Source: Planctomyces sp. (GTDB lineage Bacteria; Planctomycetota; Planctomycetia; Planctomycetales; Planctomycetaceae). Taken from it: 64,000 nt of DNA. The stretch's first letter is position 1, and each line of letters begins with the position of its first letter. Positions 1 through 64,000 of this stretch are shown in pieces. The position numbers were made by a program, and so were the translations under genes. The notes under the pieces are model-generated. The model did not search any database. It worked only from the letters and a program-made list of their open reading frames with translations, and was not told where the DNA came from. Where the stretch lies: assembly GCA_019636235.1 (NCBI GenBank), contig JAHBXW010000005.1, positions 1 through 64,000 on the forward strand, in the 5' to 3' direction.

Positions 1-175
1 GTTCGGTTGGGACGTCTCTCCAGCGGCATCCAGTGGCCAGGACATACCACAAGACCTTCATAACACAGTGGTTCGAGACTCGCGGCCGACCGCCGTCGGG
101 ACCGACGGGTTCGTCGGGCGGCAGGTGATGGGCGACAATGTCAAAGAACTCCTCGGGCATCGGGGCGCTGGCCAT
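1..175 (-). pseudogene. IS5-family transposase, N-terminal part (cut by window edge)
   Basis: Read from an ATG at 175 towards the left edge, 58 codons stay open. They give a protein starting MASAPMPEEFFDIVAHH, with GRPRVSNHCVMKVLWYVL in the middle and GCRWRDVPTE at the edge. This is the usual N-terminal layout of IS5/IS4-type transposases (DUF4096-like): an acidic start, a GRPR segment, then an ILW/VLWYVL helix and a G-CRWRDVP motif. The catalytic DDE domain would lie outside the window, so I cannot tell whether the element is intact. The terminal inverted repeat should lie just right of 175; a candidate end near 240-250 would place it inside the next ORF. Confidence 0.75.
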
Positions 176-225
176 GAGACGGCTCCTGAAACGGGAACAG
201 ATTCCCGCTCCCTGGCGCAAATTCC

Positions 226-480
226 ATGCCGAGGTTTTTGGTCCGTCTCTTAAGGGGTGGCAAGAAAATCCTTGTCAAGGGTGCGAAGAAGATCACCGGA
301 GTAATAGGCGGAGCTATATTTTTTTACTGTGACTACTCCGAAGGAGGCGTCGAACACGCGGTCAAGGAAGCAACGTGGCCAATCTCGGAGATCCCGCCAG
401 GTCCAATCGCAGAAGGATTGGATCGGCACGCCCGGAGCCGTCGAGAGCCGCATTGGGGAAAATGGTCGCATGAGCACTGA
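226..480 (+). pseudogene. Small ORF, probable IS-truncated C-terminus of a larger (toxin-like) protein
   Basis: An 84-codon frame with a very basic start (GGKKILVKGAKKITGV), a short hydrophobic stretch (IGGAIFFYCDY) and a conserved-looking tail (GGVEHAVKEATWPISEI). It ends 10 nt inside the next gene, so the two are translationally coupled. This argues that the reading frame is real. There is no good ribosome site before the ATG, and the transposase fragment lies directly upstream. I infer that this is the 3' end of a longer gene whose front was removed or separated by the IS. The tail reminds me of C-termini of planctomycete RHS-type proteins, but that is from memory. It could instead be a stand-alone small membrane-active protein. 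Confidence 0.45.
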
Positions 481-1204
481 TTGCCCACAAGGGAAAGATG
501 AGGCGGACGATTTTCAGAGGCGTGCTTTCATTGCGGCATGGTCAGGAGACGAGACTGCGCTGAGAGATATATTGACAGGAGATTTCCCAACCTTACGCGA
601 CTCGGATGGCAAGACCCTGTTTTGCGCTTCAATGTTGGGAGGTGTCTCGATCTCCTCGCTTATCGATATGGGCGCAGATGTCAATGCATTAAATAGCGAT
701 GGCACGTCCGCACTGTTTCATGCCTTTCTTGACGATGACGGAGCGGCCGTAGCAGAGCTCCTGAACTGCGGAGCGAACACGTGGGACTCCTGGTTCGGGG
801 ACGGCACTGCCTTGCACTTGGCGGCAATGAACGACGCGAGAGTCGCGATCGAGGCGGCCTTACGGTATGGGGTGAGTGCTGATTTGATCAATGCATCCGA
901 CACTCGCGGATTCACCGTTCTCATGACGGCAGTTGAGTCCGGACATCATGCCGTTGCAGCTGCTTTAATCAATGCTGGCGCTGATGTTAACGCGTATGAC
1001 GCAAATCGATATTGTGAGACAGCGCTCCATGTTGCTGCGGAGCGTGGAGACCGGAAGTGCATCGAACTACTTCTTCGAGCTGGAGCTAGCCTCGAAATCC
1101 AGGACAGTCACGGCCGGCGTCCGGCGGACTTATATCTGGAAGCACATGAGAAAGATTCGATCGACGTCGAAGTGCTGAGAATGTTGCTACGCGAATTGGT
1201 TTGA
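470..1204 (+). CDS. Ankyrin-repeat protein, probable immunity-type
   Basis: A 244-aa cytoplasmic protein made almost wholly of ankyrin repeats, seen as repeated blocks such as LINAGADVNAYD, TALHVAAERGD and LLLRAGASLEI. About five to six repeats run from residue 30 to the end; there is no signal peptide or enzyme motif. Ankyrin proteins bind other proteins, and small ones next to toxin genes often act as immunity proteins. I chose the ATG at 470, which overlaps the end of the preceding ORF by 11 nt, over an in-frame ATG at 329 whose extra 47 residues are low in repeat character. The next gene is an Imm21-like protein, which supports an immunity role. The DNA here is visibly less GC-rich than most of the window. 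Confidence 0.75.
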   Translation: MSTDCPQGKDEADDFQRRAFIAAWSGDETALRDILTGDFPTLRDSDGKTLFCASMLGGVSISSLIDMGADVNALNSDGTSALFHAFLDDDGAAVAELLNCGANTWDSWFGDGTALHLAAMNDARVAIEAALRYGVSADLINASDTRGFTVLMTAVESGHHAVAAALINAGADVNAYDANRYCETALHVAAERGDRKCIELLLRAGASLEIQDSHGRRPADLYLEAHEKDSIDVEVLRMLLRELV

Positions 1205-1304
1205 TGTCTAATGGCGAGCAGCGGTGGTATCCCCACTGCCTTGAGTGCAGCCGGTCTCAGGGCGGGCAGGTCAGACAATAAACCAAGTAGACAGAGCAAT
1301 CAGT

Positions 1305-1862
1305 ATGCAAACGGCATTCCGGTGGATCGAGTCAGGCGGAGGGCCGCTGATACTGATTCCGGCGAAGGCGCTCGCGGACTGGAAGGGCGACAGCCAGGAC
1401 GACGACTCGGATTGCGAGTTCACGGATTATGGACGCGCCTGCCAAGTGTATGAGTATGTGGGTGTAGTCGATTGTGGCCCACGCCAGGCGGCTGTCGTTG
1501 TCGCAGAGCCTGGCCCGACGACTTGGTTGCCTTTTGGGTTCTCTGGGGGGGTGATCGCAAAATGGACCTATGCCCCTGGTCGCGATGAGGCCGACGCAGC
1601 TCTCCTGAGGCTGAAAGATCCTGGCGTGTTGAAGTCCATTCGCTGGGATCTCGGGAGCGTGGAAGTGGAGGTCGATTGCGATACGATGCTGCTGTTCGAC
1701 TCAGCACTGGACAGGGAGCGGTTGCGCGCGGAAGACTGCTTTGAGATCCCCGTTGTTCCGGGCCGGGTGAAGGTTGGAGCGGCCATCTATGAGCCGACGA
1801 GCGATCTCTCATTCGTGCTGCATTCCGTGGGCGGCGCGCTGCCGGTTGGCTCGAGCAAGTAA
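1305..1862 (+). CDS. Imm21-like immunity protein
   Basis: A 185-aa protein without signal peptide or membrane segment. Its N-terminus (RWIESGGGPLILIPAKALADW), the later TDYGRACQVYEYVGVVDCG block, a PTTWLP motif, a GGVIAKWTYA strand and the LLFDSA motif near residue 140 follow, as I remember it, the order of motifs of the Imm21 family. That family neutralises polymorphic toxins by binding them. The ATG at 1305 is chosen because the family start lies just before the WIES motif; an in-frame ATG at 1245 adds 20 unrelated residues. No toxin gene lies downstream; the only candidate partner is the truncated ORF near 226. It may therefore be an orphan immunity gene protecting against toxins of neighbours. 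Confidence 0.65.
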   Translation: MQTAFRWIESGGGPLILIPAKALADWKGDSQDDDSDCEFTDYGRACQVYEYVGVVDCGPRQAAVVVAEPGPTTWLPFGFSGGVIAKWTYAPGRDEADAALLRLKDPGVLKSIRWDLGSVEVEVDCDTMLLFDSALDRERLRAEDCFEIPVVPGRVKVGAAIYEPTSDLSFVLHSVGGALPVGSSK

Positions 1863-1983
1863 GCCTGCAGACTCATCCCTCGATGCTTCCGCCTCGGCGC
1901 TGGGGCGGGCCGCCGGCGGATCAGCCGCCAGCGACCCCGATGGCCACAGCCACCGCCCTTCACCCCCGCGATCCCGCCCCGCG

Positions 1984-2655
1984 TCACCGAGTCCCCGTCG
2001 TCTCCGCCTTCCGGTTCGGGCTGTCGTCCGCGCCCAGCGGCTCCTCGCTCGCCAGAACCTGAGCCACGTCGACCCGGTTGTCGTCCCCGCCGAACGCCCG
2101 CAGGTAACCCAGAATCTCCTGGTAGTGACCGTAGATGCGCATCGAATCGTAACGCGTGATGAACCGCGTACGGTCCCGGCTGTTCAACCGCGTCCACGCC
2201 ACCACCACTTTGTCCAGCGCCCCCAGCAGCACGATCGCATGCGTGCTCTTGAGCTTGAGCTGCGACTGCAGCGGAATGTCCGGATCGCTGCCGTCCAGCG
2301 CATAAGGCAGATCGATCAGCCCGCCGGACTGGTTCTGAATGTCATCCCCGCCGAAGGGGCGATCCCCCGCGTCGATCTGTGCGTTCGGATCGATCGCCCG
2401 CTCGATCTTGTCCCCCAGAGGCGCCAGATCGGGGTTGTGTGTCACCCGGCGGCGCCAGCGGTCGCAGTGCACCAGATGCTGCAGCAGATGGTCCCGCGTC
2501 GGATTGTCGAATCCCCCCCGATCCGATAGTTCATCGTTGGCCAGCAGTTCCGAGCGCATCGTGAACAGCGGCGACAGCGCCGCCGCGATGTGCAGGTTTC
2601 GCAGCGTCACGATCGCCCGCCGAAACTGCTCCTGTCCCGGTTGTCCAATCGGCAT
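1984..2655 (-). CDS. Hypothetical protein (223 aa)
   Basis: I do not recognise the family. The protein has no signal peptide, no clear membrane segment and a mixed, fairly hydrophilic composition. It contains an N-terminal helical region (EQFRRAIVTLRNLHIAAALS), a central part rich in D and R, and a charged C-terminus. The start is set at 2655 because a GGAGG motif sits 6 nt before that ATG; an in-frame ATG at 2676 overlaps that ribosome site. It is the last gene of a minus-strand cluster after the HExxH-thioredoxin protein, 69 nt downstream of it. The two may be co-transcribed, but no function can be inferred. Confidence 0.6.
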   Translation of the reverse strand: MPIGQPGQEQFRRAIVTLRNLHIAAALSPLFTMRSELLANDELSDRGGFDNPTRDHLLQHLVHCDRWRRRVTHNPDLAPLGDKIERAIDPNAQIDAGDRPFGGDDIQNQSGGLIDLPYALDGSDPDIPLQSQLKLKSTHAIVLLGALDKVVVAWTRLNSRDRTRFITRYDSMRIYGHYQEILGYLRAFGGDDNRVDVAQVLASEEPLGADDSPNRKAETTGTR

Positions 2656-2724
2656 CTCAACTCCTCCCTGGGTCATGGTTCTGGTGAATGTGATTCCCGC
2701 CGTTTTGTGGAGCGCCGTGCGGCG

Positions 2725-4365
2725 TCAGACGGCCCCGGTGGACAGCGGCGCCACTTCGGAGACCCGGCGATCGACCTCCGCCATCAGCCGGCTCACCGTG
2801 CTGGCGGCCGACGCGTCCGCTCCGTCCACGACTTTCCGCGCCTCGTCGTCGAGGAACATGCCGCGCAGCGCGTCAAGTGCCGCCACACGTCCCTCTGATT
2901 CGCGGAGTTCAAGTAGCTCACGCGCCTCATCCAGGCGGCGGGGAAACGGCGCGCGGACCGTCAGCGTCCGCCCCTCCTCCGCGCCGCCGCGCGTGCCGTG
3001 CGTGCGCGCTCTCCGCTGCCGCCGCCAGCGCAGCAACAGCCATAGCGCTCCGGCGCCCCCCAGGCCCCCCGTCGCCGCCGAACCGCCGACGATCCCCGCC
3101 AGCTTCAGGGCCGACAGCAGCGAGGGCGCCCCCCGCGCCGCCCAATCGATCCAGCTCCGCCCGCCCGTATCCCGCCGTCCCGTTCCAGCAGGCGTCGCAA
3201 TGGCCGTCGCCGCAGCGCCTGCGGGAGCCTCCTGAGACGCGATTGGCTCCGCGTCGGACGTCGTTTCCTCTCTGTCGTGGTCGTCGCTGATGTCGTCGCT
3301 TTCCGGCGCGCTCCGAGGCGCTCCCACGGGACGTTCCTGCGGCGTGTCGCCGCTCAGACCGAGTTGTTCCAGCAGCCAGGCGGCATTGCGATACCCCTCG
3401 ATCCGCACGTCCGGGCACAGGAACGTCGGCAGCGTGCGCACCGATTCCGCCGCGGCAACCCGGTGTCCGGCCGCGGTGTCGACGTCCAGGAACTCAATCC
3501 GGAACCGCCGTTGGAGCTGCGCGCGGAACTCCGGATGCTGGTCCAGATCCATCCGGAATCGCCGACAGGCCGCGCACCATCCGGCCGTGAACACCCGCAA
3601 CGCGGGGAGCTCAGGCCGGCTCGGCCAGTGCATCCGGCAGCCCACATCCCGGCAGGCGGCGCCCCGCATCGCGCGGTCCGTGCGCCACGTCCCCCAGGCG
3701 CGATCCAGGTCCGGGACGGTCAGGCCGTACAATGCCTCGATGCGCGTCGTCACGGGCGCCGCGCCAAGCTGCAGCTTGAGCAGCGTCTCCGGGCCGCCCC
3801 GCTCCAGCAGGAACTCGACAAGCGAGAACCCCGCCGTGTAGACCCGCTGTACGTCCCCGGGCGCCGCGGGGTACTGCTGGCCATTCAGGAACGCGGGCGT
3901 CAGCCGCAGCTCAACGTCCGTGGCCAGCGTCCGCCGCAGCCGCTCGTGCGAAGCCGACGATTCGAACAGCGAAGCGCACCCCTCATCCAGCCAGCGTGGA
4001 ATCGGCCTGCGGACCAACGAGGCCCGCACCATGTGATCGACTTCGTGCGGCACGACATCCCGCAGCAGCGTTTCCCGCGACCCGGCGACGTCCATTCGCC
4101 AGCCGTAGACTTCGCCGTCCCGAATTGTGAACCGCGTCCGGCCGGCCCCGCTGGCCGCCTCGCCGGCGTTCACCGCAATCGGACAGGGGCGATGCCAGTC
4201 CCCAGGCAGGTCCCGGCCGCTCCAGAACCGGGCCGACCGCACCCGCTCCGCCTCCGCGGCCGCCGCCAGCGAGGGATCGTCGCAGACAAAATTGCGCCCC
4301 CCGGCGATGCCCTCGGCGGCGACAGACGCCAGCACGAGCAGCGCGCACGCAATCCGGCTCGTCAT
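2725..4365 (-). CDS. Exported HExxH metallopeptidase-like / thioredoxin-like fusion protein with membrane anchor
   Basis: A 546-aa protein. A signal peptide (about residues 1-22) is followed by a gluzincin-like segment with HEVDH at 107-111 and WLDEG at 124-129, whose Glu would be the third zinc ligand (peptidase MA type). From about 255 a thioredoxin-like domain follows, with C264-A-A-C267 and a TLPT cis-proline motif at 311-314. After a low-complexity linker comes one hydrophobic segment near 415-445, then an Arg-rich and helical C-terminus. The layout suggests an envelope enzyme or redox-linked protease held in the membrane. The gene overlaps the upstream gene by 4 nt, with GGGAGG before its ATG. 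Proteolytic activity is inferred from motifs only; the HExxH could also be a non-catalytic relic. Confidence 0.7.
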   Translation of the reverse strand: MTSRIACALLVLASVAAEGIAGGRNFVCDDPSLAAAAEAERVRSARFWSGRDLPGDWHRPCPIAVNAGEAASGAGRTRFTIRDGEVYGWRMDVAGSRETLLRDVVPHEVDHMVRASLVRRPIPRWLDEGCASLFESSASHERLRRTLATDVELRLTPAFLNGQQYPAAPGDVQRVYTAGFSLVEFLLERGGPETLLKLQLGAAPVTTRIEALYGLTVPDLDRAWGTWRTDRAMRGAACRDVGCRMHWPSRPELPALRVFTAGWCAACRRFRMDLDQHPEFRAQLQRRFRIEFLDVDTAAGHRVAAAESVRTLPTFLCPDVRIEGYRNAAWLLEQLGLSGDTPQERPVGAPRSAPESDDISDDHDREETTSDAEPIASQEAPAGAAATAIATPAGTGRRDTGGRSWIDWAARGAPSLLSALKLAGIVGGSAATGGLGGAGALWLLLRWRRQRRARTHGTRGGAEEGRTLTVRAPFPRRLDEARELLELRESEGRVAALDALRGMFLDDEARKVVDGADASAASTVSRLMAEVDRRVSEVAPLSTGAV

Positions 4366-5012
4366 GCGGCCGCCTCCCGCAATTCGGCAACCGTCGCCTC
4401 CCCCGCCAGCGAGCCTGGCTCGAGCGCGCGTTCATACTTCCCCGTCCGCACCAGTTCCCGCAGCAGTCGCGCCGGGTTGTAACGCGCCGGATTGGAGTGG
4501 TTCATCCGGTTCAGCCGCATCAGCACCGCGGCCGCCAGCTCCGAGCAGAACAGCCTCTCCAGATCGGCCGACGGAAACAGCCGCGTGAACGGCAGCAGCC
4601 GCCCCCCCGAACGCAACGCGCCCCGCAGATCGTACCGCCGCTCTCCCCGGACGAAGCGACGGATCAGAATCCGTGACAGCAGCCCGCGTTCCTCCCGGCT
4701 CAGCGAATTGATGTCCGTCAGCCGGTATCGCTCCACGCGTCCTCCGGCTGCGGCGTAGTCCGCCACGCGAGACGCCGGCTCATGCGCCTGAACGCCCCTC
4801 CGCTGCCGGCCCGTCACCACGCAACGGCGCAGGCACAGCATCGTCGACTCCACCCACACCGGCCGGCCCGCGTGCTCGCAGATCATCGCCACGTGCGACG
4901 GACCCACGCGCAGCCCCCGCGGCGCCAGGACGCTCGCTGTCCCCCAGCCGATGACGCGGCTGACGACGTCTCCGCCGTAACACGCCGCCAGATCCCCCGC
5001 CGTCCAGTCCAT
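4362..5012 (-). CDS. Permuted papain-like (YiiX/LRAT-type) hydrolase
   Basis: A 216-aa protein with the permuted NlpC/P60 order: a His in GPSHVAMI (His40), an acidic VEST motif (Glu55) and a late Cys in LFCSELAAAV (Cys156). The N-terminal GDLAACYGGDVVSRVIGW block is typical of the YiiX/YaeF-type fold. Such enzymes cleave amide or thioester bonds of lipids or peptides. No signal peptide is seen, so it may act in the cytoplasm or be membrane-associated. The start at 5012 has GGAGG 8 nt upstream; an in-frame ATG at 5030 is less likely. The stop overlaps the next gene's start (ATGA), so it is translationally coupled to the HExxH-thioredoxin protein. Confidence 0.7.
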   Translation of the reverse strand: MDWTAGDLAACYGGDVVSRVIGWGTASVLAPRGLRVGPSHVAMICEHAGRPVWVESTMLCLRRCVVTGRQRRGVQAHEPASRVADYAAAGGRVERYRLTDINSLSREERGLLSRILIRRFVRGERRYDLRGALRSGGRLLPFTRLFPSADLERLFCSELAAAVLMRLNRMNHSNPARYNPARLLRELVRTGKYERALEPGSLAGEATVAELREAAA

Positions 5013-5101
5013 GCTGCGCCTCCAACCCAATCCGGGTCAGTTGCGCGCCGCTCCGCATCTTCAGCTCGCGCGCGGCTCAATCCCGCGCCGATGGCAGAAG
5101 T

Positions 5102-5563
5102 TCAACCCCCCGCCGCAAAGCCCCGCCACCAGTCGGCCAGCCGCGGCAGAAATACCGCCGCCCCCACCGCCGCGGCCGTCAACGCCGACGCCAGCACGGC
5201 CCCCGCCGATACGTCCTTCGCCAGCCGCGCGTGCTCGCTGTACTCCGTCGACACATGGTCGACGTACGCCTCCAGGGCCGTGTTCAACAGCTCCACCGAA
5301 CACACCAGTCCGGCGCTCAACAGCACGCAGCACCATTCCAGCGAACCCAGACGCAGCCACAGGCCCGCGCCGATCACCCCCGCCAGAGCGGCCGCGTGCA
5401 CCCGCAGGTTCCGCTGCGTGCGGAGCCCATAACTCAGTCCGCGGAATGCATCGGCGAATGATCCGCTCAGCGATTTGCGAAACGGCGGGGCGGGCATGTC
5501 GGCGCTCGATGTTCGAAACCCGGGCAGGCCCCGGCGGCCGCGAGACGACGACGCTCGGTTCAT
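5102..5563 (-). CDS. dgkA: DgkA-family lipid kinase (diacylglycerol/undecaprenol kinase)
   Basis: An integral-membrane kinase with the diagnostic motifs: an RTQRNLRVH loop, ELLNTALE (Glu91, Asn94, Glu98 counted from the start used here) and AKDVSAGAVL (Lys116, Asp117). Three hydrophobic segments fit the small DgkA fold. It phosphorylates diacylglycerol or undecaprenol, recycling lipid carriers for the cell envelope. The start is uncertain: ATGs at 5563 and 5497 both fit (153 or 131 aa), and neither has a clear ribosome site. It lies 89 nt upstream of the YiiX-like gene on the same strand and divergent from the beta-lactamase-like gene. A second, degenerate DgkA-like gene lies at 46851-47270. 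Confidence 0.85.
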   Translation of the reverse strand: MNRASSSRGRRGLPGFRTSSADMPAPPFRKSLSGSFADAFRGLSYGLRTQRNLRVHAAALAGVIGAGLWLRLGSLEWCCVLLSAGLVCSVELLNTALEAYVDHVSTEYSEHARLAKDVSAGAVLASALTAAAVGAAVFLPRLADWWRGFAAGG

Positions 5564-5642
5564 CTGCCGCCGGGGAATCGCCAGAATATCAGTCTCCCCC
5601 CAAGTCGCACTCTCCACTCCTCCCGATGGCAGGCCGCTTCCC

Positions 5643-7592
5643 ATGCGAACCATGCTGACGCCGCCGGCGCTCCTGCCGGTCCTCCTTGTCCTGCTGGTCG
5701 CCGGCACGGGCTTCGCCGACGAATCCGCGCCGCCCGCCGAACAGCCGGCCGTAGCGGCTCCGGCGAACGCCGCTTTCGTCTCCGGGTTGTCGCCCGCCGA
5801 CTTCCAGGCCGAGTTCGACCGCCTCGTCCGGGACGGCTTTCGCCCGATCGCCTGTCAGCTCGATGCGCCTGATCGGCACACGCCCCGAATGGGCGCCCTG
5901 TTCGTCAACGACAAGCGGCCTGGCGCCTGGCTGGCCCGCGGCGCCATCTCCGCCGACGACTTCCAGAAGACGCACGCCGAACAGCAGCAGCGCGGGGCTC
6001 GCCTGATCGGACTGGCCGCCTGCGAACTCGACAGCCGCCCCACTTTCAGCGGCATTTGGATTCGCGATGGCGGACTGCGCCGCACAGAGGTTCTGAAAGG
6101 GCTGTCCGCGCAGCAGCTTCGCGACCGCACGGCGGCCTTCGCGAAGGACGGCCTGCGGCCCGACATCGTCTGCGGATACCGGTCCGGAACCTCCCTCAAA
6201 TACGCGGCGTTGTTCGTCGATGCCGCCGGGCAGGAGTTTGACCTGCAGACCGATCTCGCCAGCGGGCCGGCGCAGACGTTGCTCGAAACGTCCGACGCGT
6301 CGCCGCTGCGGCCGCATTCGATCGTCGTCGACGACAGCCGCGGCGCGCCGAAGTTCTCCGTCCTGAGGATCGCCGACGGACGCGCCGGGACCGCCGCCAT
6401 CGGGCTGTCCGAAACGCAGCTCGAGGAACTGCGGGCCGAGCGCCTCGCCGCCGGCGACCGGATCCTGCAGCTCACGCCCTATCGCGAGGGAGCCGCCACG
6501 CGGCACGCGATCGTCTTCGAAACCCCGGCCGACCGCCTGCCGCAGACCGGCGACGACGTCCCCGCGCTCGCCGCCTTCGACGACGCCCTGCAGCAGCACC
6601 TCGCGGAAACCGGCATCCGCGGCGCGACGCTGGCCATCTCCCGCAACGGCCAGCTCCTGTTCTCCCGCGGCTACGGATACTGCGACGCTGAAGAACGCCA
6701 GCCCATGCCGGCCGACGCCCTGCTGCGGATCGCCAGCATCTCCAAGCCCATCACCAACATCGCCATCCGCCGACTGATCGACGAGGGACGCCTCGCCGAA
6801 GACACGCAGGTGTTCGACTTCCTGCAGCTTCAGAAGCCCGTACAGGGGGACTTCGATGAACGCTGGCGGGAGATCACCGTCGGGCATCTGCTGCAGCACA
6901 AAGGGGGTTGGGACCGGAACGAGAAGCAGCCCGAGTTCGAGAACGGCTTCGATCCGATGTTCCATCCGGGGCGGATCGCGCGGGCGTTGGGCAGACGGGC
7001 GCCGCTGTCCGCCCGCGATTTCGTCGATTACATGGTCACGCGTCCGCTGCAGTTCGCGCCGGGCGCGCGGAGTTCGTATTCCAATTTCGGCTACTGCGTC
7101 CTGGGTCGGGTGGTCGAGAAGGCGTCCGGGCAGTCGTATGGCGATTACGTGCGGGATGCGATCTGCCTGCCGCTGGGCGCGGAGGATGTGCGGCTCGGGC
7201 GGTCGATGGTCGCGGACCGCGATCCGCGCGAGCCGGTGTACTGCGACCCGGGGGAGACGCGATGCGTGTGCACGACGGGCCGGGAGACGGTGCGCTGGCC
7301 GGACGGCGGCTTCCTGCTGGAGGCGATGGACGCGCACGGCGGGTTCATCGCGTCAGGGCCGCACCTGCTGAAGGTGTTCGACGCGTATTGGATGGACGGT
7401 CGCCCGCGACGTCCGGGGACCCGCGCGCGGTGGACGCATTTCGGCTCGTTGCCGGGGACGTTCGGAGTGGTGACGCAGCGGCCGGACGGCATCAACATTT
7501 CGGTGCTGTTCAACCAACGGACGTCTCAGAACGACGAGCGGATTCTGGAGGTGGTGAACGCCACGGCGAATGGGATTGGGGAATGGCCGTGA
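5643..7592 (+). CDS. Exported class C beta-lactamase-like serine hydrolase with N-terminal tandem-repeat domain
   Basis: A 649-aa protein with a signal peptide (LLPVLLVLLVAGTGFADE). The first 320 residues hold four divergent copies of a repeat built around GLSPADFQAEFDRLVRDGFRP, the type found before serine hydrolases in the polyglycine-hydrolase/BTRD family. The hydrolase follows with S365-I-S-K368 (SxxK nucleophile and base) and Y479-S-N481. These enzymes act on D-amino acid peptides, esters or beta-lactams; the substrate here is unknown. The start at 5643 gives a good signal peptide, unlike the ATG at 5475. It is divergent from the DgkA gene and convergent with the next minus-strand gene. 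Probably periplasmic. Confidence 0.8.
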   Translation: MRTMLTPPALLPVLLVLLVAGTGFADESAPPAEQPAVAAPANAAFVSGLSPADFQAEFDRLVRDGFRPIACQLDAPDRHTPRMGALFVNDKRPGAWLARGAISADDFQKTHAEQQQRGARLIGLAACELDSRPTFSGIWIRDGGLRRTEVLKGLSAQQLRDRTAAFAKDGLRPDIVCGYRSGTSLKYAALFVDAAGQEFDLQTDLASGPAQTLLETSDASPLRPHSIVVDDSRGAPKFSVLRIADGRAGTAAIGLSETQLEELRAERLAAGDRILQLTPYREGAATRHAIVFETPADRLPQTGDDVPALAAFDDALQQHLAETGIRGATLAISRNGQLLFSRGYGYCDAEERQPMPADALLRIASISKPITNIAIRRLIDEGRLAEDTQVFDFLQLQKPVQGDFDERWREITVGHLLQHKGGWDRNEKQPEFENGFDPMFHPGRIARALGRRAPLSARDFVDYMVTRPLQFAPGARSSYSNFGYCVLGRVVEKASGQSYGDYVRDAICLPLGAEDVRLGRSMVADRDPREPVYCDPGETRCVCTTGRETVRWPDGGFLLEAMDAHGGFIASGPHLLKVFDAYWMDGRPRRPGTRARWTHFGSLPGTFGVVTQRPDGINISVLFNQRTSQNDERILEVVNATANGIGEWP

Positions 7593-7746
7593 TTTTGGCG
7601 CTTAAGCAGGGCGGGTCGACGCAGTTTCGCAGGCCGGGTCTTGACCGGCGAGCCGGTGCACTGGGCGGCTCGGCAGACGGGCATCGGCCGGAATTGAGAC
7701 GACCCGCGCCTGGCGCGAATCGATCGGGCTGAGGAAGCGGCGGCGT

Positions 7747-8010
7747 TCAATCGGGACGGTGGCGGCCGTCGTCGCCCGGGGGGCGGCCTCCGAACCACGC
7801 GCCGGCCAGCAGCCCGGCCAGTCCGCCCACGATGCCGCCAATGCCCATCCCGCGGACCCGCCGCGCCAGGCCGATGAACCCGTACAACTCCTGATCCTCC
7901 CAGGCCTCGACGGAAATCATCGAGCCCCCCAGCAGCGCCCCCAGGACGATCCCCAGCACAACGCCCAGGCATCCGCCGCCGACCATCGCCAGAACCGCCT
8001 GCCGTTTCAT
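7747..8010 (-). CDS. Small glycine-zipper membrane protein
   Basis: An 87-aa protein with two Gly-rich hydrophobic segments (VGGGCLGVVLGIVLGALLGG and GIGGIVGGLAGLLAGAWFGG), split by a charged loop (EAWEDQELYGFIGLARR) and closed by a polar tail. Such glycine zippers pack helices tightly and are common in envelope proteins of unknown role. I see no enzyme motif. The frame is supported by its clean membrane pattern; there is no clear ribosome site. It stands between convergent and same-strand neighbours without evident operon partners. Confidence 0.65.
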   Translation of the reverse strand: MKRQAVLAMVGGGCLGVVLGIVLGALLGGSMISVEAWEDQELYGFIGLARRVRGMGIGGIVGGLAGLLAGAWFGGRPPGDDGRHRPD

Positions 8011-8142
8011 CGTGGACCGCCGCTGAACAGGACCGCTGAACCGCAGCCCCGTCGCGGGGCATGAACTGAGTGTACCGTCGGACGGGGGGGATGCATGCGG
8101 CTGCGGAGGTCCGACGGGCGCCGCGCACAGGCTCGCCGGAGT

Positions 8143-9003
8143 TCAGCGCTGCACGGCTGCTGCTCGGAATCCAATGTGGTCGTAGCCCCGCTCGGGTTCG
8201 TATCTCAACCGCAGTGCCGACCGGCAGTACTTGCCTTCATCGTCCCACGCGCCGCCCCGCCGCACCCGCGAAACCGACCCGTCCCGATTCGTCGGCGTCG
8301 TGGCCCGGGCCTCGTACAAATCCGGATCGACGCCTCCCGGCAGCCGGGCGTGATACCAGTCCCGGCACCACTCGAACGTGTTGCCATGCATGTCGTGCAG
8401 CCCCCAGCCGTTGGCCGGATAGCTTCCGACCGGGACCGCCTTGCCGATCGACGGGCCCTCTTTCGCGCCGTTGTAGGGACTCTTCTCAAAGTTCGCCTGC
8501 CGGGGGCTGAGCCTGTCGCCAAAGGCCGTGGCCGTCGTCGACCCGGCCCGACACGCGTACTCCCACTGGGCTTCCGTCGGCAGTCGGAACTCCCAATCCG
8601 CGGGGAGGGTCCCGGCTTCCCGGCCGAGTTCCGTCAGTCGCGCGCAAAAGGCTTCGGCCGCGGCGAAGTTGACATTGCCCACGGGGAGGTCGTCCGCTTC
8701 CGGAAGTTCCGCGGTTGGTCCTGCGGGAAGGTCGCCGATGACACGCTTCCACTGGCCTTGCGTCGTCTCGTACTTCGCCATCCAGAAGCCCCGGGACAGC
8801 CGCACCTCGACTTGCGCCTCATCGGGGCGGCGGTCCGGCTCGGTCTCGGGGCTGCCCATCAGGAACGTGCCCGGCGGGCACCAGCACAGCCTGATTCCGG
8901 CCACTTCCGTTTCCGCTCCCGCGTGCGGGCCGCCAAATCGATCTTCCGCCGATGCGGACGCCCAGGACGCAACCAGCAGCCAGACCAACAGACGAACGGC
9001 CAT
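8143..9003 (-). CDS. Exported formylglycine-generating-enzyme (SUMF1) domain protein
   Basis: A 286-aa exported protein (signal MAVRLLVWLLVASWASASAE). It shows the SUMF1/FGE fold signatures: WCPPGTFLMGSP, FWMAKYETTQGQWKRV, RLPTEAQWEYACRAG, GLHDMHGNTFEWCRDWY and a closing HIGFR. In true formylglycine enzymes two cysteines sit after the RGGS/W motif; here the first position is Asp (RGGAWDDEGKYC) and only the second Cys remains. It is probably a structural or binding protein of this superfamily rather than a sulfatase activator, though the window does encode a Cys-type sulfatase at 36702. The start at 9003 begins the signal peptide; an in-frame ATG at 9057 adds a polar stretch. Confidence 0.8.
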   Translation of the reverse strand: MAVRLLVWLLVASWASASAEDRFGGPHAGAETEVAGIRLCWCPPGTFLMGSPETEPDRRPDEAQVEVRLSRGFWMAKYETTQGQWKRVIGDLPAGPTAELPEADDLPVGNVNFAAAEAFCARLTELGREAGTLPADWEFRLPTEAQWEYACRAGSTTATAFGDRLSPRQANFEKSPYNGAKEGPSIGKAVPVGSYPANGWGLHDMHGNTFEWCRDWYHARLPGGVDPDLYEARATTPTNRDGSVSRVRRGGAWDDEGKYCRSALRLRYEPERGYDHIGFRAAAVQR

Positions 9004-9197
9004 CGCCGACCCCCACTGGGCTTCACCCTGTCCGATGCGGATACTGTAGCCTTGCACGCCGATCCCGGGCGACGTTCCGTGCCGGCGAGGGCGCGGAGGG
9101 CGTCAGGAGGTTTCCGCGTCTGCAATGTCTCCGGCCCCATTGTCGCCAGCCCCTGACGGAGTTTCCAGAACCGGGGGATGCGCGATTGCTCAGCGAA

Positions 9198-9256
9198 TTG
9201 AAACATAGAGGCCCAGAGGAATTTCTTCGTGACCTCCGTGTCTCTGTGTTTTCCTG
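9198..9256. repeat. Possible dispersed GTCTCTGTGT-type intergenic repeat
   Basis: The stretch between two minus-strand genes holds an unusual low-complexity text: AACATAGAGGCCCAGAGG, then TTCTTCGTGACC and TCCGTGTCTCTGTGTTTTCC, i.e. runs of CACAGAGACACGGAGG on the other strand. I have seen similar text as an intergenic repeat in many unrelated bacterial genomes. It codes for nothing recognisable. Only one copy is in this window, so its repeat nature is inferred. Confidence 0.35.
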
Positions 9257-9323
9257 ATCCTCTTCACCTTGCTGTTGACCTACGGCCAACTGGGAGCCGG
9301 CTTCGGGAATCGCTGTGTGACAA

Positions 9324-9911
9324 TCACGCGCATTCGAAATCCGCCACGGACAAAAGTTGCGAGCACTTCGGGCACTGGCCCTGAAGAGTGAACCACGAGA
9401 ACAGATCCTGTTCGCGACCGGCAAACTCGGATGATTCCTCGTCGAACAAGTCCCCGGAGAACTCAAATCGCACGAACGCCTGCAGCGGCTGTCGCCCGCA
9501 TGTCGGGCATTCAAACACCATGCGGTCACCCTCCCCCCGCACGCTGGAACTGCCGGCGCCGATCTCGACGTCGTAGCCATGCAGATCGGAATCAAACAGC
9601 GGAGTGAGCTTTCCGCAGACCGCGCACTCCAGGTCCAGCGGACTGAGGATCACGGCCTGATCTCCATAATCGGGATTGATCCAGCAGTGGCAATGCACAA
9701 AGTGCCGTTGGCCGCCGCAGCGGCAGGCCAGGGCGAAGATGGGGTTGGTCAGCTCGGGGGCGTGAATCGTCACGCCTGGCGGCGGCTCGAAATCAAGCTG
9801 CGACAGCGAGACGTGGCCGTCGAAGGCAGCGCCGGGCAGCTCCGCCGGGACGGCTGTGAAGCCGGCGATGCACCGGGGCGGATGGGACCGGAAGTATTCA
9901 GCGTGATCCAT
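9324..9911 (-). CDS. Zinc-ribbon hypothetical protein
   Basis: A 195-aa cytoplasmic protein with paired cysteines typical of zinc ribbons: CRCGG and HCHC in the middle, CAVCG, then CPTCG near residue 135, and a last CPKC near the C-terminus. There is no signal peptide or membrane segment. The cysteine pairs probably bind two zinc ions and stabilise small beta-ribbons. I do not recognise a named family. The gene is single, with intergenic spaces on both sides. The start at 9911 is the first ATG and looks natural; no strong ribosome site is seen. Confidence 0.6.
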   Translation of the reverse strand: MDHAEYFRSHPPRCIAGFTAVPAELPGAAFDGHVSLSQLDFEPPPGVTIHAPELTNPIFALACRCGGQRHFVHCHCWINPDYGDQAVILSPLDLECAVCGKLTPLFDSDLHGYDVEIGAGSSSVRGEGDRMVFECPTCGRQPLQAFVRFEFSGDLFDEESSEFAGREQDLFSWFTLQGQCPKCSQLLSVADFECA

Positions 9912-9976
9912 CGGCGTCGCCCTCCGGTGAATTATCAGGATCCTACTGAGCTCAGGCGTTTCATTCGCGCAGCGTT

Positions 9977-9997
9977 CAGATTCGCGAAGCGAATCTG
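9977..9997. repeat. Perfect hairpin (9-bp stem, 3-nt loop)
   Basis: CAGATTCGC, GAA, GCGAATCTG form a perfect stem-loop about 110 nt after the stop of the downstream DUF1254 gene. No T-run follows on either strand, so a rho-independent terminator is unlikely. It may stabilise the 3' end of the mRNA or be a chance palindrome. Confidence 0.35.
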
Positions 9998-10103
9998 GGC
10001 GACAAGACGGCGATTGAACTTTCTTTCGCTGGTGTTCGGGGCTGGTGAGCCCAACTACGGCGATTTCTGGAATCCGAAAATCCGTCCCTGGAATGACTTC
10101 CGT

Positions 10104-11543
10104 CTACCCATTCCGGCTTGCCTGCGGCGTCACCCGATTCACCGCAGGCGGCGTCCATTTCCCTTCCGTGATCGCGGCCTCCGGCCAGTAGCAGCGGATG
10201 TAGAGCGAGAAGTCACCTTTCGGGGCTGGCAGCCAGTTCGACCGCTTCCCTTCGTCCGGTGGGTCGGCCTGCACGTAGAGCGTCAGCGACCCGTCTTCGT
10301 TCGCCTTAAGCCCCTTGTTCTTGGTGCCGAGCGAGTACCGCTTCAGGTCATTCGGGTGGAAGAAGTGGTGCTCGTTGTACAGCGTCAGCGACCAGAACCC
10401 CTTGACCGGCGGCAGTTGCCCCTTCGGAAAGGTCACGGTGTAGTTCTTCCCGCCGTTGAGTCGTTCTCCTTTAGCGTCGAGGTCCTGGTAGAAGTACTTC
10501 GTCTCGGTCTGAAGATTCACGAAGATGTTCGACTTGGCGACCGCGAGCCGAGTGTAATAGTCGGTGCCGAACCGCGCACCGTTGACTTGCGTCGTCCAGT
10601 TCCCGGCGAGGGGCAAGCCGTAGTGCTGGAACTGGAAGAGCGGCAGGACGATGTCCTTCTCCGCATCGACTGCGGCCTTCGTGAACGCTTCCTTGAGCTT
10701 TTCGTCCTTCTTGACCGCGTCCAGCACGGCCCGGAACTGGGCGTACATCGCTTCCTCGCCCGGCAGCGGCGGCACGTCGTCAAGAATCCCTGGCAGCACG
10801 TCCACAGTTTTCGCCGGCTCTACCCACTTCACTTCGGCGTCGCCCTTCGCGCCGGGGAACTCTGGGATCTTCGACCAGTCCGTCGTCTTCACCTTGCCGT
10901 CGAACTTTGACAGCGGGTAGGCGTTGATCTTGGACAGCACCTCCTGAACCGCCTTCTTGTCCTCCGGCTCGTCGCTCTGAAAGACCCGAGGGAATAGGGC
11001 GCCGTGCCTGGTGGGGCAGCGGAACGTCTCGGTGATTCCCTCCGGCACCTTCCCCTTCCAGTCCTTGCCCACCAACAGGTAGAAGCCGGGCTTGGTGCCG
11101 TACATCTTGCCGAGACCTGCGAAGCTGTCGGTCCGCTGATCGACGACCTGGTACACCCAGAACCGGTCGCCAAAATCCGGCACTTGAACCACAACGGCAT
11201 CCTGCGAGAAGTCTGTGATGCATTGGCCGTACACAACGTCCTGATTCGGGCAAGCGACGGCCCGCTCGGACGGCTCGATATAGTCGCGGAGCATGCTGAG
11301 GTGATTCGGCGGTGCGACCGGCAGTACGCCCCCAGCGAGGCCCGGTGCGGGCAGCTCTTCGTAGGCGACGAAGCGTGCGTTGATGTTCATCATCGGCCAC
11401 GCCCAAGCGTGCGCGGACTTTGCGACCTGACGGACGTAGCCCTCGTTGATCCGCGTGCCGGACACTGGACCTGGGATCTTGTCCTGACCTGGAAGCGCCG
11501 TCGAAACAAGTGCCACGAAGAGCACGGGAATAGCCCGTTTCAT
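10104..11543 (-). CDS. Exported DUF1254/DUF1214 protein
   Basis: A 479-aa protein with a short signal peptide (MKRAIPVLFVALVSTALPG). The N-terminal half matches DUF1254: a helical region around AWAWPMMNINARFVAYEELP, then CPNQDVVYGQCITDF and VVVQVPDFGDRFWVYQVVD. The C-terminal half is DUF1214-like, with FWSLTLYNEHHFFHPNDLKR and GSLTLYVQADPP. Members are widespread, exported and of unknown function; the DUF1214 part is an all-beta domain. It lies 24 nt downstream of a second member on the same strand, so the two form an operon. Codon use looks less GC-skewed than in the neighbours. Confidence 0.8.
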   Translation of the reverse strand: MKRAIPVLFVALVSTALPGQDKIPGPVSGTRINEGYVRQVAKSAHAWAWPMMNINARFVAYEELPAPGLAGGVLPVAPPNHLSMLRDYIEPSERAVACPNQDVVYGQCITDFSQDAVVVQVPDFGDRFWVYQVVDQRTDSFAGLGKMYGTKPGFYLLVGKDWKGKVPEGITETFRCPTRHGALFPRVFQSDEPEDKKAVQEVLSKINAYPLSKFDGKVKTTDWSKIPEFPGAKGDAEVKWVEPAKTVDVLPGILDDVPPLPGEEAMYAQFRAVLDAVKKDEKLKEAFTKAAVDAEKDIVLPLFQFQHYGLPLAGNWTTQVNGARFGTDYYTRLAVAKSNIFVNLQTETKYFYQDLDAKGERLNGGKNYTVTFPKGQLPPVKGFWSLTLYNEHHFFHPNDLKRYSLGTKNKGLKANEDGSLTLYVQADPPDEGKRSNWLPAPKGDFSLYIRCYWPEAAITEGKWTPPAVNRVTPQASRNG

Positions 11544-11567
11544 GGTGTTACCTCGGTGGTTTGAAGG

Positions 11568-13094
11568 CTACTTCAGTTTGACGACGTCGTCCGGCTTCCA
11601 CGTCTGGTCGAAGAACTCGACCCCCGTACCATACAAGCGCAGCGCGACGATGAAGTGCCGCCCCTTGACGGTTTGGATGAAGTTGGAACCAGGCGCGCCA
11701 TCGGGCTTGGCGGGGCCGAAGTACAAGTCGATTGAGCCGTCAGCGTTCTTCGTGACTTCGTTGAACCCGTTGATCGACGGCAGCAACTGCGGCGTCTCCG
11801 GCATCGTCCCATCGGTGATGTTGTAAGCAGTTACCGCCCAGAAGAGGGCCGCCGGCGGATCGGGGGGAAGGTGCAGCTTGTAGTTGTTCGACCCGTCGAG
11901 GAACTTGCCCTCGGCGTCGCGCGTGGTGAACGGGTACTTCGACCCGGCGTCCAGTGTCCGCATCACCATCGCCGGCGCGGTGGAGTACGCGAACTGGAAG
12001 TAGCAAGCCCGCTGGTTCACGTCGAGGTACGTGTCCTGGAGCCACTCCGCGGTGCCGCCCGCCCAGATGTTCTCGTACTGGCGGTCCTCGTAGTACTTGT
12101 TGCGACCGTCCGACCGACCGAGCTGGCGCATGGCGAGAATCATCTTCGGTGCGGTCTCAACCGCCTTCTTGAGCAGTTCCTGTTGCTTCGCGGTCGGTTC
12201 AAACGGTTTACCCTTCTCCATGCCGATTGACGCCAGCACGCCACGCAGCTCGGGGTCGATGGCCGCGACCGGCTCGTAGTCCACGAACTCCTTCAGCTTG
12301 GTCCAGAAGGTGTTGTCGGTCGGGTACATCATGTTGACCCGCTTGCCGCTGGCGTCGGGGAATTGCATCGGCTTCACGTCCTTCTCGGCCGCGAACAGCG
12401 GATAGACGCGGGTTCGTTCGGCGAGAGCGACGGCGGGGGCCGGATCGGGGCCTTTATCGCTTTTCTTCATGATGGTGCGAAAAAAGAGGAACACGTTGTA
12501 CGTCCGGGATTGGAACGTGAAGTACCCTTTCGGGGTCTCTCCGTCGTAGCCTGGCGGCAGCAGCAGGTACAGACCGCCGCGAGCGCGGTCGGGTCCGATG
12601 GCACCGACATCGGTGATGGTCCGCTGGAAGAAGTCGGTGAACATGCCGATGACGTTCGGCGGGGCGGCGACCACAAGCGGCCCCGTCTTCTTCAGGTCGA
12701 GGTAACTCATCGAGTAGATGACGTCGGCGTTGGGCGTCGGTACCCAGCAGCGGCTGTCCATCCGATCCTTCCAGATGGGCAGTACGTTGTAGCCGGCCCC
12801 GAACTCCTTCTCCGACCCGTCGCGCATGCCAATCGTGTTGAGCGCCGGAAGCATGGTCATGTAGGCGTGGATGGCGCGCTGGTAGTACAGCTCGTCCACG
12901 AGTGACTTGGCTTCGGCTTCGTCGAGCCAATTGCCGTTATTGATCTGCTTGAGGAGCGGCGGTGCATCCTGACCGATAGACTTGGTAGTCGCACCCTTTT
13001 CCTGCGCTTGCGATGGTGAATGTTGGATGGCAGCCGCCAGTCCGCCAAAGACCATCCCGAACGCGACAAACGCGATGATCGCGGTAGCACGCAT
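11568..13094 (-). CDS. Exported DUF1254/DUF1214 protein (paired paralog)
   Basis: A 508-aa protein with signal peptide (MRATAIIAFVAFGMVFGG). It has the DUF1254 signatures (YYQRAIHAYMTMLPALNTIG, TPNADVIYSMSYLDL, VVAAPPNVIGMFTDF) and a DUF1214 C-terminus (FWAVTAYNITDGTMP, GSIDLYFGPAKPDG). The ATG at 13094 has GGGAG upstream and begins the signal peptide; the open frame extends further upstream without one. The pairing with the next gene suggests either tandem duplication or a two-subunit system. Divergence between the two is high, so the duplication would be old. The substrate is unknown. Confidence 0.8.
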   Translation of the reverse strand: MRATAIIAFVAFGMVFGGLAAAIQHSPSQAQEKGATTKSIGQDAPPLLKQINNGNWLDEAEAKSLVDELYYQRAIHAYMTMLPALNTIGMRDGSEKEFGAGYNVLPIWKDRMDSRCWVPTPNADVIYSMSYLDLKKTGPLVVAAPPNVIGMFTDFFQRTITDVGAIGPDRARGGLYLLLPPGYDGETPKGYFTFQSRTYNVFLFFRTIMKKSDKGPDPAPAVALAERTRVYPLFAAEKDVKPMQFPDASGKRVNMMYPTDNTFWTKLKEFVDYEPVAAIDPELRGVLASIGMEKGKPFEPTAKQQELLKKAVETAPKMILAMRQLGRSDGRNKYYEDRQYENIWAGGTAEWLQDTYLDVNQRACYFQFAYSTAPAMVMRTLDAGSKYPFTTRDAEGKFLDGSNNYKLHLPPDPPAALFWAVTAYNITDGTMPETPQLLPSINGFNEVTKNADGSIDLYFGPAKPDGAPGSNFIQTVKGRHFIVALRLYGTGVEFFDQTWKPDDVVKLK

Positions 13095-13325
13095 TGCTGA
13101 CTCCCGGAAAAAGCAACCGCTCAAGCATTGTCGCCACGGCTTCTGCTTCGCAACGCTGAGCATAATTCTAGTTTTGCGCCGCCTGTTCGCCACCTTCCCA
13201 GCGTTTTTGAACCGCACAAGGTGCTTGCCCAATATGAGTTTGCGACGAACGCCGAAAAGAACCCTATGGAGATTGATCCAGATTTGAACCCTGGTCGGGT
13301 GTGTCGAGAACGTCGGCATCTTCAA

Positions 13326-13360
13326 GGAAAAAGCCCTCCGAACAGATGGCCGAAGGGTTT
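13326..13360 (-). terminator. Rho-independent terminator after tRNA-Pro
   Basis: On the minus strand ACCCTTCG, a 10-nt loop and CGGAGGGC are followed by TTTTT. The stem has about seven pairs including one G-U. It lies 16 nt beyond the tRNA 3' end and fits its transcription unit. Confidence 0.65.
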
Positions 13361-13375
13361 CGTAGAGTCAACGAA

Positions 13376-13450
13376 TCGGGGCGACAGGATTCGAACCTGC
13401 GACTTCCAGCTCCCAAAGCTGGCGCTCTAGCCAAGCTGAGCTACGCCCCG
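13376..13450 (-). tRNA. tRNA-Pro (anticodon TGG)
   Basis: A full cloverleaf can be drawn: acceptor CGGGGCG/CGCCCCG, D-arm starting GCTC, anticodon stem CCAGC/GCTGG around the loop TTTGGGA (anticodon TGG), a 5-nt variable loop and a T-arm GCAGG-TTCGAAT-CCTGT. The C1-G72 pair is typical of bacterial tRNA-Pro. The CCA end is not encoded, so it is added after transcription. It is 75 nt long. It sits alone upstream of the DUF1254 pair and is followed by a terminator. Confidence 0.95.
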
Positions 13451-13869
13451 TGGCCGGGCAGGGCGCAATCTCTCCCCCCGCCCGGTGAAAAACGAGTCTA
13501 AACCCGTTTGATCCGCGCCGTCAATTCTCGCGTTCCCACTCTCCAGACGGCCGCCAGCCGTCACCGGACTCGCCCCCAGCCCCGACTTCGTCACCAAACC
13601 CGGACGCGCCAGCCGATCCTCCGCCGAACCCCGAACCCGTCGCCACGACCCGAACCCGAACTCGCCGCCTCCCGGCACATTCGCCAGCGGCCTATCGCCC
13701 GCCTGCCGTTCAAGGACGCCACCGAAGCCAAACTCGCCGATCCCCCACGCTCGACGCCCCGTCCCCGCGAACGCACACTGGATGTCATACCCCTGGGTGC
13801 GCCAAGGTCCGGTTCCAGGGCGACGACACGCCACGACCCACGCAGGTTCAACCCCGGAGAACCCCCAGC
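13451..13869. other. Intergenic stretch without a recognisable gene
   Basis: About 420 nt between the tRNA and the first zinc-ribbon membrane protein. Frames are open by chance because the DNA is rich in CCG/CGC, but their products are Arg/Pro/Ser-rich without any domain pattern. I see no promoter close to consensus, no hairpin with T-run and no repeat. Confidence 0.5.
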
Positions 13870-14283
13870 ATGCAGCGGATCGCCGCCATCGTTCCCCTCG
13901 GAGTCGGGCTGACGGTCCTGGTGTTCGTGTGGAGCAACCCCCGCAGCGACTTTCCGCCGCTGTTCATTCGGATGTTCTTCTCGTTCATCGCTCTGGCGTT
14001 CGTGCTGACCGGTCTGCAGGCGCTTTTCGGCAAATCGCGAACGCTGTCCGGCCGGCTGCTTGATCGGATGGACCACCTGCACGACCTGGCGGACGAGTTG
14101 CGGACGCACGCCCGGACGCAAACCGGCCCCAGCGAGCCATCTGTCGAGCCGCGGCCGAGGGCGGAATCGGCCGGATATGTGTGCCCGAGCTGCAGCGCGC
14201 CGCTGGCGCAACGGGCGGACGTGTCGCCGCATGGCGATGTGCGTTGCGGCCACTGCAGCCGCTGGTTCAACATTCACGCCTGA
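13870..14283 (+). CDS. Two-TM membrane protein with C-terminal zinc ribbon (copy 1)
   Basis: A 137-aa protein with two hydrophobic segments (IAAIVPLGVGLTVLVFVW and FFSFIALAFVLTGLQAL), a helical charged linker, and a C-terminal ribbon CPSC-x17-CGHC followed by RWFNIH. The cysteines should bind one zinc ion. GGAG stands about 10 nt before the ATG. The following gene has the same layout with the same ribbon, so they are tandem duplicates. No function is known to me; the ribbon-on-membrane design suggests a small adaptor or assembly factor. Confidence 0.75.
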   Translation: MQRIAAIVPLGVGLTVLVFVWSNPRSDFPPLFIRMFFSFIALAFVLTGLQALFGKSRTLSGRLLDRMDHLHDLADELRTHARTQTGPSEPSVEPRPRAESAGYVCPSCSAPLAQRADVSPHGDVRCGHCSRWFNIHA

Positions 14284-14319
14284 GGCTGTGCGCCTGTTCC
14301 TGATCCGGAAATTCCCGCC

Positions 14320-14697
14320 ATGATCCGACTGTTCGGCATTGTTCCCCTGGGCATTGGCCTGACGGTGCTTGGCTTTTTGTGGCTGAGCCCGTTCGGCGAG
14401 TTTCATTCGCCGCCGCTGTTCTTCCGGATTTTCGGTTCGTTTGTGGCGCTGCCGTTCGTGTTCATGGGGGCGGGGGCGCTGTTTATGAGCCAGGAGAAAC
14501 TGACGAAGCGGCTGCAGGAGGGCGCGGCTCAGGCGGCGCGGGGCGAGGATGCGCCGCCGCAGAATCGCAGCGCGGCCCGCGGACAGGGTTATACGTGCCC
14601 GAGCTGCAGCGCACCCCTGGCGCCCGGGGCCGATGTTTCGCCGAAGGGGGATGTGAAATGCGGCCACTGCAACCGCTGGTTCAACATCCACGAGTGA
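14320..14697 (+). CDS. Two-TM membrane protein with C-terminal zinc ribbon (copy 2)
   Basis: A 125-aa paralog of the preceding gene, 36 nt downstream. The start (MIRLFGIVPLGIGLTVLGFL), the second membrane segment (GSFVALPFVFMGAGALF) and the ribbon (CPSCSAPLAPGADVSPKGD, then CGHCNRWFNIH) align closely, while the linker differs in length and sequence. The ribbon is the best conserved part, so it is probably the functional interface. The pair is likely co-transcribed. Confidence 0.75.
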   Translation: MIRLFGIVPLGIGLTVLGFLWLSPFGEFHSPPLFFRIFGSFVALPFVFMGAGALFMSQEKLTKRLQEGAAQAARGEDAPPQNRSAARGQGYTCPSCSAPLAPGADVSPKGDVKCGHCNRWFNIHE

Positions 14698-14742
14698 ACG
14701 GGCCACGAGTGAACGGGCGGGGGCGGAAGCAGGGGGGACGCG

Positions 14743-15177
14743 TCAGTCCCCGGCCGACTCGATTTTCAGGCTGGAGTTGATGGCCTCGAAGATCGGCTCG
14801 AGAAATTCGAGTTCGTGATCGGTCATTTGATACAGCACGAGGACGGTGCGGCCCGGAACGCTGAAGGCTCTTAAGAAGGCGCTGTTGAGCAGCTCGAAAC
14901 AGGCGAAATCGAGGTCGACAGCGAGGGCTGGCTGGTCGGCCAGGTCGAGCGTCGATTCGTCGATGTCGAGTTCGTCGTACTCCTCGCGGAAGGCCTGCAC
15001 GGCCTGGTCAAGAACGTGGCGGGGATCGGGCTGTTCGCGCAGCAGCGTGATGGACCACTGAGCGGTCCCGCCGTCGTTGACGCTGACGGTCAGCTCATCG
15101 CGGCCGCGTTCTTCGGTCAGTTCCCAGTCTTCCGGATAGATGAACTGGATGCCGGCGCTGGCGTAGGTTTTGGACAT
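14743..15177 (-). CDS. Hypothetical PsbP/DcrB-like protein
   Basis: A 144-aa protein without signal peptide. It begins SKTYASAGIQFIYPEDWEL, a pattern seen in PsbP/DcrB-type folds (a beta strand, then the YPEDW turn), followed by strands TVSVNDGGTAQWSITLL, a helix DPRHVLDQAVQAFREEY and closing strands. Such proteins are small alpha/beta folds of varied role; I infer fold only. The start at 15177 is chosen over 15288 because the upstream part is Arg/Pro-rich and unlike any protein start. It is convergent with the zinc-ribbon pair. Confidence 0.65.
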   Translation of the reverse strand: MSKTYASAGIQFIYPEDWELTEERGRDELTVSVNDGGTAQWSITLLREQPDPRHVLDQAVQAFREEYDELDIDESTLDLADQPALAVDLDFACFELLNSAFLRAFSVPGRTVLVLYQMTDHELEFLEPIFEAINSSLKIESAGD

Positions 15178-15284
15178 GAACGGACGGACGACAGGACGAT
15201 GAGAATGCGGATTGGAGGAGGTTTGGCGCGGCGCAGGGGCCCGGCAGTGCCGGGGGCCTACCGTATCGACCGCCGGACGCCGCG

Positions 15285-18200
15285 TCATTCGAGCGACTTG
15301 AGAAACACCACAAGGTCCAGCAGGTCCTGTTCGGTGAGCTGCTGGCCGAACCCGGAGGGCATGATGGAAACAGCGCCGGGTCGGAGTTCCTCGATGTCGG
15401 CGCGGTCGATGCGGAGGGTGTCCTGGGCGTTCTTCGCCAGTTCGATGTGCGTGGCGGATTCGTCGCGGAGGACGCCCGTTTCGACGAGGCCGCTGGAGAG
15501 CTGCACGATGACGGGTTCGTAGCTGCGAACGAAGCTGGCGCTGGGGAACAGGACGGCTTCGAGGAGGTCACGTTCGGTGCGGATCTTGCCGATGCGGGAC
15601 AGATCGGGGCCGACATCGCCGCCGACATAGCCGAGTTGATGGCAGGTGGCGCAGGCGGCCCGCGTGCTGTGAAATACCGCGAAGCCGCGACGGAGGTCGC
15701 CTTCGTCGAGCCGGGGGAGCAGGGCTTCGAGTTGTGCGCGCTGGCGGACGAGGTCGGCGTTGATGCGGAGGGCGAGTTGAGCGCCGCGTTCGCGGATGGG
15801 CGGGGTCTGTTCGGCGAGGACGCGTTCCAGGGCGTCGACGCGTAGCGCGGCGAGCGCGGGGGAGTCGGAGAGCGCGCCGACCAGGGCCGTGCCGACAGCT
15901 TCATCCGCTGCGCCGGCGTACAGGTCGAGCAAACGGGCGGCTTCCAGCGGGCCGACCGATTGGAAAGCGTCGGCCAGTGCGATGAGCTGATCGGACGACA
16001 GCCGGGCGCGGGCCAGTGCGGCGAGCGCCGCCGCGCGATCGGCAACGGGCTGGTCGTGCGCAAGGGCCTGCATGGCGACGGGCAGCAGGTCCGGGGCGAG
16101 GGGCGGACGGCCGGACAGTGCGGCGAACGCCTGCAATCGGACGGGCGCGGGGCGGGCGGGATCGTCGGCGACGAACCGCAGAGCGGCGTCGAGATCGGAC
16201 CGGCCGGCGTCGTCCGGAAGCGCGCCGGCCGTGCGGAGGGCCGCGGCGAGAAGCGCGTCATCTCCGGCGCCGATCGCGGCCGCAATCGCCCGCGGCCAGG
16301 GGGCGGACAGTTCGCGCGGATGGGCGCGGCGCATGGCGTCGGCGGCTGCCACGCGGGCGGCGGCGGGGCTGGCGGAATCCTCGAGCACTCGCGCCAGGAG
16401 GTTCTGAATGACGGGTCGTTCGGCGAACGTCGCCAGATGGGCGGTCAGCGATTCGACCGATTCGGGCGCCGCGCGCAGCAGGCGTTCCTCGAAGACCGTG
16501 CCGAGGGCGTCGCCCCATTCGGGATGCCGCGCGAGCAGCCAACTTGCGGTCTCCCGGAGTTCGGGCTGCGGGGCTTCGAGCCAGCCGGCGATCCGCAGCG
16601 GGTCGAGCGATTCGGACCGCAGCGCATCCAGGGCCAGCGCCGCTGCGCGCTGTTGTTTCCAGGAGGCGTCCACGAACGCGCGCTCCAGCACGTCGATGTC
16701 CCCCAGTTCCTGGAGGGCGTGGATGACGGCGTGTTCGAGCGGCCGGGAATCGGCCTGATCGGCGACGGCGAGCACGGCCTCGGCCAGCTGGCGGTCTTTG
16801 ATGCGGCCGATCGCCTCGACCGCCAGTCGCGTCTGCGCGCTGTCGCCTTCCAGCATGTTCGGCAAAACCTCCGCGGCGTCGGCGTCGCGCCACAGGCTGA
16901 TGGAGTTCAGCGCCGCCTGCCGAACCGACGAGTCGGCGTCCGCGAGGGCCGCGCGCACGGCGCGGCGGGCCTGGGGATCGGCGATGCGGGTCAGCCCCCA
17001 GACGGCATTGCGGCGCCGCGTTGCGCTCTCCGCCTGAAGCGCAGCCTCCAGTGCGGGGACGGAATCGACGCCGGTCCGTGCGAGCTGTCGCAGCGATCGT
17101 TCGACGACGGCGGGCCGCGGGTCATCAAGGACCGCGGCAAGGGTCGCGGGCGTCGCGGCCTGCCAGTCGATCGCCAGTCCGCGCGGGTCCCGCCAGATGT
17201 CGGCGGGCTGCGGCGCATCGGCCCGGCGGACGCGGTAGATGCCTCCCAGCACGTCCGGCTTCCAGAACTGCGAGGTCGGACAGCACAGCTTGTACCAGCC
17301 GCCGGTATCGACGATCAGCAGGCTGCCGTCGGCGTCCTCCAGGACGTCGGTCGGATGGAAGTCGACGTCGGGGGAGCTGAGGAAATCCTCGGTCGTCGCC
17401 GCGAGGCCGGCGGCTTCGGCCCGCAGCACGTGCCGCGTCACCTTCCGCATGTTGAAGCAGCAGGTCAGCAGGCTCCTCGGAAAATCGGCGCCGAGCCGAT
17501 CGGATTCGATGATCGCCAGTCCGCAGGGGGCTGCCGGGCCGAGATGGGCCAGCACCGGCATGACGTCGCCCGTCCTGCGGTGGCCGTCGAGCACGCCGTG
17601 CGTCTTTCCGTAGACGCCTCCGAGGATCGCGTGGATCAGGCCGTCCCGCTGGCCGCCGCCGGGATGCACGAGAAAGGTTGTGGTGAAAATCCGTTCCCCC
17701 TCGGGGGTGACCACGACATCGACGGGGTTGTCCATGCCGCCCGTCATGACGGGTTCGATCGCGGACGAGTCGATGCCGCCGGTGGCCGGGTCGCGGGGAG
17801 CATCGGGCCTCGCGCGGAAGATGTGGGCGGCGCGGGTCACCAGCGCCCGGCCGGGCCGCGCGTAGTTTTGCTCGGCGAAGGCGCCCTTGCACCAGTAGAT
17901 CCAGCCGTCCCGGCCCAGGTAGGGGCCGTGCAGATCGTTCGCGCAACCCGTCAGCGTGCCGCCCTGGAACCATTCTTCCCGGTGGTCGGCGACGCCGTCG
18001 CCGTTGGTGTCGGTCAGGCGCCAGATGCTGGGCGGCGCGGCGACATACAGCGACCCGTCGTACCACAGCGTGCCCTCGGGGAGCATCATGCCGTCGGCGA
18101 AGATGGTCCGCGCATCGAAGCGGCCATCGCCGTCGACGTCCTCCAAGCGCAGGATCCGGTGCGGCCGTTCGGCGAGCTGCTGTTCGACGCGGTCGTTCGA

Positions 18201-18443
18201 GCCGGAGGACTCGGCGACGTACAGGCGGCCCTGTTCATCGAAGTCGGCCGTGACGGGTCGGTCGACGAGCGGCGGGCCGGCGACGAGTTCAATCTGGAAT
18301 CCCGGGGGCAGCGTCCAGGACCGCCCGTTGAGTTCGACGGTCTGGACGTCTTCCGCGCGGGCGACGGCGGCGACGGCCAGTGCGCTCAACGCGCAGACTG
18401 CGGCATGCGTCCATCGGCGATTCCCCAGCGATGCACGCGACAT
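15285..18443 (-). CDS. Exported PVC-type heme-binding protein with NHL/beta-propeller, HEAT repeats and cytochrome c domain
   Basis: A 1052-aa exported protein (signal before AED at about 27). The first 400 residues are the 'membrane-bound dehydrogenase' beta-propeller known from planctomycetes (GFQIELVAGPPLVDRPVTAD, FDEQGRLYVAE, GLAIIESDRLGADFP). A HEAT-repeat region of about 450 residues follows. The C-terminal domain has a heme site, CATCH, after the motif GFAVFHSTRA, and closes with LLDLVVFLKSLE as in cytochrome c modules. It probably transfers electrons from sugar or polyol oxidation in the periplasm. The gene lies 59 nt after the FG-GAP-like lipoprotein on the same strand, so they form an operon. 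Confidence 0.85.
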   Translation of the reverse strand: MSRASLGNRRWTHAAVCALSALAVAAVARAEDVQTVELNGRSWTLPPGFQIELVAGPPLVDRPVTADFDEQGRLYVAESSGSNDRVEQQLAERPHRILRLEDVDGDGRFDARTIFADGMMLPEGTLWYDGSLYVAAPPSIWRLTDTNGDGVADHREEWFQGGTLTGCANDLHGPYLGRDGWIYWCKGAFAEQNYARPGRALVTRAAHIFRARPDAPRDPATGGIDSSAIEPVMTGGMDNPVDVVVTPEGERIFTTTFLVHPGGGQRDGLIHAILGGVYGKTHGVLDGHRRTGDVMPVLAHLGPAAPCGLAIIESDRLGADFPRSLLTCCFNMRKVTRHVLRAEAAGLAATTEDFLSSPDVDFHPTDVLEDADGSLLIVDTGGWYKLCCPTSQFWKPDVLGGIYRVRRADAPQPADIWRDPRGLAIDWQAATPATLAAVLDDPRPAVVERSLRQLARTGVDSVPALEAALQAESATRRRNAVWGLTRIADPQARRAVRAALADADSSVRQAALNSISLWRDADAAEVLPNMLEGDSAQTRLAVEAIGRIKDRQLAEAVLAVADQADSRPLEHAVIHALQELGDIDVLERAFVDASWKQQRAAALALDALRSESLDPLRIAGWLEAPQPELRETASWLLARHPEWGDALGTVFEERLLRAAPESVESLTAHLATFAERPVIQNLLARVLEDSASPAAARVAAADAMRRAHPRELSAPWPRAIAAAIGAGDDALLAAALRTAGALPDDAGRSDLDAALRFVADDPARPAPVRLQAFAALSGRPPLAPDLLPVAMQALAHDQPVADRAAALAALARARLSSDQLIALADAFQSVGPLEAARLLDLYAGAADEAVGTALVGALSDSPALAALRVDALERVLAEQTPPIRERGAQLALRINADLVRQRAQLEALLPRLDEGDLRRGFAVFHSTRAACATCHQLGYVGGDVGPDLSRIGKIRTERDLLEAVLFPSASFVRSYEPVIVQLSSGLVETGVLRDESATHIELAKNAQDTLRIDRADIEELRPGAVSIMPSGFGQQLTEQDLLDLVVFLKSLE

Positions 18444-18502
18444 GACGAAACTCCGTGGGGGAGGACGACGGCGACGGATTGCGGGCGACGGATGCAGTGC
18501 GA

Positions 18503-21500
18503 CTACCAATGCAACTGCGACGAATCGAGATTTCCCTTCAGCAGCCGTCGAAACTCGACGTCGCGGATTTCGCGAGTCTGCCAGCGCCGGAGATACTCGG
18601 CGTGCTCATCCGTCGCCGGCAGCGGATGCCGGGACGGATACCCGTCCATTTCAAGGAACGGCAGCGGCTCGATCGTCTGGCCCAGCGTCGTGTTCAACTG
18701 GGCGTCCTTCTCCCAGCCGACATTGTGCAGCACGAAGTCGCGGACCCAGCCTTGGGGAAGCGGCGCAAGGGGCGCCTCGAACTCCAGGGTCGCCTCGTCG
18801 CCGGCCGTGAGGATCAGCTGACGGTTGTCGGCTTCGATGAGCAGTTCGGCGACGTCGCCGAAGCGGGTGGCGCGGCCCACCATCGGCCGAAAGCGGGGAG
18901 TCTTCTGCACCTGCGAATAGTCGTACCGTTCGGGACCGTTCTCGATCGGAGGTTCCGCCGCCGAATAGCCGCGATAGTGCAGATCGGCCGACAGCAGCCG
19001 CAGCGGTTGTTCGACGACCGGCTCGTTGGGCTCGTCCAGCGTGAAGCCGATCTGGTCCCAGTACAGCTCCTGGCTGGTGACAATCCGCAGCCGCGGGTCG
19101 TCGGGGTTCAGCAGGCCCTGGAGGTCGACGACCATTTCCTTGGTCTTGCCCCCCGGGAATCCCATGTAGGGGAGCGCCGTCGTCCAGCCCCCCTGCCCGT
19201 CGGGGATGTCGATCCGCGGCGGCGCCGGGCCGTCCAGATCCGGGTGCTGCTGAATCTTGATCGCGAGTCCGGCGTCGGTCGGCATGAGCCATCCGGTCAG
19301 GAACAGTTTGACGGCTCCCCGGGCGGCGTCCTCCCCGAGGTCGAGTTCGACGCCGTGCTCGTGCGCATAGCCCTGCATGTGGAGCGCCGTCCAGGTGCGG
19401 GCGAACCGCTGGTCGGCGTGCCGCAGCTCGTCCAGGATGTCGCGGCCGTCGAGCGAAGCCGCCGCGATGGGAGTCCGGAGATTCCGCGCGGTGTGGATCA
19501 GCGGCTGCGCCATTTCGGCGGGGCCGACTTTCTCATTCGTGAAGATGTCGATTTCGGCCGGGTGGTCGATGGCGATCAGCCGCACCTGATCGAAGTAGGC
19601 GGTTTCCCAGAGCTCCTCGGTGATCTGCAGGACGTAGCGGCCGTCGCGCGGTTTGAGCATCGAGCCGGGAATCTTGAGGTATTCCCATTCCCGGGCGGGG
19701 ACGAAGCCCCCCTGGGAATCGGGGAGGCCCAGCGGCGCGGCCCACAGCAGGTCGGTCACGAACACGAACCGCTCGCCGTCCCACGTATAAAGGTACGGGC
19801 AGGACGTGTGCAGCGACTGCAGCTCCATTATCGACGAGTTCGCCTCGGGACGGATGACGTTCTGCGGAACGCCATGCGGCCAGGTGACGCGAACCACATC
19901 CGCGCCCGGCGCGGCTCCCAGGCCGAACAGCGTCTGCGGCTCGCGGCACACGCGGGCCTGGTAGTGCTCTCCAACCTTCACTTCGATCAGCGAACCGATG
20001 CCGTAATGGTTGATGCGACTTTTGTTGACGCCGCCATCCGTGTCGGTGTGGGCGACCAGTCCGATGCGGAGATGCCCGTTCCCGCCTGTCGATCCATTCT
20101 TCCAGAACCGCAGTCCCTCGTCGGTCAGCGTCGCGATGTCCGAGACGCCATCCCGCTCCAGATCGACGATCGCGACGCGCCGCAGCGCGCCGGCGTCCAG
20201 CGACGCGTCCGCCGCGGCCAGCGCGCCGTTCCCCGGATTCCGCCAGAACCTGAGGCTGGACGGCCCCCAACTGATCAGGTCCTGCGAGCCGCTGTTGTCG
20301 AGATCGGCGCACAGCAGTCCCGCGACGTCGCCGGCGTCGGCCAGGTCGATCGTTTCGACGATTTGCACATCGCCGCGCTGCACGGTGCGGGTTTTCGAGA
20401 CCGTGATGGTCCCATGCGCCGCGGTGATCAGGTCCCAGGAGACGTTGCCGTCGAGTTCGGCGACTTCCAGAGCGGTCGCCGGGAGGTCATCGACGAGCCG
20501 CCAGCGATACACGCCGTGACGGAGGTTTTCGAACATCCCGACCTTTCCGTCGGCCGTCGCGACCAGAACGTCGACATCCCCATCCCGGTCGAAATCCACC
20601 GGGACCGGGGAGTGGAACCGCAGCCCCGCCGGGACGTCGTACAGCATGCCGTCGATCGCCCGGAATGTGGAGTTGCCCAGATTGATCAACAGGTGCGGAC
20701 CATCCGCGGCGCTGACCAGCAGGTCCAGATCGCCGTCGATGTCGGAATCGAAGGCGACGACCGAGCCGACCCCGTCCAGGGAAACGCCGGAAAACGCGTC
20801 GATCGATTCCAGCGAACGGGCGCCTGTCGCCGGTGCGAACTGATTCCGCACCGCCAGCAGTCCCGCTGGTCCATACAGGACGACGTCCAGATCGGAGCGA
20901 TGCACGTACTCCAGGACGGTGCGGTCGTCGCGCGGGATCGGGTACTGCTGCCAGTCGTCATCGAAGTCGATCACGACGAGGCGATCAAACCCTTCGGGGA
21001 CGTCCAGCTGAACGGCCGACATCCAGCCGGCATCCGTATGCTGGAACAGCTCCAGCCGTCCGGGCGACAGGACCAGCGCGTCGAGCGCGCCGTCGAGCGT
21101 GAAATCCTGGAGTGCAAAGTCCGTGATGCCCGGAACGGCCAGTCGGCCTGCCTCCGCGTTCCATTCCGAGAACGTCACCGGCGGCGCGTCCGACGCCAGG
21201 GGAGCGGTCGAATCGAGCTGCCGCTGCAACCCCTCGCTCAGCTGCGTGGAGATGAGCGACAGCGGGTGCCGGCTGATCCGCAGCAGATCGCTCTGCGCGG
21301 AGTCATCGGAGCTGAACGCGTTGTTGAACCCCATCAGGCCGTTGATGCTGATGATGCTGGGATCGGTCAGGTTCCCGGCGCGGATCGTTTCGAGCGCCTG
21401 TTCCAGGGTGGCCACGGCGTCCAGGCGGAGCCTGAGCGACACGAGTTCCGCAAAGGGCCGAATCTCCTCGAGCCCGCGGGCAATGACGGGTTCCATTCCC

Positions 21501-22174
21501 GGCTCCTGCCGGGGGATGGCGAACGCCAGGTACTTCTGGAAGATGAACAGGTTCTCGGGAGCGAGCTGATTCGCCTTCCGGATGGCGGCGAAGGCGGTGT
21601 CCGCGCCCGAGCGTCCGGGCAGCGACTGGGCGGCGTCGAACAGCTTGTACCACAGGGCGGGATCCTCCGGGGCCTTCTCCACGACCCGCTTCAGCGACTC
21701 CACCCGCCGTTCCGGCTCGTACATCTTGTCGTCGACTTCCGCCGTCAGAAAGTCCGGCGACCAGCTCTCCGGCTCCAGTTGCCGCAAGTCGCCGATCGAT
21801 CGCATGGCCTCGTCGGCGACCTTGGCCGCTTCGTCGGGAGTGAGTTTTGCGAACTGAGCGCTCCGCATCTTCAGGACGTGCGAGATGGCGAGGTTTCTGG
21901 CAAACGCCGGCTCGCGGGGAAACCGTTTCCGCAGGTCGCTCCAGACCTGGATCGCAGCCTCGGCTTCGTTGTTCTCCATCTGGCCCAGGCCGTTCTGGAT
22001 CTGCGAACTGAGCGCCCGGGCTTCCTCCCGGGTCAGCTCCACGACGGGGACGTCGGCGCCTCCCTGTTCCCCGTCCGTGACGGGCGATTTGTCGGCGGGC
22101 GGAGTCGTCTTGCGGGGGCAGCCCGAGCCGAGCAGTACGGCGGCGCCCAGAATCCAGAAGCGGATGGCGTACAT
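18503..22174 (-). CDS. Large lipoprotein with helical repeats and FG-GAP/VCBS-like propeller repeats
   Basis: A 1223-aa lipoprotein: its signal ends in the lipobox LGSGC with Cys19. Residues about 50-300 are helical repeats of TPR type. From about 330 calcium-type FG-GAP/VCBS motifs recur, such as VPVDFDRDGDVDVLVATADG, SDIDGDLDLLVSA and ADLDNSGSQDLISW. A strand VRVTWPHGVPQ near 730 is of the ASPIC/UnbV type often found with such repeats. The last third has no clear family. The start at 22174 begins the signal. It is upstream of the PVC cytochrome gene in the same operon, so it may bind the same extracellular substrate. Function is unknown. Confidence 0.75.
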   Translation of the reverse strand: MYAIRFWILGAAVLLGSGCPRKTTPPADKSPVTDGEQGGADVPVVELTREEARALSSQIQNGLGQMENNEAEAAIQVWSDLRKRFPREPAFARNLAISHVLKMRSAQFAKLTPDEAAKVADEAMRSIGDLRQLEPESWSPDFLTAEVDDKMYEPERRVESLKRVVEKAPEDPALWYKLFDAAQSLPGRSGADTAFAAIRKANQLAPENLFIFQKYLAFAIPRQEPGMEPVIARGLEEIRPFAELVSLRLRLDAVATLEQALETIRAGNLTDPSIISINGLMGFNNAFSSDDSAQSDLLRISRHPLSLISTQLSEGLQRQLDSTAPLASDAPPVTFSEWNAEAGRLAVPGITDFALQDFTLDGALDALVLSPGRLELFQHTDAGWMSAVQLDVPEGFDRLVVIDFDDDWQQYPIPRDDRTVLEYVHRSDLDVVLYGPAGLLAVRNQFAPATGARSLESIDAFSGVSLDGVGSVVAFDSDIDGDLDLLVSAADGPHLLINLGNSTFRAIDGMLYDVPAGLRFHSPVPVDFDRDGDVDVLVATADGKVGMFENLRHGVYRWRLVDDLPATALEVAELDGNVSWDLITAAHGTITVSKTRTVQRGDVQIVETIDLADAGDVAGLLCADLDNSGSQDLISWGPSSLRFWRNPGNGALAAADASLDAGALRRVAIVDLERDGVSDIATLTDEGLRFWKNGSTGGNGHLRIGLVAHTDTDGGVNKSRINHYGIGSLIEVKVGEHYQARVCREPQTLFGLGAAPGADVVRVTWPHGVPQNVIRPEANSSIMELQSLHTSCPYLYTWDGERFVFVTDLLWAAPLGLPDSQGGFVPAREWEYLKIPGSMLKPRDGRYVLQITEELWETAYFDQVRLIAIDHPAEIDIFTNEKVGPAEMAQPLIHTARNLRTPIAAASLDGRDILDELRHADQRFARTWTALHMQGYAHEHGVELDLGEDAARGAVKLFLTGWLMPTDAGLAIKIQQHPDLDGPAPPRIDIPDGQGGWTTALPYMGFPGGKTKEMVVDLQGLLNPDDPRLRIVTSQELYWDQIGFTLDEPNEPVVEQPLRLLSADLHYRGYSAAEPPIENGPERYDYSQVQKTPRFRPMVGRATRFGDVAELLIEADNRQLILTAGDEATLEFEAPLAPLPQGWVRDFVLHNVGWEKDAQLNTTLGQTIEPLPFLEMDGYPSRHPLPATDEHAEYLRRWQTREIRDVEFRRLLKGNLDSSQLHW

Positions 22175-22308
22175 GGCGAGCGAGATGGATGAGGAATTGG
22201 ACAGTTCAAGAAAGAACGGCAAGAACAGCTGTCAGCGGAAAGAATGCGCATATCATACGCTGAGCAAAGCAGCTCCCGGGAGGAACCGGCCGTTGAATTC
22301 GATGCCCC

Positions 22309-23589
22309 ATGCGATCCGCACCCACGACCATTTCTGAGCGAACGTCCATCTGCGTGACCGGACTCGGCGCGATCACCCCGCTGGGCAACTCCGTGCGCGA
22401 GCTGTGGGACGGGCTGCTGGCCGGCCGGTCGGGCATCCGCCCACTCGCGAACGTCGACACGGCCGACCTGCCCTGCCCGATCGGTGGAGAAGTCCGCAAT
22501 CCGCCAGTCGAAGTGATCGCGGAGCACGCGAAGCTCGACCGCCACCGGATGGACCGCGCCAGCCTGTTCGCGGTTCTCGCCGCCCGCGAGGCGCTGCTGC
22601 ATGCCGGCTGGCCGCTGCACGATCTGGGCCCCCGCGCCGCCGTCGTCTTCGGCGCGGGGCTCAGCGGCATGCTGACGCTGCAGCAGCAGACCGAGCGGCT
22701 GCTTGGCAAGGGGCCTCGCGCGGTCAGCCCGTTGACGATTCCGCTCCTGATGCCCAACGCCGCCGTCGCGAACATCTGCCTGGCGTTCGACGCCCGGGGG
22801 CCGTCGCAAACCGTCAGTACGGCCTGTTCGTCGTCCGGGCACGCGCTCCTCGACGCGGTCCGCATGCTGCGCTGCCGCGACGCCGACCTGGTCATCGCGG
22901 GGGGCACGGAGGCGTCGCTGACGCGACTGGGCATCTCGTCGTTCGTGCGGATGGGCGCGATGGCGAAGTACGACGGGTCGCCGCCGGAGACGCTGGTCCG
23001 GCCATTCGACGCGCGCCGCAACGGATTGATCATGTCCGAGGGGGCGGCGGCGCTGGTGCTGGAGCGGACCGACGACGCGCTCGCGGCGGGGCGCAGGCCC
23101 CTGGCGCTCTTGCTGGGCGGCTGCGCGACGACCGACGCCTTCCACCTGGTGACGCCCGATCCCGATGCCGTAGGGGCGGTGGCCGCCGTCGCCGGCGCGA
23201 TTCGGGACGCCGGGCTGACGGCGGGGGACATCGCGGACCGGGTGTACGTCAATGCGCATGGCACGGCGACGCCGCTGAATGATCTCGCTGAGACGCGGGC
23301 CTTGAAGGGCGTGTTCGGCGACGCCGCACGGCGGCTGCGGATCAGTTCCACGAAAAGCATGACGGGCCACATGATCGGCGCGGCCGGCGCCGTGGAGACA
23401 GTGATCTGCGTGCGGGCGCTGGGCGACGGGCGGCTGCCGCCGACCATCAACCTGCACGAGCCGGACCCGGACTGCGATCTGGACTTCATCCCCAACAAGC
23501 CCCGCGAGGCGGCTTGCGAGTACGCGATCAACAACACCTTCGGGTTCGGCGGACACAACGTGTCGCTGCTGCTGGCGCGCGGGCACTAG
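22309..23589 (+). CDS. fabF: Beta-ketoacyl-ACP synthase, FabF type
   Basis: A 426-aa condensing enzyme of the FabF class. The catalytic triad is visible: Cys173 in STACSSSGHAL, His317 in NAHGTATPLND and His354 in STKSMTGHMIGAAG, with the Lys of STK at 349. The C-terminus NNTFGFGGHNVSLLL is also diagnostic. It elongates acyl chains on acyl carrier protein. There is no acyl carrier protein or other fatty-acid gene next to it, so it may be an extra ketosynthase for a special lipid rather than the housekeeping copy. It is divergent from the lipoprotein operon. An inverted repeat (TTCCCA...TGGGAA, 23639-23660) lies 50 nt after the stop, without a strong T-run. Confidence 0.9.
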   Translation: MRSAPTTISERTSICVTGLGAITPLGNSVRELWDGLLAGRSGIRPLANVDTADLPCPIGGEVRNPPVEVIAEHAKLDRHRMDRASLFAVLAAREALLHAGWPLHDLGPRAAVVFGAGLSGMLTLQQQTERLLGKGPRAVSPLTIPLLMPNAAVANICLAFDARGPSQTVSTACSSSGHALLDAVRMLRCRDADLVIAGGTEASLTRLGISSFVRMGAMAKYDGSPPETLVRPFDARRNGLIMSEGAAALVLERTDDALAAGRRPLALLLGGCATTDAFHLVTPDPDAVGAVAAVAGAIRDAGLTAGDIADRVYVNAHGTATPLNDLAETRALKGVFGDAARRLRISSTKSMTGHMIGAAGAVETVICVRALGDGRLPPTINLHEPDPDCDLDFIPNKPREAACEYAINNTFGFGGHNVSLLLARGH

Positions 23590-23832
23590 CGGTACGCCCG
23601 CGGCGCGGCATTCGCGCAATACCTGCCGCTGGTCCGAGTTCCCACCCTTCCGGCTGGGAAGACTCTTTGCCAGCTGCGTCCGCGTCTGAGGGAATCTCCA
23701 TCAGCTCGGACGACAAAACGTCGATCCATCCGACAGGGCAATCGATCTTTCGAGGGAAGCCGGATGCGAATGCGCCTTTTCGCAACGCCGGCAGGCCTGC
23801 GGCGGAATCCGCCGGTTGCGGAGCATTGAACC

Positions 23833-25488
23833 ATGACCTGCGGGTGGTCTTCTCGGCTCGTCGTCGGCTCGCTGCTTTCCGTCCAGACGCTGTCCGTCTC
23901 CCGCGGAATGGTTCTGGCGGACGAGAGCTATCCCGTTCCGCCGCGCACGCCGGGCGCCGCCGTGGTCGCGATCGATGACGACTCCGACGTCGACGTGGAA
24001 CTCGACGCTTCCGAGGTTTCGGAGGCCGCTGAAGGCGTCGCGCCCGCGCCCTCATCCGAGGCGCAGAAACCAGCTCCGCGCCCCGCGGCGCCTCCCAAGA
24101 AAAAGACGCCGCCCCAATTCCCCGGGCCCAAGGTGCTGCCCCCTACCGGCCCCTTCAAGCCGCTGTTCTTCGACAACGATCCCCGCTTCCCGAATCCGGC
24201 GGACTGCCCCGATGACTGGTGCGCCGACGGCTCCGGCGCCGCGTTCGAATTGGGCGACGTCGACTTCCTGTTGTCCTCCGGCGGCGAACTGCGGCATCGC
24301 TGGATGTCGCAGGACAACCGGCTGCAGCCCGGCGGGCCCGGCAAGACGGACTACCAGTTGTGGCGCTGGCGGCACTATCTCGACCTCAAGGCGGGAGACC
24401 GCGTCCGGCTGTATGTCGAAGGCATCGATGCGTCCTCGTTCGGCGAGGATCTTCCCGAGCAGCCGATCGACGTCAACCGCTGGGACCTGTTGAACGCGTT
24501 CATCGACGTCAAGGTGTTCGACACCGGAACGGGCACGCAGACGCTGCGCTACGGCCGACAGGAGCTGCTGTTCGGCCGGCAGCGGCTGGTCTCGCCGCTG
24601 GACTGGGCGAACACGCGTCGGAACTTCTCGGGGTTCCGGTATCTGGTCCGCGAACCGGACTGGAAGCTGGACGTGTTCGCGGTGAATCCGGTCAACTCGG
24701 CGACGGGCTACCGCTCGGTGACGGAGTTCGACAACCGGTTTGATCGCCCGAACCGCGACGTCTGGTTCAGCGGCGCGTACTGGTCGTACACCGCCATTGA
24801 GAACACGAACATCGACCTGTACTGGTTGTGGCTGGACAACTCCGATCCCACGCCGGGCCGCGCCGACGGGCGCCGGCATACGATCGGCGGGCGGTACTCG
24901 GAGCTGGCCCCGCAGGCGGACGGCCGCGTCTGGGACTTCGACGTCGAGGCCGCCTATCAGTGCGGAGACGACCTCGGCGAGCGCGTGAACGCCGGCTTCG
25001 CGACCGCCATCCTGGGCCACACCTGGAAAAAGGCCCACTGGTCCCCGCGGCTCAGCGGCCTGGCCTACTTTGGAACTGGCGACGTCGACCGCTCCGACGG
25101 CCAGACGAACACATTCGACGTCCTGTTCCCCCTCGGGCACGCCTACTGGGCCATCAGCGACAACCTCTCCGGACAGAACCTGCTGGACCTCGCGGCCCAG
25201 GTCGACGTCCGGCCGACCGACAAGTCCGCGCTCGTCGCCGCGTGGCATCACTTCCAGCTCGCCAGCGACGACGACGTGGTCTACAACGTCGCGGGCGCTC
25301 CCATCGGCACGCCGGGCAACGGAACGGATGTCGGCAACGCGCTCGACCTCTACGGGTACTACGCGTTCAATCCCTGCTTCGACGTTCAGCTCGGGGCTTC
25401 GTGGTTCTGGTACGGCGAGTTCATCGATCGGACGACGCCCCGCGGGGATGCGACGCAGTTCTATGTGCAGACGTCGCTTCGCTACTGA
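23833..25488 (+). CDS. Alginate-export-type outer-membrane protein
   Basis: A 551-aa exported protein. After a signal peptide and a Pro/Ala/Lys-rich linker (about residues 55-110) comes a beta-barrel domain of the alginate-export type: GELRHRWMSQDN, RWRHYLDLKAGDRVRLYVEG, TQTLRYGRQELLFGRQRLVS and a C-terminal FYVQTSLRY ending in an aromatic residue, as in outer-membrane barrels. Such proteins form a pore for polysaccharide or organic anions. It has no polysaccharide synthase next to it; only a glycosyltransferase follows on the opposite strand. The linker may cross or bind the peptidoglycan. Confidence 0.8.
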   Translation: MTCGWSSRLVVGSLLSVQTLSVSRGMVLADESYPVPPRTPGAAVVAIDDDSDVDVELDASEVSEAAEGVAPAPSSEAQKPAPRPAAPPKKKTPPQFPGPKVLPPTGPFKPLFFDNDPRFPNPADCPDDWCADGSGAAFELGDVDFLLSSGGELRHRWMSQDNRLQPGGPGKTDYQLWRWRHYLDLKAGDRVRLYVEGIDASSFGEDLPEQPIDVNRWDLLNAFIDVKVFDTGTGTQTLRYGRQELLFGRQRLVSPLDWANTRRNFSGFRYLVREPDWKLDVFAVNPVNSATGYRSVTEFDNRFDRPNRDVWFSGAYWSYTAIENTNIDLYWLWLDNSDPTPGRADGRRHTIGGRYSELAPQADGRVWDFDVEAAYQCGDDLGERVNAGFATAILGHTWKKAHWSPRLSGLAYFGTGDVDRSDGQTNTFDVLFPLGHAYWAISDNLSGQNLLDLAAQVDVRPTDKSALVAAWHHFQLASDDDVVYNVAGAPIGTPGNGTDVGNALDLYGYYAFNPCFDVQLGASWFWYGEFIDRTTPRGDATQFYVQTSLRY

Positions 25489-25516
25489 CGGGTGTTGCCG
25501 CGGACCGCGGAGCGAT

Positions 25517-26719
25517 TCAGCGCGGCGTCAGCGTTTCGTACAGCGCCGCGTGCGCGGCGATCATCGCCTCGACGCTGAACTCCGTCTGCATCCGGCGTCG
25601 CGCCGCCTCGCCCAGTCGCGTCCGCAAGGCATCGTCGCCCAGCAGCTTGACCGTGTACTGGGCGAACGCGACGCCGTCTCCCAGGTTGGCGAGATACCCG
25701 TGCTCTCCATGCTGGATGAGTTCCCGGTTGGGGGGGATGTCGCTGGCGATCGATGGCAGGCCAATCGCCATCGCCTCCATCAGGCTGTTCGACAGGCCCT
25801 CGAAGTCGCTGGCCAGCCAGAAAGCGTCGAAGTGGTGTAGCAGTCGCGCTGCGTCTTCGCGGTGGCCCAGAAACCGGACGAACGCCGAGCACTCGACGTC
25901 CCGGGCATACTGCTCGAGATGCTCCCGTTCCGGACCATCTCCGACGACCGCCAGCCGGCAGCGCGGATCGGCCTGCCGCAGCACCTGCAGTCCCCACAAG
26001 AGGTCCTGCACCCGCTTCTGCTTCGCCAGCCGGCCGATGTAGCCGACCAGCTTCGTTTCCGCGGGCAGGTCGAGGCTCTCCAGGAACTCCGCGCGCGACA
26101 TCGCCGGCGGAGGCGGGGGCGTCACTCCGTTGGGAATGACGGTCACTTTCGACGCGGGATACCCATGCGACCGGTAGAATTCCGCGACGCTCTCGGAATT
26201 CGCCAGCAGACGGTCCGTCCGGCTGATCAGCCGGCGATCCAGCCACAACTGCCAGCCCGATTTCCACGAATCCACGCACCGTTCGGACACGACGATCCGG
26301 AACCGCCGGTTGCCGGACGCGGCCAGCCGCCCGTACGAATTCCCCGCGAACAGCCACGTGTGCAGGATGTCCGGCGGATCGTTGCGAAGACGCTCCCGGA
26401 GCGCCTGAAACGCCCGCACGTCCACCTTGCCGCGCTTCTTCAATACCGTGACCGGAATGCCGGCCCGCAGCAGGTCGGCCTCCAGCGGACCTCCGCGCGT
26501 CAGCCCGATCACATCGACCTGAAACCGGTCCCGGGGCAGACCGCAGGCCAACAGCACGAGCTGCTTCTCCGCCCCGGCCCGGTCCAGCGTGGGAATCAAG
26601 AACGTGATCCGCACGGCCTCTCGACCATCCGTCGAAGGCCGCGGGACGCTGGAGTCGGCGGCGGCAAGTGTGTCAGTCATCGCGAACGCAGTTTGCATTT
26701 CCCGGCCCGCATTCCTCAA
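25517..26719 (-). CDS. GT4-type glycosyltransferase
   Basis: A 400-aa cytoplasmic protein with the GT-B layout: an N-terminal [20 protein letters not shown] loop, [10 protein letters not shown] in the hinge, [17 protein letters not shown] and the C-terminal [20 protein letters not shown] motif, whose Glu binds the nucleotide sugar. It probably adds a sugar to a lipid-linked or extracellular glycan; donor and acceptor are not predictable. The start is uncertain: ATGs at 26719, 26698 and 26680 are in frame and the first 35 residues are not conserved-looking. It diverges from the KaiC-like ATPase. Confidence 0.85.
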
Positions 26720-26772
26720 ATGAAATTCTCCCGGCCCGCGGCCGCAGCGTCCACCAGCCCCGTCGATTCCCC

Positions 26773-27657
26773 GTGTCTCACCGCATCCACACCGGCATCC
26801 CTGAACTTGACTCCCGCCTGGGAGGCGGCCTGCTGCCGGGCACGCTGACGGTTGTCCTCGGCGCCACCGGCATCGGCAAGACGCAACTCGGCATCCAGTT
26901 CCTCGACCAGGGCCGTCGCCAGGAAGGGGAACGCGGCATTCTGTTCGACATGACGTCCCGCGGCGACAGCCAGAGCCACGAGGACTATGCCGCCCGGCTC
27001 TGCGACTGGACGCTCAGTGAGTTCCGTCCGGACGATCCGCACCCGCCCGAGTCCGTCTGGGACCGCGGCCAGTCGCGCCGGGATGTGTGCCGCATGTTCC
27101 GCGACGCCGCGCGCCGCGTCAGCTTCGAAGACCTGAACGAGGATCAGCGGCGGGAGTGGCAGGCCGACATCAACCGCCGCCTCGAACAGACGATCCGCTT
27201 CTTCTACGGGAACTTCGTGCAGGGCGTCCGGCGCTGTCTGATCGACGGCGTGGAGCCCGTGGGCCGCGCCAGCGATTCCTTCCAGTTCGAGACGTTCGAG
27301 TACATCTACCACCAGATCCTGCGCAAGGACGCCGACTGGGTGGCGCGGGACCTGTTCCGCGCGCGGTTCCGCGAACAGTCCCCGCAGGTCGAGGCGCACA
27401 TGTACGCGCATCAGGACGTGGGCTGCCTGATGCTGTGCACCTCGCATGAGGTGATGCTGGACGACCTCATCGAACGGCCGATCGAAACGGGGGACGTGCT
27501 GTCGAACGCGAACACGATCATCCTGATGGGGAAGACGCGGTCGGGGAATCGGACGGGCCGCGGGCTGTACGTGGCCAAGCACCGGGGGAGCGCCTGCGAG
27601 GAATCGATCTGGCCGTACCGGATCGACGGCGCCCGGGGCCTGGTGAGCGAAGGCTGA
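26773..27657 (+). CDS. KaiC/RecA-like ATPase
   Basis: A 294-aa RecA-fold protein: [19 protein letters not shown] is the standard KaiC/RadA start, Walker A is GATGIGKT (30-37) and a Walker B-like strand RRCLIDGV lies at 153-160. The middle differs from KaiC: it is long, charged and contains [20 protein letters not shown]. The start is a GTG at 26773, placed exactly before the conserved start; the ATG at 26668 would add an unrelated tail overlapping the upstream divergent gene. Role unknown: circadian-type signalling and DNA repair are both possible for this fold. No partner kinase is nearby. Confidence 0.75.
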
Positions 27658-27796
27658 GTCGCCTAGCCGGGCGGACAACTCATCCATGCATGGATGCACC
27701 CGCTGGATCCCGGACGGGCGACGTGGATTGACCTCGCACAAGGCGGCGACCGATACTTCAATCTGGATTGATGCATCAGACGGCCCCGACTGCGCA

Positions 27797-29110
27797 ATGA
27801 CCTCACAACTTTCCCGCCGCGAAATCCTGCGGATCGGCGCGCTCAGCCTGTTCGCGCCGCCGCTCCTCGCCCGATCAGCCGCGGCCGGCCTCCGGCCCGT
27901 GCCGTCGCGCAAGTGCATCTACATCATGCTCCAGGGCGGGCCCAGCCACCTGGACATGTGGGACCCCAAACCCGCCGCGCCCGCCGAAGTCCGCGGCCCC
28001 TTCGCACCGGCCTCCACCAACGTCCCGGGACTGCAGCTCACGAGCCTGTCCCCGGAGACGTCCAAGATCGCCGATCGGCTGACCGTCATCCGCTCGATGA
28101 CGCACGCCTTCAACAATCACATCGCCGGCACGTACGTCATGCTGACCGGCTCGAATGCCCAGCCCAACGCCGACCGCGAGGCGATGCCGGACGACGCGCC
28201 GGGCCCGGGGGCGCTGCTGAACCATCTCTGCGGCGCCGATGCGATTGTTCCTCCGGCCGTGTCGCTGCCAACCTGGCTGAGCATTCCCGGCCCATCGAAC
28301 CGGATGCCCGGGCAGTACGGCGGGATTCTGGGATCCGCCTGCGATCCGTTTCTGATTCCCGGCGAACCGCATAAGCCGGGGTTCCGTCCGTTGAATCTGA
28401 CGCTGCCGGACGATGTGCCCGCGCCGCGATTCACTTCGCGCCGGCAGCTGCTGGCGGGGATGGACGACATCCAGCGGACGCTGGACGCGCCGGAGACGAG
28501 GGTCGCCTCGGGGACTCGGGCCCGGGCGTTCGACCTGCTCGCGGATTCCAAGTTCCGGGAGGCCTTGGATCTGGAACAGGAGCCGGCTGAGGTCCGCGAT
28601 CGTTATGGCCGGACGAAGATCGGGCAATCGCTGCTGCTTGCGCGGCGGCTGGTCGAGGCCGGCGTGTGCTTCGTCGAGTTCAACGAGTTCAACCAGCACT
28701 GGGACACGCATGGGGCGATCGAAGCGTCGCTGAAGGATCGCGTGCCGCCTCTGGACCGGGCGTTTGCGGCGTTGACGTCGGACCTGGCCGAGCGCGGACT
28801 TCTGGACGATGTGCTGGTGGTCTGCACGGGGGAGTTCGGGCGGACGCCGGTGATCAATGGCGAAGCAGGGCGGGACCACTGGCCAGACGTGTACTCGCTG
28901 CTGCTGGCGGGAGGCGGACTGCAACCCGGAGCGTTTGGGGCGAGCGATCCGCGGGGAGCGTATCCGGCGCGGGATCCGGTGACGCCAGCGGACCTGTTGG
29001 CGACGCTGTGGCATCAACTGGGAATCGACCCGCAGACGGAGTACATCGACCGAACGGGGCGCGGCCACCGGCTGTCGACGGGTCGCGTGCTGGAGTCGAT
29101 TCTGGTCTGA
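27797..29110 (+). CDS. DUF1501 exported protein (Tat-type signal)
   Basis: A 437-aa protein of the DUF1501 family, part of the alkaline-phosphatase-like fold. The start SRREILRIGALSLFAPPLLA is a twin-arginine signal. Diagnostic motifs are LQGGPSHLDMWDPKP, DRYGRTKIGQSLLLARRLVE, HWDTHG, CTGEFGRTPVIN and GRDHWPDVYS. Members are abundant in planctomycetes, often paired with DUF1549/DUF1553 cytochrome proteins; no such partner is here. The ATG at 27797 starts the signal. It converges on the HlyD-type gene. Confidence 0.85.
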   Translation: MTSQLSRREILRIGALSLFAPPLLARSAAAGLRPVPSRKCIYIMLQGGPSHLDMWDPKPAAPAEVRGPFAPASTNVPGLQLTSLSPETSKIADRLTVIRSMTHAFNNHIAGTYVMLTGSNAQPNADREAMPDDAPGPGALLNHLCGADAIVPPAVSLPTWLSIPGPSNRMPGQYGGILGSACDPFLIPGEPHKPGFRPLNLTLPDDVPAPRFTSRRQLLAGMDDIQRTLDAPETRVASGTRARAFDLLADSKFREALDLEQEPAEVRDRYGRTKIGQSLLLARRLVEAGVCFVEFNEFNQHWDTHGAIEASLKDRVPPLDRAFAALTSDLAERGLLDDVLVVCTGEFGRTPVINGEAGRDHWPDVYSLLLAGGGLQPGAFGASDPRGAYPARDPVTPADLLATLWHQLGIDPQTEYIDRTGRGHRLSTGRVLESILV

Positions 29111-29191
29111 GGCGCCGGGCAGCGTGTCGGCCGCGGATGCCGTCGAACGCTGCGGTCGACTCTTCGCGACGCTGGCGAACAGAGGCGGCGA

Positions 29192-31162
29192 TCAGGGACT
29201 TGGCGCGGGAGCGGGCGCGGCCGCTGCGCCCGGTCCGCCCGCGCCGGGAGGTCCGCCGCCGCCAGGCCCGCGCGAGCGGAACCGTTCGATCGCGGCGCTG
29301 AACTCCTCCACGGACACCTTGCCGTCGGCGTTGGCGTCCATTTCCGCGAAGCCGGCCTGCATGGCCTCGGGAAGTTCGGCCTGCGTCAGCGAGCCGTCCT
29401 TGTCCGCATCGAGTTCCGCGAACCGTTCGCGCGGACTCAAGCGCGGTCCCCCGCCGCCGCTTCCCGGTCCGCCGCCGGGCGCGGCGCCGATCTGAGCGCC
29501 CCCCGGACCCGCGCCAGGCGCCGCGACCGCGCCGGGATTCACAGCCGGTGCGGGATCGGCCGTCTTGGCCGCCTCATTGGTCAGCGCCATCAGTCGCTTT
29601 GGCTTCTCGGCGATCAAGCGCGTCTCGAGCGCGGCGATGTCCCGCGCGAAGTGCGTCCGCGAGTTGAGAACCACGCGTTCGTCGTTGCTCAGCCCCTTCA
29701 GGATCTCGACGTGCGAGTTGTTCGTGGCGCCGATCTCCACGATCCGCTCCACGACGGTCTGTTGCGGCGTCAGGACGTAGGCGACGTGCTTGTCGGCCAC
29801 GGCGACGATGGCCTGCATCGGCACCTGCAGCACGCTGTCCCGGTTGTCGACGAGAATCTCGACCTGGGCTGTCAGACCGGGGCGCAGCCGACGGATGCGT
29901 TCCGGGTCATCGGTCAGGAAGACCTGCGTGTCGTATTCGCGGAGATCCATGTTGGGCCAGCGGCCCGTCATGGGAACTGAGGAAACGCTCGACACGATGC
30001 CGGTGTAGGGATCCTGCGCGAAGGCATCGACCCGGACGCGGGCGGCCAGCCCTCGGCGGACGGCGCCGATCAGCGATTCGTGAATCCGGCAGGAGACCTT
30101 CATCTGCGTGACGTCCGGCAGGTTGATGATGGGCTGCCGTTCGTAGACCGTGGCGCCGACTTCAACGGCCGGACCCTGCTGGCCGCCGCGGCCGCGGCCT
30201 CCCTCGGAGAGGTTCGCATAGACGACTTCGCCGTCCTGCGGGGCGCGGAGCGTGCAGGCCTCGATCTGCTTGTTGTAGCGCTCGAGCTTGTCCCGCTCGA
30301 CTTTCAGCGTGAGTTCCTTTGCCTCGAGGTCCTTGCGGAATTGCGTCTCGGCGGCCTCCGCTTTGATCTTCACACGCTCGAGTTCGTTGGCGAGTTCCTT
30401 GGCCTGGGCCTCCAGTTCGGCTTCGGTGCGCTTCTTTGTGTAGTCCTCGAGCACCTCGAGTTCCTTGCTGGCGCTTTCCCGGTCGAACTCGGCCTGCTGC
30501 ATCTTGATGCGCGCGGCTTCGAGGACGTTCTGCTGGGTCGTGCCCTTTTCGACCTGGCGCTTGGTGAACTCGTAGCTTTCCTTGGCCTGAACGTACTGTT
30601 CCTTGGCGATCTCGACCTTGCCGGCGAGGGCGCTTTGCTGCTGGGGGAACTCGCCTTTGACGAATTTCTCGAGGTCGAGTTCGGCCAGCTGCAGCGCGAG
30701 CATCGCGGCGCTGATGTCGCTGTCGTTCTGGTTGAGCTGAATCTTCAGATCCTCGGTGGCCTTGGTGTAGGCCGCCTCGGCGGTGGTGAGGGTGATCTCC
30801 TGCTGGCGCGCCTTGTCCCAGAGTGCGGACGCATCGAGCTCGCAGACGATGTCCCCCTTTTCGACTTTGGTGCCTTCGGGGACGATGCTGATGATCGTCG
30901 TCGTGCCCTCGACCTGGTTGACGAGACTGTAATTCTTCTGGCTGTCGAGCTGTCCCTGGACCGTCAGCGAAATCAGGAACGGACCGCTCTTGACGAAGTC
31001 ATAAACGAGTCCGGGCCGGGCTTCGGTCTTCTTAGAAAGGAAGGGGACCCAGCTCGGGCGCGCCAAGACCGTCGCCGTCACGGCCCCAGCCATCCCCAGA
31101 ATCACCAGGAGCGGCAGGAGCCGGCGGAACAACGAACGGGGTTTGCGGGCGGTTGCTTGCAT
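29192..31162 (-). CDS. HlyD-family efflux adaptor with C-terminal EF-hand pair
   Basis: A 656-aa membrane-fusion protein. One N-terminal membrane helix (LLPLLVILGMAGAVTATVLA), a lipoyl-type half (VEKGDIVCELDASALWDKAR), a long coiled coil (about residues 110-300), the second half (CTLRAPQDGEVVYANL) and beta-barrel follow. After a Gly/Pro-rich linker come two EF-hand loops, D585-x-D-x-D-G to E596 and D609-x-N-x-D-G to E620, then a Pro/Ala tail. The EF-hands should bind calcium in the periplasm, unusual for this family. The ATG at 31162 lies 131 nt inside the TolC gene and may be reached by coupling. Confidence 0.8.
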   Translation of the reverse strand: MQATARKPRSLFRRLLPLLVILGMAGAVTATVLARPSWVPFLSKKTEARPGLVYDFVKSGPFLISLTVQGQLDSQKNYSLVNQVEGTTTIISIVPEGTKVEKGDIVCELDASALWDKARQQEITLTTAEAAYTKATEDLKIQLNQNDSDISAAMLALQLAELDLEKFVKGEFPQQQSALAGKVEIAKEQYVQAKESYEFTKRQVEKGTTQQNVLEAARIKMQQAEFDRESASKELEVLEDYTKKRTEAELEAQAKELANELERVKIKAEAAETQFRKDLEAKELTLKVERDKLERYNKQIEACTLRAPQDGEVVYANLSEGGRGRGGQQGPAVEVGATVYERQPIINLPDVTQMKVSCRIHESLIGAVRRGLAARVRVDAFAQDPYTGIVSSVSSVPMTGRWPNMDLREYDTQVFLTDDPERIRRLRPGLTAQVEILVDNRDSVLQVPMQAIVAVADKHVAYVLTPQQTVVERIVEIGATNNSHVEILKGLSNDERVVLNSRTHFARDIAALETRLIAEKPKRLMALTNEAAKTADPAPAVNPGAVAAPGAGPGGAQIGAAPGGGPGSGGGGPRLSPRERFAELDADKDGSLTQAELPEAMQAGFAEMDANADGKVSVEEFSAAIERFRSRGPGGGGPPGAGGPGAAAAPAPAPSP

Positions 31163-33860
31163 TCGAAGTGTCCCTGTAGAAGGGATCATCCCAGAGACCG
31201 TCAGGACCAATCTCCATCGTACCCATGTCGCGGTAGATATTCAGCCGATTCCGCTCGTAGTCGATCCAGTTCGACAGCAGCTGATTCTGTGCATTTAGAA
31301 TAGAATTCAACGCCTGCAGCACGTTCTGACCCTGCAGACCGCCCGTGTTGGCGGTCTGGGCGGCACGGGCCGGATCGTTCGTCTGCTCGTTCGTCGCGTC
31401 ATACTGCAACGCCGCCCGGCGGATCGCCCCGCGCGACGTCTCCAGATTCCGCCGCTGGACGATCAGGCCCCGCAGCGCCCGGCGAACCTCCTGCTTCACC
31501 GTATCCTCGAACAGCATGTACGTCCGCTTCTGCCGCTGATAATTGATCAGGACAGCGCGGTAATTGTTCCGTTCGGCGATCTGGTCCAGCGGGGCCTTGA
31601 ACCGCACGCCAAACCGGATCTGGCTGTTGTCGCCATTGAATGAGAAGGGGTTGTTCGGATCGCTGGTCCCGAAATTCCCCTCGGCGATCAGCGCCATCGA
31701 GGCCTGCAGCCGGTTCGCGGCCACCTCCACCTGCCGCCGGGCGTCCATCACCGCGCCGCGGGCGTTCATCAAGTCTACGCGGTTGGACATCGCCTGGGCG
31801 ATGCAAACCTCTTCGGTCATGTCGAAATCGTTCAGCTCGATCATCTCCGCCCGCAGTCCGACCTGAATGACCGTCAGCGTGCGGATCGTGCGGACCAGAT
31901 CCTCCTGCAGGAACTTGATGTTCCGCTGGATGTCCTGCAGACGTCCGGGCTCGAACCGTGCCGCGCGAAGCTGCTCGCGGAAGTCGTCGATCTGCGATTC
32001 GATCAGCTCGAAGTCGCGGCGGGCGCCGTCGAAGATCCGCTGGTCGCGCTCGAAGTCGGTCTCCAGACGCTCCTGCTCCTCCGGTTCCAGCTCCAGCAAC
32101 CTCCCCGGAATCAGGTCGCGGACGATCTCGATCTCGTCCTCGATCAGGTCCAGGATTTCGGACCGGACCCGGCGCACCAGACCGTCGAACTGGTCGGCGA
32201 CATTCCGCACCCGGTCCGGATCGAGCGGCGGCAGCGGTTCATCCGGATCCGCGCCCAGCGCCAGCGCCGGAATCGCCGAGCCCCAGATCGCCGAGAAGCC
32301 CGTGTCGGCCTCCTTCTCCAGGCTCTGCAGGATCGGATCGATCAGCTCGAACTGCTTCAGCAACGACGTGTCCAGGGTGACGGGGATCGTCGGCGGCAGG
32401 CCGAGCAGAATCTTGTAGGCGTCCAGGTTGTCCTGGTAGCTCCGCTCGGCGTTTCGCAACTGGTTCTGGGCGTTGTTGTAGTTCGTCAGAATCTGCAGCA
32501 CGTCCAGGGACGTCACCGGATTGCGGACCTGCCGGATCAGCGACTGGATCGCCTCCTGGTAGGCCGGGTCGTCGTTGAGCTGCTGCAGCAGCGTCGCCTG
32601 TTCCAGCGTCATCAGGTCGTCCGCCGCCATCATGCCTTCCTGGCGGCCGGGCTGCTGAACGGCCCGCCATCGCAGCCGCTGGTCGAACGGATCGTAAATC
32701 AGAAGGCCCTGCAGTTCCGGGGGCAGGTTCAGCAGGTAGGCGGGCGTCTCCGGGATGTCGGGGTCCGCGGGATTGAACACGGCGGGCAGCGCGGCGCTCG
32801 AGAACAGCCGCCCCCGCTCCGCGTTCGACATCAGCGCGTACATCTGGTCCTGCAGCCGCATCAGGTTGGCTTCCTGGTTCAGAATCTGCTGCCGCGTCTG
32901 CAGCAGCCCCAGGAAGCTGATGGCGCCGGCGTCGGCCACGACATTCGTGAACAGCTCCTGCCGGAACCGCGCCAGGTCTCGGGCCGCGTACAACAGTTGC
33001 CGCTCGGCCAGCGTGAGCGCCTCCATCACGACTTTGCGCCCCGCCCCCTGCCACAGCGGCTGGGTCAGCGAGTACGACAGCACCGAAGCGGAACTCGTCT
33101 GGTTGCCGCCGCTGAACAGCCACAACGTGTTGTTCGTGAACTCGACGGCCCACTGGGCTCCGGTGGGCAGCAGCTGGCTGACGCCGAACTCCGACGAGCC
33201 GGACACGCCGTCGTTGACGTCGATGCCGTCGGGCGTGATCCGGGACGTGAAGGCCGCGCCCGGCTCGCCGAACGCGCCGAGATATCGGACGCCGAACTGG
33301 AACCGCTGAAACGTGACGTCGAGCGCGGCGAGGTACAGGTTCTCGAGCTGCGTCTGGTACTGGCGGCTGTGAATCTGCGCCAGTTCGACGGCCCCGTCGA
33401 GCGTCAGATTCTCGATCGCCGGCAGCTGGCCGACATACTGGCCGGTCTCCGGATCGATCATGTTGGACGAGAGCCCGAAGGGCGCCAGCCATTGCGGATT
33501 CTCGACGCTCATCAGGTCGCCGAACTGATGCCAGCCCTTGTAGCCTTCCCAGCCGTCGACCCAGTGCATGTAGCAGTGAGCGCGGGGGTCGTCCGGCGGC
33601 AGCGGAGGCTTGTCCGGATTGTACGGGTCGAAAAACCGGCTGCGCGGGTCGGGCGTGATGTCCACGCGGGGCACGGCCCAGCGGGGATCGTCGAGCCGTT
33701 CGCCGACGGCGTCGTAGACGTCGCGGTCCGCCTGCTGACGCCAGAACTGGCGCGAGCAACCGGTCAGCGAGACGGCGGCGATCAGACCGCAGGCCCAGCG
33801 GCGGGCGCTGCGGCCGCGGAACCTCTGGAGCAGCAGGGGGCGGCGCGAGGCGGCGTTCAT
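31032..33860 (-). CDS. TolC-family outer-membrane efflux lipoprotein
   Basis: A 942-aa protein longer than usual TolC (about 430-500 aa). It has a lipobox SLTGC with Cys35. Typical TolC helices appear as ENLTLDGAVELAQIHSRQYQ, NVVADAGAISFLGLLQTRQQI and, in the second repeat, MSNRVDLMNARGAVMDARRQ. Between them lies an insertion of about 250 residues with Asp/Glu-rich helices (DLIEDEIEIVRDLIPGRLLE). It forms the exit duct of a tripartite pump. The start overlaps the MarR stop by 4 nt and the end overlaps the adaptor gene, so the three are one operon. No inner-membrane transporter is in the operon. Confidence 0.85.
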   Translation of the reverse strand: MNAASRRPLLLQRFRGRSARRWACGLIAAVSLTGCSRQFWRQQADRDVYDAVGERLDDPRWAVPRVDITPDPRSRFFDPYNPDKPPLPPDDPRAHCYMHWVDGWEGYKGWHQFGDLMSVENPQWLAPFGLSSNMIDPETGQYVGQLPAIENLTLDGAVELAQIHSRQYQTQLENLYLAALDVTFQRFQFGVRYLGAFGEPGAAFTSRITPDGIDVNDGVSGSSEFGVSQLLPTGAQWAVEFTNNTLWLFSGGNQTSSASVLSYSLTQPLWQGAGRKVVMEALTLAERQLLYAARDLARFRQELFTNVVADAGAISFLGLLQTRQQILNQEANLMRLQDQMYALMSNAERGRLFSSAALPAVFNPADPDIPETPAYLLNLPPELQGLLIYDPFDQRLRWRAVQQPGRQEGMMAADDLMTLEQATLLQQLNDDPAYQEAIQSLIRQVRNPVTSLDVLQILTNYNNAQNQLRNAERSYQDNLDAYKILLGLPPTIPVTLDTSLLKQFELIDPILQSLEKEADTGFSAIWGSAIPALALGADPDEPLPPLDPDRVRNVADQFDGLVRRVRSEILDLIEDEIEIVRDLIPGRLLELEPEEQERLETDFERDQRIFDGARRDFELIESQIDDFREQLRAARFEPGRLQDIQRNIKFLQEDLVRTIRTLTVIQVGLRAEMIELNDFDMTEEVCIAQAMSNRVDLMNARGAVMDARRQVEVAANRLQASMALIAEGNFGTSDPNNPFSFNGDNSQIRFGVRFKAPLDQIAERNNYRAVLINYQRQKRTYMLFEDTVKQEVRRALRGLIVQRRNLETSRGAIRRAALQYDATNEQTNDPARAAQTANTGGLQGQNVLQALNSILNAQNQLLSNWIDYERNRLNIYRDMGTMEIGPDGLWDDPFYRDTSNASNRPQTPFVVPPAPAAPGDSGDGWGRDGDGLGAPELGPLPF

Positions 33861-34408
33861 GAGGCCCTCCGCAGGGCGGGCGCAGCGGTGATCGGGACGA
33901 CGGCGTTCCGGTCGGCAGGCGCGCCGGCGCCGGACGGCGGCGACACGCGCAACACTGACAGCAGGCGATCCAGCAGTTGATTCAGGTCGTGGAGTTCTCC
34001 GCCCGTCAGCCCGGCCAGCCAGCGTTCGGCGTTCGAGGCCCGGAGCTGATGCAGTTGCGAGGCGACCTCGGCTCCGCGCGGGCTGAGCACGACGACGCTG
34101 CGCCGGCGGTCGGTGGCGGACCGCATTCGGAACAGCCAGCCGTCGGAGCGCATGCGCTCGATGAGCGTGCAGATGTTGGATTCGGAGAGTCGCAGGGAGG
34201 CGGCCAGATCGGTTTGCGCGCAGCCCTGTTCGCCGTGAGCGTGGACGCAGTCGAGGACGTCGGCCCGGGTCAGGTTGAGGCCGTTGTCGGCGAATCCGTG
34301 GTCGAGCCGGCGTTCGAGTTCGCGAGCGCCGCTCAGCAGCCGCCGGACGAGGGCGTCCGGTTCCGATCGGAGGGGGGGGCCGTCAGAGATTTCCAGATCG
34401 GCATCCAT
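33857..34408 (-). CDS. MarR-family transcriptional regulator
   Basis: A 183-aa winged-helix regulator: a helix-turn-helix region (GCAQTDLAASLRLSESNICT), recognition helix and wing (LIERMRSDGWLFRMRSATDRR, then VVVLSPRGAEVASQL). MarR proteins repress efflux operons and release DNA on binding a drug or phenolic compound. It is the first gene of the TolC-HlyD operon and likely controls it. The ATG at 34408 has GAAGGAA 6 nt upstream and is preferred to 34444. The C-terminus is extended and Ala/Pro-rich. Confidence 0.85.
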   Translation of the reverse strand: MDADLEISDGPPLRSEPDALVRRLLSGARELERRLDHGFADNGLNLTRADVLDCVHAHGEQGCAQTDLAASLRLSESNICTLIERMRSDGWLFRMRSATDRRRSVVVLSPRGAEVASQLHQLRASNAERWLAGLTGGELHDLNQLLDRLLSVLRVSPPSGAGAPADRNAVVPITAAPALRRAS

Positions 34409-34578
34409 GCGCGTTCCTTCGCAGACGAACAATCCCGTACTCAACGATTCGGCCGTCGACGCTTCGTGTCTGAACGGTTTTGCGGGAGAATTTGCGCGCG
34501 GCGGACCGGCGAAAAGGGAATTTCCGTCGCGTGGCGACGTCGAAAGTCGATGATGGTGCGGGGGCTTACGTCATTTTC

Positions 34579-34607
34579 TTGACGGTGGTCTTGACGCGGG
34601 GTAGGGT
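34579..34607 (+). promoter_or_regulatory. Candidate sigma70-like promoter of the trypsin-like protease gene
   Basis: TTGACG (34579-34584), a 17-nt spacer and TAGGGT (34602-34607) lie about 100 nt before the protease ATG. The -35 is good and the -10 moderate. The same intergenic region must also hold the MarR operon promoter on the other strand. Confidence 0.4.
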
Positions 34608-34708
34608 GGCCCTGCGGGCGATTCTTCGCGTTCGGCAGGCGGCCGCCTCGCGGCCATCCGCCCGGACCATCACCCTGCGAACGACAAGCAAGCGAATCGG
34701 AGAGCGTC

Positions 34709-36487
34709 GTGTCGACAATCAGCGCTCGTTTCGGACTGATGGCGGCCTGCCTGGGCGCCTCCCTCGCCCCGGCTTCCCTGGTCCCGGCCTGGGGCGCTCC
34801 GGACGCCAAGACGCCCCAGGGCATGGTCCGCGACCTGAAGCAGGGTGTGGAAGTTGTCGCCGCCGGCCGGCTGCGTCTCACTGAGGGGGACCGCGCGACG
34901 GTCTCCGTCTCGCTGTGGAACGCCTCGGACAATGACGTCGCCGGACCGGTCCTGCTCGTCATCGACGGCGCGGGAATCGACGGCGTCGACATCGCCAATC
35001 ACCCCGAGCAGACCGCCGATGGCCGCGCGGTCTTCGAAATCGTCCCCGCGGGCAGCGTGCTGCTCAGTCGCGGCATGACGTCCCCGCTGGAACTGGAGTT
35101 TGCCGTTCCCGAGGCGCTGTCGCGCGAACAGGCCGACGCGTTCCAGCTCGCCGCGCGGGTGTTCGGCCGCGAGGTCCCCGCATCCCGCAAGCCGGTCGAT
35201 GACGAGCGCGACTTCGCCGTTCGCGGCAAGTCCTACAACCTGGACGACCTCAGCCGGGTCATCGCCATCCAGGAACGGAACATGGCCGCGCTGATGCAGA
35301 AGCCGGGCGTGGTCGGCACGTCCGTCGGCGAAAACGACCGCGGAGAACTGATCGTCCGCGTCTTCACGGAAACCCGCGGTCAGGCCCGGGCGCTGCCCGG
35401 CCATATCGAGGGCGTCGAGGTCCAGGTCTCTCCGACGCCCGGGGGCTTCAAGGTCGGCCCGGCCCGCGACACGATCGTGTTCCAGGACGGCGTCGCGAAG
35501 AACGAGGCCACCCGCGCCTCGGAGCGCCTGTCGGCGACGCGCACGGACACCACCGCCGCCCCCGGCGGCGATCCCACGATCCGCTTTGATCGCCCCGTCC
35601 CGATCGGCTGCTCGGCATTCAACGCCACCGATGTGTGCGCGTCCGGCACGCTCGGCGCCCGCTGCATCGACTCCAGCGGCAAGATCTACGGCCTGAGCAA
35701 TTCCCACGTCATGTCGAAGGAAGGCCTGTCGCTGCTCGGCGAAGAAATCGTGCAGCCGTCCCAGGGGGACAATGGCTGCAACGTGGACCTGCCGGACAAC
35801 CTGATCGGCCATCTGGTCGACTTCATGCCTTCGAACGCGGTGCCCGCGACGGGCACGTCGCTGCAGTTCTCGAACTTCATGGACACGGCCCTGCTGAGCG
35901 TAACGGACAGTCTCGATCCGGACGGCAACGTGGTGCCGGCCGTCGACGCCGCCACGCCCGAGGACGGCTACGGCACGCCTTCGAGCCGGGAACTCCGCAA
36001 CCTGCGGATCGGCATGCTGGTGCACAAGTACGGTCGCACGACAATCTACACGCGCGGCGCCTGTGCCGGCCTGAACGTCAATGGCGTCATCGGCGGCGGC
36101 GTGGCTGTCGAGTACTACAACATGCACGAGTTTCGTGGGACGGCTCCCTTCGCGAACCTCGGCGCGCCGGGCGATTCCGGCTCGCTGATCGTCACGGTCG
36201 ACGGCAACCGGCCGGTCTCGCTGCTGTTCGCCGGCGGCGGCAATCGAACGCTGGGCAATCCGATCGGTCCGGTGCTGGACCGTTTCAACGTCAAGATCGA
36301 CGACGGCTCGCGCACGATCACGACGGCCGCCGGCGGCAACATCGGCATGTCCGGGCGGCAGGGCGTCGCCATGGGCAACCTCGGACCAACTGTCGAAGAG
36401 CGGGGCCTGCTTCCACCGGAACTGCGCGGACGCATCAAAGCCCCCAGCGGCGGCTTCATCCCGAAGGGGCCCCAGCAGACGCCCTGA
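34709..36487 (+). CDS. Exported trypsin-like serine protease
   Basis: A 592-aa exported protein (signal ends near AWGAPDA, residue 30). The N-terminal 270 residues have no clear domain. A chymotrypsin-fold part follows with His333 (GLSNSHVMS), Asp392 (NFMDTALLSV) and Ser490 (GAPGDSGSLI), the full catalytic triad. The rather wide spacing and the KYGRTTIYTRGACAGL stretch recall the NAL1-like bacterial group. It ends with a Gly-rich tail. It acts in the periplasm or outside. It is a single-gene unit between a candidate promoter and a strong terminator. Confidence 0.75.
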   Translation: MSTISARFGLMAACLGASLAPASLVPAWGAPDAKTPQGMVRDLKQGVEVVAAGRLRLTEGDRATVSVSLWNASDNDVAGPVLLVIDGAGIDGVDIANHPEQTADGRAVFEIVPAGSVLLSRGMTSPLELEFAVPEALSREQADAFQLAARVFGREVPASRKPVDDERDFAVRGKSYNLDDLSRVIAIQERNMAALMQKPGVVGTSVGENDRGELIVRVFTETRGQARALPGHIEGVEVQVSPTPGGFKVGPARDTIVFQDGVAKNEATRASERLSATRTDTTAAPGGDPTIRFDRPVPIGCSAFNATDVCASGTLGARCIDSSGKIYGLSNSHVMSKEGLSLLGEEIVQPSQGDNGCNVDLPDNLIGHLVDFMPSNAVPATGTSLQFSNFMDTALLSVTDSLDPDGNVVPAVDAATPEDGYGTPSSRELRNLRIGMLVHKYGRTTIYTRGACAGLNVNGVIGGGVAVEYYNMHEFRGTAPFANLGAPGDSGSLIVTVDGNRPVSLLFAGGGNRTLGNPIGPVLDRFNVKIDDGSRTITTAAGGNIGMSGRQGVAMGNLGPTVEERGLLPPELRGRIKAPSGGFIPKGPQQTP

Positions 36488-36515
36488 CGGACGTCCGCTC
36501 TTCCGCGGCAACATT

Positions 36516-36560
36516 CAGGGACGCTGTGCGAACGCTCGCGCAGCGTCCCTGTTTTCGTTT
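36516..36560 (+). terminator. Rho-independent terminator after the protease gene
   Basis: CAGGGACGCTGTGCG, a 6-nt loop and CGCGCAGCGTCCCTG form a stem of about 15 pairs, followed by TTTTCGTTTT. It is the clearest terminator in the window. Confidence 0.85.
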
Positions 36561-36701
36561 TCCGACTCCCCTCGGGTCTCGGTCGGCCGGGCCATTCATT
36601 GCGGGCAAGCAGGCGTTCACATATATTGACACGACATTCTCCGAAGCGATCGACTCCGCCGACATCGCGGCGGGATCGTTCCCTTCCGAGAGGGTGACGC
36701 C

Positions 36702-39089
36702 ATGCAAATCCGAACGTCTTTCACGGTGTCCATGGTCGCGGCCAGCGCGCTGTTCGGCTGGCTGACAGCCACAGGCCGATCCGCCACGGCCTTCGCCGAG
36801 GACGCGCCTGCCGGGCTGGAACCGGACCGCAGAGTGCTGCCGATCGCGGCACCGACCTATCCGCCCATCACGGAGATCGACGCGCGGAAGGCCAAGGCGC
36901 CCCCGTTCTTCCAAGTCCGTCCGCCTCAAGGCGCTCCGAACGTCGTGATTGTCCTGATCGACGATATGGGATTCGGGCAGCCCAGCCCCTTTGGCGGACC
37001 GATTCACATGCCCACCGCGGAGCGGCTCGCGAGCCAGGGGTTGAAATACAACCGCTTTCACACCACCGCGCTCTGCGCGCCGACCCGGATGGCCCTGTTG
37101 ACCGGCCGCAATCACCACTCCTGCAACATGGGCTCCATCACCGAATCGGCCACGGCATTTCCCGGAATGACCGGCGTGCGGCCACAGAACATCGCCCCTC
37201 TGGCTGAGGTGCTGCGGCTCAATGGGTACAGCACGGCCATGTTCGGCAAATGCCACGAAACGCCCCCTTGGGAAATCAGCCCGTCCGGTCCTTTCGACCG
37301 GTGGCCGACGCGCAGCGGCTTCGACAAGTTCTACGGGTTCATGGGGGGCGAGACGAACCAGTATTACCCCATGATCTACGATGGGCTCGCCCGCGTCGAA
37401 ACGCCCGGCAATCCCGATTACCACTTCACGACCGACATGACCAGTCAGGCCGTCGCCTGGGTGCAGTTTCAGCAGGCCCTCACTCCCGACCAGCCGTTCT
37501 TCATCTACTTCGCCCCCGGCGCCACCCACGCGCCGCACCAGGCGCCTCGCGAATTTATCGACAAGTACAAGGGCCGGTTCGACAGCGGCTGGGACCAGTT
37601 GAGACAGACGACGTTCGCCAACCAGAAGCGACTCGGCGTCATACCGCAAGGCACGCAGCTGGCTCCCAAACCGGCGGCGATCCAGGACTGGGATTCGCTT
37701 TCCAGCGATGAACGACGGCTCTTCGCGCGGCAAATGGAGGTGTTCGCGGGATTCGGAGAACACGCGGACCATGCCGTCGGCCGTCTCGTCAGCGCCATCG
37801 AGGATCTGGGCCGGCTCGACGACACGTTGTTCATCTACATTCTCGGCGACAATGGGGCCAGCGCTGAGGGCGGCATGGTGGGCTTGTTCAATGAAATGAA
37901 CTACTTCAATCAAGTGCCGGAGAATCTGGAAGACATCCTGCGGCGAATCGACGAACTCGGCGGACGGACGGCCTACAATCATTACGCCGCCGGCTGGGCC
38001 GTGGCGGGAGACGCGCCTTTCACCTGGACCAAGCAGGTCGCCTCCAGCTTCGGCGGGACGCGCAATGGCATGATCATCCACTGGCCGAATGGAATTCGCG
38101 CCAGGAATGAGGTTCGCAGCCAGTTTCATCACGTCATCGACATCGCGCCCACGGTGCTGGAAGCCTGCCGCATTCCCCAGCCCACGCGCGTCAACGGGTT
38201 CGAGCAGCACCCGATCGAGGGCGTCAGCCTGGCGTACACGTTCGACGACGCCCGGGCGACGGACCGGCATGCGACGCAGTACTTCGAGATCTTCGCCAAC
38301 CGCGCGATCTACCATGACGGGTGGGTCGCCATGACGGTGCATAAGGCCCCCTGGGAAGCCCAGCCCCGTGCCGAAGATTTCGAACACGATCGTTGGGAGC
38401 TGTACAACGTCAACGAGGACTTCAGTCAATCGACGGATCTCGCGCAGCAACATGGGAACAAGTTGAAGGACCTGCAGAAGCTGTTTCTCCAGGAGGCGTT
38501 GAAATATCAGGTGCTGCCCCTCGACGACCGCCTGTTCGAGCGTTTCATTGCTGCGATGGTCGGCCGTCCCGATCTGATGGAAGGGCGGACCACGCTGACG
38601 CTCCATGAGGGCATGACGGGGATGATGGACAACGTGTTCATCAACATCAAAAACCGGTCGCATGTCGTCACGGCCGACCTGGACGTTCCCGCTGGCGGAG
38701 TCGAAGGAGTGATACTCTGTCAGGGCGGGCGTTTCGGCGGCTGGAGCCTCTACGCCAAGGCCGGAACGCTGAACTACGCGTACAACTGGGGAGGGTTGAA
38801 GAGCTACAAGCTCCAGGCGGACAAGCCGCTGCCGGAGGGCCAGGTGTCGGTCCGATTTGAATTCCAGTATGACGGGGGCGGCCTGGGCAAAGGCGGCACG
38901 GGCACGTTGTTCGTCAATGGAGCCCCAGTCGCCGAGGGGAGAATCGAGCACACCGCCAGCGTCATCTTCTCGCCCGACGAGACCGCTGACGTGGGACAGG
39001 ACGACGCCACCACCGTCACAGAGGACTATCGGGAACGCGAAAACGGGTTTACGGGCAGCATCAACAAGGTCACGGTGGAACTGAAATAG
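36702..39089 (+). CDS. Exported arylsulfatase (Cys-type)
   Basis: A 795-aa sulfatase with signal peptide. The fold is shown by VVIVLIDDMGFGQPSPFGG (metal-binding Asp pair) and the modification site C125-A-P-T-R129 followed by LLTGRN, where the Cys becomes formylglycine. Later motifs are APGATHAPHQAP and DNGASAEGG (metal ligands). The last 200 residues form a beta-rich C-terminal domain. It cleaves sulfate esters, in planctomycetes typically of algal polysaccharides. It needs a formylglycine enzyme; the FGE-domain protein at 8143-9003 lacks one of the two active cysteines, so another must exist. A possible promoter is TTGCGG-17-TATATT (36599-36627). Confidence 0.9.
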   Translation: MQIRTSFTVSMVAASALFGWLTATGRSATAFAEDAPAGLEPDRRVLPIAAPTYPPITEIDARKAKAPPFFQVRPPQGAPNVVIVLIDDMGFGQPSPFGGPIHMPTAERLASQGLKYNRFHTTALCAPTRMALLTGRNHHSCNMGSITESATAFPGMTGVRPQNIAPLAEVLRLNGYSTAMFGKCHETPPWEISPSGPFDRWPTRSGFDKFYGFMGGETNQYYPMIYDGLARVETPGNPDYHFTTDMTSQAVAWVQFQQALTPDQPFFIYFAPGATHAPHQAPREFIDKYKGRFDSGWDQLRQTTFANQKRLGVIPQGTQLAPKPAAIQDWDSLSSDERRLFARQMEVFAGFGEHADHAVGRLVSAIEDLGRLDDTLFIYILGDNGASAEGGMVGLFNEMNYFNQVPENLEDILRRIDELGGRTAYNHYAAGWAVAGDAPFTWTKQVASSFGGTRNGMIIHWPNGIRARNEVRSQFHHVIDIAPTVLEACRIPQPTRVNGFEQHPIEGVSLAYTFDDARATDRHATQYFEIFANRAIYHDGWVAMTVHKAPWEAQPRAEDFEHDRWELYNVNEDFSQSTDLAQQHGNKLKDLQKLFLQEALKYQVLPLDDRLFERFIAAMVGRPDLMEGRTTLTLHEGMTGMMDNVFINIKNRSHVVTADLDVPAGGVEGVILCQGGRFGGWSLYAKAGTLNYAYNWGGLKSYKLQADKPLPEGQVSVRFEFQYDGGGLGKGGTGTLFVNGAPVAEGRIEHTASVIFSPDETADVGQDDATTVTEDYRERENGFTGSINKVTVELK

Positions 39090-39146
39090 CGCCGGCGCTC
39101 GCCCTTGCGATGCCCGCGGACGCTGCCTGCCGACGGCCCCGACGCG

Positions 39147-40475
39147 TCAGCCCCGGCGGATCGCATCCATCGGCGACATCCGCGCCGCACGCCATGAGGG
39201 ATAGGCCCCGCCCAGGATTCCCAACAGCGTGCTCAGCACCACGGCCGAAGCCAGCAGCCCCCCATTGGCGTGCAGATGCAGGCGGTCCGGCCAGGTCGCG
39301 TTCAGTATCTGCACCGCCACCCAGCCTCCCGCCGCGCCGACGATCCCGCCCGTCACGCCCAGCACCGCGCTCTCCCACGTCACCAGCGACATCACGTTGC
39401 GGCGCGTCCAGCCGTTCGCCCGCAGAATTCCGAACTCGATCGTTCGCTCCGTGACGCTCATCAGCATCGTGTTCACGATGCTCAGCACGGCGATCGTGAT
39501 GCCCACGCCGGTGATGATCGTCAGGAACAGTTTCAGATCGCCCGTGAACTCCTCGAACCGCTCCGCCCAGTCGTCGGCGGAACGCACTTCCACGGGCAGG
39601 GCCGCATCCAGCGTTCCGGCGGCAGAATCGCCGCCGCCGTCCGGCGCGCCGCTCGCGGGAGATGGAAACTCCGCTTCGGCCCGCGGCGGAGTCGCCATCT
39701 GACGCACCAGCGACTGCACGAGAGAGTCCAGCGGCGTGCCGTCTCCCAGCAGGGACGGCGTGGAGGCCTGCTCGAACTCCCGTCCCCGGAAGTGCTCCTC
39801 GATCCGCCGCGCGATCGACCGCTGGTCGGCCCCGGCCGTCGTCTCCACATAGAAGCAGGACACCGAATCCGGATCGTAGCGCGACAGCCGGCGCAGCGTG
39901 CCGATGTCCACCAGCACATTGCAGTCCAGCATCATCGACCCGCACTCGTAGATGCCGACGATCGTCAGCGAGTGGCCATTGACGCGCAGCGCGTCCCCGA
40001 CGCCGCGGTTCGCGGTCTCCGCGATCCGGCGGCTGACAAGGCAGTTCAGCGTCTGCTCGTCTTCGACTGCCAGGAATCGGCCGGCGACCAGGCACTCGCC
40101 AAAGACCGTCGAGCGCATCCGCATCCGCGACGGAATGTCAAAACCCAATAGAAACCGCGGCGGGCTGAGGACCGGCTTGCCTTCGATCACGTTGACGCGC
40201 GTCAGGATCTCCGGGTTGACGACGCTGACCCCTTCCATGCCGGCGATCTCGTCCCCCCAGGCCGCGGGAAGCGTCGAGAAGATCGGGATGGGCGCGCCCT
40301 GCTGCTGGACGAGCACGCCGGGAATCATCGCAAACGTGCCCTCGACGAGGTTTGCGATCCCCCCGGCGACCGAGAACAGCCCGACCATGCCGCCGATGGC
40401 CACGGCCAGCCCCAGCATCGACAGCACGGAACGGACCGGGCGGCTCAGGAGGTTGCCGAGTGCGAAGCGGTGCAT
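39147..40475 (-). CDS. MacB/FtsX-type ABC transporter permease
   Basis: A 442-aa membrane protein of the MacB/LolC class: one N-terminal helix (RSVLSMLGLAVAIGGMVGLF), a large periplasmic domain (about residues 45-310) and a C-terminal three-helix FtsX block (TIITGVGITIAVLSIVNTML, WESAVLGVTGGIVGAAGGWV, VVLSTLLGILGGAYPSWRAA). These permeases transmit ATP energy to periplasmic substrates such as lipoproteins or peptides. The ATPase gene that should accompany it is not in the window on either side. It is convergent with the sulfatase gene. Confidence 0.85.
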   Translation of the reverse strand: MHRFALGNLLSRPVRSVLSMLGLAVAIGGMVGLFSVAGGIANLVEGTFAMIPGVLVQQQGAPIPIFSTLPAAWGDEIAGMEGVSVVNPEILTRVNVIEGKPVLSPPRFLLGFDIPSRMRMRSTVFGECLVAGRFLAVEDEQTLNCLVSRRIAETANRGVGDALRVNGHSLTIVGIYECGSMMLDCNVLVDIGTLRRLSRYDPDSVSCFYVETTAGADQRSIARRIEEHFRGREFEQASTPSLLGDGTPLDSLVQSLVRQMATPPRAEAEFPSPASGAPDGGGDSAAGTLDAALPVEVRSADDWAERFEEFTGDLKLFLTIITGVGITIAVLSIVNTMLMSVTERTIEFGILRANGWTRRNVMSLVTWESAVLGVTGGIVGAAGGWVAVQILNATWPDRLHLHANGGLLASAVVLSTLLGILGGAYPSWRAARMSPMDAIRRG

Positions 40476-40681
40476 GGGAACCGGGCGAAAGCGGACGGGG
40501 CGGACCGTTGAGGCTGACGGACGTCGCCGCGGCTGTAAAGCGTGGTCCGCATGCTGGGGATTCCATGCGCAACGCCGGCCGCGGGGGAACGCTGGCTCGT
40601 TGGTTTCAGCGGCGGACTCCGGTTATCGTCTACGGTCCGCAACCGGCGTTGAAAACTCGACCGCTCCTTACAGGTTCACCC

Positions 40682-42559
40682 ATGTCGCGACTGCTGCTGC
40701 TCTGTTCGCTGTTCGCGCTGCCCGCGGCAGCGGCTGGCGAAGAAAACACGATCTCTGAGTCGGAACGGCGCGGCGGCTGGAAGCTGCTGTTCGATGGAAA
40801 ATCGCTGGACGGCTGGCGGAACTACCGCCGGGACGGGATCGGCGACGGCTGGGCGGTCGTCGACGGCGCGCTGACCCGCGCCAAAGGCGGGGCCGGGGAC
40901 ATCGTCACGAAGGACCAGTACGGCAGCTTTGAACTGTCCCTCGAGTACCGCATCTCGAAGGGCGGCAACAGCGGCATCATGTTCCATGTCGCCGAGGACT
41001 ACGACGCCCCCTGGCAGACCGGCCCGGAGATTCAGATCCAGGACAACCAGGACGGCCACGACCCGCAGAAGTCGGGCTGGCTGTACCAGTTGTATCCCGC
41101 GCTGCCGGAGCCCTTCACCGGTCGCTCGGTGGACGCGACGCGTCCCGTCGGCGAATGGAACCACGTGCAGGTGCGGATCACGCCCGTCGGCTGCGAGATC
41201 AACGTCAACGGCTACCGTTACTCGATGTTCCAGAAGGGCAGCGAGGACTGGAACCGCCGCGTGGCCCGCAGCAAGTTCGCCGAGTTCCCGGACTTCGGCA
41301 AACCGACCAGCGGCTACATCTGCCTGCAGGATCACGGCGATGAAGTCGCTTACCGGAACATCAAGATCCGCGAACTGCCCGACGACGGCAGCGTGCCGAA
41401 TCCGGTCGACGGCGAGCTGCCGGTGAAGGTCGTGCCGGCCTTCGCGGACATCCAGTGGGCGGACTGGGGCGAGGACAGCGGCCGCGTCGAGGCCTTCCGG
41501 CCCATCCTGCTGACGCACGCCGGCGACGGCTCGAACCGGGTGTTCGTCCCGTCTCAGCAGGGCGTGATCCACGTCTTTCCGAACGACCCGGCTGTCCGGC
41601 AGTCCAAGGTGTTCGCTGATCTGACGGACCGCGTGACCTACACGGACCGCGAGAACGAAGAGGGCTTTCTGGGCCTGGCGTTCCACCCGAACTACAAGGA
41701 GAACGGCGAGTTCTTCGTGTACTACACGTCCAGCAAGCTGCCGCCGCACACGTCCGTCGTCTCGCGGTTTCGCGTCTCGAAGGACGATCCGGACCGCTTC
41801 GACGCGGAGTTTGAAGAAGAGCTGATGCAGATTCCGCAGCCGTTCTGGAACCACAACGGCGGCACGCTGGCGTTCGGACCGGACGGCTGCCTGTACATCG
41901 CCCTGGGGGACGGCGGAGCCGCGAATGATCCGCACGGCAACGCGCAGAACCCGGAATCGCTGCTGGGCAAGATTCTGCGAATCGATGTCGACAACAAGTC
42001 GGAAGGCCGGAACTACGCGATTCCCGCGGACAACCCGTTCGCCGGCCAGCCCGGGCATGCTCCGGAGACGTACGCGCTGGGCCTCCGCAACCCGTGGCGG
42101 ATCGCGTTTGACCGCGAAACGGGCACGCTGTGGTGCGGCGACGTCGGGCAGAACCTGTGGGAGGAGATCGACCTGATCGTCAAGGGCGGGAATTACGGCT
42201 GGAACCTGCGCGAAGGCGAGCATTCCTTCGGACCGCAGGGGTCGGGCCGCCGGGACGATCTGATCGAGCCGGTCTGGGAGTACGACCACCAGGTGGGCAA
42301 GTCGATCACGGGGGGCATGGTCTATCGCGGCACGAAGACGCCCGAACTGGTCGGGAAGTATCTGTATGCGGACTACGTGTCCGGCCTGATCTGGGCGCTG
42401 CACTACGACGAGGCGGCGAAGCGCGTCATTTCGAACGAGGCGATCCCCAGCCAGATGATGCCGGTGATCTCGTTCGGCGAGGACGAGCAGGGCGAAGTTT
42501 ACTTCTCCATCGTCACCGCCACCGGCCGCGGCCTGTTCACGTTCGCGAAAGCGGACTGA
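40682..42559 (+). CDS. Exported DUF1080 / PQQ-dependent sugar dehydrogenase fusion
   Basis: A 625-aa exported protein (signal SRLLLLCSLFALPAAAAG). Residues about 30-230 are a DUF1080 (3-keto-disaccharide hydrolase-like) concanavalin-fold domain: GWKLLFDGKSLDGWRNY, GGNSGIMFHVAED and HVQVRITPVGCEINVNG. The rest is a glucose/sorbosone dehydrogenase beta-propeller: EGFLGLAFHPNYKENGEFFV, HNGGTLAFGPDGCLYIALGD and LGLRNPWRIAFDRETG, all core motifs. The enzyme could bind and oxidise a carbohydrate in the periplasm, passing electrons to a quinone or cytochrome. It has a signal-bearing start at 40682, not the upstream ATG at 40352. Confidence 0.85.
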   Translation: MSRLLLLCSLFALPAAAAGEENTISESERRGGWKLLFDGKSLDGWRNYRRDGIGDGWAVVDGALTRAKGGAGDIVTKDQYGSFELSLEYRISKGGNSGIMFHVAEDYDAPWQTGPEIQIQDNQDGHDPQKSGWLYQLYPALPEPFTGRSVDATRPVGEWNHVQVRITPVGCEINVNGYRYSMFQKGSEDWNRRVARSKFAEFPDFGKPTSGYICLQDHGDEVAYRNIKIRELPDDGSVPNPVDGELPVKVVPAFADIQWADWGEDSGRVEAFRPILLTHAGDGSNRVFVPSQQGVIHVFPNDPAVRQSKVFADLTDRVTYTDRENEEGFLGLAFHPNYKENGEFFVYYTSSKLPPHTSVVSRFRVSKDDPDRFDAEFEEELMQIPQPFWNHNGGTLAFGPDGCLYIALGDGGAANDPHGNAQNPESLLGKILRIDVDNKSEGRNYAIPADNPFAGQPGHAPETYALGLRNPWRIAFDRETGTLWCGDVGQNLWEEIDLIVKGGNYGWNLREGEHSFGPQGSGRRDDLIEPVWEYDHQVGKSITGGMVYRGTKTPELVGKYLYADYVSGLIWALHYDEAAKRVISNEAIPSQMMPVISFGEDEQGEVYFSIVTATGRGLFTFAKAD

Positions 42560-42630
42560 GCGGGGCCGGAGTTTCCGCATCGGCCCGGGCCTGGCGCCCG
42601 GGCCGCCTTTCGTCCCGCCGGGCCCGAGTC

Positions 42631-43659
42631 ATGTCCGAACATCAGCCCCCTCTTTCGCCGGATGACCTGCAACTGCTCGAGCAGGCCCGGGACGCCTGCG
42701 GCCGCATCCGCGCGGAAGTCGCCCAGGTGATCGTCGGCCAGGACGAAACGGTCCGCGCGATTCTCGCGGCCGTCCTCTGCCAGGGGCATACGCTGGTGAT
42801 CGGCGTGCCGGGGCTCGCCAAGACGCTGCTGGTGAAGACCATCGCCGCCGTGCTGGGCTGGAGCTTCAAGCGGGTCCAGTTCACGCCCGACATGATGCCG
42901 GCCGACGTGATCGGTATGGAATTGCTGCAGGACGACGCCGGTTCGGGGCGCCGCTCCATGCAGTTCACCCCGGGTCCCATCTTCGCGCAGATGGTGCTGG
43001 CCGACGAAATCAACCGCACGCCCCCCAAGACTCAGTCGGCGCTGCTCGAGGCCATGCAGGAATACCAGGTCACCAGCCTGGGACGCTCGCACGCGCTGCC
43101 CCGGCCGTTCCTGGTGTTCGCCACGCAGAACCCCATCGAACAGGAAGGCACTTACCCGCTCCCCGAGGCGCAGCTCGACCGATTCCTGTTCAGCCTGTGG
43201 ATGGATTACCCGGCCGAGGAGGAGGAAATCGAGATCGTGCTGGCGACGACCGAAGCCGCCCAGCCGACCGCCGGCGTCGTCTGCCCGCTGGAGGACATGC
43301 AGCGCTACCAGGAACTTGTCCGGCGGATTCCCGTCTCGCGGCACGTTGTGCGGTACGCCGTGAACCTCGCGCGGTCGACGCGGCCCAACACGATCGGCAT
43401 CCCCAAGTTCGTCGAGGACTTCGTGTCCTGGGGGGCCGGACCCCGAGCCAGCCAGCACATGATCCTGGGGGCCAAGGCGCTGGCCGTGCTGGAGGGCGCT
43501 CCGGCCGTTGCGGCGGAGCACATCCGGACGGTGGCGCCGCTGGTGCTGAGGCATCGCGTGCTGCCGAATTATGCGGCCGCCGGCAAGAACATCGATGCGC
43601 TGAAGATCATCCGCAAGCTGCTGGAAACGGTCCGCGAGCCGATGACCGAGACGGTCTGA
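42631..43659 (+). CDS. MoxR-type AAA+ ATPase
   Basis: A 342-aa AAA+ protein of the MoxR family. Walker A is GVPGLAKT (58-65), Walker B LADEIN (123-128), followed by RTPPKTQSALLEAMQE, with sensor 1 in FATQNPIEQEGTYPLPEAQ. MoxR ATPases act as chaperones for metal-enzyme or envelope complex assembly and usually sit before DUF58 and VWA genes. Here those partners are absent and the next gene is the LptD-like gene, 171 nt on. It may serve a locus elsewhere. The ATG at 42631 starts at the normal family position. Confidence 0.9.
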   Translation: MSEHQPPLSPDDLQLLEQARDACGRIRAEVAQVIVGQDETVRAILAAVLCQGHTLVIGVPGLAKTLLVKTIAAVLGWSFKRVQFTPDMMPADVIGMELLQDDAGSGRRSMQFTPGPIFAQMVLADEINRTPPKTQSALLEAMQEYQVTSLGRSHALPRPFLVFATQNPIEQEGTYPLPEAQLDRFLFSLWMDYPAEEEEIEIVLATTEAAQPTAGVVCPLEDMQRYQELVRRIPVSRHVVRYAVNLARSTRPNTIGIPKFVEDFVSWGAGPRASQHMILGAKALAVLEGAPAVAAEHIRTVAPLVLRHRVLPNYAAAGKNIDALKIIRKLLETVREPMTETV

Positions 43660-43760
43660 GCGGCCGAATCCGCCGGACTCCGCGGGAACGCCGACCGGGA
43701 AACGTGTCAATCCGAGAGTCGTCCGGCGGGTCCAATTCGCGCCGCAAGTCCAGACGCTTA

Positions 43761-43790
43761 TTGACACTCTGAAAACGTCCGCCGTATAAC
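43761..43790 (+). promoter_or_regulatory. Sigma70-like promoter of the LptD-like operon
   Basis: TTGACA (43761-43766), an 18-nt spacer and TATAAC (43785-43790) stand 40 nt before the GTG start. The -35 box is perfect and the -10 has five of six consensus bases. It is the best promoter match I see in the window. Confidence 0.6.
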
Positions 43791-43830
43791 GCCGCCCCCT
43801 TCGCGCCTCCTTCCTGCGGCGGTATTTCGC

Positions 43831-46800
43831 GTGCGTTTCCCCCGGTTTCGGCTGGTGACCGGCTGCCTCGTGGCGATGCTCTGCGCATGGGCATCCGGCG
43901 ACGAGTTGCGCAGTCCGCGCGCCCGAAACGGATCTTCCGGGGATGTCGCAACTCTCGACTCCTCAACAGCTTCCGCAGAACAGATCGAGATTTCGTCGCA
44001 GTACGCCCAGCACTGGACGTCCCCCGAAGGCACGACCGTGTACCTGCTGCGGGGCCGGTGCATAGTCCAGCAGGGGCGTCGCCAACTGAGCGCCGACCAG
44101 ATGGTCGTCTGGGGGGAACGCATCTCGGATGACGGCGGCGCCGGAGAGCTGGTGGTCTACCTCGAAGGGCAGGCGTTGCTGCAGGAACCAGGTCGGCGCG
44201 TCCAGGAGCCAACCCTGCTCCTCGAGCTGTCGACGTCCGCCGGATTCGTTCTGACGGCGCAATCGAAGGCCCTTTCCGGCGATCAGAATCCGGTCTACCG
44301 CCGCGCGGTCGAACGCCGGCGCAGCCTGGGCGGGTCCGGGGCGACGGCCCTGCTCGCCTCGCAGTCGGGACCGGTCCTGCCGATGCTGCCCGGTCCGCAG
44401 GCCCCGTCGCTGCTGCCTCGCCGGCACGTCACGATCAACTCGCGATACCTGAATCAGGACCTGGTCATCAACGCCGAGCCCTACAGCGGCACGACCCCGG
44501 CGGAGTACGTCATCACGATCACCAAGGGGGTCAACGTCGTCGTCGACAATGTCCCTCTGAACGTCGACGGCCAGTTGATGCTCACGCGCGTCGACCTCAC
44601 CGCCGACCGCGCCGTGATCTGGACCGACCAGAACATCGTCGACACCGGAGCCAGTTTTGATCTCGATGACAACACGCCTCTGCAGGTCTACCTGGAGGGC
44701 AACATCATCGCCCGCCAGGGCATGAACGAGGCTCGCGCCTCGCACGCCTTTTACGACCTGACCTCCCGCCGCGGCCTGCTGATGAACGCCGAGCTGCGGA
44801 CCTTCATCCCCGAACTCGACGGTCCGCTGCGCATCCGCGCCGACTCGATCCGCCAGCTCTCGGAGAACAACTTCCACGCCCGGAACGCGTTCGTCACGAC
44901 CAGCACGTTCGGGCGGCCGGGGTATCGGGTCGAGGCCAGCGACATCTTCGTCGAGGAGCGCTACGACCCGCGCTCGACGCGCATCGATCCCCGCACCGGC
45001 GTCGTCGACGCCACCGAGCCCTGGATCACCTCCCACAACAGCCGGTTCTACATCGAGGAAGTCCCGTTGCTCGCGCTGCCCTACATCAGCGGGCCGGCCC
45101 GGGAGATTCAGGTTCCGATCGAGCGCCTGGACGTGGGCTACAGCGGCATCTTCGGTCTGCAGGTCGAGTCGGTGTTCAACGTGGAGACGCTGTTCGGCCT
45201 CGACCTGCCGTCCGGCGTCGACGTCGGGCTGCAGGCGGACCTGTTCACGATGCGCGGCCCCGGCGTGGGGCTGCGATCCGACTACGACGCCTGGGGCGGC
45301 TTTCTGGGAATGCCCGTTCGCCACTCGGGACTGTCGCGGCTGTACTACATCCACGACAGCGGCAAGGACAATCTGGGGCTGGGACGGCGGAACCTCGAAC
45401 CGTCGACCGAGAACCGCGGCCGGGCGCTGCTGCGGCATCGCATGGACTTCTCCGAGCGCACCTGGGTCAACGCGGAACTCGGCTACCTGTCCGACCGGAA
45501 TTTCCTCGAGCAGTACGACGAAACGGGCTGGGATCGCGACAAGGATTACGAGAGCCTCGTCGCGCTGAACCACCTCAATGGCAACGTCTCGGTCAATGGC
45601 CTGGTTCGGGGCCGGTTGAACGACTTCTCCGACCAGACGGACTGGCTGCCCCGCGCCGACATCTCGGTGCTCGGCGAGCCGCTGCTGGGCACGCTCGCCA
45701 CCTGGACGTCGCGCTCGTCCGTGGGCTACGGCCGCATCCGCACCGCCGACGCCCCGTCCGACCCCGACGACGTCTTCCAGCCGCTCGACTTCCTGCAGGA
45801 GTCCAGCGGCCTGGTCGCAATGACGCGGCACCAGCTCGATGTGCCCTTCATGCTGGGGCCGATCAATGTGGTCCCCTATGTCCTCGGCGAAGCGGCCGCC
45901 TGGCAGGAGGACTACGACGGGTCGCAGCTCACGCGGTTGTACGGCAGCGCCGGCGTCCGCGCCAGCATCCAGTTCTTCAAGGCCTTCCCGAACCTGTACG
46001 ACCCCGTGCTGGGCCTGAACGGGCTGGCCCACAAGATGAAGTTCGACGTCGACTACTACATCGCCGAGGCGACGGAGAGCCTGGCCGGCGTCCCGCAGTA
46101 CAACGAGTTCGACGACGACGCCCAGGAGCGGTTCCGCGAGCGGTTCGTGCCCCTGGAGTTTGGCGGCGTCCTGCCGCCGCAGTTCGATCCGCGCTACTAC
46201 GCCGTCCGCTCCGGCGCCGGACGGGGCGTCACCGACCCCTATTTCGAGCTCGTCGACGACCAGCACGTCGTCCGTCTCGGCTGGCGAAACCGACTGCAGA
46301 CGAAAGTCGGTCGTCCCGACCGGCCCCGCATCCGCGACTGGATGACGCTGGACCTTGAAGCCAGCCTGTTCCCCAACGCGGATCGGGACAACTTCGGCGA
46401 GACGTTCGGACTCATGAACGGCCGCTACGCGTGGCATGTCGGCGAACGCACGTCGATCATCGCCAACGGCGTGTTCGACATTTTCGATGGCGGGCAGCGA
46501 GTGTGGAACGTCGGGCTGCTGTCCCAGCGCAGCGCGCGCGGCAGCGTGTATGTCGGCTTCCGGCAGGTCGAGATCGGGCCGATCGACAGCCAGCTCATCA
46601 CGGGCAGCTATTCCTACCGCATGAGCGACAAGTGGGTCTCGACGCTGGGCGCGGCGTACGACATTGCCGAAGGCCGCGACCGCGGTGAATCAATCACCAT
46701 CACGCGCATCGGCGAATCCATGCTGCTGCACATGGGGCTGGGCTTCGACGTCAGCCGCAACAACCTGGGCTTCGGAATTTCGGTGGAACCCCGGATCGGA

Positions 46801-46854
46801 CCGTTCGACTCCGCGTCCGGGCAACTCAGCTCCCTTCTCGGAATCTCGCGATGA
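43831..46854 (+). CDS. LptD/OstA-like outer-membrane assembly protein
   Basis: A 1007-aa exported protein with a GTG start and a signal peptide (FRLVTGCLVAMLCAWASG). The first 380 residues resemble the OstA/LptA-type beta-taco domain: TVYLLRGRCIVQQGRRQLSA, LVVYLEGQALLQE and VLTRVDLTADRAVIW-like strands. The remainder has features of the LptD barrel: EVPLLALPYIS (periplasmic-to-barrel hinge), LSRLYYIHDSGKDNLG, then alternating aromatic strands to the end. LptD inserts lipopolysaccharide into the outer membrane. It is about 200 residues longer than proteobacterial LptD. It overlaps the next gene by 4 nt. No lptE or lptB lies near it. Confidence 0.7.
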   Translation: MRFPRFRLVTGCLVAMLCAWASGDELRSPRARNGSSGDVATLDSSTASAEQIEISSQYAQHWTSPEGTTVYLLRGRCIVQQGRRQLSADQMVVWGERISDDGGAGELVVYLEGQALLQEPGRRVQEPTLLLELSTSAGFVLTAQSKALSGDQNPVYRRAVERRRSLGGSGATALLASQSGPVLPMLPGPQAPSLLPRRHVTINSRYLNQDLVINAEPYSGTTPAEYVITITKGVNVVVDNVPLNVDGQLMLTRVDLTADRAVIWTDQNIVDTGASFDLDDNTPLQVYLEGNIIARQGMNEARASHAFYDLTSRRGLLMNAELRTFIPELDGPLRIRADSIRQLSENNFHARNAFVTTSTFGRPGYRVEASDIFVEERYDPRSTRIDPRTGVVDATEPWITSHNSRFYIEEVPLLALPYISGPAREIQVPIERLDVGYSGIFGLQVESVFNVETLFGLDLPSGVDVGLQADLFTMRGPGVGLRSDYDAWGGFLGMPVRHSGLSRLYYIHDSGKDNLGLGRRNLEPSTENRGRALLRHRMDFSERTWVNAELGYLSDRNFLEQYDETGWDRDKDYESLVALNHLNGNVSVNGLVRGRLNDFSDQTDWLPRADISVLGEPLLGTLATWTSRSSVGYGRIRTADAPSDPDDVFQPLDFLQESSGLVAMTRHQLDVPFMLGPINVVPYVLGEAAAWQEDYDGSQLTRLYGSAGVRASIQFFKAFPNLYDPVLGLNGLAHKMKFDVDYYIAEATESLAGVPQYNEFDDDAQERFRERFVPLEFGGVLPPQFDPRYYAVRSGAGRGVTDPYFELVDDQHVVRLGWRNRLQTKVGRPDRPRIRDWMTLDLEASLFPNADRDNFGETFGLMNGRYAWHVGERTSIIANGVFDIFDGGQRVWNVGLLSQRSARGSVYVGFRQVEIGPIDSQLITGSYSYRMSDKWVSTLGAAYDIAEGRDRGESITITRIGESMLLHMGLGFDVSRNNLGFGISVEPRIGPFDSASGQLSSLLGISR

Positions 46855-47270
46855 GCGCACCTTCCCAGATCACCGGAACGGATGTCCTGCCCGCCGCCTC
46901 GATGCAGCGTCGGCCCGCCTGGCGGCGTCGGCTTGTCGAGCTCGAGCGGGGCGTGATGTGCGGCTTTCGCGCGAGCGGCGTCATCGCCGTGCATCTGTTC
47001 TGCGGAGTGATGGGCCTGGCCGCGGGCCTGGTGTTCGGACTGCCCCGGCTCGAATGGGCCATCCTGCTGGGCTGCTTCACCGTGTCGCTGGGATTCGAGT
47101 TGACGCACCATGCGTTCCGGTTGATCGCCCGATCGCTGTCGCTGCCTCAGACCACGAGCCGTCAGGTCGACAACCTGACTTCGGCCGCGGCGACGCTGGT
47201 GCTGTGCGGCGGCCTGAGCATCGCGCTGTGGCTGCTGGGCTCGCGCGGGCTGGAGCTGTGGCGGCACTGA
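46851..47270 (+). CDS. Degenerate DgkA-like membrane protein (pseudo-kinase)
   Basis: A 139-aa protein with three membrane segments that aligns with the DgkA family of this genome: FRASGVIAVHLFCGVMGLAA, RLEWAILLGCFTVSLGFEL and TSAAATLVLCGGLSIALWLL. The catalytic block ELLNTALE is replaced by E83-L-T-H-H-A-F-R90: the first Glu is kept, but Asn became His and the second Glu became Arg. The KD of the third block became D107-N108. It is therefore probably not an active lipid kinase. The ATG overlaps the LptD-like stop (ATGA), so the two are made together. It may be a lipid-binding partner of envelope assembly. Confidence 0.6.
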   Translation: MSAPSQITGTDVLPAASMQRRPAWRRRLVELERGVMCGFRASGVIAVHLFCGVMGLAAGLVFGLPRLEWAILLGCFTVSLGFELTHHAFRLIARSLSLPQTTSRQVDNLTSAAATLVLCGGLSIALWLLGSRGLELWRH

Positions 47271-47446
47271 GTTCGCGCGGGAGGCATGCAGCGCGGGCGA
47301 CCCCTGACCGGGCGTGGCGGCGTGTTCCAAACGCAGCGCTTCCGCGTGGAAAGATGGCGGGGGCGGGGGCTGCGGCGGTATGCTGATCGCGGCGGCGTGG
47401 ACCGTCCGTCATCCGAGGCCGTCCGGGACACTTGGGAAGGGCCGCT

Positions 47447-48889
47447 ATGGCTGTCAGCCGCCTGCTCGATGCTTCGCTGACGCGGCGCGCCGCCGTGCAG
47501 GCCGGCGCTGTCAGCCTGCTGGGCCTTGCCGCGGCCGACGCCCAGGACCTCCGCTCCGCCTCCGACATCCCCCCGGACCCGACCGCCCGCTCGATCATCT
47601 ATATCTTCCTGTCCGGCGGACTGGCCCAGCACGAAAGCTTCGACCCCAAGCCGCTGGCCCCGGCCGAAGTCCGCGGCGAATTCCAGCCCATCTCCACCGC
47701 CACGCCAGGCCTGTTCATCATCGAGCATCTGCCGCTGCTGGCCGCCCGCAGCCAGCAGTGGTCGCTGGTGCGTTCGCTGACGCATCCCACGAACGACCAC
47801 TCGCTGGGACACGCCTACATGCTCAGCGGCCGCTCGCAACCGCCGCCGCGGTTCGATCCCAATCGTCCGCTGCCGGAGGACTGGCCGGCGCTGGCCTCGA
47901 TCGTCGGCGATCAGACCCGGCCCCGCAACAACCTGCCGCCGGCCGTGGTTCTGCCCGAGCGGCTGATCCATCGCACGGGCCGCGTCATCCCCGGCCAGTT
48001 CGCGGGGCAGATGGGCGCGCGCCGCGACCCCTGGTTCATCGAGGCCTCGCCGTTCAATTCCGAGACCTACGGCGCGTTCCCGGAATACGAGTTTCATCAC
48101 GCGAACGGCCGCTGCCGGACGGCAGCCCTCCGCTTTCAGGCGCCCTTTGTCCAGGTGCCGCACGAGCTGTTGAACGGCCGGCTGCCCCGGCGGCTGGACC
48201 TGTTGAGCCATCTCGACGCCGAACGCCGAGTTCTGGACGCTGCGGCGCGCATCGAAGAATACCGCCGGTCGCAGGAGGCCGCAGTGTCGTTGTTGACGTC
48301 GTCGCGCGTGGCGACGGCGATGGACGTGACCGAGGCGGACGCCGCCGTGCAGGACCGGTACGGACGGAACGCGTTCGGCTGGTCGCTGCTGATGGCGCGG
48401 CGGCTGGTCGAGGCGGGGGTGAACTTCGTGCAGGTGAACCTGGGCAACAACGAGACCTGGGACACGCACGGGAATGCGTTTCCGCACTTGAAGGATGTTC
48501 TGCTGCCGCCGACCGACCGGGCCGTGGCGGCGCTGCTGGACGATCTGGCGGAATCGGGCCAGTTGGAATCGACGCTGCTGGTGATGGCTGGGGAGTTCGG
48601 CCGGACGCCGAAGATCTCGCTGTTGCCGCAACACTACGCGCTGCCGGGCCGGGACCACTGGGGCGCCGTGCAGAGCGTGTGGCTCGCTGGCGGCGGCATC
48701 GCCGGGGGACGGGTCATTGGGGCCTCCGACCGGATGGGCGCGTACCCGATATCCGAACCCCAGCGGCCCGAGAATCTCGCGGCGACGATCTACCGGTCGC
48801 TGGGCATTCCGGACGTGGCGACGTGGTCGGACGATCTGGGCCGTCCGCACGCGGTCTACCACGGCGAACCGATCCCGGGCCTGTCGTAA
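47447..48889 (+). CDS. DUF1501 exported protein
   Basis: A 480-aa DUF1501 protein. Its signal (LTRRAAVQAGAVSLLGLAAA) has twin arginines, so it probably uses Tat. Motifs are FLSGGLAQHESFDPKPLAPA, DRYGRNAFGWSLLMARRLVE, WDTHGNAFPHLK, AGEFGRTPKIS and GRDHWGAVQSV. The ATG at 47447 has GGAAGGG 7 nt upstream. It shares the architecture of the DUF1501 gene at 27797, with longer central loops. No DUF1549/1553 partner is adjacent. Its function is unknown; the fold is alkaline-phosphatase-like. Confidence 0.85.
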   Translation: MAVSRLLDASLTRRAAVQAGAVSLLGLAAADAQDLRSASDIPPDPTARSIIYIFLSGGLAQHESFDPKPLAPAEVRGEFQPISTATPGLFIIEHLPLLAARSQQWSLVRSLTHPTNDHSLGHAYMLSGRSQPPPRFDPNRPLPEDWPALASIVGDQTRPRNNLPPAVVLPERLIHRTGRVIPGQFAGQMGARRDPWFIEASPFNSETYGAFPEYEFHHANGRCRTAALRFQAPFVQVPHELLNGRLPRRLDLLSHLDAERRVLDAAARIEEYRRSQEAAVSLLTSSRVATAMDVTEADAAVQDRYGRNAFGWSLLMARRLVEAGVNFVQVNLGNNETWDTHGNAFPHLKDVLLPPTDRAVAALLDDLAESGQLESTLLVMAGEFGRTPKISLLPQHYALPGRDHWGAVQSVWLAGGGIAGGRVIGASDRMGAYPISEPQRPENLAATIYRSLGIPDVATWSDDLGRPHAVYHGEPIPGLS

Positions 48890-48915
48890 GTCGCCTTGGT
48901 GCCGTGGGGCGGGCG

Positions 48916-49299
48916 TCATTGCGCCGCCTCGGCGCGCCGGGTGCGATGCAGTTCGATCAGCATCCGCTCCGCGCGGCGATCGTAAAACATCTCGCAGATT
49001 CCGACTGCCAGATGCCCGATGAGAAATCCGAGTTTCGCGCCGACGGCCATCGACAGGACAAGAACGAGCGTCACGACCGGATTCGGACCGTCCGCCAGTT
49101 CCTCAGCCATCGAGTGGAAGGCGCAGGCCAAGCGGATGGTGATCCCCAGCATCACGACGTTGAATGCGGCCAGCCACCACCGCAGGCGTTTGAGAGTCCG
49201 GTGCGACCGCTCCAGCGCCTCGACAGATTCGTCGTCGGACAGGCGACGTCGTCGCACGAATGTCGGAAACCACCGCTGAAGCGTGCCGGATTCGCTCAT
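48916..49299 (-). CDS. Small two-TM membrane protein
   Basis: A 127-aa protein with a charged N-terminus (RRRRLSDDESVEALERSHRT), two hydrophobic segments (WLAAFNVVMLGITIRLACAF and VVTLVLVLSMAVGAKLGFLI) and a basic C-terminal helix (RAERMLIELHRTRRAEAAQ). I do not recognise the family. The start at 49299 is used; the upstream in-frame ATG at 49347 adds a Pro/Arg-rich tail. It lies between the DUF1501 gene, which it converges on, and the CNNM-type gene on the same strand. Confidence 0.6.
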   Translation of the reverse strand: MSESGTLQRWFPTFVRRRRLSDDESVEALERSHRTLKRLRWWLAAFNVVMLGITIRLACAFHSMAEELADGPNPVVTLVLVLSMAVGAKLGFLIGHLAVGICEMFYDRRAERMLIELHRTRRAEAAQ

Positions 49300-49404
49300 G
49301 CTCGGACCTCTGACCGGGCGAACGCCGCGGGCCGGAGGCTGGATCATTTGAAAGGCGGCTCAGCGGCGGGATTTCCGCGAGCCGCCCCGGCACACAGCCG
49401 CCGT

Positions 49405-50745
49405 TCAGCCTTCCGGCTCCGGCTCCTCGACCGTCGGCTGCGGCTCCGGCAGCGTCACCAGAATCCGGTCGATCCGCGTGCCGTCCATGTCGACGACCTC
49501 CATGTCGATCCCGTTCCAGGCCACCTTCTCGCCCACCTTCGGAATCCGCTCCAGGTGCTGCAGCACGACGCCCGAGACCGTGCTGATGTCCTCCGGCGTC
49601 TTGAGCTGCGGCAGCCGGTCCTGCAGCAATTCGACGAACTCGTGGATCGGCAGGCCCCCGTCGATCAGCCAGCTTCCGTCCTCGCGCTGCACGACGAGCT
49701 GTTCATGGTCGCGCCGATGCTCGTCGTGAATTTCGCCGACCAGTTCCTCGAGGACGTCTTCCATCGTCACCAGGCCCGCCGTTCCGCCGTACTCGTCCAC
49801 CACGATCGCCAGTTGCGTCTTCTTTTCCTGGAACGCCTCCAGCACGCGGTCGAGGGTCATGCTGTCGGGGACGAACAGAGGCGGGTGCAGCAGCTTCCGC
49901 AGATCGACAGGCCGGTTCAGATACACCTGCTGGAACACGTCCTTGATGTAGACGAATCCCATGATGCGATCGAGCGATTCCTGGTAGACGGGGATCCGCG
50001 AAAAGCCAGCCATGGCGATGGCGCCCATGACTTCATCCTGGGGCGTATCGACGTCCAGCGCCTCCATGTCGACGCGGGGCCGCATGATGTCCCGCACCTT
50101 CCGGTCTCCCAGCTGCAGCGCCTCCAGCGCCACTTCCTTCTCGGACATGTTGAACACGCCTTCCGCGTGCCCCGCTTCGATCAGGTGCTCGATGTCCTCC
50201 GCCGACATCTTCGGCCCTGCGTCCGCCCGCACCCGGAGCACAAACAGAATGGCCGAGGTCACGTTGCTGAGGAATCCCACGACCGGCCGGAAAAAACGGC
50301 TCATAATGACCATCGGAAACGACACGAAGCGGGCGATCGGCTCGGCCCGCTGCAACGCGATCCGCTTCGGAACGAGTTCGCCGATCACCAGCGCCGCAAA
50401 GCTGATGGCCAGCGTGACGAGCGTGAGCGCAATGGATTTTCGGTAGGCGCTGACAAGCCGCATGTCGGACTCCGCCAGCCATTCGGCCAGGGAATGTGCG
50501 AGATGGGCCCCGCCGAACGCCGCCGCCAGCGTGCCGACAAACGTGATCCCGACCTGGATCGTCGACAGGAATCGCCCCGCATCCTGCGACAGCTGCAGCG
50601 CCAGCTTGGCCCCCCGGTCGCCCGATTTGGCCAGCGGCTCCAGGCGGCTGCGGCGCGAGGTCAGAATCGCGATCTCCGCCCCGGCGAAAAAGCCGTTCAG
50701 CAGGATGAGCAGCAAAATGACGATGATTTCCGCGGTGGCTGACAT
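49405..50745 (-). CDS. CNNM/CorC-type transporter (DUF21-CBS-CorC_HlyC)
   Basis: A 446-aa membrane protein. DUF21 with four hydrophobic segments (first: EIIVILLLILLNGFFAGAEI, containing the family's NGFFAGAE motif) is followed by a CBS pair (DIMRPRVDMEALDVDT, RIPVYQES, ...IVVDEYGGTAGLVTMEDVL) and a C-terminal CorC_HlyC domain (DGSWLIDGGLPIHEF). Such proteins export magnesium or cobalt or regulate them; the CBS pair senses nucleotides. The ATG at 50745 precedes the first helix directly. It is a single gene. Confidence 0.9.
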   Translation of the reverse strand: MSATAEIIVILLLILLNGFFAGAEIAILTSRRSRLEPLAKSGDRGAKLALQLSQDAGRFLSTIQVGITFVGTLAAAFGGAHLAHSLAEWLAESDMRLVSAYRKSIALTLVTLAISFAALVIGELVPKRIALQRAEPIARFVSFPMVIMSRFFRPVVGFLSNVTSAILFVLRVRADAGPKMSAEDIEHLIEAGHAEGVFNMSEKEVALEALQLGDRKVRDIMRPRVDMEALDVDTPQDEVMGAIAMAGFSRIPVYQESLDRIMGFVYIKDVFQQVYLNRPVDLRKLLHPPLFVPDSMTLDRVLEAFQEKKTQLAIVVDEYGGTAGLVTMEDVLEELVGEIHDEHRRDHEQLVVQREDGSWLIDGGLPIHEFVELLQDRLPQLKTPEDISTVSGVVLQHLERIPKVGEKVAWNGIDMEVVDMDGTRIDRILVTLPEPQPTVEEPEPEG

Positions 50746-50974
50746 GTGCCCTGCGACTGATGGATGATCCCGCAGCGCGCCGGATTATAGGGAGTCCCGG
50801 GGAACACGCGAATCCCCGCCCAAGGAGGTCCGCAGCGGCCGCGCGCCGCAAGAACCGCAGCGGAGGGGCCTGCAAGCGGCTCGGCGATCAACTCGGACGC
50901 TTGCCCGGGACTGATCGAACCGTCACACTCCGGCCGTACGGGTCAAGTTCGTCTCCTGGGTCCGGAGCGCGACG

Positions 50975-52186
50975 ATGCAGCGGGCCGCTGCCTGGATATG
51001 CATGGGCGTGCGCCTGGCGTTCGGCGGATGGATCGCCTGCACGCTGGCGAGCACTTCCGTCCCCGCGCGAGGCGCGGATGGCCTTTCGCTGGAGTCTCCG
51101 GACGAAGCCGTGCTGTTTGTTCGTGCGCCTGTGCCGGAGCAAACGTCGGACGATCGGGCACTCGTCGAGCGCATGGCCGCGGCCTGGGCCGGGCAGCGCG
51201 GGGAAATCGCCGCCTGCGACATCCGCTACCGGCTGTTCCGGAGCGAGGTCGCTGGCGAACGGACGTTCGACGAATTCGAAGCGGCGCTCGCCCGACACGA
51301 TTTGTCCGCGGACCGGGACGCTCTGCGGCGATTCATTGAGGATCTTAACGGCGGCGCCTTTCGGGCCGATCCGCCCTGGTCCGAATGCCGGCTGCTGGTC
51401 TCGGCCAGCCGTTTGCGCAGCGATCAGGGCCCGTTCTCGTTCGTCGAAGTCGACGACATCCGCATCCACCACGATCCCCGCAACCTGCAGTTCAATGTGC
51501 ACAATCGCGGGAGTCGCGGGCTGGCGGGGGATGACCTGTCCTCGCTGCGGCGGATTCCGACGTCTGATCAGGCCGCTGTGGGGCTGATTGTTCTGAGGCG
51601 GGAGGACGGGCTCGTGGAACTGGGCTGGCGCGATCCGCAGGACCCGCTGTCGATCGCCCCGCCGCGGATGACGGTCGATGAAGCGACGGGAGTCGTCGTG
51701 GCCCGGTCGCAGCCGGATGCTGGCGGCGCGCGTCATACGGAGTTCCGGTTTCTCGATCTCACGACGTTCGGGGACGACATCACGTTCCCCCGGGCCGCCG
51801 TGCAGGCCCGCTTCAGCGGCGACCGGCTGCGCATGATCGCCGTCCATGTGCTGGACGAGTTGCGGTTCAACGAGCCGGTCCCGGATTCTGCGTTCCAACT
51901 GGCGGGGCGTGCGGGTCATGTGATTGTGGATTGCCGCGACGCGAAACGCGCCTGGCCGCTGCCCGAGAATACAGACGATCTGGCCCGGTGGCTGCGGACG
52001 GCTTCGCCGCCCACCCCGCTCGCCGCCGCGGCACGCCTGGAGAGCGGATCGCGAAACTGGCTGTGGCTGCTCAACGGCGTTGGCTGCCTGGCGATCGGCA
52101 TTGCGCTGTGGCGTCGCCGCGGCACGCCTCCCCCGGAACCTGACGCGACCCGGGACGCGAACCGGGCGCACTTCAAGTCCTCATGA
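50975..52186 (+). CDS. Exported, C-terminally membrane-anchored hypothetical protein
   Basis: A 403-aa protein with N-terminal signal (MGVRLAFGGWIACTLAST) and one C-terminal hydrophobic segment (WLWLLNGVGCLAIGIALW) followed by RRR, as in proteins held in the cytoplasmic membrane by a tail. Most of the sequence lies outside the membrane and is a mix of strands and helices (FSFVEVDDIRIHHDPRNLQF, TEFRFLDLTTFGDDITF). No motif known to me. It is followed within 15 nt by a Cys-rich exported protein, so they may work together. Confidence 0.6.
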   Translation: MQRAAAWICMGVRLAFGGWIACTLASTSVPARGADGLSLESPDEAVLFVRAPVPEQTSDDRALVERMAAAWAGQRGEIAACDIRYRLFRSEVAGERTFDEFEAALARHDLSADRDALRRFIEDLNGGAFRADPPWSECRLLVSASRLRSDQGPFSFVEVDDIRIHHDPRNLQFNVHNRGSRGLAGDDLSSLRRIPTSDQAAVGLIVLRREDGLVELGWRDPQDPLSIAPPRMTVDEATGVVVARSQPDAGGARHTEFRFLDLTTFGDDITFPRAAVQARFSGDRLRMIAVHVLDELRFNEPVPDSAFQLAGRAGHVIVDCRDAKRAWPLPENTDDLARWLRTASPPTPLAAAARLESGSRNWLWLLNGVGCLAIGIALWRRRGTPPPEPDATRDANRAHFKSS

Positions 52187-52201
52187 TTGAAAGGTCCGCT
52201 C

Positions 52202-52660
52202 ATGGTTGTTCGCCGCGTGTTCGCCGTGCTGTTCTGCAGCGTCGGTTCGCTGAGTCTGGCCGTGGCGCTGGAATCGTCTGTGGGCGCGGTCAGTTGCGTG
52301 CCGGCGCCTTACATCATGCCCGCGGAGTGCGAACCCGCGCATGCGTCTCCTGAGCCGGACTCCTTTCACATCGGTCCGCAGAGCGGGTGCGACTACGGGG
52401 TTTATGACTGCGTGCCGCAGACAGGCTGCTCCTCGACGCCGCACTGGGCGTCGGCGCAGCGCGGCGCGTGCCAGATGGTCCTCGGCGGCAGCCAGTACTT
52501 CGCCTGCCAGGAGGACTCGCACGTCAAACGCCTGGTCATCTACCGCGTGATCGGCGAGTGCTCGCTGCGCGACGAAGGTTGCGGATGCGGATCCGTGGCC
52601 GAGCATCCCGACGCCTGGCAGGAAGTCGAGGTTTGCGACTGCCATCAGACGGTGTACTGA
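52202..52660 (+). CDS. Cysteine-rich exported hypothetical protein
   Basis: A 152-aa exported protein (signal VVRRVFAVLFCSVGSLSLAV). The mature part has about fourteen cysteines in pairs and motifs such as CDYGVYDC, CQMVLGG, CSLRDEGCGCG and VCDCHQTVY. This is likely a disulfide-stabilised secreted protein. An AAAGG site stands 8 nt before the ATG; an upstream TTG is less likely. It lies 15 nt after the membrane-anchored gene, probably in one operon. No family recognised. Confidence 0.6.
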   Translation: MVVRRVFAVLFCSVGSLSLAVALESSVGAVSCVPAPYIMPAECEPAHASPEPDSFHIGPQSGCDYGVYDCVPQTGCSSTPHWASAQRGACQMVLGGSQYFACQEDSHVKRLVIYRVIGECSLRDEGCGCGSVAEHPDAWQEVEVCDCHQTVY

Positions 52661-52851
52661 CGGGTCCACGGCCGCACGGCGCCGCGGCCCTGCGGGATGG
52701 GGCACATCGGGACGCCCGGGGACGGTTGCCCTGCGCGTCGGGCCGCATCATGATCGTGCCAGCGAATCCCACGCGGGCGGCGCTGATGGCTTGCCCATCG
52801 ACGCCGTCCCTGCCGACCCGCCTGTCCTCCTCTCCACCGAGGCGCCCGCCG

Positions 52852-53739
52852 ATGAGATGCTGCCCGCGCGTCCTGCTGCTGATCCCGGTCCTGTTCGCCC
52901 TGGCCGCCCCGCTCCCGGCCGCCGAGCCGGGGCAGCCCGTCCGCATGCTGTTCGTCACGCAGAGCGCCGGATTCCGGCATGGTTCCGTGACGCGGCCTGA
53001 AGGCAAGCTGGCCCCCGCCGAAGTCGCCATGATCGAACTGGGCAAAAAGACGGGGCTGTTCGCCTGCGACTGCACCCAGGACTGTGAGTCCGACTTTACG
53101 ATTGAGAATCTTCAGAACTATGACATCGTCGCGTTCTACACGACGCTGGACCTGCCGATTCCCGACGACGCGAAGCGCTACTTCTTCGGCGAATGGATCT
53201 ACCAGAAGGGACATGGCGTCCTGGGCTTCCATTCCGCCGGCGACACCTTCCACGACTACGCGCCCTACTGGGACCTCATGGGGGGCACGTTCATCGGCCA
53301 TCCCTGGAACGCCGGCGACACCGTGGTCCTCACCGGGCATGACCCCGAGAACCCGTTGTCCAGCATGTTCGGACCCGAGTTCTCGCTGAAGGACGAGATC
53401 TACATGTACCGGCACTGGCAGCCCCACAAGTGCCGAGTGCTGCTCAGCCTGGACTACGCCAAGAGCCCGACGGGAAGCCCCGTGCCGACGGGCCACGGCT
53501 ACCACGTCCCCGTGTGCTGGATCAAGACGATGGGCGAAGGAAAGCTGTACTACAACAACCTGGGGCACAACGAGACGTCGTGGGCGAACGCGACGTACCT
53601 GGAGTCGATCACCCAGGCGGTGAAGTGGATGCGGGGGGAAGTCGAGTGCGACGCGACGCCGAACCCGCAGGTGTCGGCCGAGTACGAGGCCAAGTCGGCC
53701 CGGGACTTCAAGGACCACGGATTCCGCGCCGCGCGGTGA
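52852..53739 (+). CDS. Exported ThuA-like protein
   Basis: A 295-aa exported protein (signal RVLLLIPVLFALAAPLPAAE). The ThuA domain fills the rest: RMLFVTQSAGFRHGSV, YDIVAFYTTLDLPI, GHGVLGFHSAGDTFHDYAP and GHNETSWANATYLESITQAV. The family is linked to trehalose and other sugar use and has a class I glutamine-amidotransferase-like fold; its reaction is not established. Planctomycetes carry many copies, often exported. The ATG at 52852 precedes the signal. It ends before a terminator. Confidence 0.85.
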   Translation: MRCCPRVLLLIPVLFALAAPLPAAEPGQPVRMLFVTQSAGFRHGSVTRPEGKLAPAEVAMIELGKKTGLFACDCTQDCESDFTIENLQNYDIVAFYTTLDLPIPDDAKRYFFGEWIYQKGHGVLGFHSAGDTFHDYAPYWDLMGGTFIGHPWNAGDTVVLTGHDPENPLSSMFGPEFSLKDEIYMYRHWQPHKCRVLLSLDYAKSPTGSPVPTGHGYHVPVCWIKTMGEGKLYYNNLGHNETSWANATYLESITQAVKWMRGEVECDATPNPQVSAEYEAKSARDFKDHGFRAAR

Positions 53740-53758
53740 TGCCGGCGCCGGTTGGAAT

Positions 53759-53798
53759 AACGAGCGGCTCGGAGCGAGGACCGGGCCGCTCGTTTTTT
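53759..53798 (+). terminator. Rho-independent terminator after the ThuA gene
   Basis: AACGAGCGGC, a 15-nt loop and GCCGCTCGTT are followed by TTTTT. The 10-bp stem begins 19 nt after the ThuA stop. Confidence 0.8.
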
Positions 53799-53880
53799 GT
53801 TCGGCCGACCTGGGACGAACGACAGAAGCCGCGCGCCGTCCGCATCACGATGAAAGCGAGTCGTCGAACGCGACACGGGA

Positions 53881-54645
53881 TCACGTCGCCGGCGGATACG
53901 CGAACAACTCAATCAGATTGCCGTCCGGGTCCTGAACGTACATCTGCGTCGGACCATCCGGGCGCTGCTGCGGCCCCGCGACGATCGGCACGCCCAACTC
54001 GGCCAGTCGTCTCACAGCGAACGCCGCATCGTCGACCTCGAACGCCACGTGTCGCGTCCGGCTGATCTTGCACTCGTCCGGGATCCTCACGGCGGCCGGG
54101 CCGGTTTCCGGATGTTCGAGGATCAAATGGATCTGCGTGCCGCCCGCCTGGAACCACAATCCCGGAAATGAAAATGCGGGACGGGGAACTTCGTCCATCC
54201 CCAGCACGTCCCGATAGAACGTCCGGGATCGGTCGAGGTCGGCGACGACAAACGTCACGTGGTCGATCGACTTGACGCGCATGGCCCCGCGCGGCGCGGG
54301 CTCGGCGGCAGGCCCCGCGGCCAGCATGCGTTCCACCCCGTCGCGGCCCGTCATGCCTGGTTCAATGCCCATCTCCCGTGCCGCCGGCGTGCACTCGACG
54401 ATCTTCGCTTCGCACAAGTCGTCCGGCGTGACCAGCGGCAGTTCCGGCGTGCCCCGTGCGATGGCGATGGCCTGCCCGAACTTCGTCGGCGTGCCCATAT
54501 CGAAGATGCCGCAGCCCACGATACCGGCGGGGGTGAAGATCGCGCAGAACTGGCCGCCGTTCCAGGCGTGGCTCAGCCCGATGGCAGGCCCCCGTTCGAA
54601 CGACATGACGTGCTGGCGGGCGGCCTGAAGCGGTCGTGCAGGCAT
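53881..54645 (-). CDS. DUF1805 - VOC (glyoxalase-like) fusion protein
   Basis: A 254-aa cytoplasmic protein made of two unrelated domains. Residues about 15-110 match DUF1805 (YunC-like): a WNGGQFCAIFTPAGIVGCGI strand pair and GTPTKFGQAIAIARGT. From about 122 a VOC domain starts (MRVKSIDHVTFVVADLDRSR) with candidate metal ligands His129, His173, His199 and Glu247 (PDGNLIELFAY). VOC enzymes use a metal to isomerise or cleave small molecules. The fusion is in frame, without a stop or start between. The ATG at 54606 could also be used. It is 20 nt downstream of the yraN gene, in one operon. Confidence 0.8.
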   Translation of the reverse strand: MPARPLQAARQHVMSFERGPAIGLSHAWNGGQFCAIFTPAGIVGCGIFDMGTPTKFGQAIAIARGTPELPLVTPDDLCEAKIVECTPAAREMGIEPGMTGRDGVERMLAAGPAAEPAPRGAMRVKSIDHVTFVVADLDRSRTFYRDVLGMDEVPRPAFSFPGLWFQAGGTQIHLILEHPETGPAAVRIPDECKISRTRHVAFEVDDAAFAVRRLAELGVPIVAGPQQRPDGPTQMYVQDPDGNLIELFAYPPAT

Positions 54646-54665
54646 GGAATGGGCTCGAGTGGAGG

Positions 54666-55061
54666 TCAGTGCAACTGGCCGAAGTCGACGGCGTCGAAGG
54701 CGTTCCGGGCGTGGCGGATTTCAGGGTCCCCCGGCCCGGTCCATTGCACTGTCACAATGTCGAAGCGGCCCCGGCGGTTCAACAGTCCCCGCCGTTTCAG
54801 CCAGGCCAGGGCGGCGCGCGTCAGCGTCCGCCGCTTCGCGGAATCGACACGCTCCGCCGGCGATTCTCGCAGCGCGTCCCGGCGGGACTTCACTTCGACA
54901 AACACCAGCACGTCGCCGTCGAGAGCGATCAGGTCGATCTCGCCGAACCGGTTCCGGGCCTGGCGCATGAGAATGCGATACCCCTGCCGCTTCAAGAACC
55001 GGGCCGCGAGGCGTTCGCCCTCATCGCCCAGCCAGCGTCGGAACCAGCCCGTGGAAACCAT
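54666..55061 (-). CDS. yraN: YraN-family endonuclease-like protein (UPF0102)
   Basis: A 131-aa protein with the UPF0102 signatures: [34 protein letters not shown] (active-site E and D), VFVEVKSRR (E and K) and FDIVTVQW. The arrangement E-x-D-x(n)-ExK is a PD-(D/E)xK nuclease fold related to archaeal Holliday-junction resolvases. Its cellular role is still unclear. The start at 55061 begins the family block; the frame extends upstream without similarity. It is the first gene of an operon with the DUF1805-VOC protein. Confidence 0.85.
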
Positions 55062-55165
55062 GCGAGACACGATCGCGCGCGGCGCTGCGCATGTCAAACG
55101 GCGGCGCGTTCCCTGCCGTTGCGCGCATTCGCGCCGACTTCCTACTGCGCGGCGGCCCAGGCCGT

Positions 55166-57685
55166 TTACTGGTTCGGCAGGGCGGCCGTCGACGTCGAGC
55201 GGCTGCCTTTCGAGGCGATCATCGCGCCCGCCACGTAACCGCGGGCCAGCGCCGCCCGATCCGGCGGCGTCAACTTGCGCTCGAGCGCCGACGTCTCCTT
55301 CCACAAGTCGGACGCCTTCCCGTCGCGGACGGCCGCCGCGGCCAGCAGCCACAGCGCGTCCTCACGGGCCGATTCCCCGGGCAACTGCCAGGCGAACTCC
55401 AGCGTCTTGACCGCGCCCGCCTCGCGATATTGCCGGCTGACCAGCCGCAGCACTTCCATATCGACGAGGTCCCGGTCGAACGTCGGCGAGCCGTAGGTGT
55501 TGCGCAGGTCTTCATAGACACTGAGAGCGTTGCCCTGCTGCCGCGCCCGGGCGATCCGCAGGGCGATCAGGTCCAGCGGGTCCTGCGGCAGCTGCTGCGG
55601 CGGAAACGCCGATTCGATCTGGCGGGCCGTGTCGACGTCGCCGCCGACGAACGCCTGGAAGGCGACATAGCCCGGCAGCCGCGTCTTGTTGAAGGGCTGG
55701 CGGATGGCAGCATCCGCGGACGTTTCGCGCTCCTGCATCAGCTGCCAGGCGGTTTTGGCCATGCCGCTGGCCGCGGCCTCGCGGAGGATGGCGATCTGCA
55801 GGTCGAAGCGTTCGGTGGCGAGGGCGGCGAGCGTCGTGACTCGCTGCTGATACTGGTAGAAGGCGCGGAATTTCGCGTCCCGATTGCCTTTGAGGTTCAG
55901 CGCCGCGTCGAGCTGATTCTCCATCGCGATGCGGTTCTCACACTCCTTGAGCAGCCGATCCGTTTCGGTGCGCGAGGGCGCCATGCCTTCGGTGAACCGC
56001 ATCGACGCCGCCAGGCTCTCCGACGCCAGGGCGTCGGACTTCAGCAGCCGGTGCACGGCGGCGACGTTCTCGGCGGCCAGCGCCGCCGAACGCAGCGGGG
56101 CCGAATCCGGCACGCCCGCGCGATTCGACGGCGAATTGTGAATCTCCGCCATGCCGGGCGTTTTCATCGGCGCCGGAGCCTTGATCTCCGCCAGGGCCAC
56201 ATCGGCCAGCTTGATCGCCGTTTGCGCGCCGGGCGGATCCCCCACCGCGAACCGCCCGTGAGCGACGTTCGCCCAGACCCGGGCCCGACCCGCTGGCGAA
56301 ACCCCGGCCAGGGCCGTTTCGATTTCCGGCGTGACGGCCGACAGCGATGCGGCATCCCGCGCCACCCTGGCGCCCCACACGGCCAGTCCGCCCTCGCGGA
56401 CGTCCGCGGCCGTCGCGCTCTGCGCCCACTTCAGGGCCCCCGCCTTGTCTCCCTCCGAGGCCACGATCCACGTCGCCGCGATCCACTGCGGGTGGTTCGA
56501 CGCCAGAAACGCCGGCACGGAGGCGACAGCCTCGTAATCGAATACGCGGCCGTAACTGGCCGCCATCCACAGCAGCGACGCGGTCGCCCGCGGGCCTTGA
56601 ATGGGGGTTTTCAGCAGTTCGGCCGCTTTCTCCGGACGGCCGTCCAGAACCAGCGCCGCGGCCAGCGCGCTGATGGCGTCCACCGGCCCTCGCGCCGAGT
56701 CCGGCACCCTGGCATGCTTGAGCGCCTCATCGAGCAGGGCCGGCTCGACTTTCCCCGCCGCCCGCTGCTGAAGATACAGCGTCACGAGCGGTTCAATCTG
56801 ATAGTAACCCGGGGCCGCGCTGAGCGCCATCAGCGCCTGCAACTGTTCGCGGGCCTCTTTGATGTCGCCCGACGCGGCGAACGCCTCGGCCGCCCACTTT
56901 CGGCCCCGCGCGCGATTCGGATTGTTGTCCCGGACGGCGGCCGCACGCTTCACGTCGTCGAGGCTGGCCTTCAGGATTTCCGGGATGGTCGACAGCGTCT
57001 GTCGCTGCTGCAGTGCGGGTGCGTTCTTCGGCAATTCCACCTTGGGAGTGGGCGCGACGGGCACGACGGTGTCGAGGGCCACTTCCTGCGGCTTGCTGCG
57101 AAACAGGAAGAACGCGCCGATGGCCAGCACGGCGGCGACGCCCGTGCCAATGCCCGCCAGCATGCCGGTCGTCAGGCCCTTCGACTTGCCAGCGCTCTCG
57201 TCGACGACCTCCTTCTTCGGGACGGGCGCCGTGAAGTTCGGAAACTTGCACTCCGCACTCGCGCAGCGGACCAGCTTCCCCTGGTGCTGCGGCGCGATGA
57301 AGCCCTTGGTTTCGCACATCGGGCAGACGACTTCGACGGTCCGGCCCTTCATCGGCCGGGGGCTGACGGGGACAGCCTTCTGCAGTGCCGCCGTGTCGAC
57401 GTCGAACGGGTTGTCGTCGTCGGGGGCCGTCGCGCCGGGCGCTCCGCCGCGCGTCATGGGGACGGGGGGTTTGCGCGCCGCCCCTCCAGCGGGAGGCTTG
57501 CCTGCGCCGGCCGCCGCCGGTTTGCCGGACGCCGCCGCCGGCCTGGCCGTTGCCGCGGGCTTCCCCGCGGCCGGCTTCGCGGACGAACTCGGCTTCCCGT
57601 TCAACGACGCGCCGCACGAAGGACAGTCCTCGGCGTCATCGTCGAGAATCGAAGCCTTGCAGAGAGGACAGGTGCGGAAATCCAT
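55166..57685 (-). CDS. Zinc-ribbon, Ala/Lys/Pro-linker, membrane-anchored helical-repeat protein
   Basis: An 839-aa protein. It begins with a zinc ribbon (CPLC at 6-9, CPSC at 21-24), then a low-complexity Ala/Lys/Pro/Gly linker, a second ribbon (CPMC ... CASAEC), one membrane helix ([20 protein letters not shown]) and about 600 residues of TPR-like helices. The membrane helix puts the ribbons in the cytoplasm and the helices outside, or the reverse. Such proteins often scaffold other proteins at the membrane. No enzyme motif. I do not know a named family. It stands alone, upstream of the yraN operon on the same strand. Confidence 0.65.
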
Positions 57686-58182
57686 GAGCTTGAGATGCCG
57701 GATTGGATAGGACAGTTCCCGCCTTCGGCGAGGCGCCCGCCCGCGTTCGTCAAACGCGCCGCGAACTCACGGCCGCGTGAAACGGTCGTGACGATCATGC
57801 CGGGATGCAACCTGAGACAGGCTCCGCCAATATAGCAGACAGCCCGTGCACGGGCACACGCCTTCCCCGACTCGACGGGATTCAATCACAGGGACAATCT
57901 GGAACGTGCCGGCCTTTGGGAACCAGGCCGGTTCTCGCGAGGGGTTGCCCCGATCGCCGAGTCCTGAGGGATGTGAGGAATGACAGGACGGACCAGCGAC
58001 TCGCTGCCTTCATTCTTCGCTGGCCGACCGCTCGACGAAAAGCCCTGACCGCCGGTTTTTCGAGCCCTCGCGGGATTCCTGGGACTCCAGGCCGCTCACC
58101 CATTGACCCCCGCGCAGGCCCCGCGCAGAGTGGCGCATCGATCGTCCCGCCCCCGCCCAACCCCCACGCACTGGAACTCCCG
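57686..58182. other. Intergenic region between divergent genes
   Basis: About 500 nt between the zinc-ribbon gene and the RNA methyltransferase. The upstream in-frame extension of the methyltransferase is open from 57805 but shows no conserved pattern. I see no RNA gene, terminator or near-consensus promoter. Confidence 0.4.
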
Positions 58183-59337
58183 TTGACGGCGCCCGCCCAG
58201 GACCTTTGGAATTTCGCCGCCGTCGCCGCGTTCGGACTCGAAGCCGTCGTCGCCCGGGAGCTCGTGGACCTCGGCTTCGATAAGCCGACCATCGAGGATG
58301 GCCGTGTCTGGTTTCGCGCCGATGCCGCCGGCCTCTGTCGGGCCAGCCTGCATCTCCGCTCGGCCGACCGCATCCTCCTCGTCCTGGGACGGTTCGACGC
58401 CCGCGACTTCGGAGCCCTCTTCGACCAGACGCGCGACCTCCCCTGGGAACGCTGGCTGGGACTCGACGCCCGCTTCCCCGTCTCCGGACGCAGCATCCGT
58501 TCTCAGCTGCACAGCGTTCCCGACTGCCAGCGGATCGTGAAGAAGGCCATCGTGGAACGGCTGAAGTCCGCCTGGAGCGTCGCCTGGTGCCCGGAGACGG
58601 GGCCGGAATACGCGGTGGAGGTCGCGCTCGTCGACGACCTCGCGACGCTGACCATCGACACATCCGGCGAGGGGCTGCACAAGCGCGGCTATCGCATTCA
58701 GGGGGGCGCGGCGCCGCTCCGCGAAACGCTCGCCGCGGGGCTCGTCCAGCTCAGCTACTGGCGTCCGGGGCGCCTTCTGCTCGACCCCTTCTGCGGGTCC
58801 GGGACGATCCTCATCGAAGCCGCCATGCTGGGACGCCGCATTCCCCCCGGACTCAACCGGACGTTCGCCGCGGAGGCGTGGCCACAGGTTCCCGCGCCTG
58901 TCTGGGACGCGGCCCGCGAACAGGCCCGCGCCGCCATCCTTCCGCCGCTGACGACTCGGCTCCTCGGCGGCGATCGCGACGCGGCCGTCCTCAACCAGGC
59001 TCGACGCGCCGCCCGTGCCGCGGGAGTCGCCGACGACATCGAGTTCACCAGCCGCGCCGCCAGCGACTGGACCGAGCTTCCCGCCTATGGGTGCCTGATC
59101 GCCAATCCTCCCTACGGCGAGCGGCTGGGCACGCAGCCCGAGGTCGAGGACCTGTACCGGCGTCTCGGCGAGGACTGCCAGCGGCTCGATGCCTGGTCGC
59201 TGTATGTGCTGACGGCGCATCCCGGATTCGAAGCTCTGTTCGGCCGCAAGGCCGACCGTCGCCGCAAGCTGTACAACGCAAAAATCGCCTGCACCTACTT
59301 CCAGTACTTCGGTCCCCGCCCCCCGCGCGAAGGGTGA
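58183..59337 (+). CDS. Class I SAM-dependent 23S rRNA/RNA methyltransferase (RlmL/YpsC-like)
   Basis: A 384-aa cytoplasmic enzyme. The N-terminus (FAAVAAFGLEAVVARELVDL) and a THUMP-like part are followed by a methyltransferase domain with motif I LLDPFCGSGTILIEAA and motif IV NPPYGERLG, which define the N2-guanine RNA methyltransferase group (RlmL/YpsC). It probably methylates a guanine of 23S rRNA. The start is a TTG at 58183, chosen because it precedes the conserved N-terminus; the only in-frame ATG (57805) would add 126 unrelated residues. It is 4 nt before the alpha/beta hydrolase gene. Confidence 0.8.
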   Translation: MTAPAQDLWNFAAVAAFGLEAVVARELVDLGFDKPTIEDGRVWFRADAAGLCRASLHLRSADRILLVLGRFDARDFGALFDQTRDLPWERWLGLDARFPVSGRSIRSQLHSVPDCQRIVKKAIVERLKSAWSVAWCPETGPEYAVEVALVDDLATLTIDTSGEGLHKRGYRIQGGAAPLRETLAAGLVQLSYWRPGRLLLDPFCGSGTILIEAAMLGRRIPPGLNRTFAAEAWPQVPAPVWDAAREQARAAILPPLTTRLLGGDRDAAVLNQARRAARAAGVADDIEFTSRAASDWTELPAYGCLIANPPYGERLGTQPEVEDLYRRLGEDCQRLDAWSLYVLTAHPGFEALFGRKADRRRKLYNAKIACTYFQYFGPRPPREG

Positions 59338-59341
59338 CGCG

Positions 59342-60484
59342 ATGCCTCTCAGCACGCTGCTGCGGCTTCTGACTGTTGGCTTGAGCCTGAATCTGGCGGC
59401 GGTCGCCGCGACGGCGGATGAGGCGCCCCGGCCCCGCACCGATCCGCAGCCGATCGTTTCCTCCTGGGACGACCTGACCGAAGGCCTGGCGACGCGCGAG
59501 GACTGGGAGGCCCGACGCGGCACGCTCCGCGCCCGGTATCTCGAGCTGCTGCGCGATCAGCACAAACCGGAGCGCCCGCCGACCGCGCTGGAGGTGCATG
59601 AGTCCGCCATCGTCGACGGACTCTACGAGCGGCGGCTGATCAGCTACGCCGTGGAATCGGACGAACGCTGCCATGCGTACCTCGGCATCCCGCTGAACCG
59701 CGAGGGGCCGCTGCCGGCGATCGTCGCGCTGCATGGCACGACCGATCGCGGCAAGGAGCAGACGGCCGGACTCGACGGCGATCCCGACAAGGCGTTTCTC
59801 GACCATCTCTGCCGGCGGGGTTACGTGGTGATCGCCCCGGACCATTTCGTCGCCGGACACCGGATCCCGCCGGAAGGCTCGTACGAGACAGCCCGGTTCC
59901 AGGCGAAGCACCCCGAGTGGACGGCCGTCGGCAAGTTCACATTCGAGCACTCAATCGCCGTGGACGTGTTGCAGTCGCTGGCGGAGGTCGATCCCGCGAA
60001 GATCGGCGCCCTCGGCCACTCGCTGGGGGGGCACGGGTCGATGTTTCTGGCGGCCTACGATGAGCGCGTCCAGGCCGCCTGCGGGAACTGCAGCGCCGCG
60101 TTTTTTCGCCAGAACCGGCAGGCGCTGGAGTGGTCGCGGGACCGCTGGTACGTCTACTTCAAGCCGCTGCGCGAGGGGCTGCTGCGGGGCGAGCTGCCGC
60201 CGATCGACTTCCACGAGATCATGGCGCTCGCCGCGCCGCGGGCGTACCTGGACGTGTCGGGCCTGAACGACGGCGACCGGCTGACGCAACGGCAGCGGCT
60301 GCTGATGCTGGGCAAGGTCGCCGACGTGTACGAGCTGGTCGGCGCGCCCGAGAACTTCGCGTTCTTCGTGCACGGGCGGGGACATGCCGCGCCGCACGAA
60401 TCCCGGGCTGTGATGTACGCCTTCCTGGACGCGCAGCTCCAGCCGGCCGGCGCCATCGCCACGCGCCGCGTGGAAGGCGAATGA
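59342..60484 (+). CDS. Exported alpha/beta hydrolase
   Basis: A 380-aa exported protein with signal peptide (RLLTVGLSLNLAAVAATADE). The alpha/beta fold shows a nucleophile elbow GHSLGGHG with Ser227, a general base His348 in GRGHAAPHE and an oxyanion-side strand LPAIVALHGTTDRG. The dienelactone-hydrolase-like group includes esterases and acetyl-xylan-type enzymes; the substrate is not predictable. The ATG at 59342 starts directly before the signal. It is coupled to the RNA methyltransferase gene by a 4-nt gap, though they have no clear common role. Confidence 0.8.
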   Translation: MPLSTLLRLLTVGLSLNLAAVAATADEAPRPRTDPQPIVSSWDDLTEGLATREDWEARRGTLRARYLELLRDQHKPERPPTALEVHESAIVDGLYERRLISYAVESDERCHAYLGIPLNREGPLPAIVALHGTTDRGKEQTAGLDGDPDKAFLDHLCRRGYVVIAPDHFVAGHRIPPEGSYETARFQAKHPEWTAVGKFTFEHSIAVDVLQSLAEVDPAKIGALGHSLGGHGSMFLAAYDERVQAACGNCSAAFFRQNRQALEWSRDRWYVYFKPLREGLLRGELPPIDFHEIMALAAPRAYLDVSGLNDGDRLTQRQRLLMLGKVADVYELVGAPENFAFFVHGRGHAAPHESRAVMYAFLDAQLQPAGAIATRRVEGE

Positions 60485-60520
60485 CCGCGCCCGGGAATGG
60501 CGACGGCCGCCGCCGGGCGA

Positions 60521-61705
60521 CTACAGAATCGCCGGCGCCTTCACCTCGATGCCCTTGATCATCATCTTCAACTCTTCGACATTCGGCGAGACTTCGAACG
60601 CCGTCGCGCGGCTGATGTATTCCTTCATCACGAAGCCGTAGATGCTGTCGTTGAACAACTGCATCCCTTCCTCCTTGCCAATCCGGATCGCCGCCGAGAG
60701 CTTTTCGTCCTGGCCTTCGAGGACCAGCTTCCGGACGGTTGGGTTGAACCGCATGATCTCGAGGATCGGCACGCGCTTGGGCTTGTCGACGATCGTCGGC
60801 AACAGCTTCTGGGCGACGATGGCCTTCATGTTGAAGGCCAGCGAGCTGCGGATCGCGTTGTGCATGTCCTGGGGGAACAGGTCCAGGATGCGGCCGATCG
60901 TGGAGGGCGCGCTGGAGGCGTGAATCGTGCCGAACACGAGGTGGCCGGTTTCGGCCGCGTGAATGGCCGTCTCGAACGTGTCGCGATCGCGCATTTCGCC
61001 CACCAGCATGATGTCCGGGTCCTGCCGCACCGCGTGCTTCATCGCGATGTGGAAGTCCCTGACGTCCATGCCCAGCTCCCGCTGGTTGATGAGCGCCTTG
61101 TCCTGCGTGAACACGAACTCGATCGGGTCTTCGATCGTCAGAATGTGCACGCGCTCGTTGCGGTTCACCCAGTCCAGCATCGAGGCGATCGTCGTCGACT
61201 TGCCGGAACCCGTGACGCCCGCGAGCAGCACCATGCCCTGGTCGTATTTGCAGAGGTCCTCCATCACGGGAGGCAGATACAGCCCCTCGAAGTTGGGGAT
61301 GTTCTGCTCGATCTTTCGAGCCACCATGCCGGGAATGCCGAGCTGCTTGAACAGGTTCACGCGGAACCGCCAGTTGCGGCCTTCGTGGGGGACGACATGC
61401 GCCAGGTCGGTCCCGCCGTTCTGCTCGAAGATCTTCTGATTCCGCTCATCCATGATCTCGTAGAACATCTTGTACATCTGTTCTTCCGAGATCGCGGGCA
61501 TCTGCAGTTCGCGCAGCGTCCCGCGGATGCGGAGGATGGCCGGCTTGCCCGTCTGCAGGTGCAGGTCGGAGCCCTCGTGCTTGATCTGCAGCCGGAACAG
61601 CTTGTTGATCTCGGGGTCGGCCTTGTCCGACGACAACAGAAACTTCGTCGGCGGGCCGGAGGGAGCGGACGTGTCGGGAGCTTCGGCGACGGGGGCGCTG
61701 GACAT
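60521..61705 (-). CDS. pilT: PilT-type retraction ATPase
   Basis: A 394-aa ATPase of the PilT family. Walker A is GVTGSGKST (163-171), the Asp box TIEDPIEF (190-197), Walker B DPDIMLVGEMRD (229-240) and the His box HAAETGHLVFGTIH (249-262). It powers retraction of type IV pili or transport in a related machine. The N-terminal 30 residues are a non-conserved tail. No pilB, pilC or pilin gene is adjacent, so the rest of the system lies elsewhere. It is convergent with the hydrolase gene. Confidence 0.9.
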   Translation of the reverse strand: MSSAPVAEAPDTSAPSGPPTKFLLSSDKADPEINKLFRLQIKHEGSDLHLQTGKPAILRIRGTLRELQMPAISEEQMYKMFYEIMDERNQKIFEQNGGTDLAHVVPHEGRNWRFRVNLFKQLGIPGMVARKIEQNIPNFEGLYLPPVMEDLCKYDQGMVLLAGVTGSGKSTTIASMLDWVNRNERVHILTIEDPIEFVFTQDKALINQRELGMDVRDFHIAMKHAVRQDPDIMLVGEMRDRDTFETAIHAAETGHLVFGTIHASSAPSTIGRILDLFPQDMHNAIRSSLAFNMKAIVAQKLLPTIVDKPKRVPILEIMRFNPTVRKLVLEGQDEKLSAAIRIGKEEGMQLFNDSIYGFVMKEYISRATAFEVSPNVEELKMMIKGIEVKAPAIL

Positions 61706-61878
61706 TCAGAACGACTCCACGGGCAGGACGAATTCGCGGCGGCGACGCTGGTGAACGCGGCCGGCGCGCCGCGATTCACGATAGCAGACGGCCGGGGCGC
61801 TGACGACAGGCCGCCAACGGGGTTCCCAAAGGAACGCCCCGGTGCGCTCGCGGGAAGGCCGCATTCGGGCGACCCCCC

Positions 61879-62904
61879 TCAGAAATCTCCGGGATCCTCT
61901 CCGCCGGCCGGCGTCGCCAGGGCCTCCAGGACCTCGGGAGCCGTGTTCCGGGATAAAATCCGGACACTGCCGTCGGCGAACAGGAACGCGGCCCCGTACG
62001 AAGAGGGAGAACCGAAGGTCCTGGGCCCCCTGTTGATGCCGCGCGCCGGGTCCCGCCAGTTCGACGCCGACCCCCAGGCGGGAATCGATTCCACCACGTC
62101 CCCGGCCAGAATCGTCTGCGACGTGCCATCGGTGATGTCGCTCAGACGCAGGCCGCGATTGATGCCCAGCAGCCGTTCGTTCGCCGAATACGAGGCGGGC
62201 GCGTAGCCACCCTGGGTTTTCGACTGCTGCGGCAAGGCGGGATTCATGAACCCCGGGACCGGGGTCTCAAACACGCTGCGATGCCGAGGCGACTTCCAGG
62301 TCTCCTGCAGATCGATGCGGCGGAACAGGCTCGCCTGGTCGGTGTAGGGCAGAATCGACGTCAGCCAACCGTGCAGCGCCCGTCCGGACTCATCGTAGGT
62401 TCCCCCGGCGGGAAGCCGACCTGCCTGGTCGATGAAATTGTGCATGCCGAGTCCAAGGTGTTTCTGGTTGTTTTTGTTCACCACGCGTCCCATGAACTCA
62501 TAGGAATTCGAATAGATCAACCGTTCTTCCGAGGTTGCCAACCAGGCCGCCTGATGCGCGATCCCCACGATGGACACCGCGCCGGCGAACACCAGCGCGA
62601 TCGCTCCCAGCAGCATCCAGGTCCAGCGCGTCGGCCAGCGATCGCGTATCCTGTGAAACTGACGCGATCGAAACGCCGCCCGACCGGAGACGTGAATCAT
62701 CAGCCCGGTCAGCCCCAGCAGCGCCGCGAAACTCAAGACGCCCGCGCCGCTGATCGAGACATTCGGCAAGGTTCCCTCCGCATGCCGCATCCAGCCAAAC
62801 AGAATCGCGAACACCGCCTGCAGCGGCGCGACGAGCCCGGCGCAAACCAGCAGCAGCGAGATTACGATCAGCGCCAGGCCGGAAGTGAGCGTGCGCCGGC
62901 TCAT
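61879..62904 (-). CDS. DUF1559-like membrane protein
   Basis: A 341-aa protein. The N-terminal part has several hydrophobic segments (GLALIVISLLLVCAGLVAPL, GVLSFAALLGLTGLMIHVSG, WTWMLLGAIALVFAGAVSIV). The C-terminal part is DUF1559-like: LGLGMHNFIDQAG, HGWLTSILPYTDQASLFRRI, RLSDITDGTSQTILAGDVVE and the closing YGAAFLFADGSVRILS. DUF1559 is abundant in planctomycetes, normally after a prepilin leader; here that leader is replaced by membrane segments. Its role is unknown. The ATG overlaps the upstream stop (ATGA), so it is coupled to the next gene. Confidence 0.75.
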   Translation of the reverse strand: MSRRTLTSGLALIVISLLLVCAGLVAPLQAVFAILFGWMRHAEGTLPNVSISGAGVLSFAALLGLTGLMIHVSGRAAFRSRQFHRIRDRWPTRWTWMLLGAIALVFAGAVSIVGIAHQAAWLATSEERLIYSNSYEFMGRVVNKNNQKHLGLGMHNFIDQAGRLPAGGTYDESGRALHGWLTSILPYTDQASLFRRIDLQETWKSPRHRSVFETPVPGFMNPALPQQSKTQGGYAPASYSANERLLGINRGLRLSDITDGTSQTILAGDVVESIPAWGSASNWRDPARGINRGPRTFGSPSSYGAAFLFADGSVRILSRNTAPEVLEALATPAGGEDPGDF

Positions 62905-63701
62905 GGTCCGGCCTCAGGCTCGTCCGCGGTCAGGTCCGCTGATGGCATCGCCTGTTCCATCTCGGGTGGAGAGGTCGGCTCGGGGCCGGGTTCAGGCTGG
63001 ACGATGTCGCGGCGGGCCGCCCTGTCAGACATCAACCGTGACAAAACTCCGATCCGACCGTCGGTCAGCAGCGCGAGCTGTTCGTCGTCGTAGACATCAT
63101 GCTCGATGACCAGCGGGCGGCCAGTCCGCTCGATGCGGTGTCCCCGGCGATACAGGTACGTCGCGCTGGTCACGCCGGGCTGCGTCCAGAACTCCCCGGC
63201 GAATTCCGCGGATTCCGTCGACTCCGGGAACGCGCCTGCATGGGACGCGGCGTGCGCCCACAGCAGGCTGCGCAATTGTTCGAGCGCCGCCCGCCGTTCG
63301 TCCTGCAGCCGGGCCTGCGCAGCGCGATCCATGTCGCCGGCGGCGTCCCCCGTCAACGCGAACGTCAGGCCCTGCTTGTTCCAGGCGCCGGGCGTCAGCA
63401 GCTCCCGGGCGCCGCTGATCATCGTCAGGACGACCAGCAACACCAGGCCGATCAGTACGGTCGCGGACAGGGCGCCGCGGAAGCTGAGCCTTGGAAGGGC
63501 GGGGATGTCCCGGCGCAGCGCGTTCCATAAGCCCCTCAGGCAGACCGCGCTGATGATCACGCCCAGCAGGAAGAACGACAGGGTGTCCAGTCGCAATTTG
63601 GCGACGTCGCTCAGCTCGATGGACGGCATGCCGGCCCAGGCGGCCGCCGGGGACAGCAGCAGGGCCGCAGCGCACAGCATGGGGGCGATTCGTGTCCGCA
63701 T
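62901..63701 (-). CDS. Exported/membrane protein coupled to the DUF1559-like gene
   Basis: A 266-aa protein with a signal-like start (MLCAAALLLSPAAAWA) and two hydrophobic segments (LSFFLLGVIISAVCLRGLW, ALSATVLIGLVLLVVLTMIS). A soluble part follows with helices (AALEQLRSLLWAHAASHAGA) and a strand pair ATYLYRRGHRIERTGRPLVI, as in DUF1559-like tails. The C-terminus is acidic and Pro-rich. It overlaps the DUF1559-like gene by 4 nt, and both together may form one membrane system. No family recognised. Confidence 0.6.
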   Translation of the reverse strand: MRTRIAPMLCAAALLLSPAAAWAGMPSIELSDVAKLRLDTLSFFLLGVIISAVCLRGLWNALRRDIPALPRLSFRGALSATVLIGLVLLVVLTMISGARELLTPGAWNKQGLTFALTGDAAGDMDRAAQARLQDERRAALEQLRSLLWAHAASHAGAFPESTESAEFAGEFWTQPGVTSATYLYRRGHRIERTGRPLVIEHDVYDDEQLALLTDGRIGVLSRLMSDRAARRDIVQPEPGPEPTSPPEMEQAMPSADLTADEPEAGP

Positions 63702-63775
63702 ATCGGGACTTACGCGAACCGCCGCAAGAATGCCAAAAAAATGCGGTGACGAGACGCCCTGGCGACAGGGCGAAA

Positions 63776-63819
63776 CAAAAAAGGCCCCGGGGATGCGAGC
63801 TGCCGCGACCCCGGGGCTT
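63776..63819 (-). terminator. Rho-independent terminator of the right-edge DUF1501 gene
   Basis: On the minus strand GCCCCGGGG, a 16-nt loop and CCCCGGGGC are followed by CTTTTTTG. The 9-bp GC stem begins about 17 nt after the DUF1501 stop codon. Confidence 0.75.
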
Positions 63820-63835
63820 CGATGATTGCGAGAGC

Positions 63836-64000
63836 TTACGCCAGCAGCTCTTCGACGACCTGTCCGCCGTCGACGATCTCGATCGGCCGGTCTCCGGGCG
63901 CCATCAGCTCCTTGTCCGCGACGATGCCCAGGCAGTGGTACACCGTCGTGAACAGATCTTCGATGCCCATCGCGTCCTCTTCCGGCTCGCTGGCCGTCGC
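63836..64000 (-). CDS. DUF1501 protein, C-terminal part (cut by window edge)
   Basis: Fifty-four residues read from the right edge to a TAA stop on the minus strand. They contain DLFTTVYHCLGIVADKE, then RPIEIVDGGQVVEELLA, which is the usual end of DUF1501 proteins (a T-x-Y-x-CLGI helix, then RPIx-I, a G-G-x-x turn and a short helix). The rest lies outside the window. It is followed by a strong terminator and then by the two coupled membrane genes on the same strand. Confidence 0.7.
   Translation of the reverse strand, partial: ATASEPEEDAMGIEDLFTTVYHCLGIVADKELMAPGDRPIEIVDGGQVVEELLA

Follow-up and report, generated by a model that had tools for sequence, protein, structure and literature searches.

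A DgkA-like protein encoded beside lptD in Planctomycetia and its possible role as a pseudo-kinase

In most of the sampled genomes of the class Planctomycetia, a gene for a small membrane protein related to the lipid kinase DgkA was found directly downstream of lptD, and the lysine by which E. coli DgkA holds ATP is missing from the linked copies. This linkage, together with the loss of the lysine, suggests that a lipid kinase became a helper in building the outer membrane. In the family represented by the window (the whole 64,000-nt stretch of DNA analyzed here), the protein is, as judged from its sequence, a selected pseudo-kinase and not a decaying gene, because its active site has been rewritten while dN/dS is low. 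It is tentatively proposed, at a little less than even confidence, that this DgkA-derived pseudo-kinase is a lipid-binding helper of LPS supply and outer-membrane assembly and is made together with LptD. The building of the planctomycete outer membrane is poorly known, and a conserved partner gene of lptD provides a direct experimental handle. Moreover, a series leading from a nearly intact to a fully rewritten site would trace, in an unusual manner, how a membrane lipid kinase became a non-enzyme.

The overlapping gene pair

The larger of the two open reading frames (ORFs) spans positions 43831..46854 of the plus strand, with GTG as the predicted start, and codes for an LptD-like outer-membrane LPS assembly protein of 1007 aa. 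Its stop codon and the start codon of the dgkA-like ORF (46851..47270, plus strand, 139 aa) share the sequence ATGA at 46851..46854 (plus strand), in agreement with the 4-nt overlap and the two reading frames given in a preliminary description of this DNA, and the same spacing of -4 was found in five relatives. The larger product had been described as a protein of the OstA/LptD type. The Pfam LptD models remained below their cut-offs for this ORF (15.6 and 10.4 bits); despite these scores, the assignment is borne out by the AlphaFold model (pLDDT 80.5), whose top Foldseek match is Klebsiella LptDE (E 1e-31, TM 0.69 on the target). The model exhibits the N-terminal LptA-like beta domain and the large C-terminal barrel of full-length LptDE, at a sequence identity to solved LptD of 10-13%. 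A profile of the relatives of the protein matches the solved LptD 8h1r at 8.7e-6 and has a single match in the window genome. Two matches to LptF/LptG are located on other contigs of this genome. LptE (PF04390) was not matched there, by a model that also missed several control genomes with LptF/LptG matches.

The small protein matches PF01219 (DAGK_prokar) with 28.1 bits against a cut-off of 22.3 (E 1.9e-6, profile positions 5-100 of 102). While a search of solved structures with the single sequence retrieved no DgkA, a profile of its relatives retrieved solved E. coli DgkA with an E-value of about 1e-11, so that the proposed alignment with DgkA stands. The AlphaFold model (pLDDT 89.1) contains helices at residues 23-41, 43-62, 66-95, and 102-138, a layout that corresponds to an amphipathic surface helix followed by three membrane helices. 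The expected helices are present in the model, but no DgkA structure stood out in the comparisons with solved folds, as Foldseek gave no significant match and VIA-align placed DgkA chains (Z 7.9 and 7.2) amid unrelated helical proteins. Besides the profile match, the protein shares its size, the arrangement of its helices, several conserved Gly and Trp residues, and Glu69 with DgkA/undecaprenol kinase (PF01219). In contrast to these enzymes, it carries an additional conserved N-terminal helix (WRxRL...ERG) and is genetically linked to lptD, and Lys94, Asp80, Glu76, and Asp95 are lost in the window's family.

Linkage to lptD within and outside Planctomycetia

Related loci were collected with an alignment of LptD. 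In a class sample of 108 Planctomycetia genomes, the LptD profile matched all 108 and PF01219 matched 103. A DgkA-like match was located directly downstream of lptD, on the same strand, in 83 of the 108 genomes, beginning 53-617 nt past the LptD match. This number puts the pairing far beyond chance, and the possibility of a chance neighborhood was rejected. The linkage spans at least eight families. Exceptions among the 108 genomes include one copy directly upstream of lptD and another at a distance of 5.6 kb on the other strand. The linked copy is the sole PF01219 protein in 73 genomes of the class sample; in the window's family, a linked and an unlinked copy occur together in 11 of 28 genomes.

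Several genomes of the window's family possess an ordinary DgkA alone or no DgkA, and the degenerate DgkA-like copy of genus g5 sits away from lptD. A second sample comprised 76 named loci with enough sequence and is skewed towards the window's family. Here, a dgkA-like gene was identified downstream of lptD in 31 loci by a strict rule and a matching frame overlapping the lptD end in seven more, while the lptD loci of Schlesneria and Fuerstiella showed no dgkA-like gene beside lptD. A universal occurrence of the pair in the window's family was no longer assumed in view of the family genomes and named loci that lack the linked gene. Given its absence from lineages such as Schlesneria and Fuerstiella, and its location elsewhere in one genus, the dgkA-like gene is not essential to LptD. 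Outside the class, PF01219 was found in 10 of 168 genomes of a phylum-wide sample, and in none of the seven with both places listed did it lie beside lptD; of the remaining three, one had no LptD match and the place of LptD was unlisted for two. The arrangement expected for Planctomycetota therefore holds widely within Planctomycetia, but it is absent or displaced in some lineages and was not seen in the sampled genomes outside this class.

Remodeling of the catalytic site

Active diacylglycerol kinase DgkA is a homotrimer with shared active sites. In the E. coli enzyme, Glu69 is proposed to act as the base and is connected to Glu76 through Asn72, metals are held by Glu28 and Glu76, and ATP is held by Lys94, which is tethered by its salt-bridge partner Asp80, while Asp95 holds the ribose (PMC4703834). 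Activity depends strictly on Glu69, Asn72, and Glu76 and critically on Lys94, mutants of Asp80 are inactive, and each of the substitutions Asn72Gln and Asn72Asp abolishes activity (PMC4703834).

When aligned with the E. coli enzyme and 135 relatives, the window protein has its former catalytic helix at residues E83-R94 (47097..47132, plus strand), with Glu69 kept as E83, Asn72 replaced by H86, Glu76 by R90, and Asp80 by R94. The site of Lys94-Asp95 falls on D107-N108-L109 (47169..47177, plus strand), in a register that is uncertain by one residue: D107-N108 occupy it in the MAFFT alignment and N108-L109 if no gap is introduced. Thus, the Asn and the second Glu of the ELLNTALE motif are indeed His and Arg, as previously noted, and the KD motif is gone in either register. 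Among the residues expected of an active kinase (Glu69, Asn72, Glu76, Lys94, and Asp95), the window protein retains Glu69 alone. The intact DgkA reported for the same genome is located within the window, unlinked to lptD, at 5102..5497 on the minus strand (PF01219, 107.4 bits), and keeps E69, N72, E76, D80, K94, and D95, with Gln in place of Glu28. The latter position was dropped as a diagnostic residue since it varies in ordinary planctomycete DgkA, 57% of which carry Gln.

In a tree of 107 sequences, the linked copies and a few moved ones group in one clade (100/99) that excludes ordinary DgkA, and this clade persists after removal of the active-site columns and of three long branches (98/91), in a tree of a short protein with many inner forks lacking support. 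Lys94 is present in 0 of 99 linked copies. Ordinary copies, for which Lys94 and Asp80 served to define the group, carry Glu69, Asn72, Glu76, Asp80, and Lys94 in 21 of 21 cases. The linked copies outside families f1 (the window's family) and f2 (n=36) retain Glu69 (36), Asn72 (35), Glu76 (35), and Asp95 (34); position 94 is Leu in 35 of the 36, and a basic residue (Arg, Lys, or His) occupies position 80 in 30. In most families, Lys94 and Asp80 are the only residues replaced, and the linked copy is often the sole DgkA-family protein of its genome. A dead enzyme cannot be assumed clade-wide for this reason, and a clade that is inactive as a whole was dropped as an explanation; the earlier label of a catalytically dead DgkA fits the loss of catalytic residues in the window's family, but not most other families.

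Family f2 has a common set of its own, consisting of His72, Asp76, Arg80, Arg94, and Glu95. At f2 loci (e.g., L059 and L097), the remodeled site is common to most of 27 genomes without another PF01219 protein. In the linked copies of f1, Lys or Arg occupies position 76 in 31 of 36 cases (never Glu) and position 95 in 22 of 36. This family also exhibits invariant residues that were not encountered in ordinary DgkA (e.g., Glu at position 18 and Arg at position 11), as well as a conserved amphipathic N-terminal helix, and Glu69 is mostly kept. His at position 34, on the lipid side of the site, is largely kept, as it is in ordinary planctomycete copies. The residues of the adenine-clamping loop are unconserved in the alignment of the linked clade. 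In genus g55 (e.g., L063 and L067), the linked copy has Gln at the position of Glu69, and the genomes are without ordinary DgkA. Since each state of the site is largely conserved within its group, the differences look like remodeling, not decay.

Proposed role and alternative explanations

Early in Planctomycetia, a DgkA copy settled directly downstream of lptD, and its ATP-holding pair of Lys94 and Asp80 disappeared, as the sequences show. The window's family went further, with the metal-binding Glu76 turned into Lys or Arg and Asp95 often becoming basic, while strong purifying selection maintained the membrane helices, the amphipathic N-terminal helix, and mostly Glu69. The resulting protein would phosphorylate nothing any more and would most likely be an inner-membrane protein, probably trimeric. 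Given that the lipid side of the site is largely kept and the metal side has become basic, the simplest reading is that a lipid headgroup may be bound in the absence of metal or ATP; the old lipid pocket and the new basic residues could thus accommodate an anionic lipid, for example lipid A or phosphatidic acid. Made together with LptD, it would assist or control the supply of LPS and the assembly of the outer membrane. Against such a role, a DgkA fold in the inner membrane and LptD in the outer membrane need not touch, and LptD does without the gene in some lineages. From these sequence patterns, our best guess is that the protein binds lipids in the service of LPS or outer-membrane assembly.

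The loss of catalytic residues and the absence of the gene from some lineages would also be compatible with a decaying, functionless duplicate. However, pairwise dN/dS of the dgkA-like gene in genus g55 (f1 type) is 0.02-0.13, compared to 0.04-0.08 for the lptD end, where the larger values are rough because dS is high; new invariant residues have appeared and the frames are open throughout. A decaying pseudogene is contradicted by the dN/dS values and was rejected as most improbable. A pair of lptD-unlinked copies in genus g5 likewise gave a dN/dS of 0.02, and this persistence under strong selection away from lptD, along with the lineages in which lptD persists alone, would suit a leftover operon, in which an ancestral dgkA came to lie behind lptD by happenstance and serves a different function at the membrane, independent of LPS. 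This explanation is improbable, as the linkage survived in at least eight families despite the shuffling of other neighbors, and as the G041 gene flanks lptD on the opposite side, which looks as though adjacency had been kept or regained.

A real, if doubtful, possibility is that the clade is a rewired, active lipid kinase in which a basic residue at position 80 replaces Lys94 and which recycles diacylglycerol or undecaprenol from LPS modification, with only the window's family being secondarily inactive or having adopted other chemistry. WNK protein kinases retain their function with a moved nucleotide-holding lysine; the likeness to these enzymes and to pseudokinases is one of shared logic, a lysine being lost or moved within a conserved fold, whereas fold and family are unrelated. 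Several of the above observations argue for activity, namely the four residues retained outside f1 and f2, the combination of a basic position 80 with Leu94, the f2-specific residue set, and the many genomes that have no PF01219 protein besides the linked copy. They are opposed by the basic position 76 of f1, the loss of the adenine-clamping residues in the clade, and the inactivity of E. coli DgkA upon mere Asn72Gln or Asn72Asp exchange. The pseudo-kinase reading might conversely be extended to the whole class as an LPS-export accessory derived from a lipid kinase, in which the lysine was replaced first and acids gave way to bases in at least one family, and which would bind LPS precursors or phosphatidic acid and couple lipid supply to the translocon. 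This extension is rather unlikely. Outside the window's family, a kinase that stays active through a relocated positive charge would be about as probable as lipid binding without metal or ATP.

By recycling lipid by-products, DgkA is known to aid the modification of lipid A, namely the transfer of phosphoethanolamine, and dgkA is a neighbor of mcr-3 (PMC10285318), which favors an active kinase and also makes an ancestral link between DgkA and LPS reasonable. The linked genes of Planctomycetia share with the dgkA genes beside the lipid A phosphoethanolamine transferases mcr-3, mcr-7, and mcr-8 that a DgkA-family gene is tied to LPS biology; those genes, however, are annotated as ordinary DgkA and adjoin a transferase instead of lptD (PMC10285318; PMC7559476). 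A 2012 study identified LptD in all planctomycetes sequenced at the time and mentions neither DgkA nor diacylglycerol (PMC3422733). In the open-licence literature, neither an earlier description of an lptD-linked DgkA relative nor a DgkA pseudo-enzyme was found, in line with the preliminary description; a mention elsewhere is possible.

The remaining genes around lptD are variable. MoxR is conserved in 1 of 29 linked relatives and DUF1501 in 0 of 29, the former being represented in the window by an AAA ATPase of the MoxR type that immediately precedes lptD (42619-43659). In locus L058 (G041), on the reverse complement, the dgkA-like gene (6811-7368), which forms a very long branch, precedes lptD (7619-10585). 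Ten of the 29 loci (L030, L055, L024, L026, L031, L033, L037, L038, L042, and L049) contain a large, homologous ORF upstream of lptD on the same strand. In L055, no Pfam model passes for this ORF, and in L030 it matches PMT_2 (membrane glycosyltransferase); it could code for an LPS sugar transferase.

Follow-up and report, generated by a model that had tools for sequence, protein, structure and literature searches.

A DUF1805-VOC fusion gene in a planctomycete, probably two partner proteins joined into one, with a possible link to menaquinone biosynthesis

The window analyzed here, a 64,000-nucleotide stretch of DNA from Planctomyces sp., carries a minus-strand open reading frame that joins a DUF1805 domain to a VOC/glyoxalase domain. 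The frame lies at 53881-54645, exactly as the original prediction had it, and encodes 254 aa; the in-frame combination of the two domains that the prediction described is borne out by Pfam matches over the cut-off for both. The features of the locus are the following:

53881..54645, minus strand: DUF1805-VOC fusion coding sequence, 254 aa, ATG start, a single open frame
53905..54267, minus strand: VOC/glyoxalase domain (PF00903), aa 127-247, Pfam match, with conserved His129, His173, His199 and Glu246
54268..54324, minus strand: linker, aa 108-126, in frame; an ATG lies inside it at aa 122
54325..54516, minus strand: DUF1805 domain (PF08827), aa 44-107, Pfam match over cut-off
54511-54513, minus strand: codon of the invariant Cys45, inside the DUF1805 domain
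54544-54546, minus strand: codon of Cys34, directly N-terminal of the DUF1805 domain
54666..55352, minus strand: yraN-like gene (UPF0102, PF02021), 20 nt upstream of the fusion gene

The PF08827 match scores 43.7 bits against a Pfam gathering score of 29.5, covers the whole model (positions 1-64) and is the only one in this genome, and the Glyoxalase match (PF00903) reaches 81.2 bits against 20.6. Third-position GC is 0.95 in the linker, above the values for the DUF1805 part (0.87) and the VOC part (0.80); this is what coding DNA should show, so the linker looks coding-like. The ATG at aa 122 may allow a free VOC domain to be made from the fusion gene as well. The true start of the yraN-like gene is probably inside the frame as drawn, since the 5' part of that frame overlaps an 839-aa frame. 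A ThuA-family protein (PF06283, 111.5 bits against 33.4) is encoded convergently at 52843-53739 on the plus strand, and a 510-aa plus-strand frame at 57805-59337 reads like a THUMP-type rRNA/tRNA methylase. We considered whether the yraN gene, the 839-aa frame, or the ThuA, CorC-like and methylase-like genes of the window are linked to DUF1805 and rejected this, as none has matches beside DUF1805 in the relatives' loci examined: the neighboring genes matched there only in the sister species G087, and the 510-aa methylase-like frame likewise had no counterpart next to DUF1805 in those loci. For the methanogen DUF1805 family, a table in one paper lists PDB 1QW2 and a link to the tRNA methylase Trm11 (PMC9425974).

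The N-terminal domain belongs, with a score over the Pfam cut-off, to the DUF1805 family (PF08827; COG3377), which includes TA1206 (PDB 1QW2) and Bacillus YunC. The 1QW2 structure is the sole solved relative found by sequence, and it keeps the Cys-Gly of aa 45-46. Cys45 is present in all 60 aligned DUF1805 domains, and Cys34 in all 59 that have a letter at that position. The Pfam description of the family includes an N-terminal beta-strand tetramerization region. AlphaFold predicts strands at aa 12-49, but with pLDDT below 50 over aa 1-67. The VOC part is predicted mostly above 90 pLDDT as paired beta-alpha-beta-beta-beta modules, and Foldseek matches it to VOC structures with E values down to 1e-10. 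Given a good model for the VOC part and a poor one for the N-terminal part of DUF1805, we make no claim about an interface between the two domains.

In the VOC half, His129, His173 and His199 occur in 58 of 58 aligned domains and Glu246 in all 56 that extend to it. We take these to be the metal-ligand positions of VOC enzymes, and on that assumption the conservation of four ligand-type residues across 58 relatives favors the metal dependence proposed in the original prediction; the conservation is observed, and the metal role of the positions is presumed. The Pfam Glyoxalase family and the paired-module fold are shared with single-domain VOC proteins (3EY7/3EY8, 3HNQ, TnmS1, FosA/FosB and E. 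coli glyoxalase I), but the ligand-type set in the window differs from theirs in being His-His-His-Glu. None of the best 25 of the 37 NCBIfam families matched by the VOC domain reaches its cut-off, so a specific VOC enzyme cannot be named. Scores are 40.4 bits against 171 for FosB (PRK04101), 34.5 against 120 for glyox_I, 30.3 against 114.95 for the epimerase model and 31.3 against 320.2 for the catechol model, which leaves the domain under the equivalog cut-offs for Fos thiol transferases, glyoxalase I, methylmalonyl-CoA epimerase and catechol 2,3-dioxygenase.

How common is the pairing of these domains? A search with the DUF1805 half found 59 of 170 genomes of the window's family positive at E≤1e-10, and a smaller search of 150 of the same genomes found 55 at E≤1e-3. 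We assembled 60 loci covering these 55 DUF1805 genomes (the window standing for its own genome) plus a few genomes that have VOC only. Of the 60, 55 gave a DUF1805 match, which with the window makes 56 loci in 55 genomes. The original prediction called for a search for further fusions, and four turned up in other genomes of the same family (G428, G445, G463 and G437), bringing one-frame DUF1805-VOC proteins to five genomes. In all four, both Pfam domains score over their cut-offs; the G437 frame is cut within its VOC part by a contig end, in a fragmentary assembly of about 1250 contigs. A further 22 genomes have a separate DUF1805 gene immediately upstream of the VOC gene and in the same orientation, the aligned stretches lying 23-270 nt apart, and in one locus (L136) the two genes overlap by 1 nt. 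The domains are therefore fused or paired in 27 of the 55 DUF1805-bearing genomes among the 150 searched, always in the order DUF1805 then VOC. An adjacent VOC was not found at the other 29 of the 56 DUF1805 loci, of which at least two (L173, L192) have a contig end less than 200 nt away on the informative side. This count leaves out G543, G544, G548, G549 and G552, recovered in the 170-genome search only, whose DUF1805 frames of 115-142 aa are too short for a fusion.

Beyond the family, 8 more of the 392 genomes searched in the phylum carry PF08827, and none of them has a VOC match in the flanks available, 1.5 kb or less on each side. The DUF1805 domains of the window and its relatives differ from these in being fused to VOC or paired with it. 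Among 14 control genomes, B. subtilis and M. acetivorans contain DUF1805. A second fusion seemed to be present in the Phycisphaerae (L027), where tblastn pieces spanned residues 5-248, and was rejected on the open reading frames, which are separate dehydrogenase-like and VOC-like frames; DUF1805 was not found in this locus or in its genome (G526).

The original prediction also named the result that would undo it, a fusion confined to this genome that arose by loss of a stop. This account fails because the fusion recurs, in five genomes with differing linkers and four changes on the VOC tree. In that tree (58 domains, 5 of them fused) the fused state requires 4 changes, each of them forced by well-supported branches; a single origin appears in 0% of 200 bootstrap trees. 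The DUF1805 tree (60 domains) likewise requires 4 changes, 3 of them forced, in a tree of few columns and many open forks whose bootstrap is unsettled. If there had instead been one old fusion that was repeatedly split again, then the invariable order of DUF1805 before VOC and the scatter of fused forms across the tree would follow naturally. Such a history would require more events than four fusions, however, the linkers are unlike in length and sequence, and G395, of the same genus as the fused G437, has separate genes; we regard it as highly improbable. The sister species G087 is informative about the window's own genus. Its genes run in the same order as in the window: a frame matching the 839-aa one at 38% identity is followed by yraN (60%) and, some 50 nt further on, by VOC. 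DUF1805 was not found in its genome. This synteny implies that a whole DUF1805 domain was gained in the window's lineage or lost in G087, and a lost stop is not sufficient on its own.

DUF1805 is also joined to other proteins. In G486 (L185:2235-4853) it forms the C-terminal end of an 872-aa multi-span frame that we read by eye as transporter-like, and in G494 (L175:7685-8482) it ends a 265-aa frame whose N-terminal stretch is unrelated. Together with the 29 of 56 loci that lack an adjacent VOC, these cases are what would be expected if DUF1805 simply drifts among neighbors and fuses by chance, with no joint function. The VOC pairing, on the other hand, is held in 27 of 55 genomes in constant order while other neighbors vary, and it has become a fusion in four separate lineages, which makes chance joining an improbable explanation. 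The joining of DUF1805 to other proteins does mean that the fusion by itself is no proof of a shared substrate. The original prediction had inferred one; a shared function is the best reading of the pairing, and a shared substrate is one option within it, since complex formation, activation or co-regulation fit the data equally well.

Other DUF1805 contexts were noted in passing. Loci L204-L207 carry a divergent subgroup (44-48% identity to the window's domain) with no adjacent VOC, and G427 has a divergent copy beside a VOC-paired one. In family f70, DUF1805 has other neighbors: at L007, L009 and L010 it runs straight into a membrane-protein-like frame that resembles a PAP2-type phosphatase, and G117, G148 and G281 have both DUF1805 and VOC on different contigs. 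LpdD, described as a prFMN chaperone with a Pba3/4-like structure (PMC10865409), was considered as a model for DUF1805 and set aside, as no link was found.

Clustering the genes around these loci for recurrent neighbors revealed that a MqnE-type radical SAM protein (aminofutalosine synthase) is frequently encoded upstream of DUF1805; the representative scores 508 bits on TIGR03700 against a cut-off of 434.55. In several loci mqnE is itself preceded by a gene for a UbiA-like prenyltransferase, likely mqnP, a name that remains short of proof because the representative passes the TIGR01475 cut-off and falls under the MqnP-specific ones. Thirteen loci have mqnE upstream of DUF1805 on the same strand, at about 620 nt or less in 11, at about 1.1 kb in L124 and at 2.6 kb in L129; in L190 the two genes overlap by 4 nt and VOC is absent nearby. 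A common gene order is mqnP-mqnE-[DUF1805]-VOC-small membrane protein. The last of these, a small hydrophobic protein encoded after VOC in many loci, whether or not DUF1805 is there (e.g., L135:9937-10134 and L123:8342-8593), matched no Pfam family and is predicted from its sequence to be a membrane protein.

The association extends to VOC genes that have no DUF1805 partner. Among 150 family genomes, mqnE is over its cut-off in 130 and VOC is found at E≤1e-18 in 134; counting only mqnE matches over the cut-off and genomes with a listed VOC, 119 have both. In 45 of these 119, VOC is on the same strand as mqnE and no more than 6 kb downstream of it; in 27 the distance is at most 400 nt. These 45 genomes fall in 20 of 58 genera by hand count; 32 lack DUF1805, and 13 have it, one of them (G497) elsewhere in the genome. 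For a 6 kb interval on one strand of a several-Mb genome, the chance expectation is well under one in 119, an estimate that treats the genomes as independent although relatives are not independent draws.

Relatives of both domains thus adjoin mqnP-mqnE of the futalosine pathway in many genera, but the window's fusion gene sits away from mqnE. In its genome mqnE is on contig C1 and the fusion on C41, and neither VOC nor DUF1805 was found within 19.5 kb around mqnE. In 74 of the 119 genomes, some of them fragmented assemblies, VOC does not lie within 6 kb of mqnE. DUF1805 is not needed for the futalosine pathway, since mqnE-type matches occur in 149 of 150 family genomes and DUF1805 in 59 of 170, so that most mqnE-bearing relatives lack it. 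We also considered whether the pair replaces a missing step of the pathway and saw no gap for it to fill: PF02621 (MqnA/MqnD-type) proteins are present in 101 of 101 genomes searched and PF01048 proteins in 60 of 61, PF01048 being a broad family in which a match does not prove a futalosine hydrolase. Beyond the family, five loci with VOC of about 40% identity (L262-L266) have no mqnE within flanks of about 1.5 kb, and VOC relatives in other groups (L012-L091) have no DUF1805, mqnE or mqnP in the flanks examined, with PF08827 in 3 of 22 tested genomes of that set. The general role of DUF1805 cannot be futalosine-specific, because the domain occurs in B. subtilis and M. acetivorans.

These observations could be accommodated if DUF1805 and VOC, functionally linked as we propose, were a small-molecule detoxification or stress module (thiol, aldehyde or quinone stress) that in some genera just happens to sit in one operon with mqnE. 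Detoxifying enzymes are numerous in the VOC superfamily, Fos thiol transferases and glyoxalase-type families top the NCBIfam matches (all far under cut-off), and many pairs, like the window's copy, lie away from mqnE. Downstream of the pair in L122, L123, L129 and L133 come genes for a TauE-type exporter (PF01925) and a DJ-1/PfpI protein (PF01965), which would suit such a module too. What this explanation does not readily account for is the recurrence of the mqnE neighborhood in about 20 genera, including those without DUF1805, and we consider it a possible but less probable alternative.

A full-text search returned no paper combining "futalosine" and "glyoxalase" and none naming two or more of yunB, yunC and yunD together; the retrieved passages that name DUF1805 do not concern its function. 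YunC is named in an expression table (PMC10050317). For five planctomycete genomes, a table row can be read as showing futalosine genes (PMC3914697).

We favor reading the fusion as a two-protein unit merged into one chain, whose halves in most relatives that pair them are two separate proteins from neighboring genes. It is very likely that the two domains act jointly in this protein, and a shared function is well supported. The C-terminal VOC domain would be the enzyme, with a putative metal site at His129, His173, His199 and Glu246, and the N-terminal DUF1805 domain would be its partner subunit, helping it to assemble, stabilizing it or activating it, perhaps by way of the invariant Cys45. 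As VOC recurrently adjoins mqnP-mqnE in the family, whether DUF1805 precedes it or not, the pair would most likely act in the futalosine route to menaquinone or right next to it, with an intermediate or by-product of that route as its target. To our knowledge, neither VOC nor DUF1805 is a known enzyme of this pathway. The menaquinone link is moderately supported by gene neighborhood, and we put the probability of the full explanation, including this branch, at roughly 55%. If one were to go further, DUF1805 could be the cysteine-bearing subunit of an unrecognized VOC metalloenzyme of futalosine-type menaquinone biosynthesis that carries out a step after MqnE or protects one, with Bacillus YunC and archaeal TA1206 likewise partnering other small enzymes; this extension is speculative and on balance doubtful.

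DUF1805 occurs in both bacteria and archaea, and a recurrent fusion partner combined with an operon context makes its role testable. The mqnE operon context is the best handle, if an indirect one, on what the DUF1805-VOC pair does. The question now raised is whether DUF1805 binds and tunes a VOC metalloenzyme and whether the pair touches menaquinone synthesis. In other bacteria the futalosine pathway attracts interest as a drug target, and if this reading is true, DUF1805 and VOC would be new parts for it.
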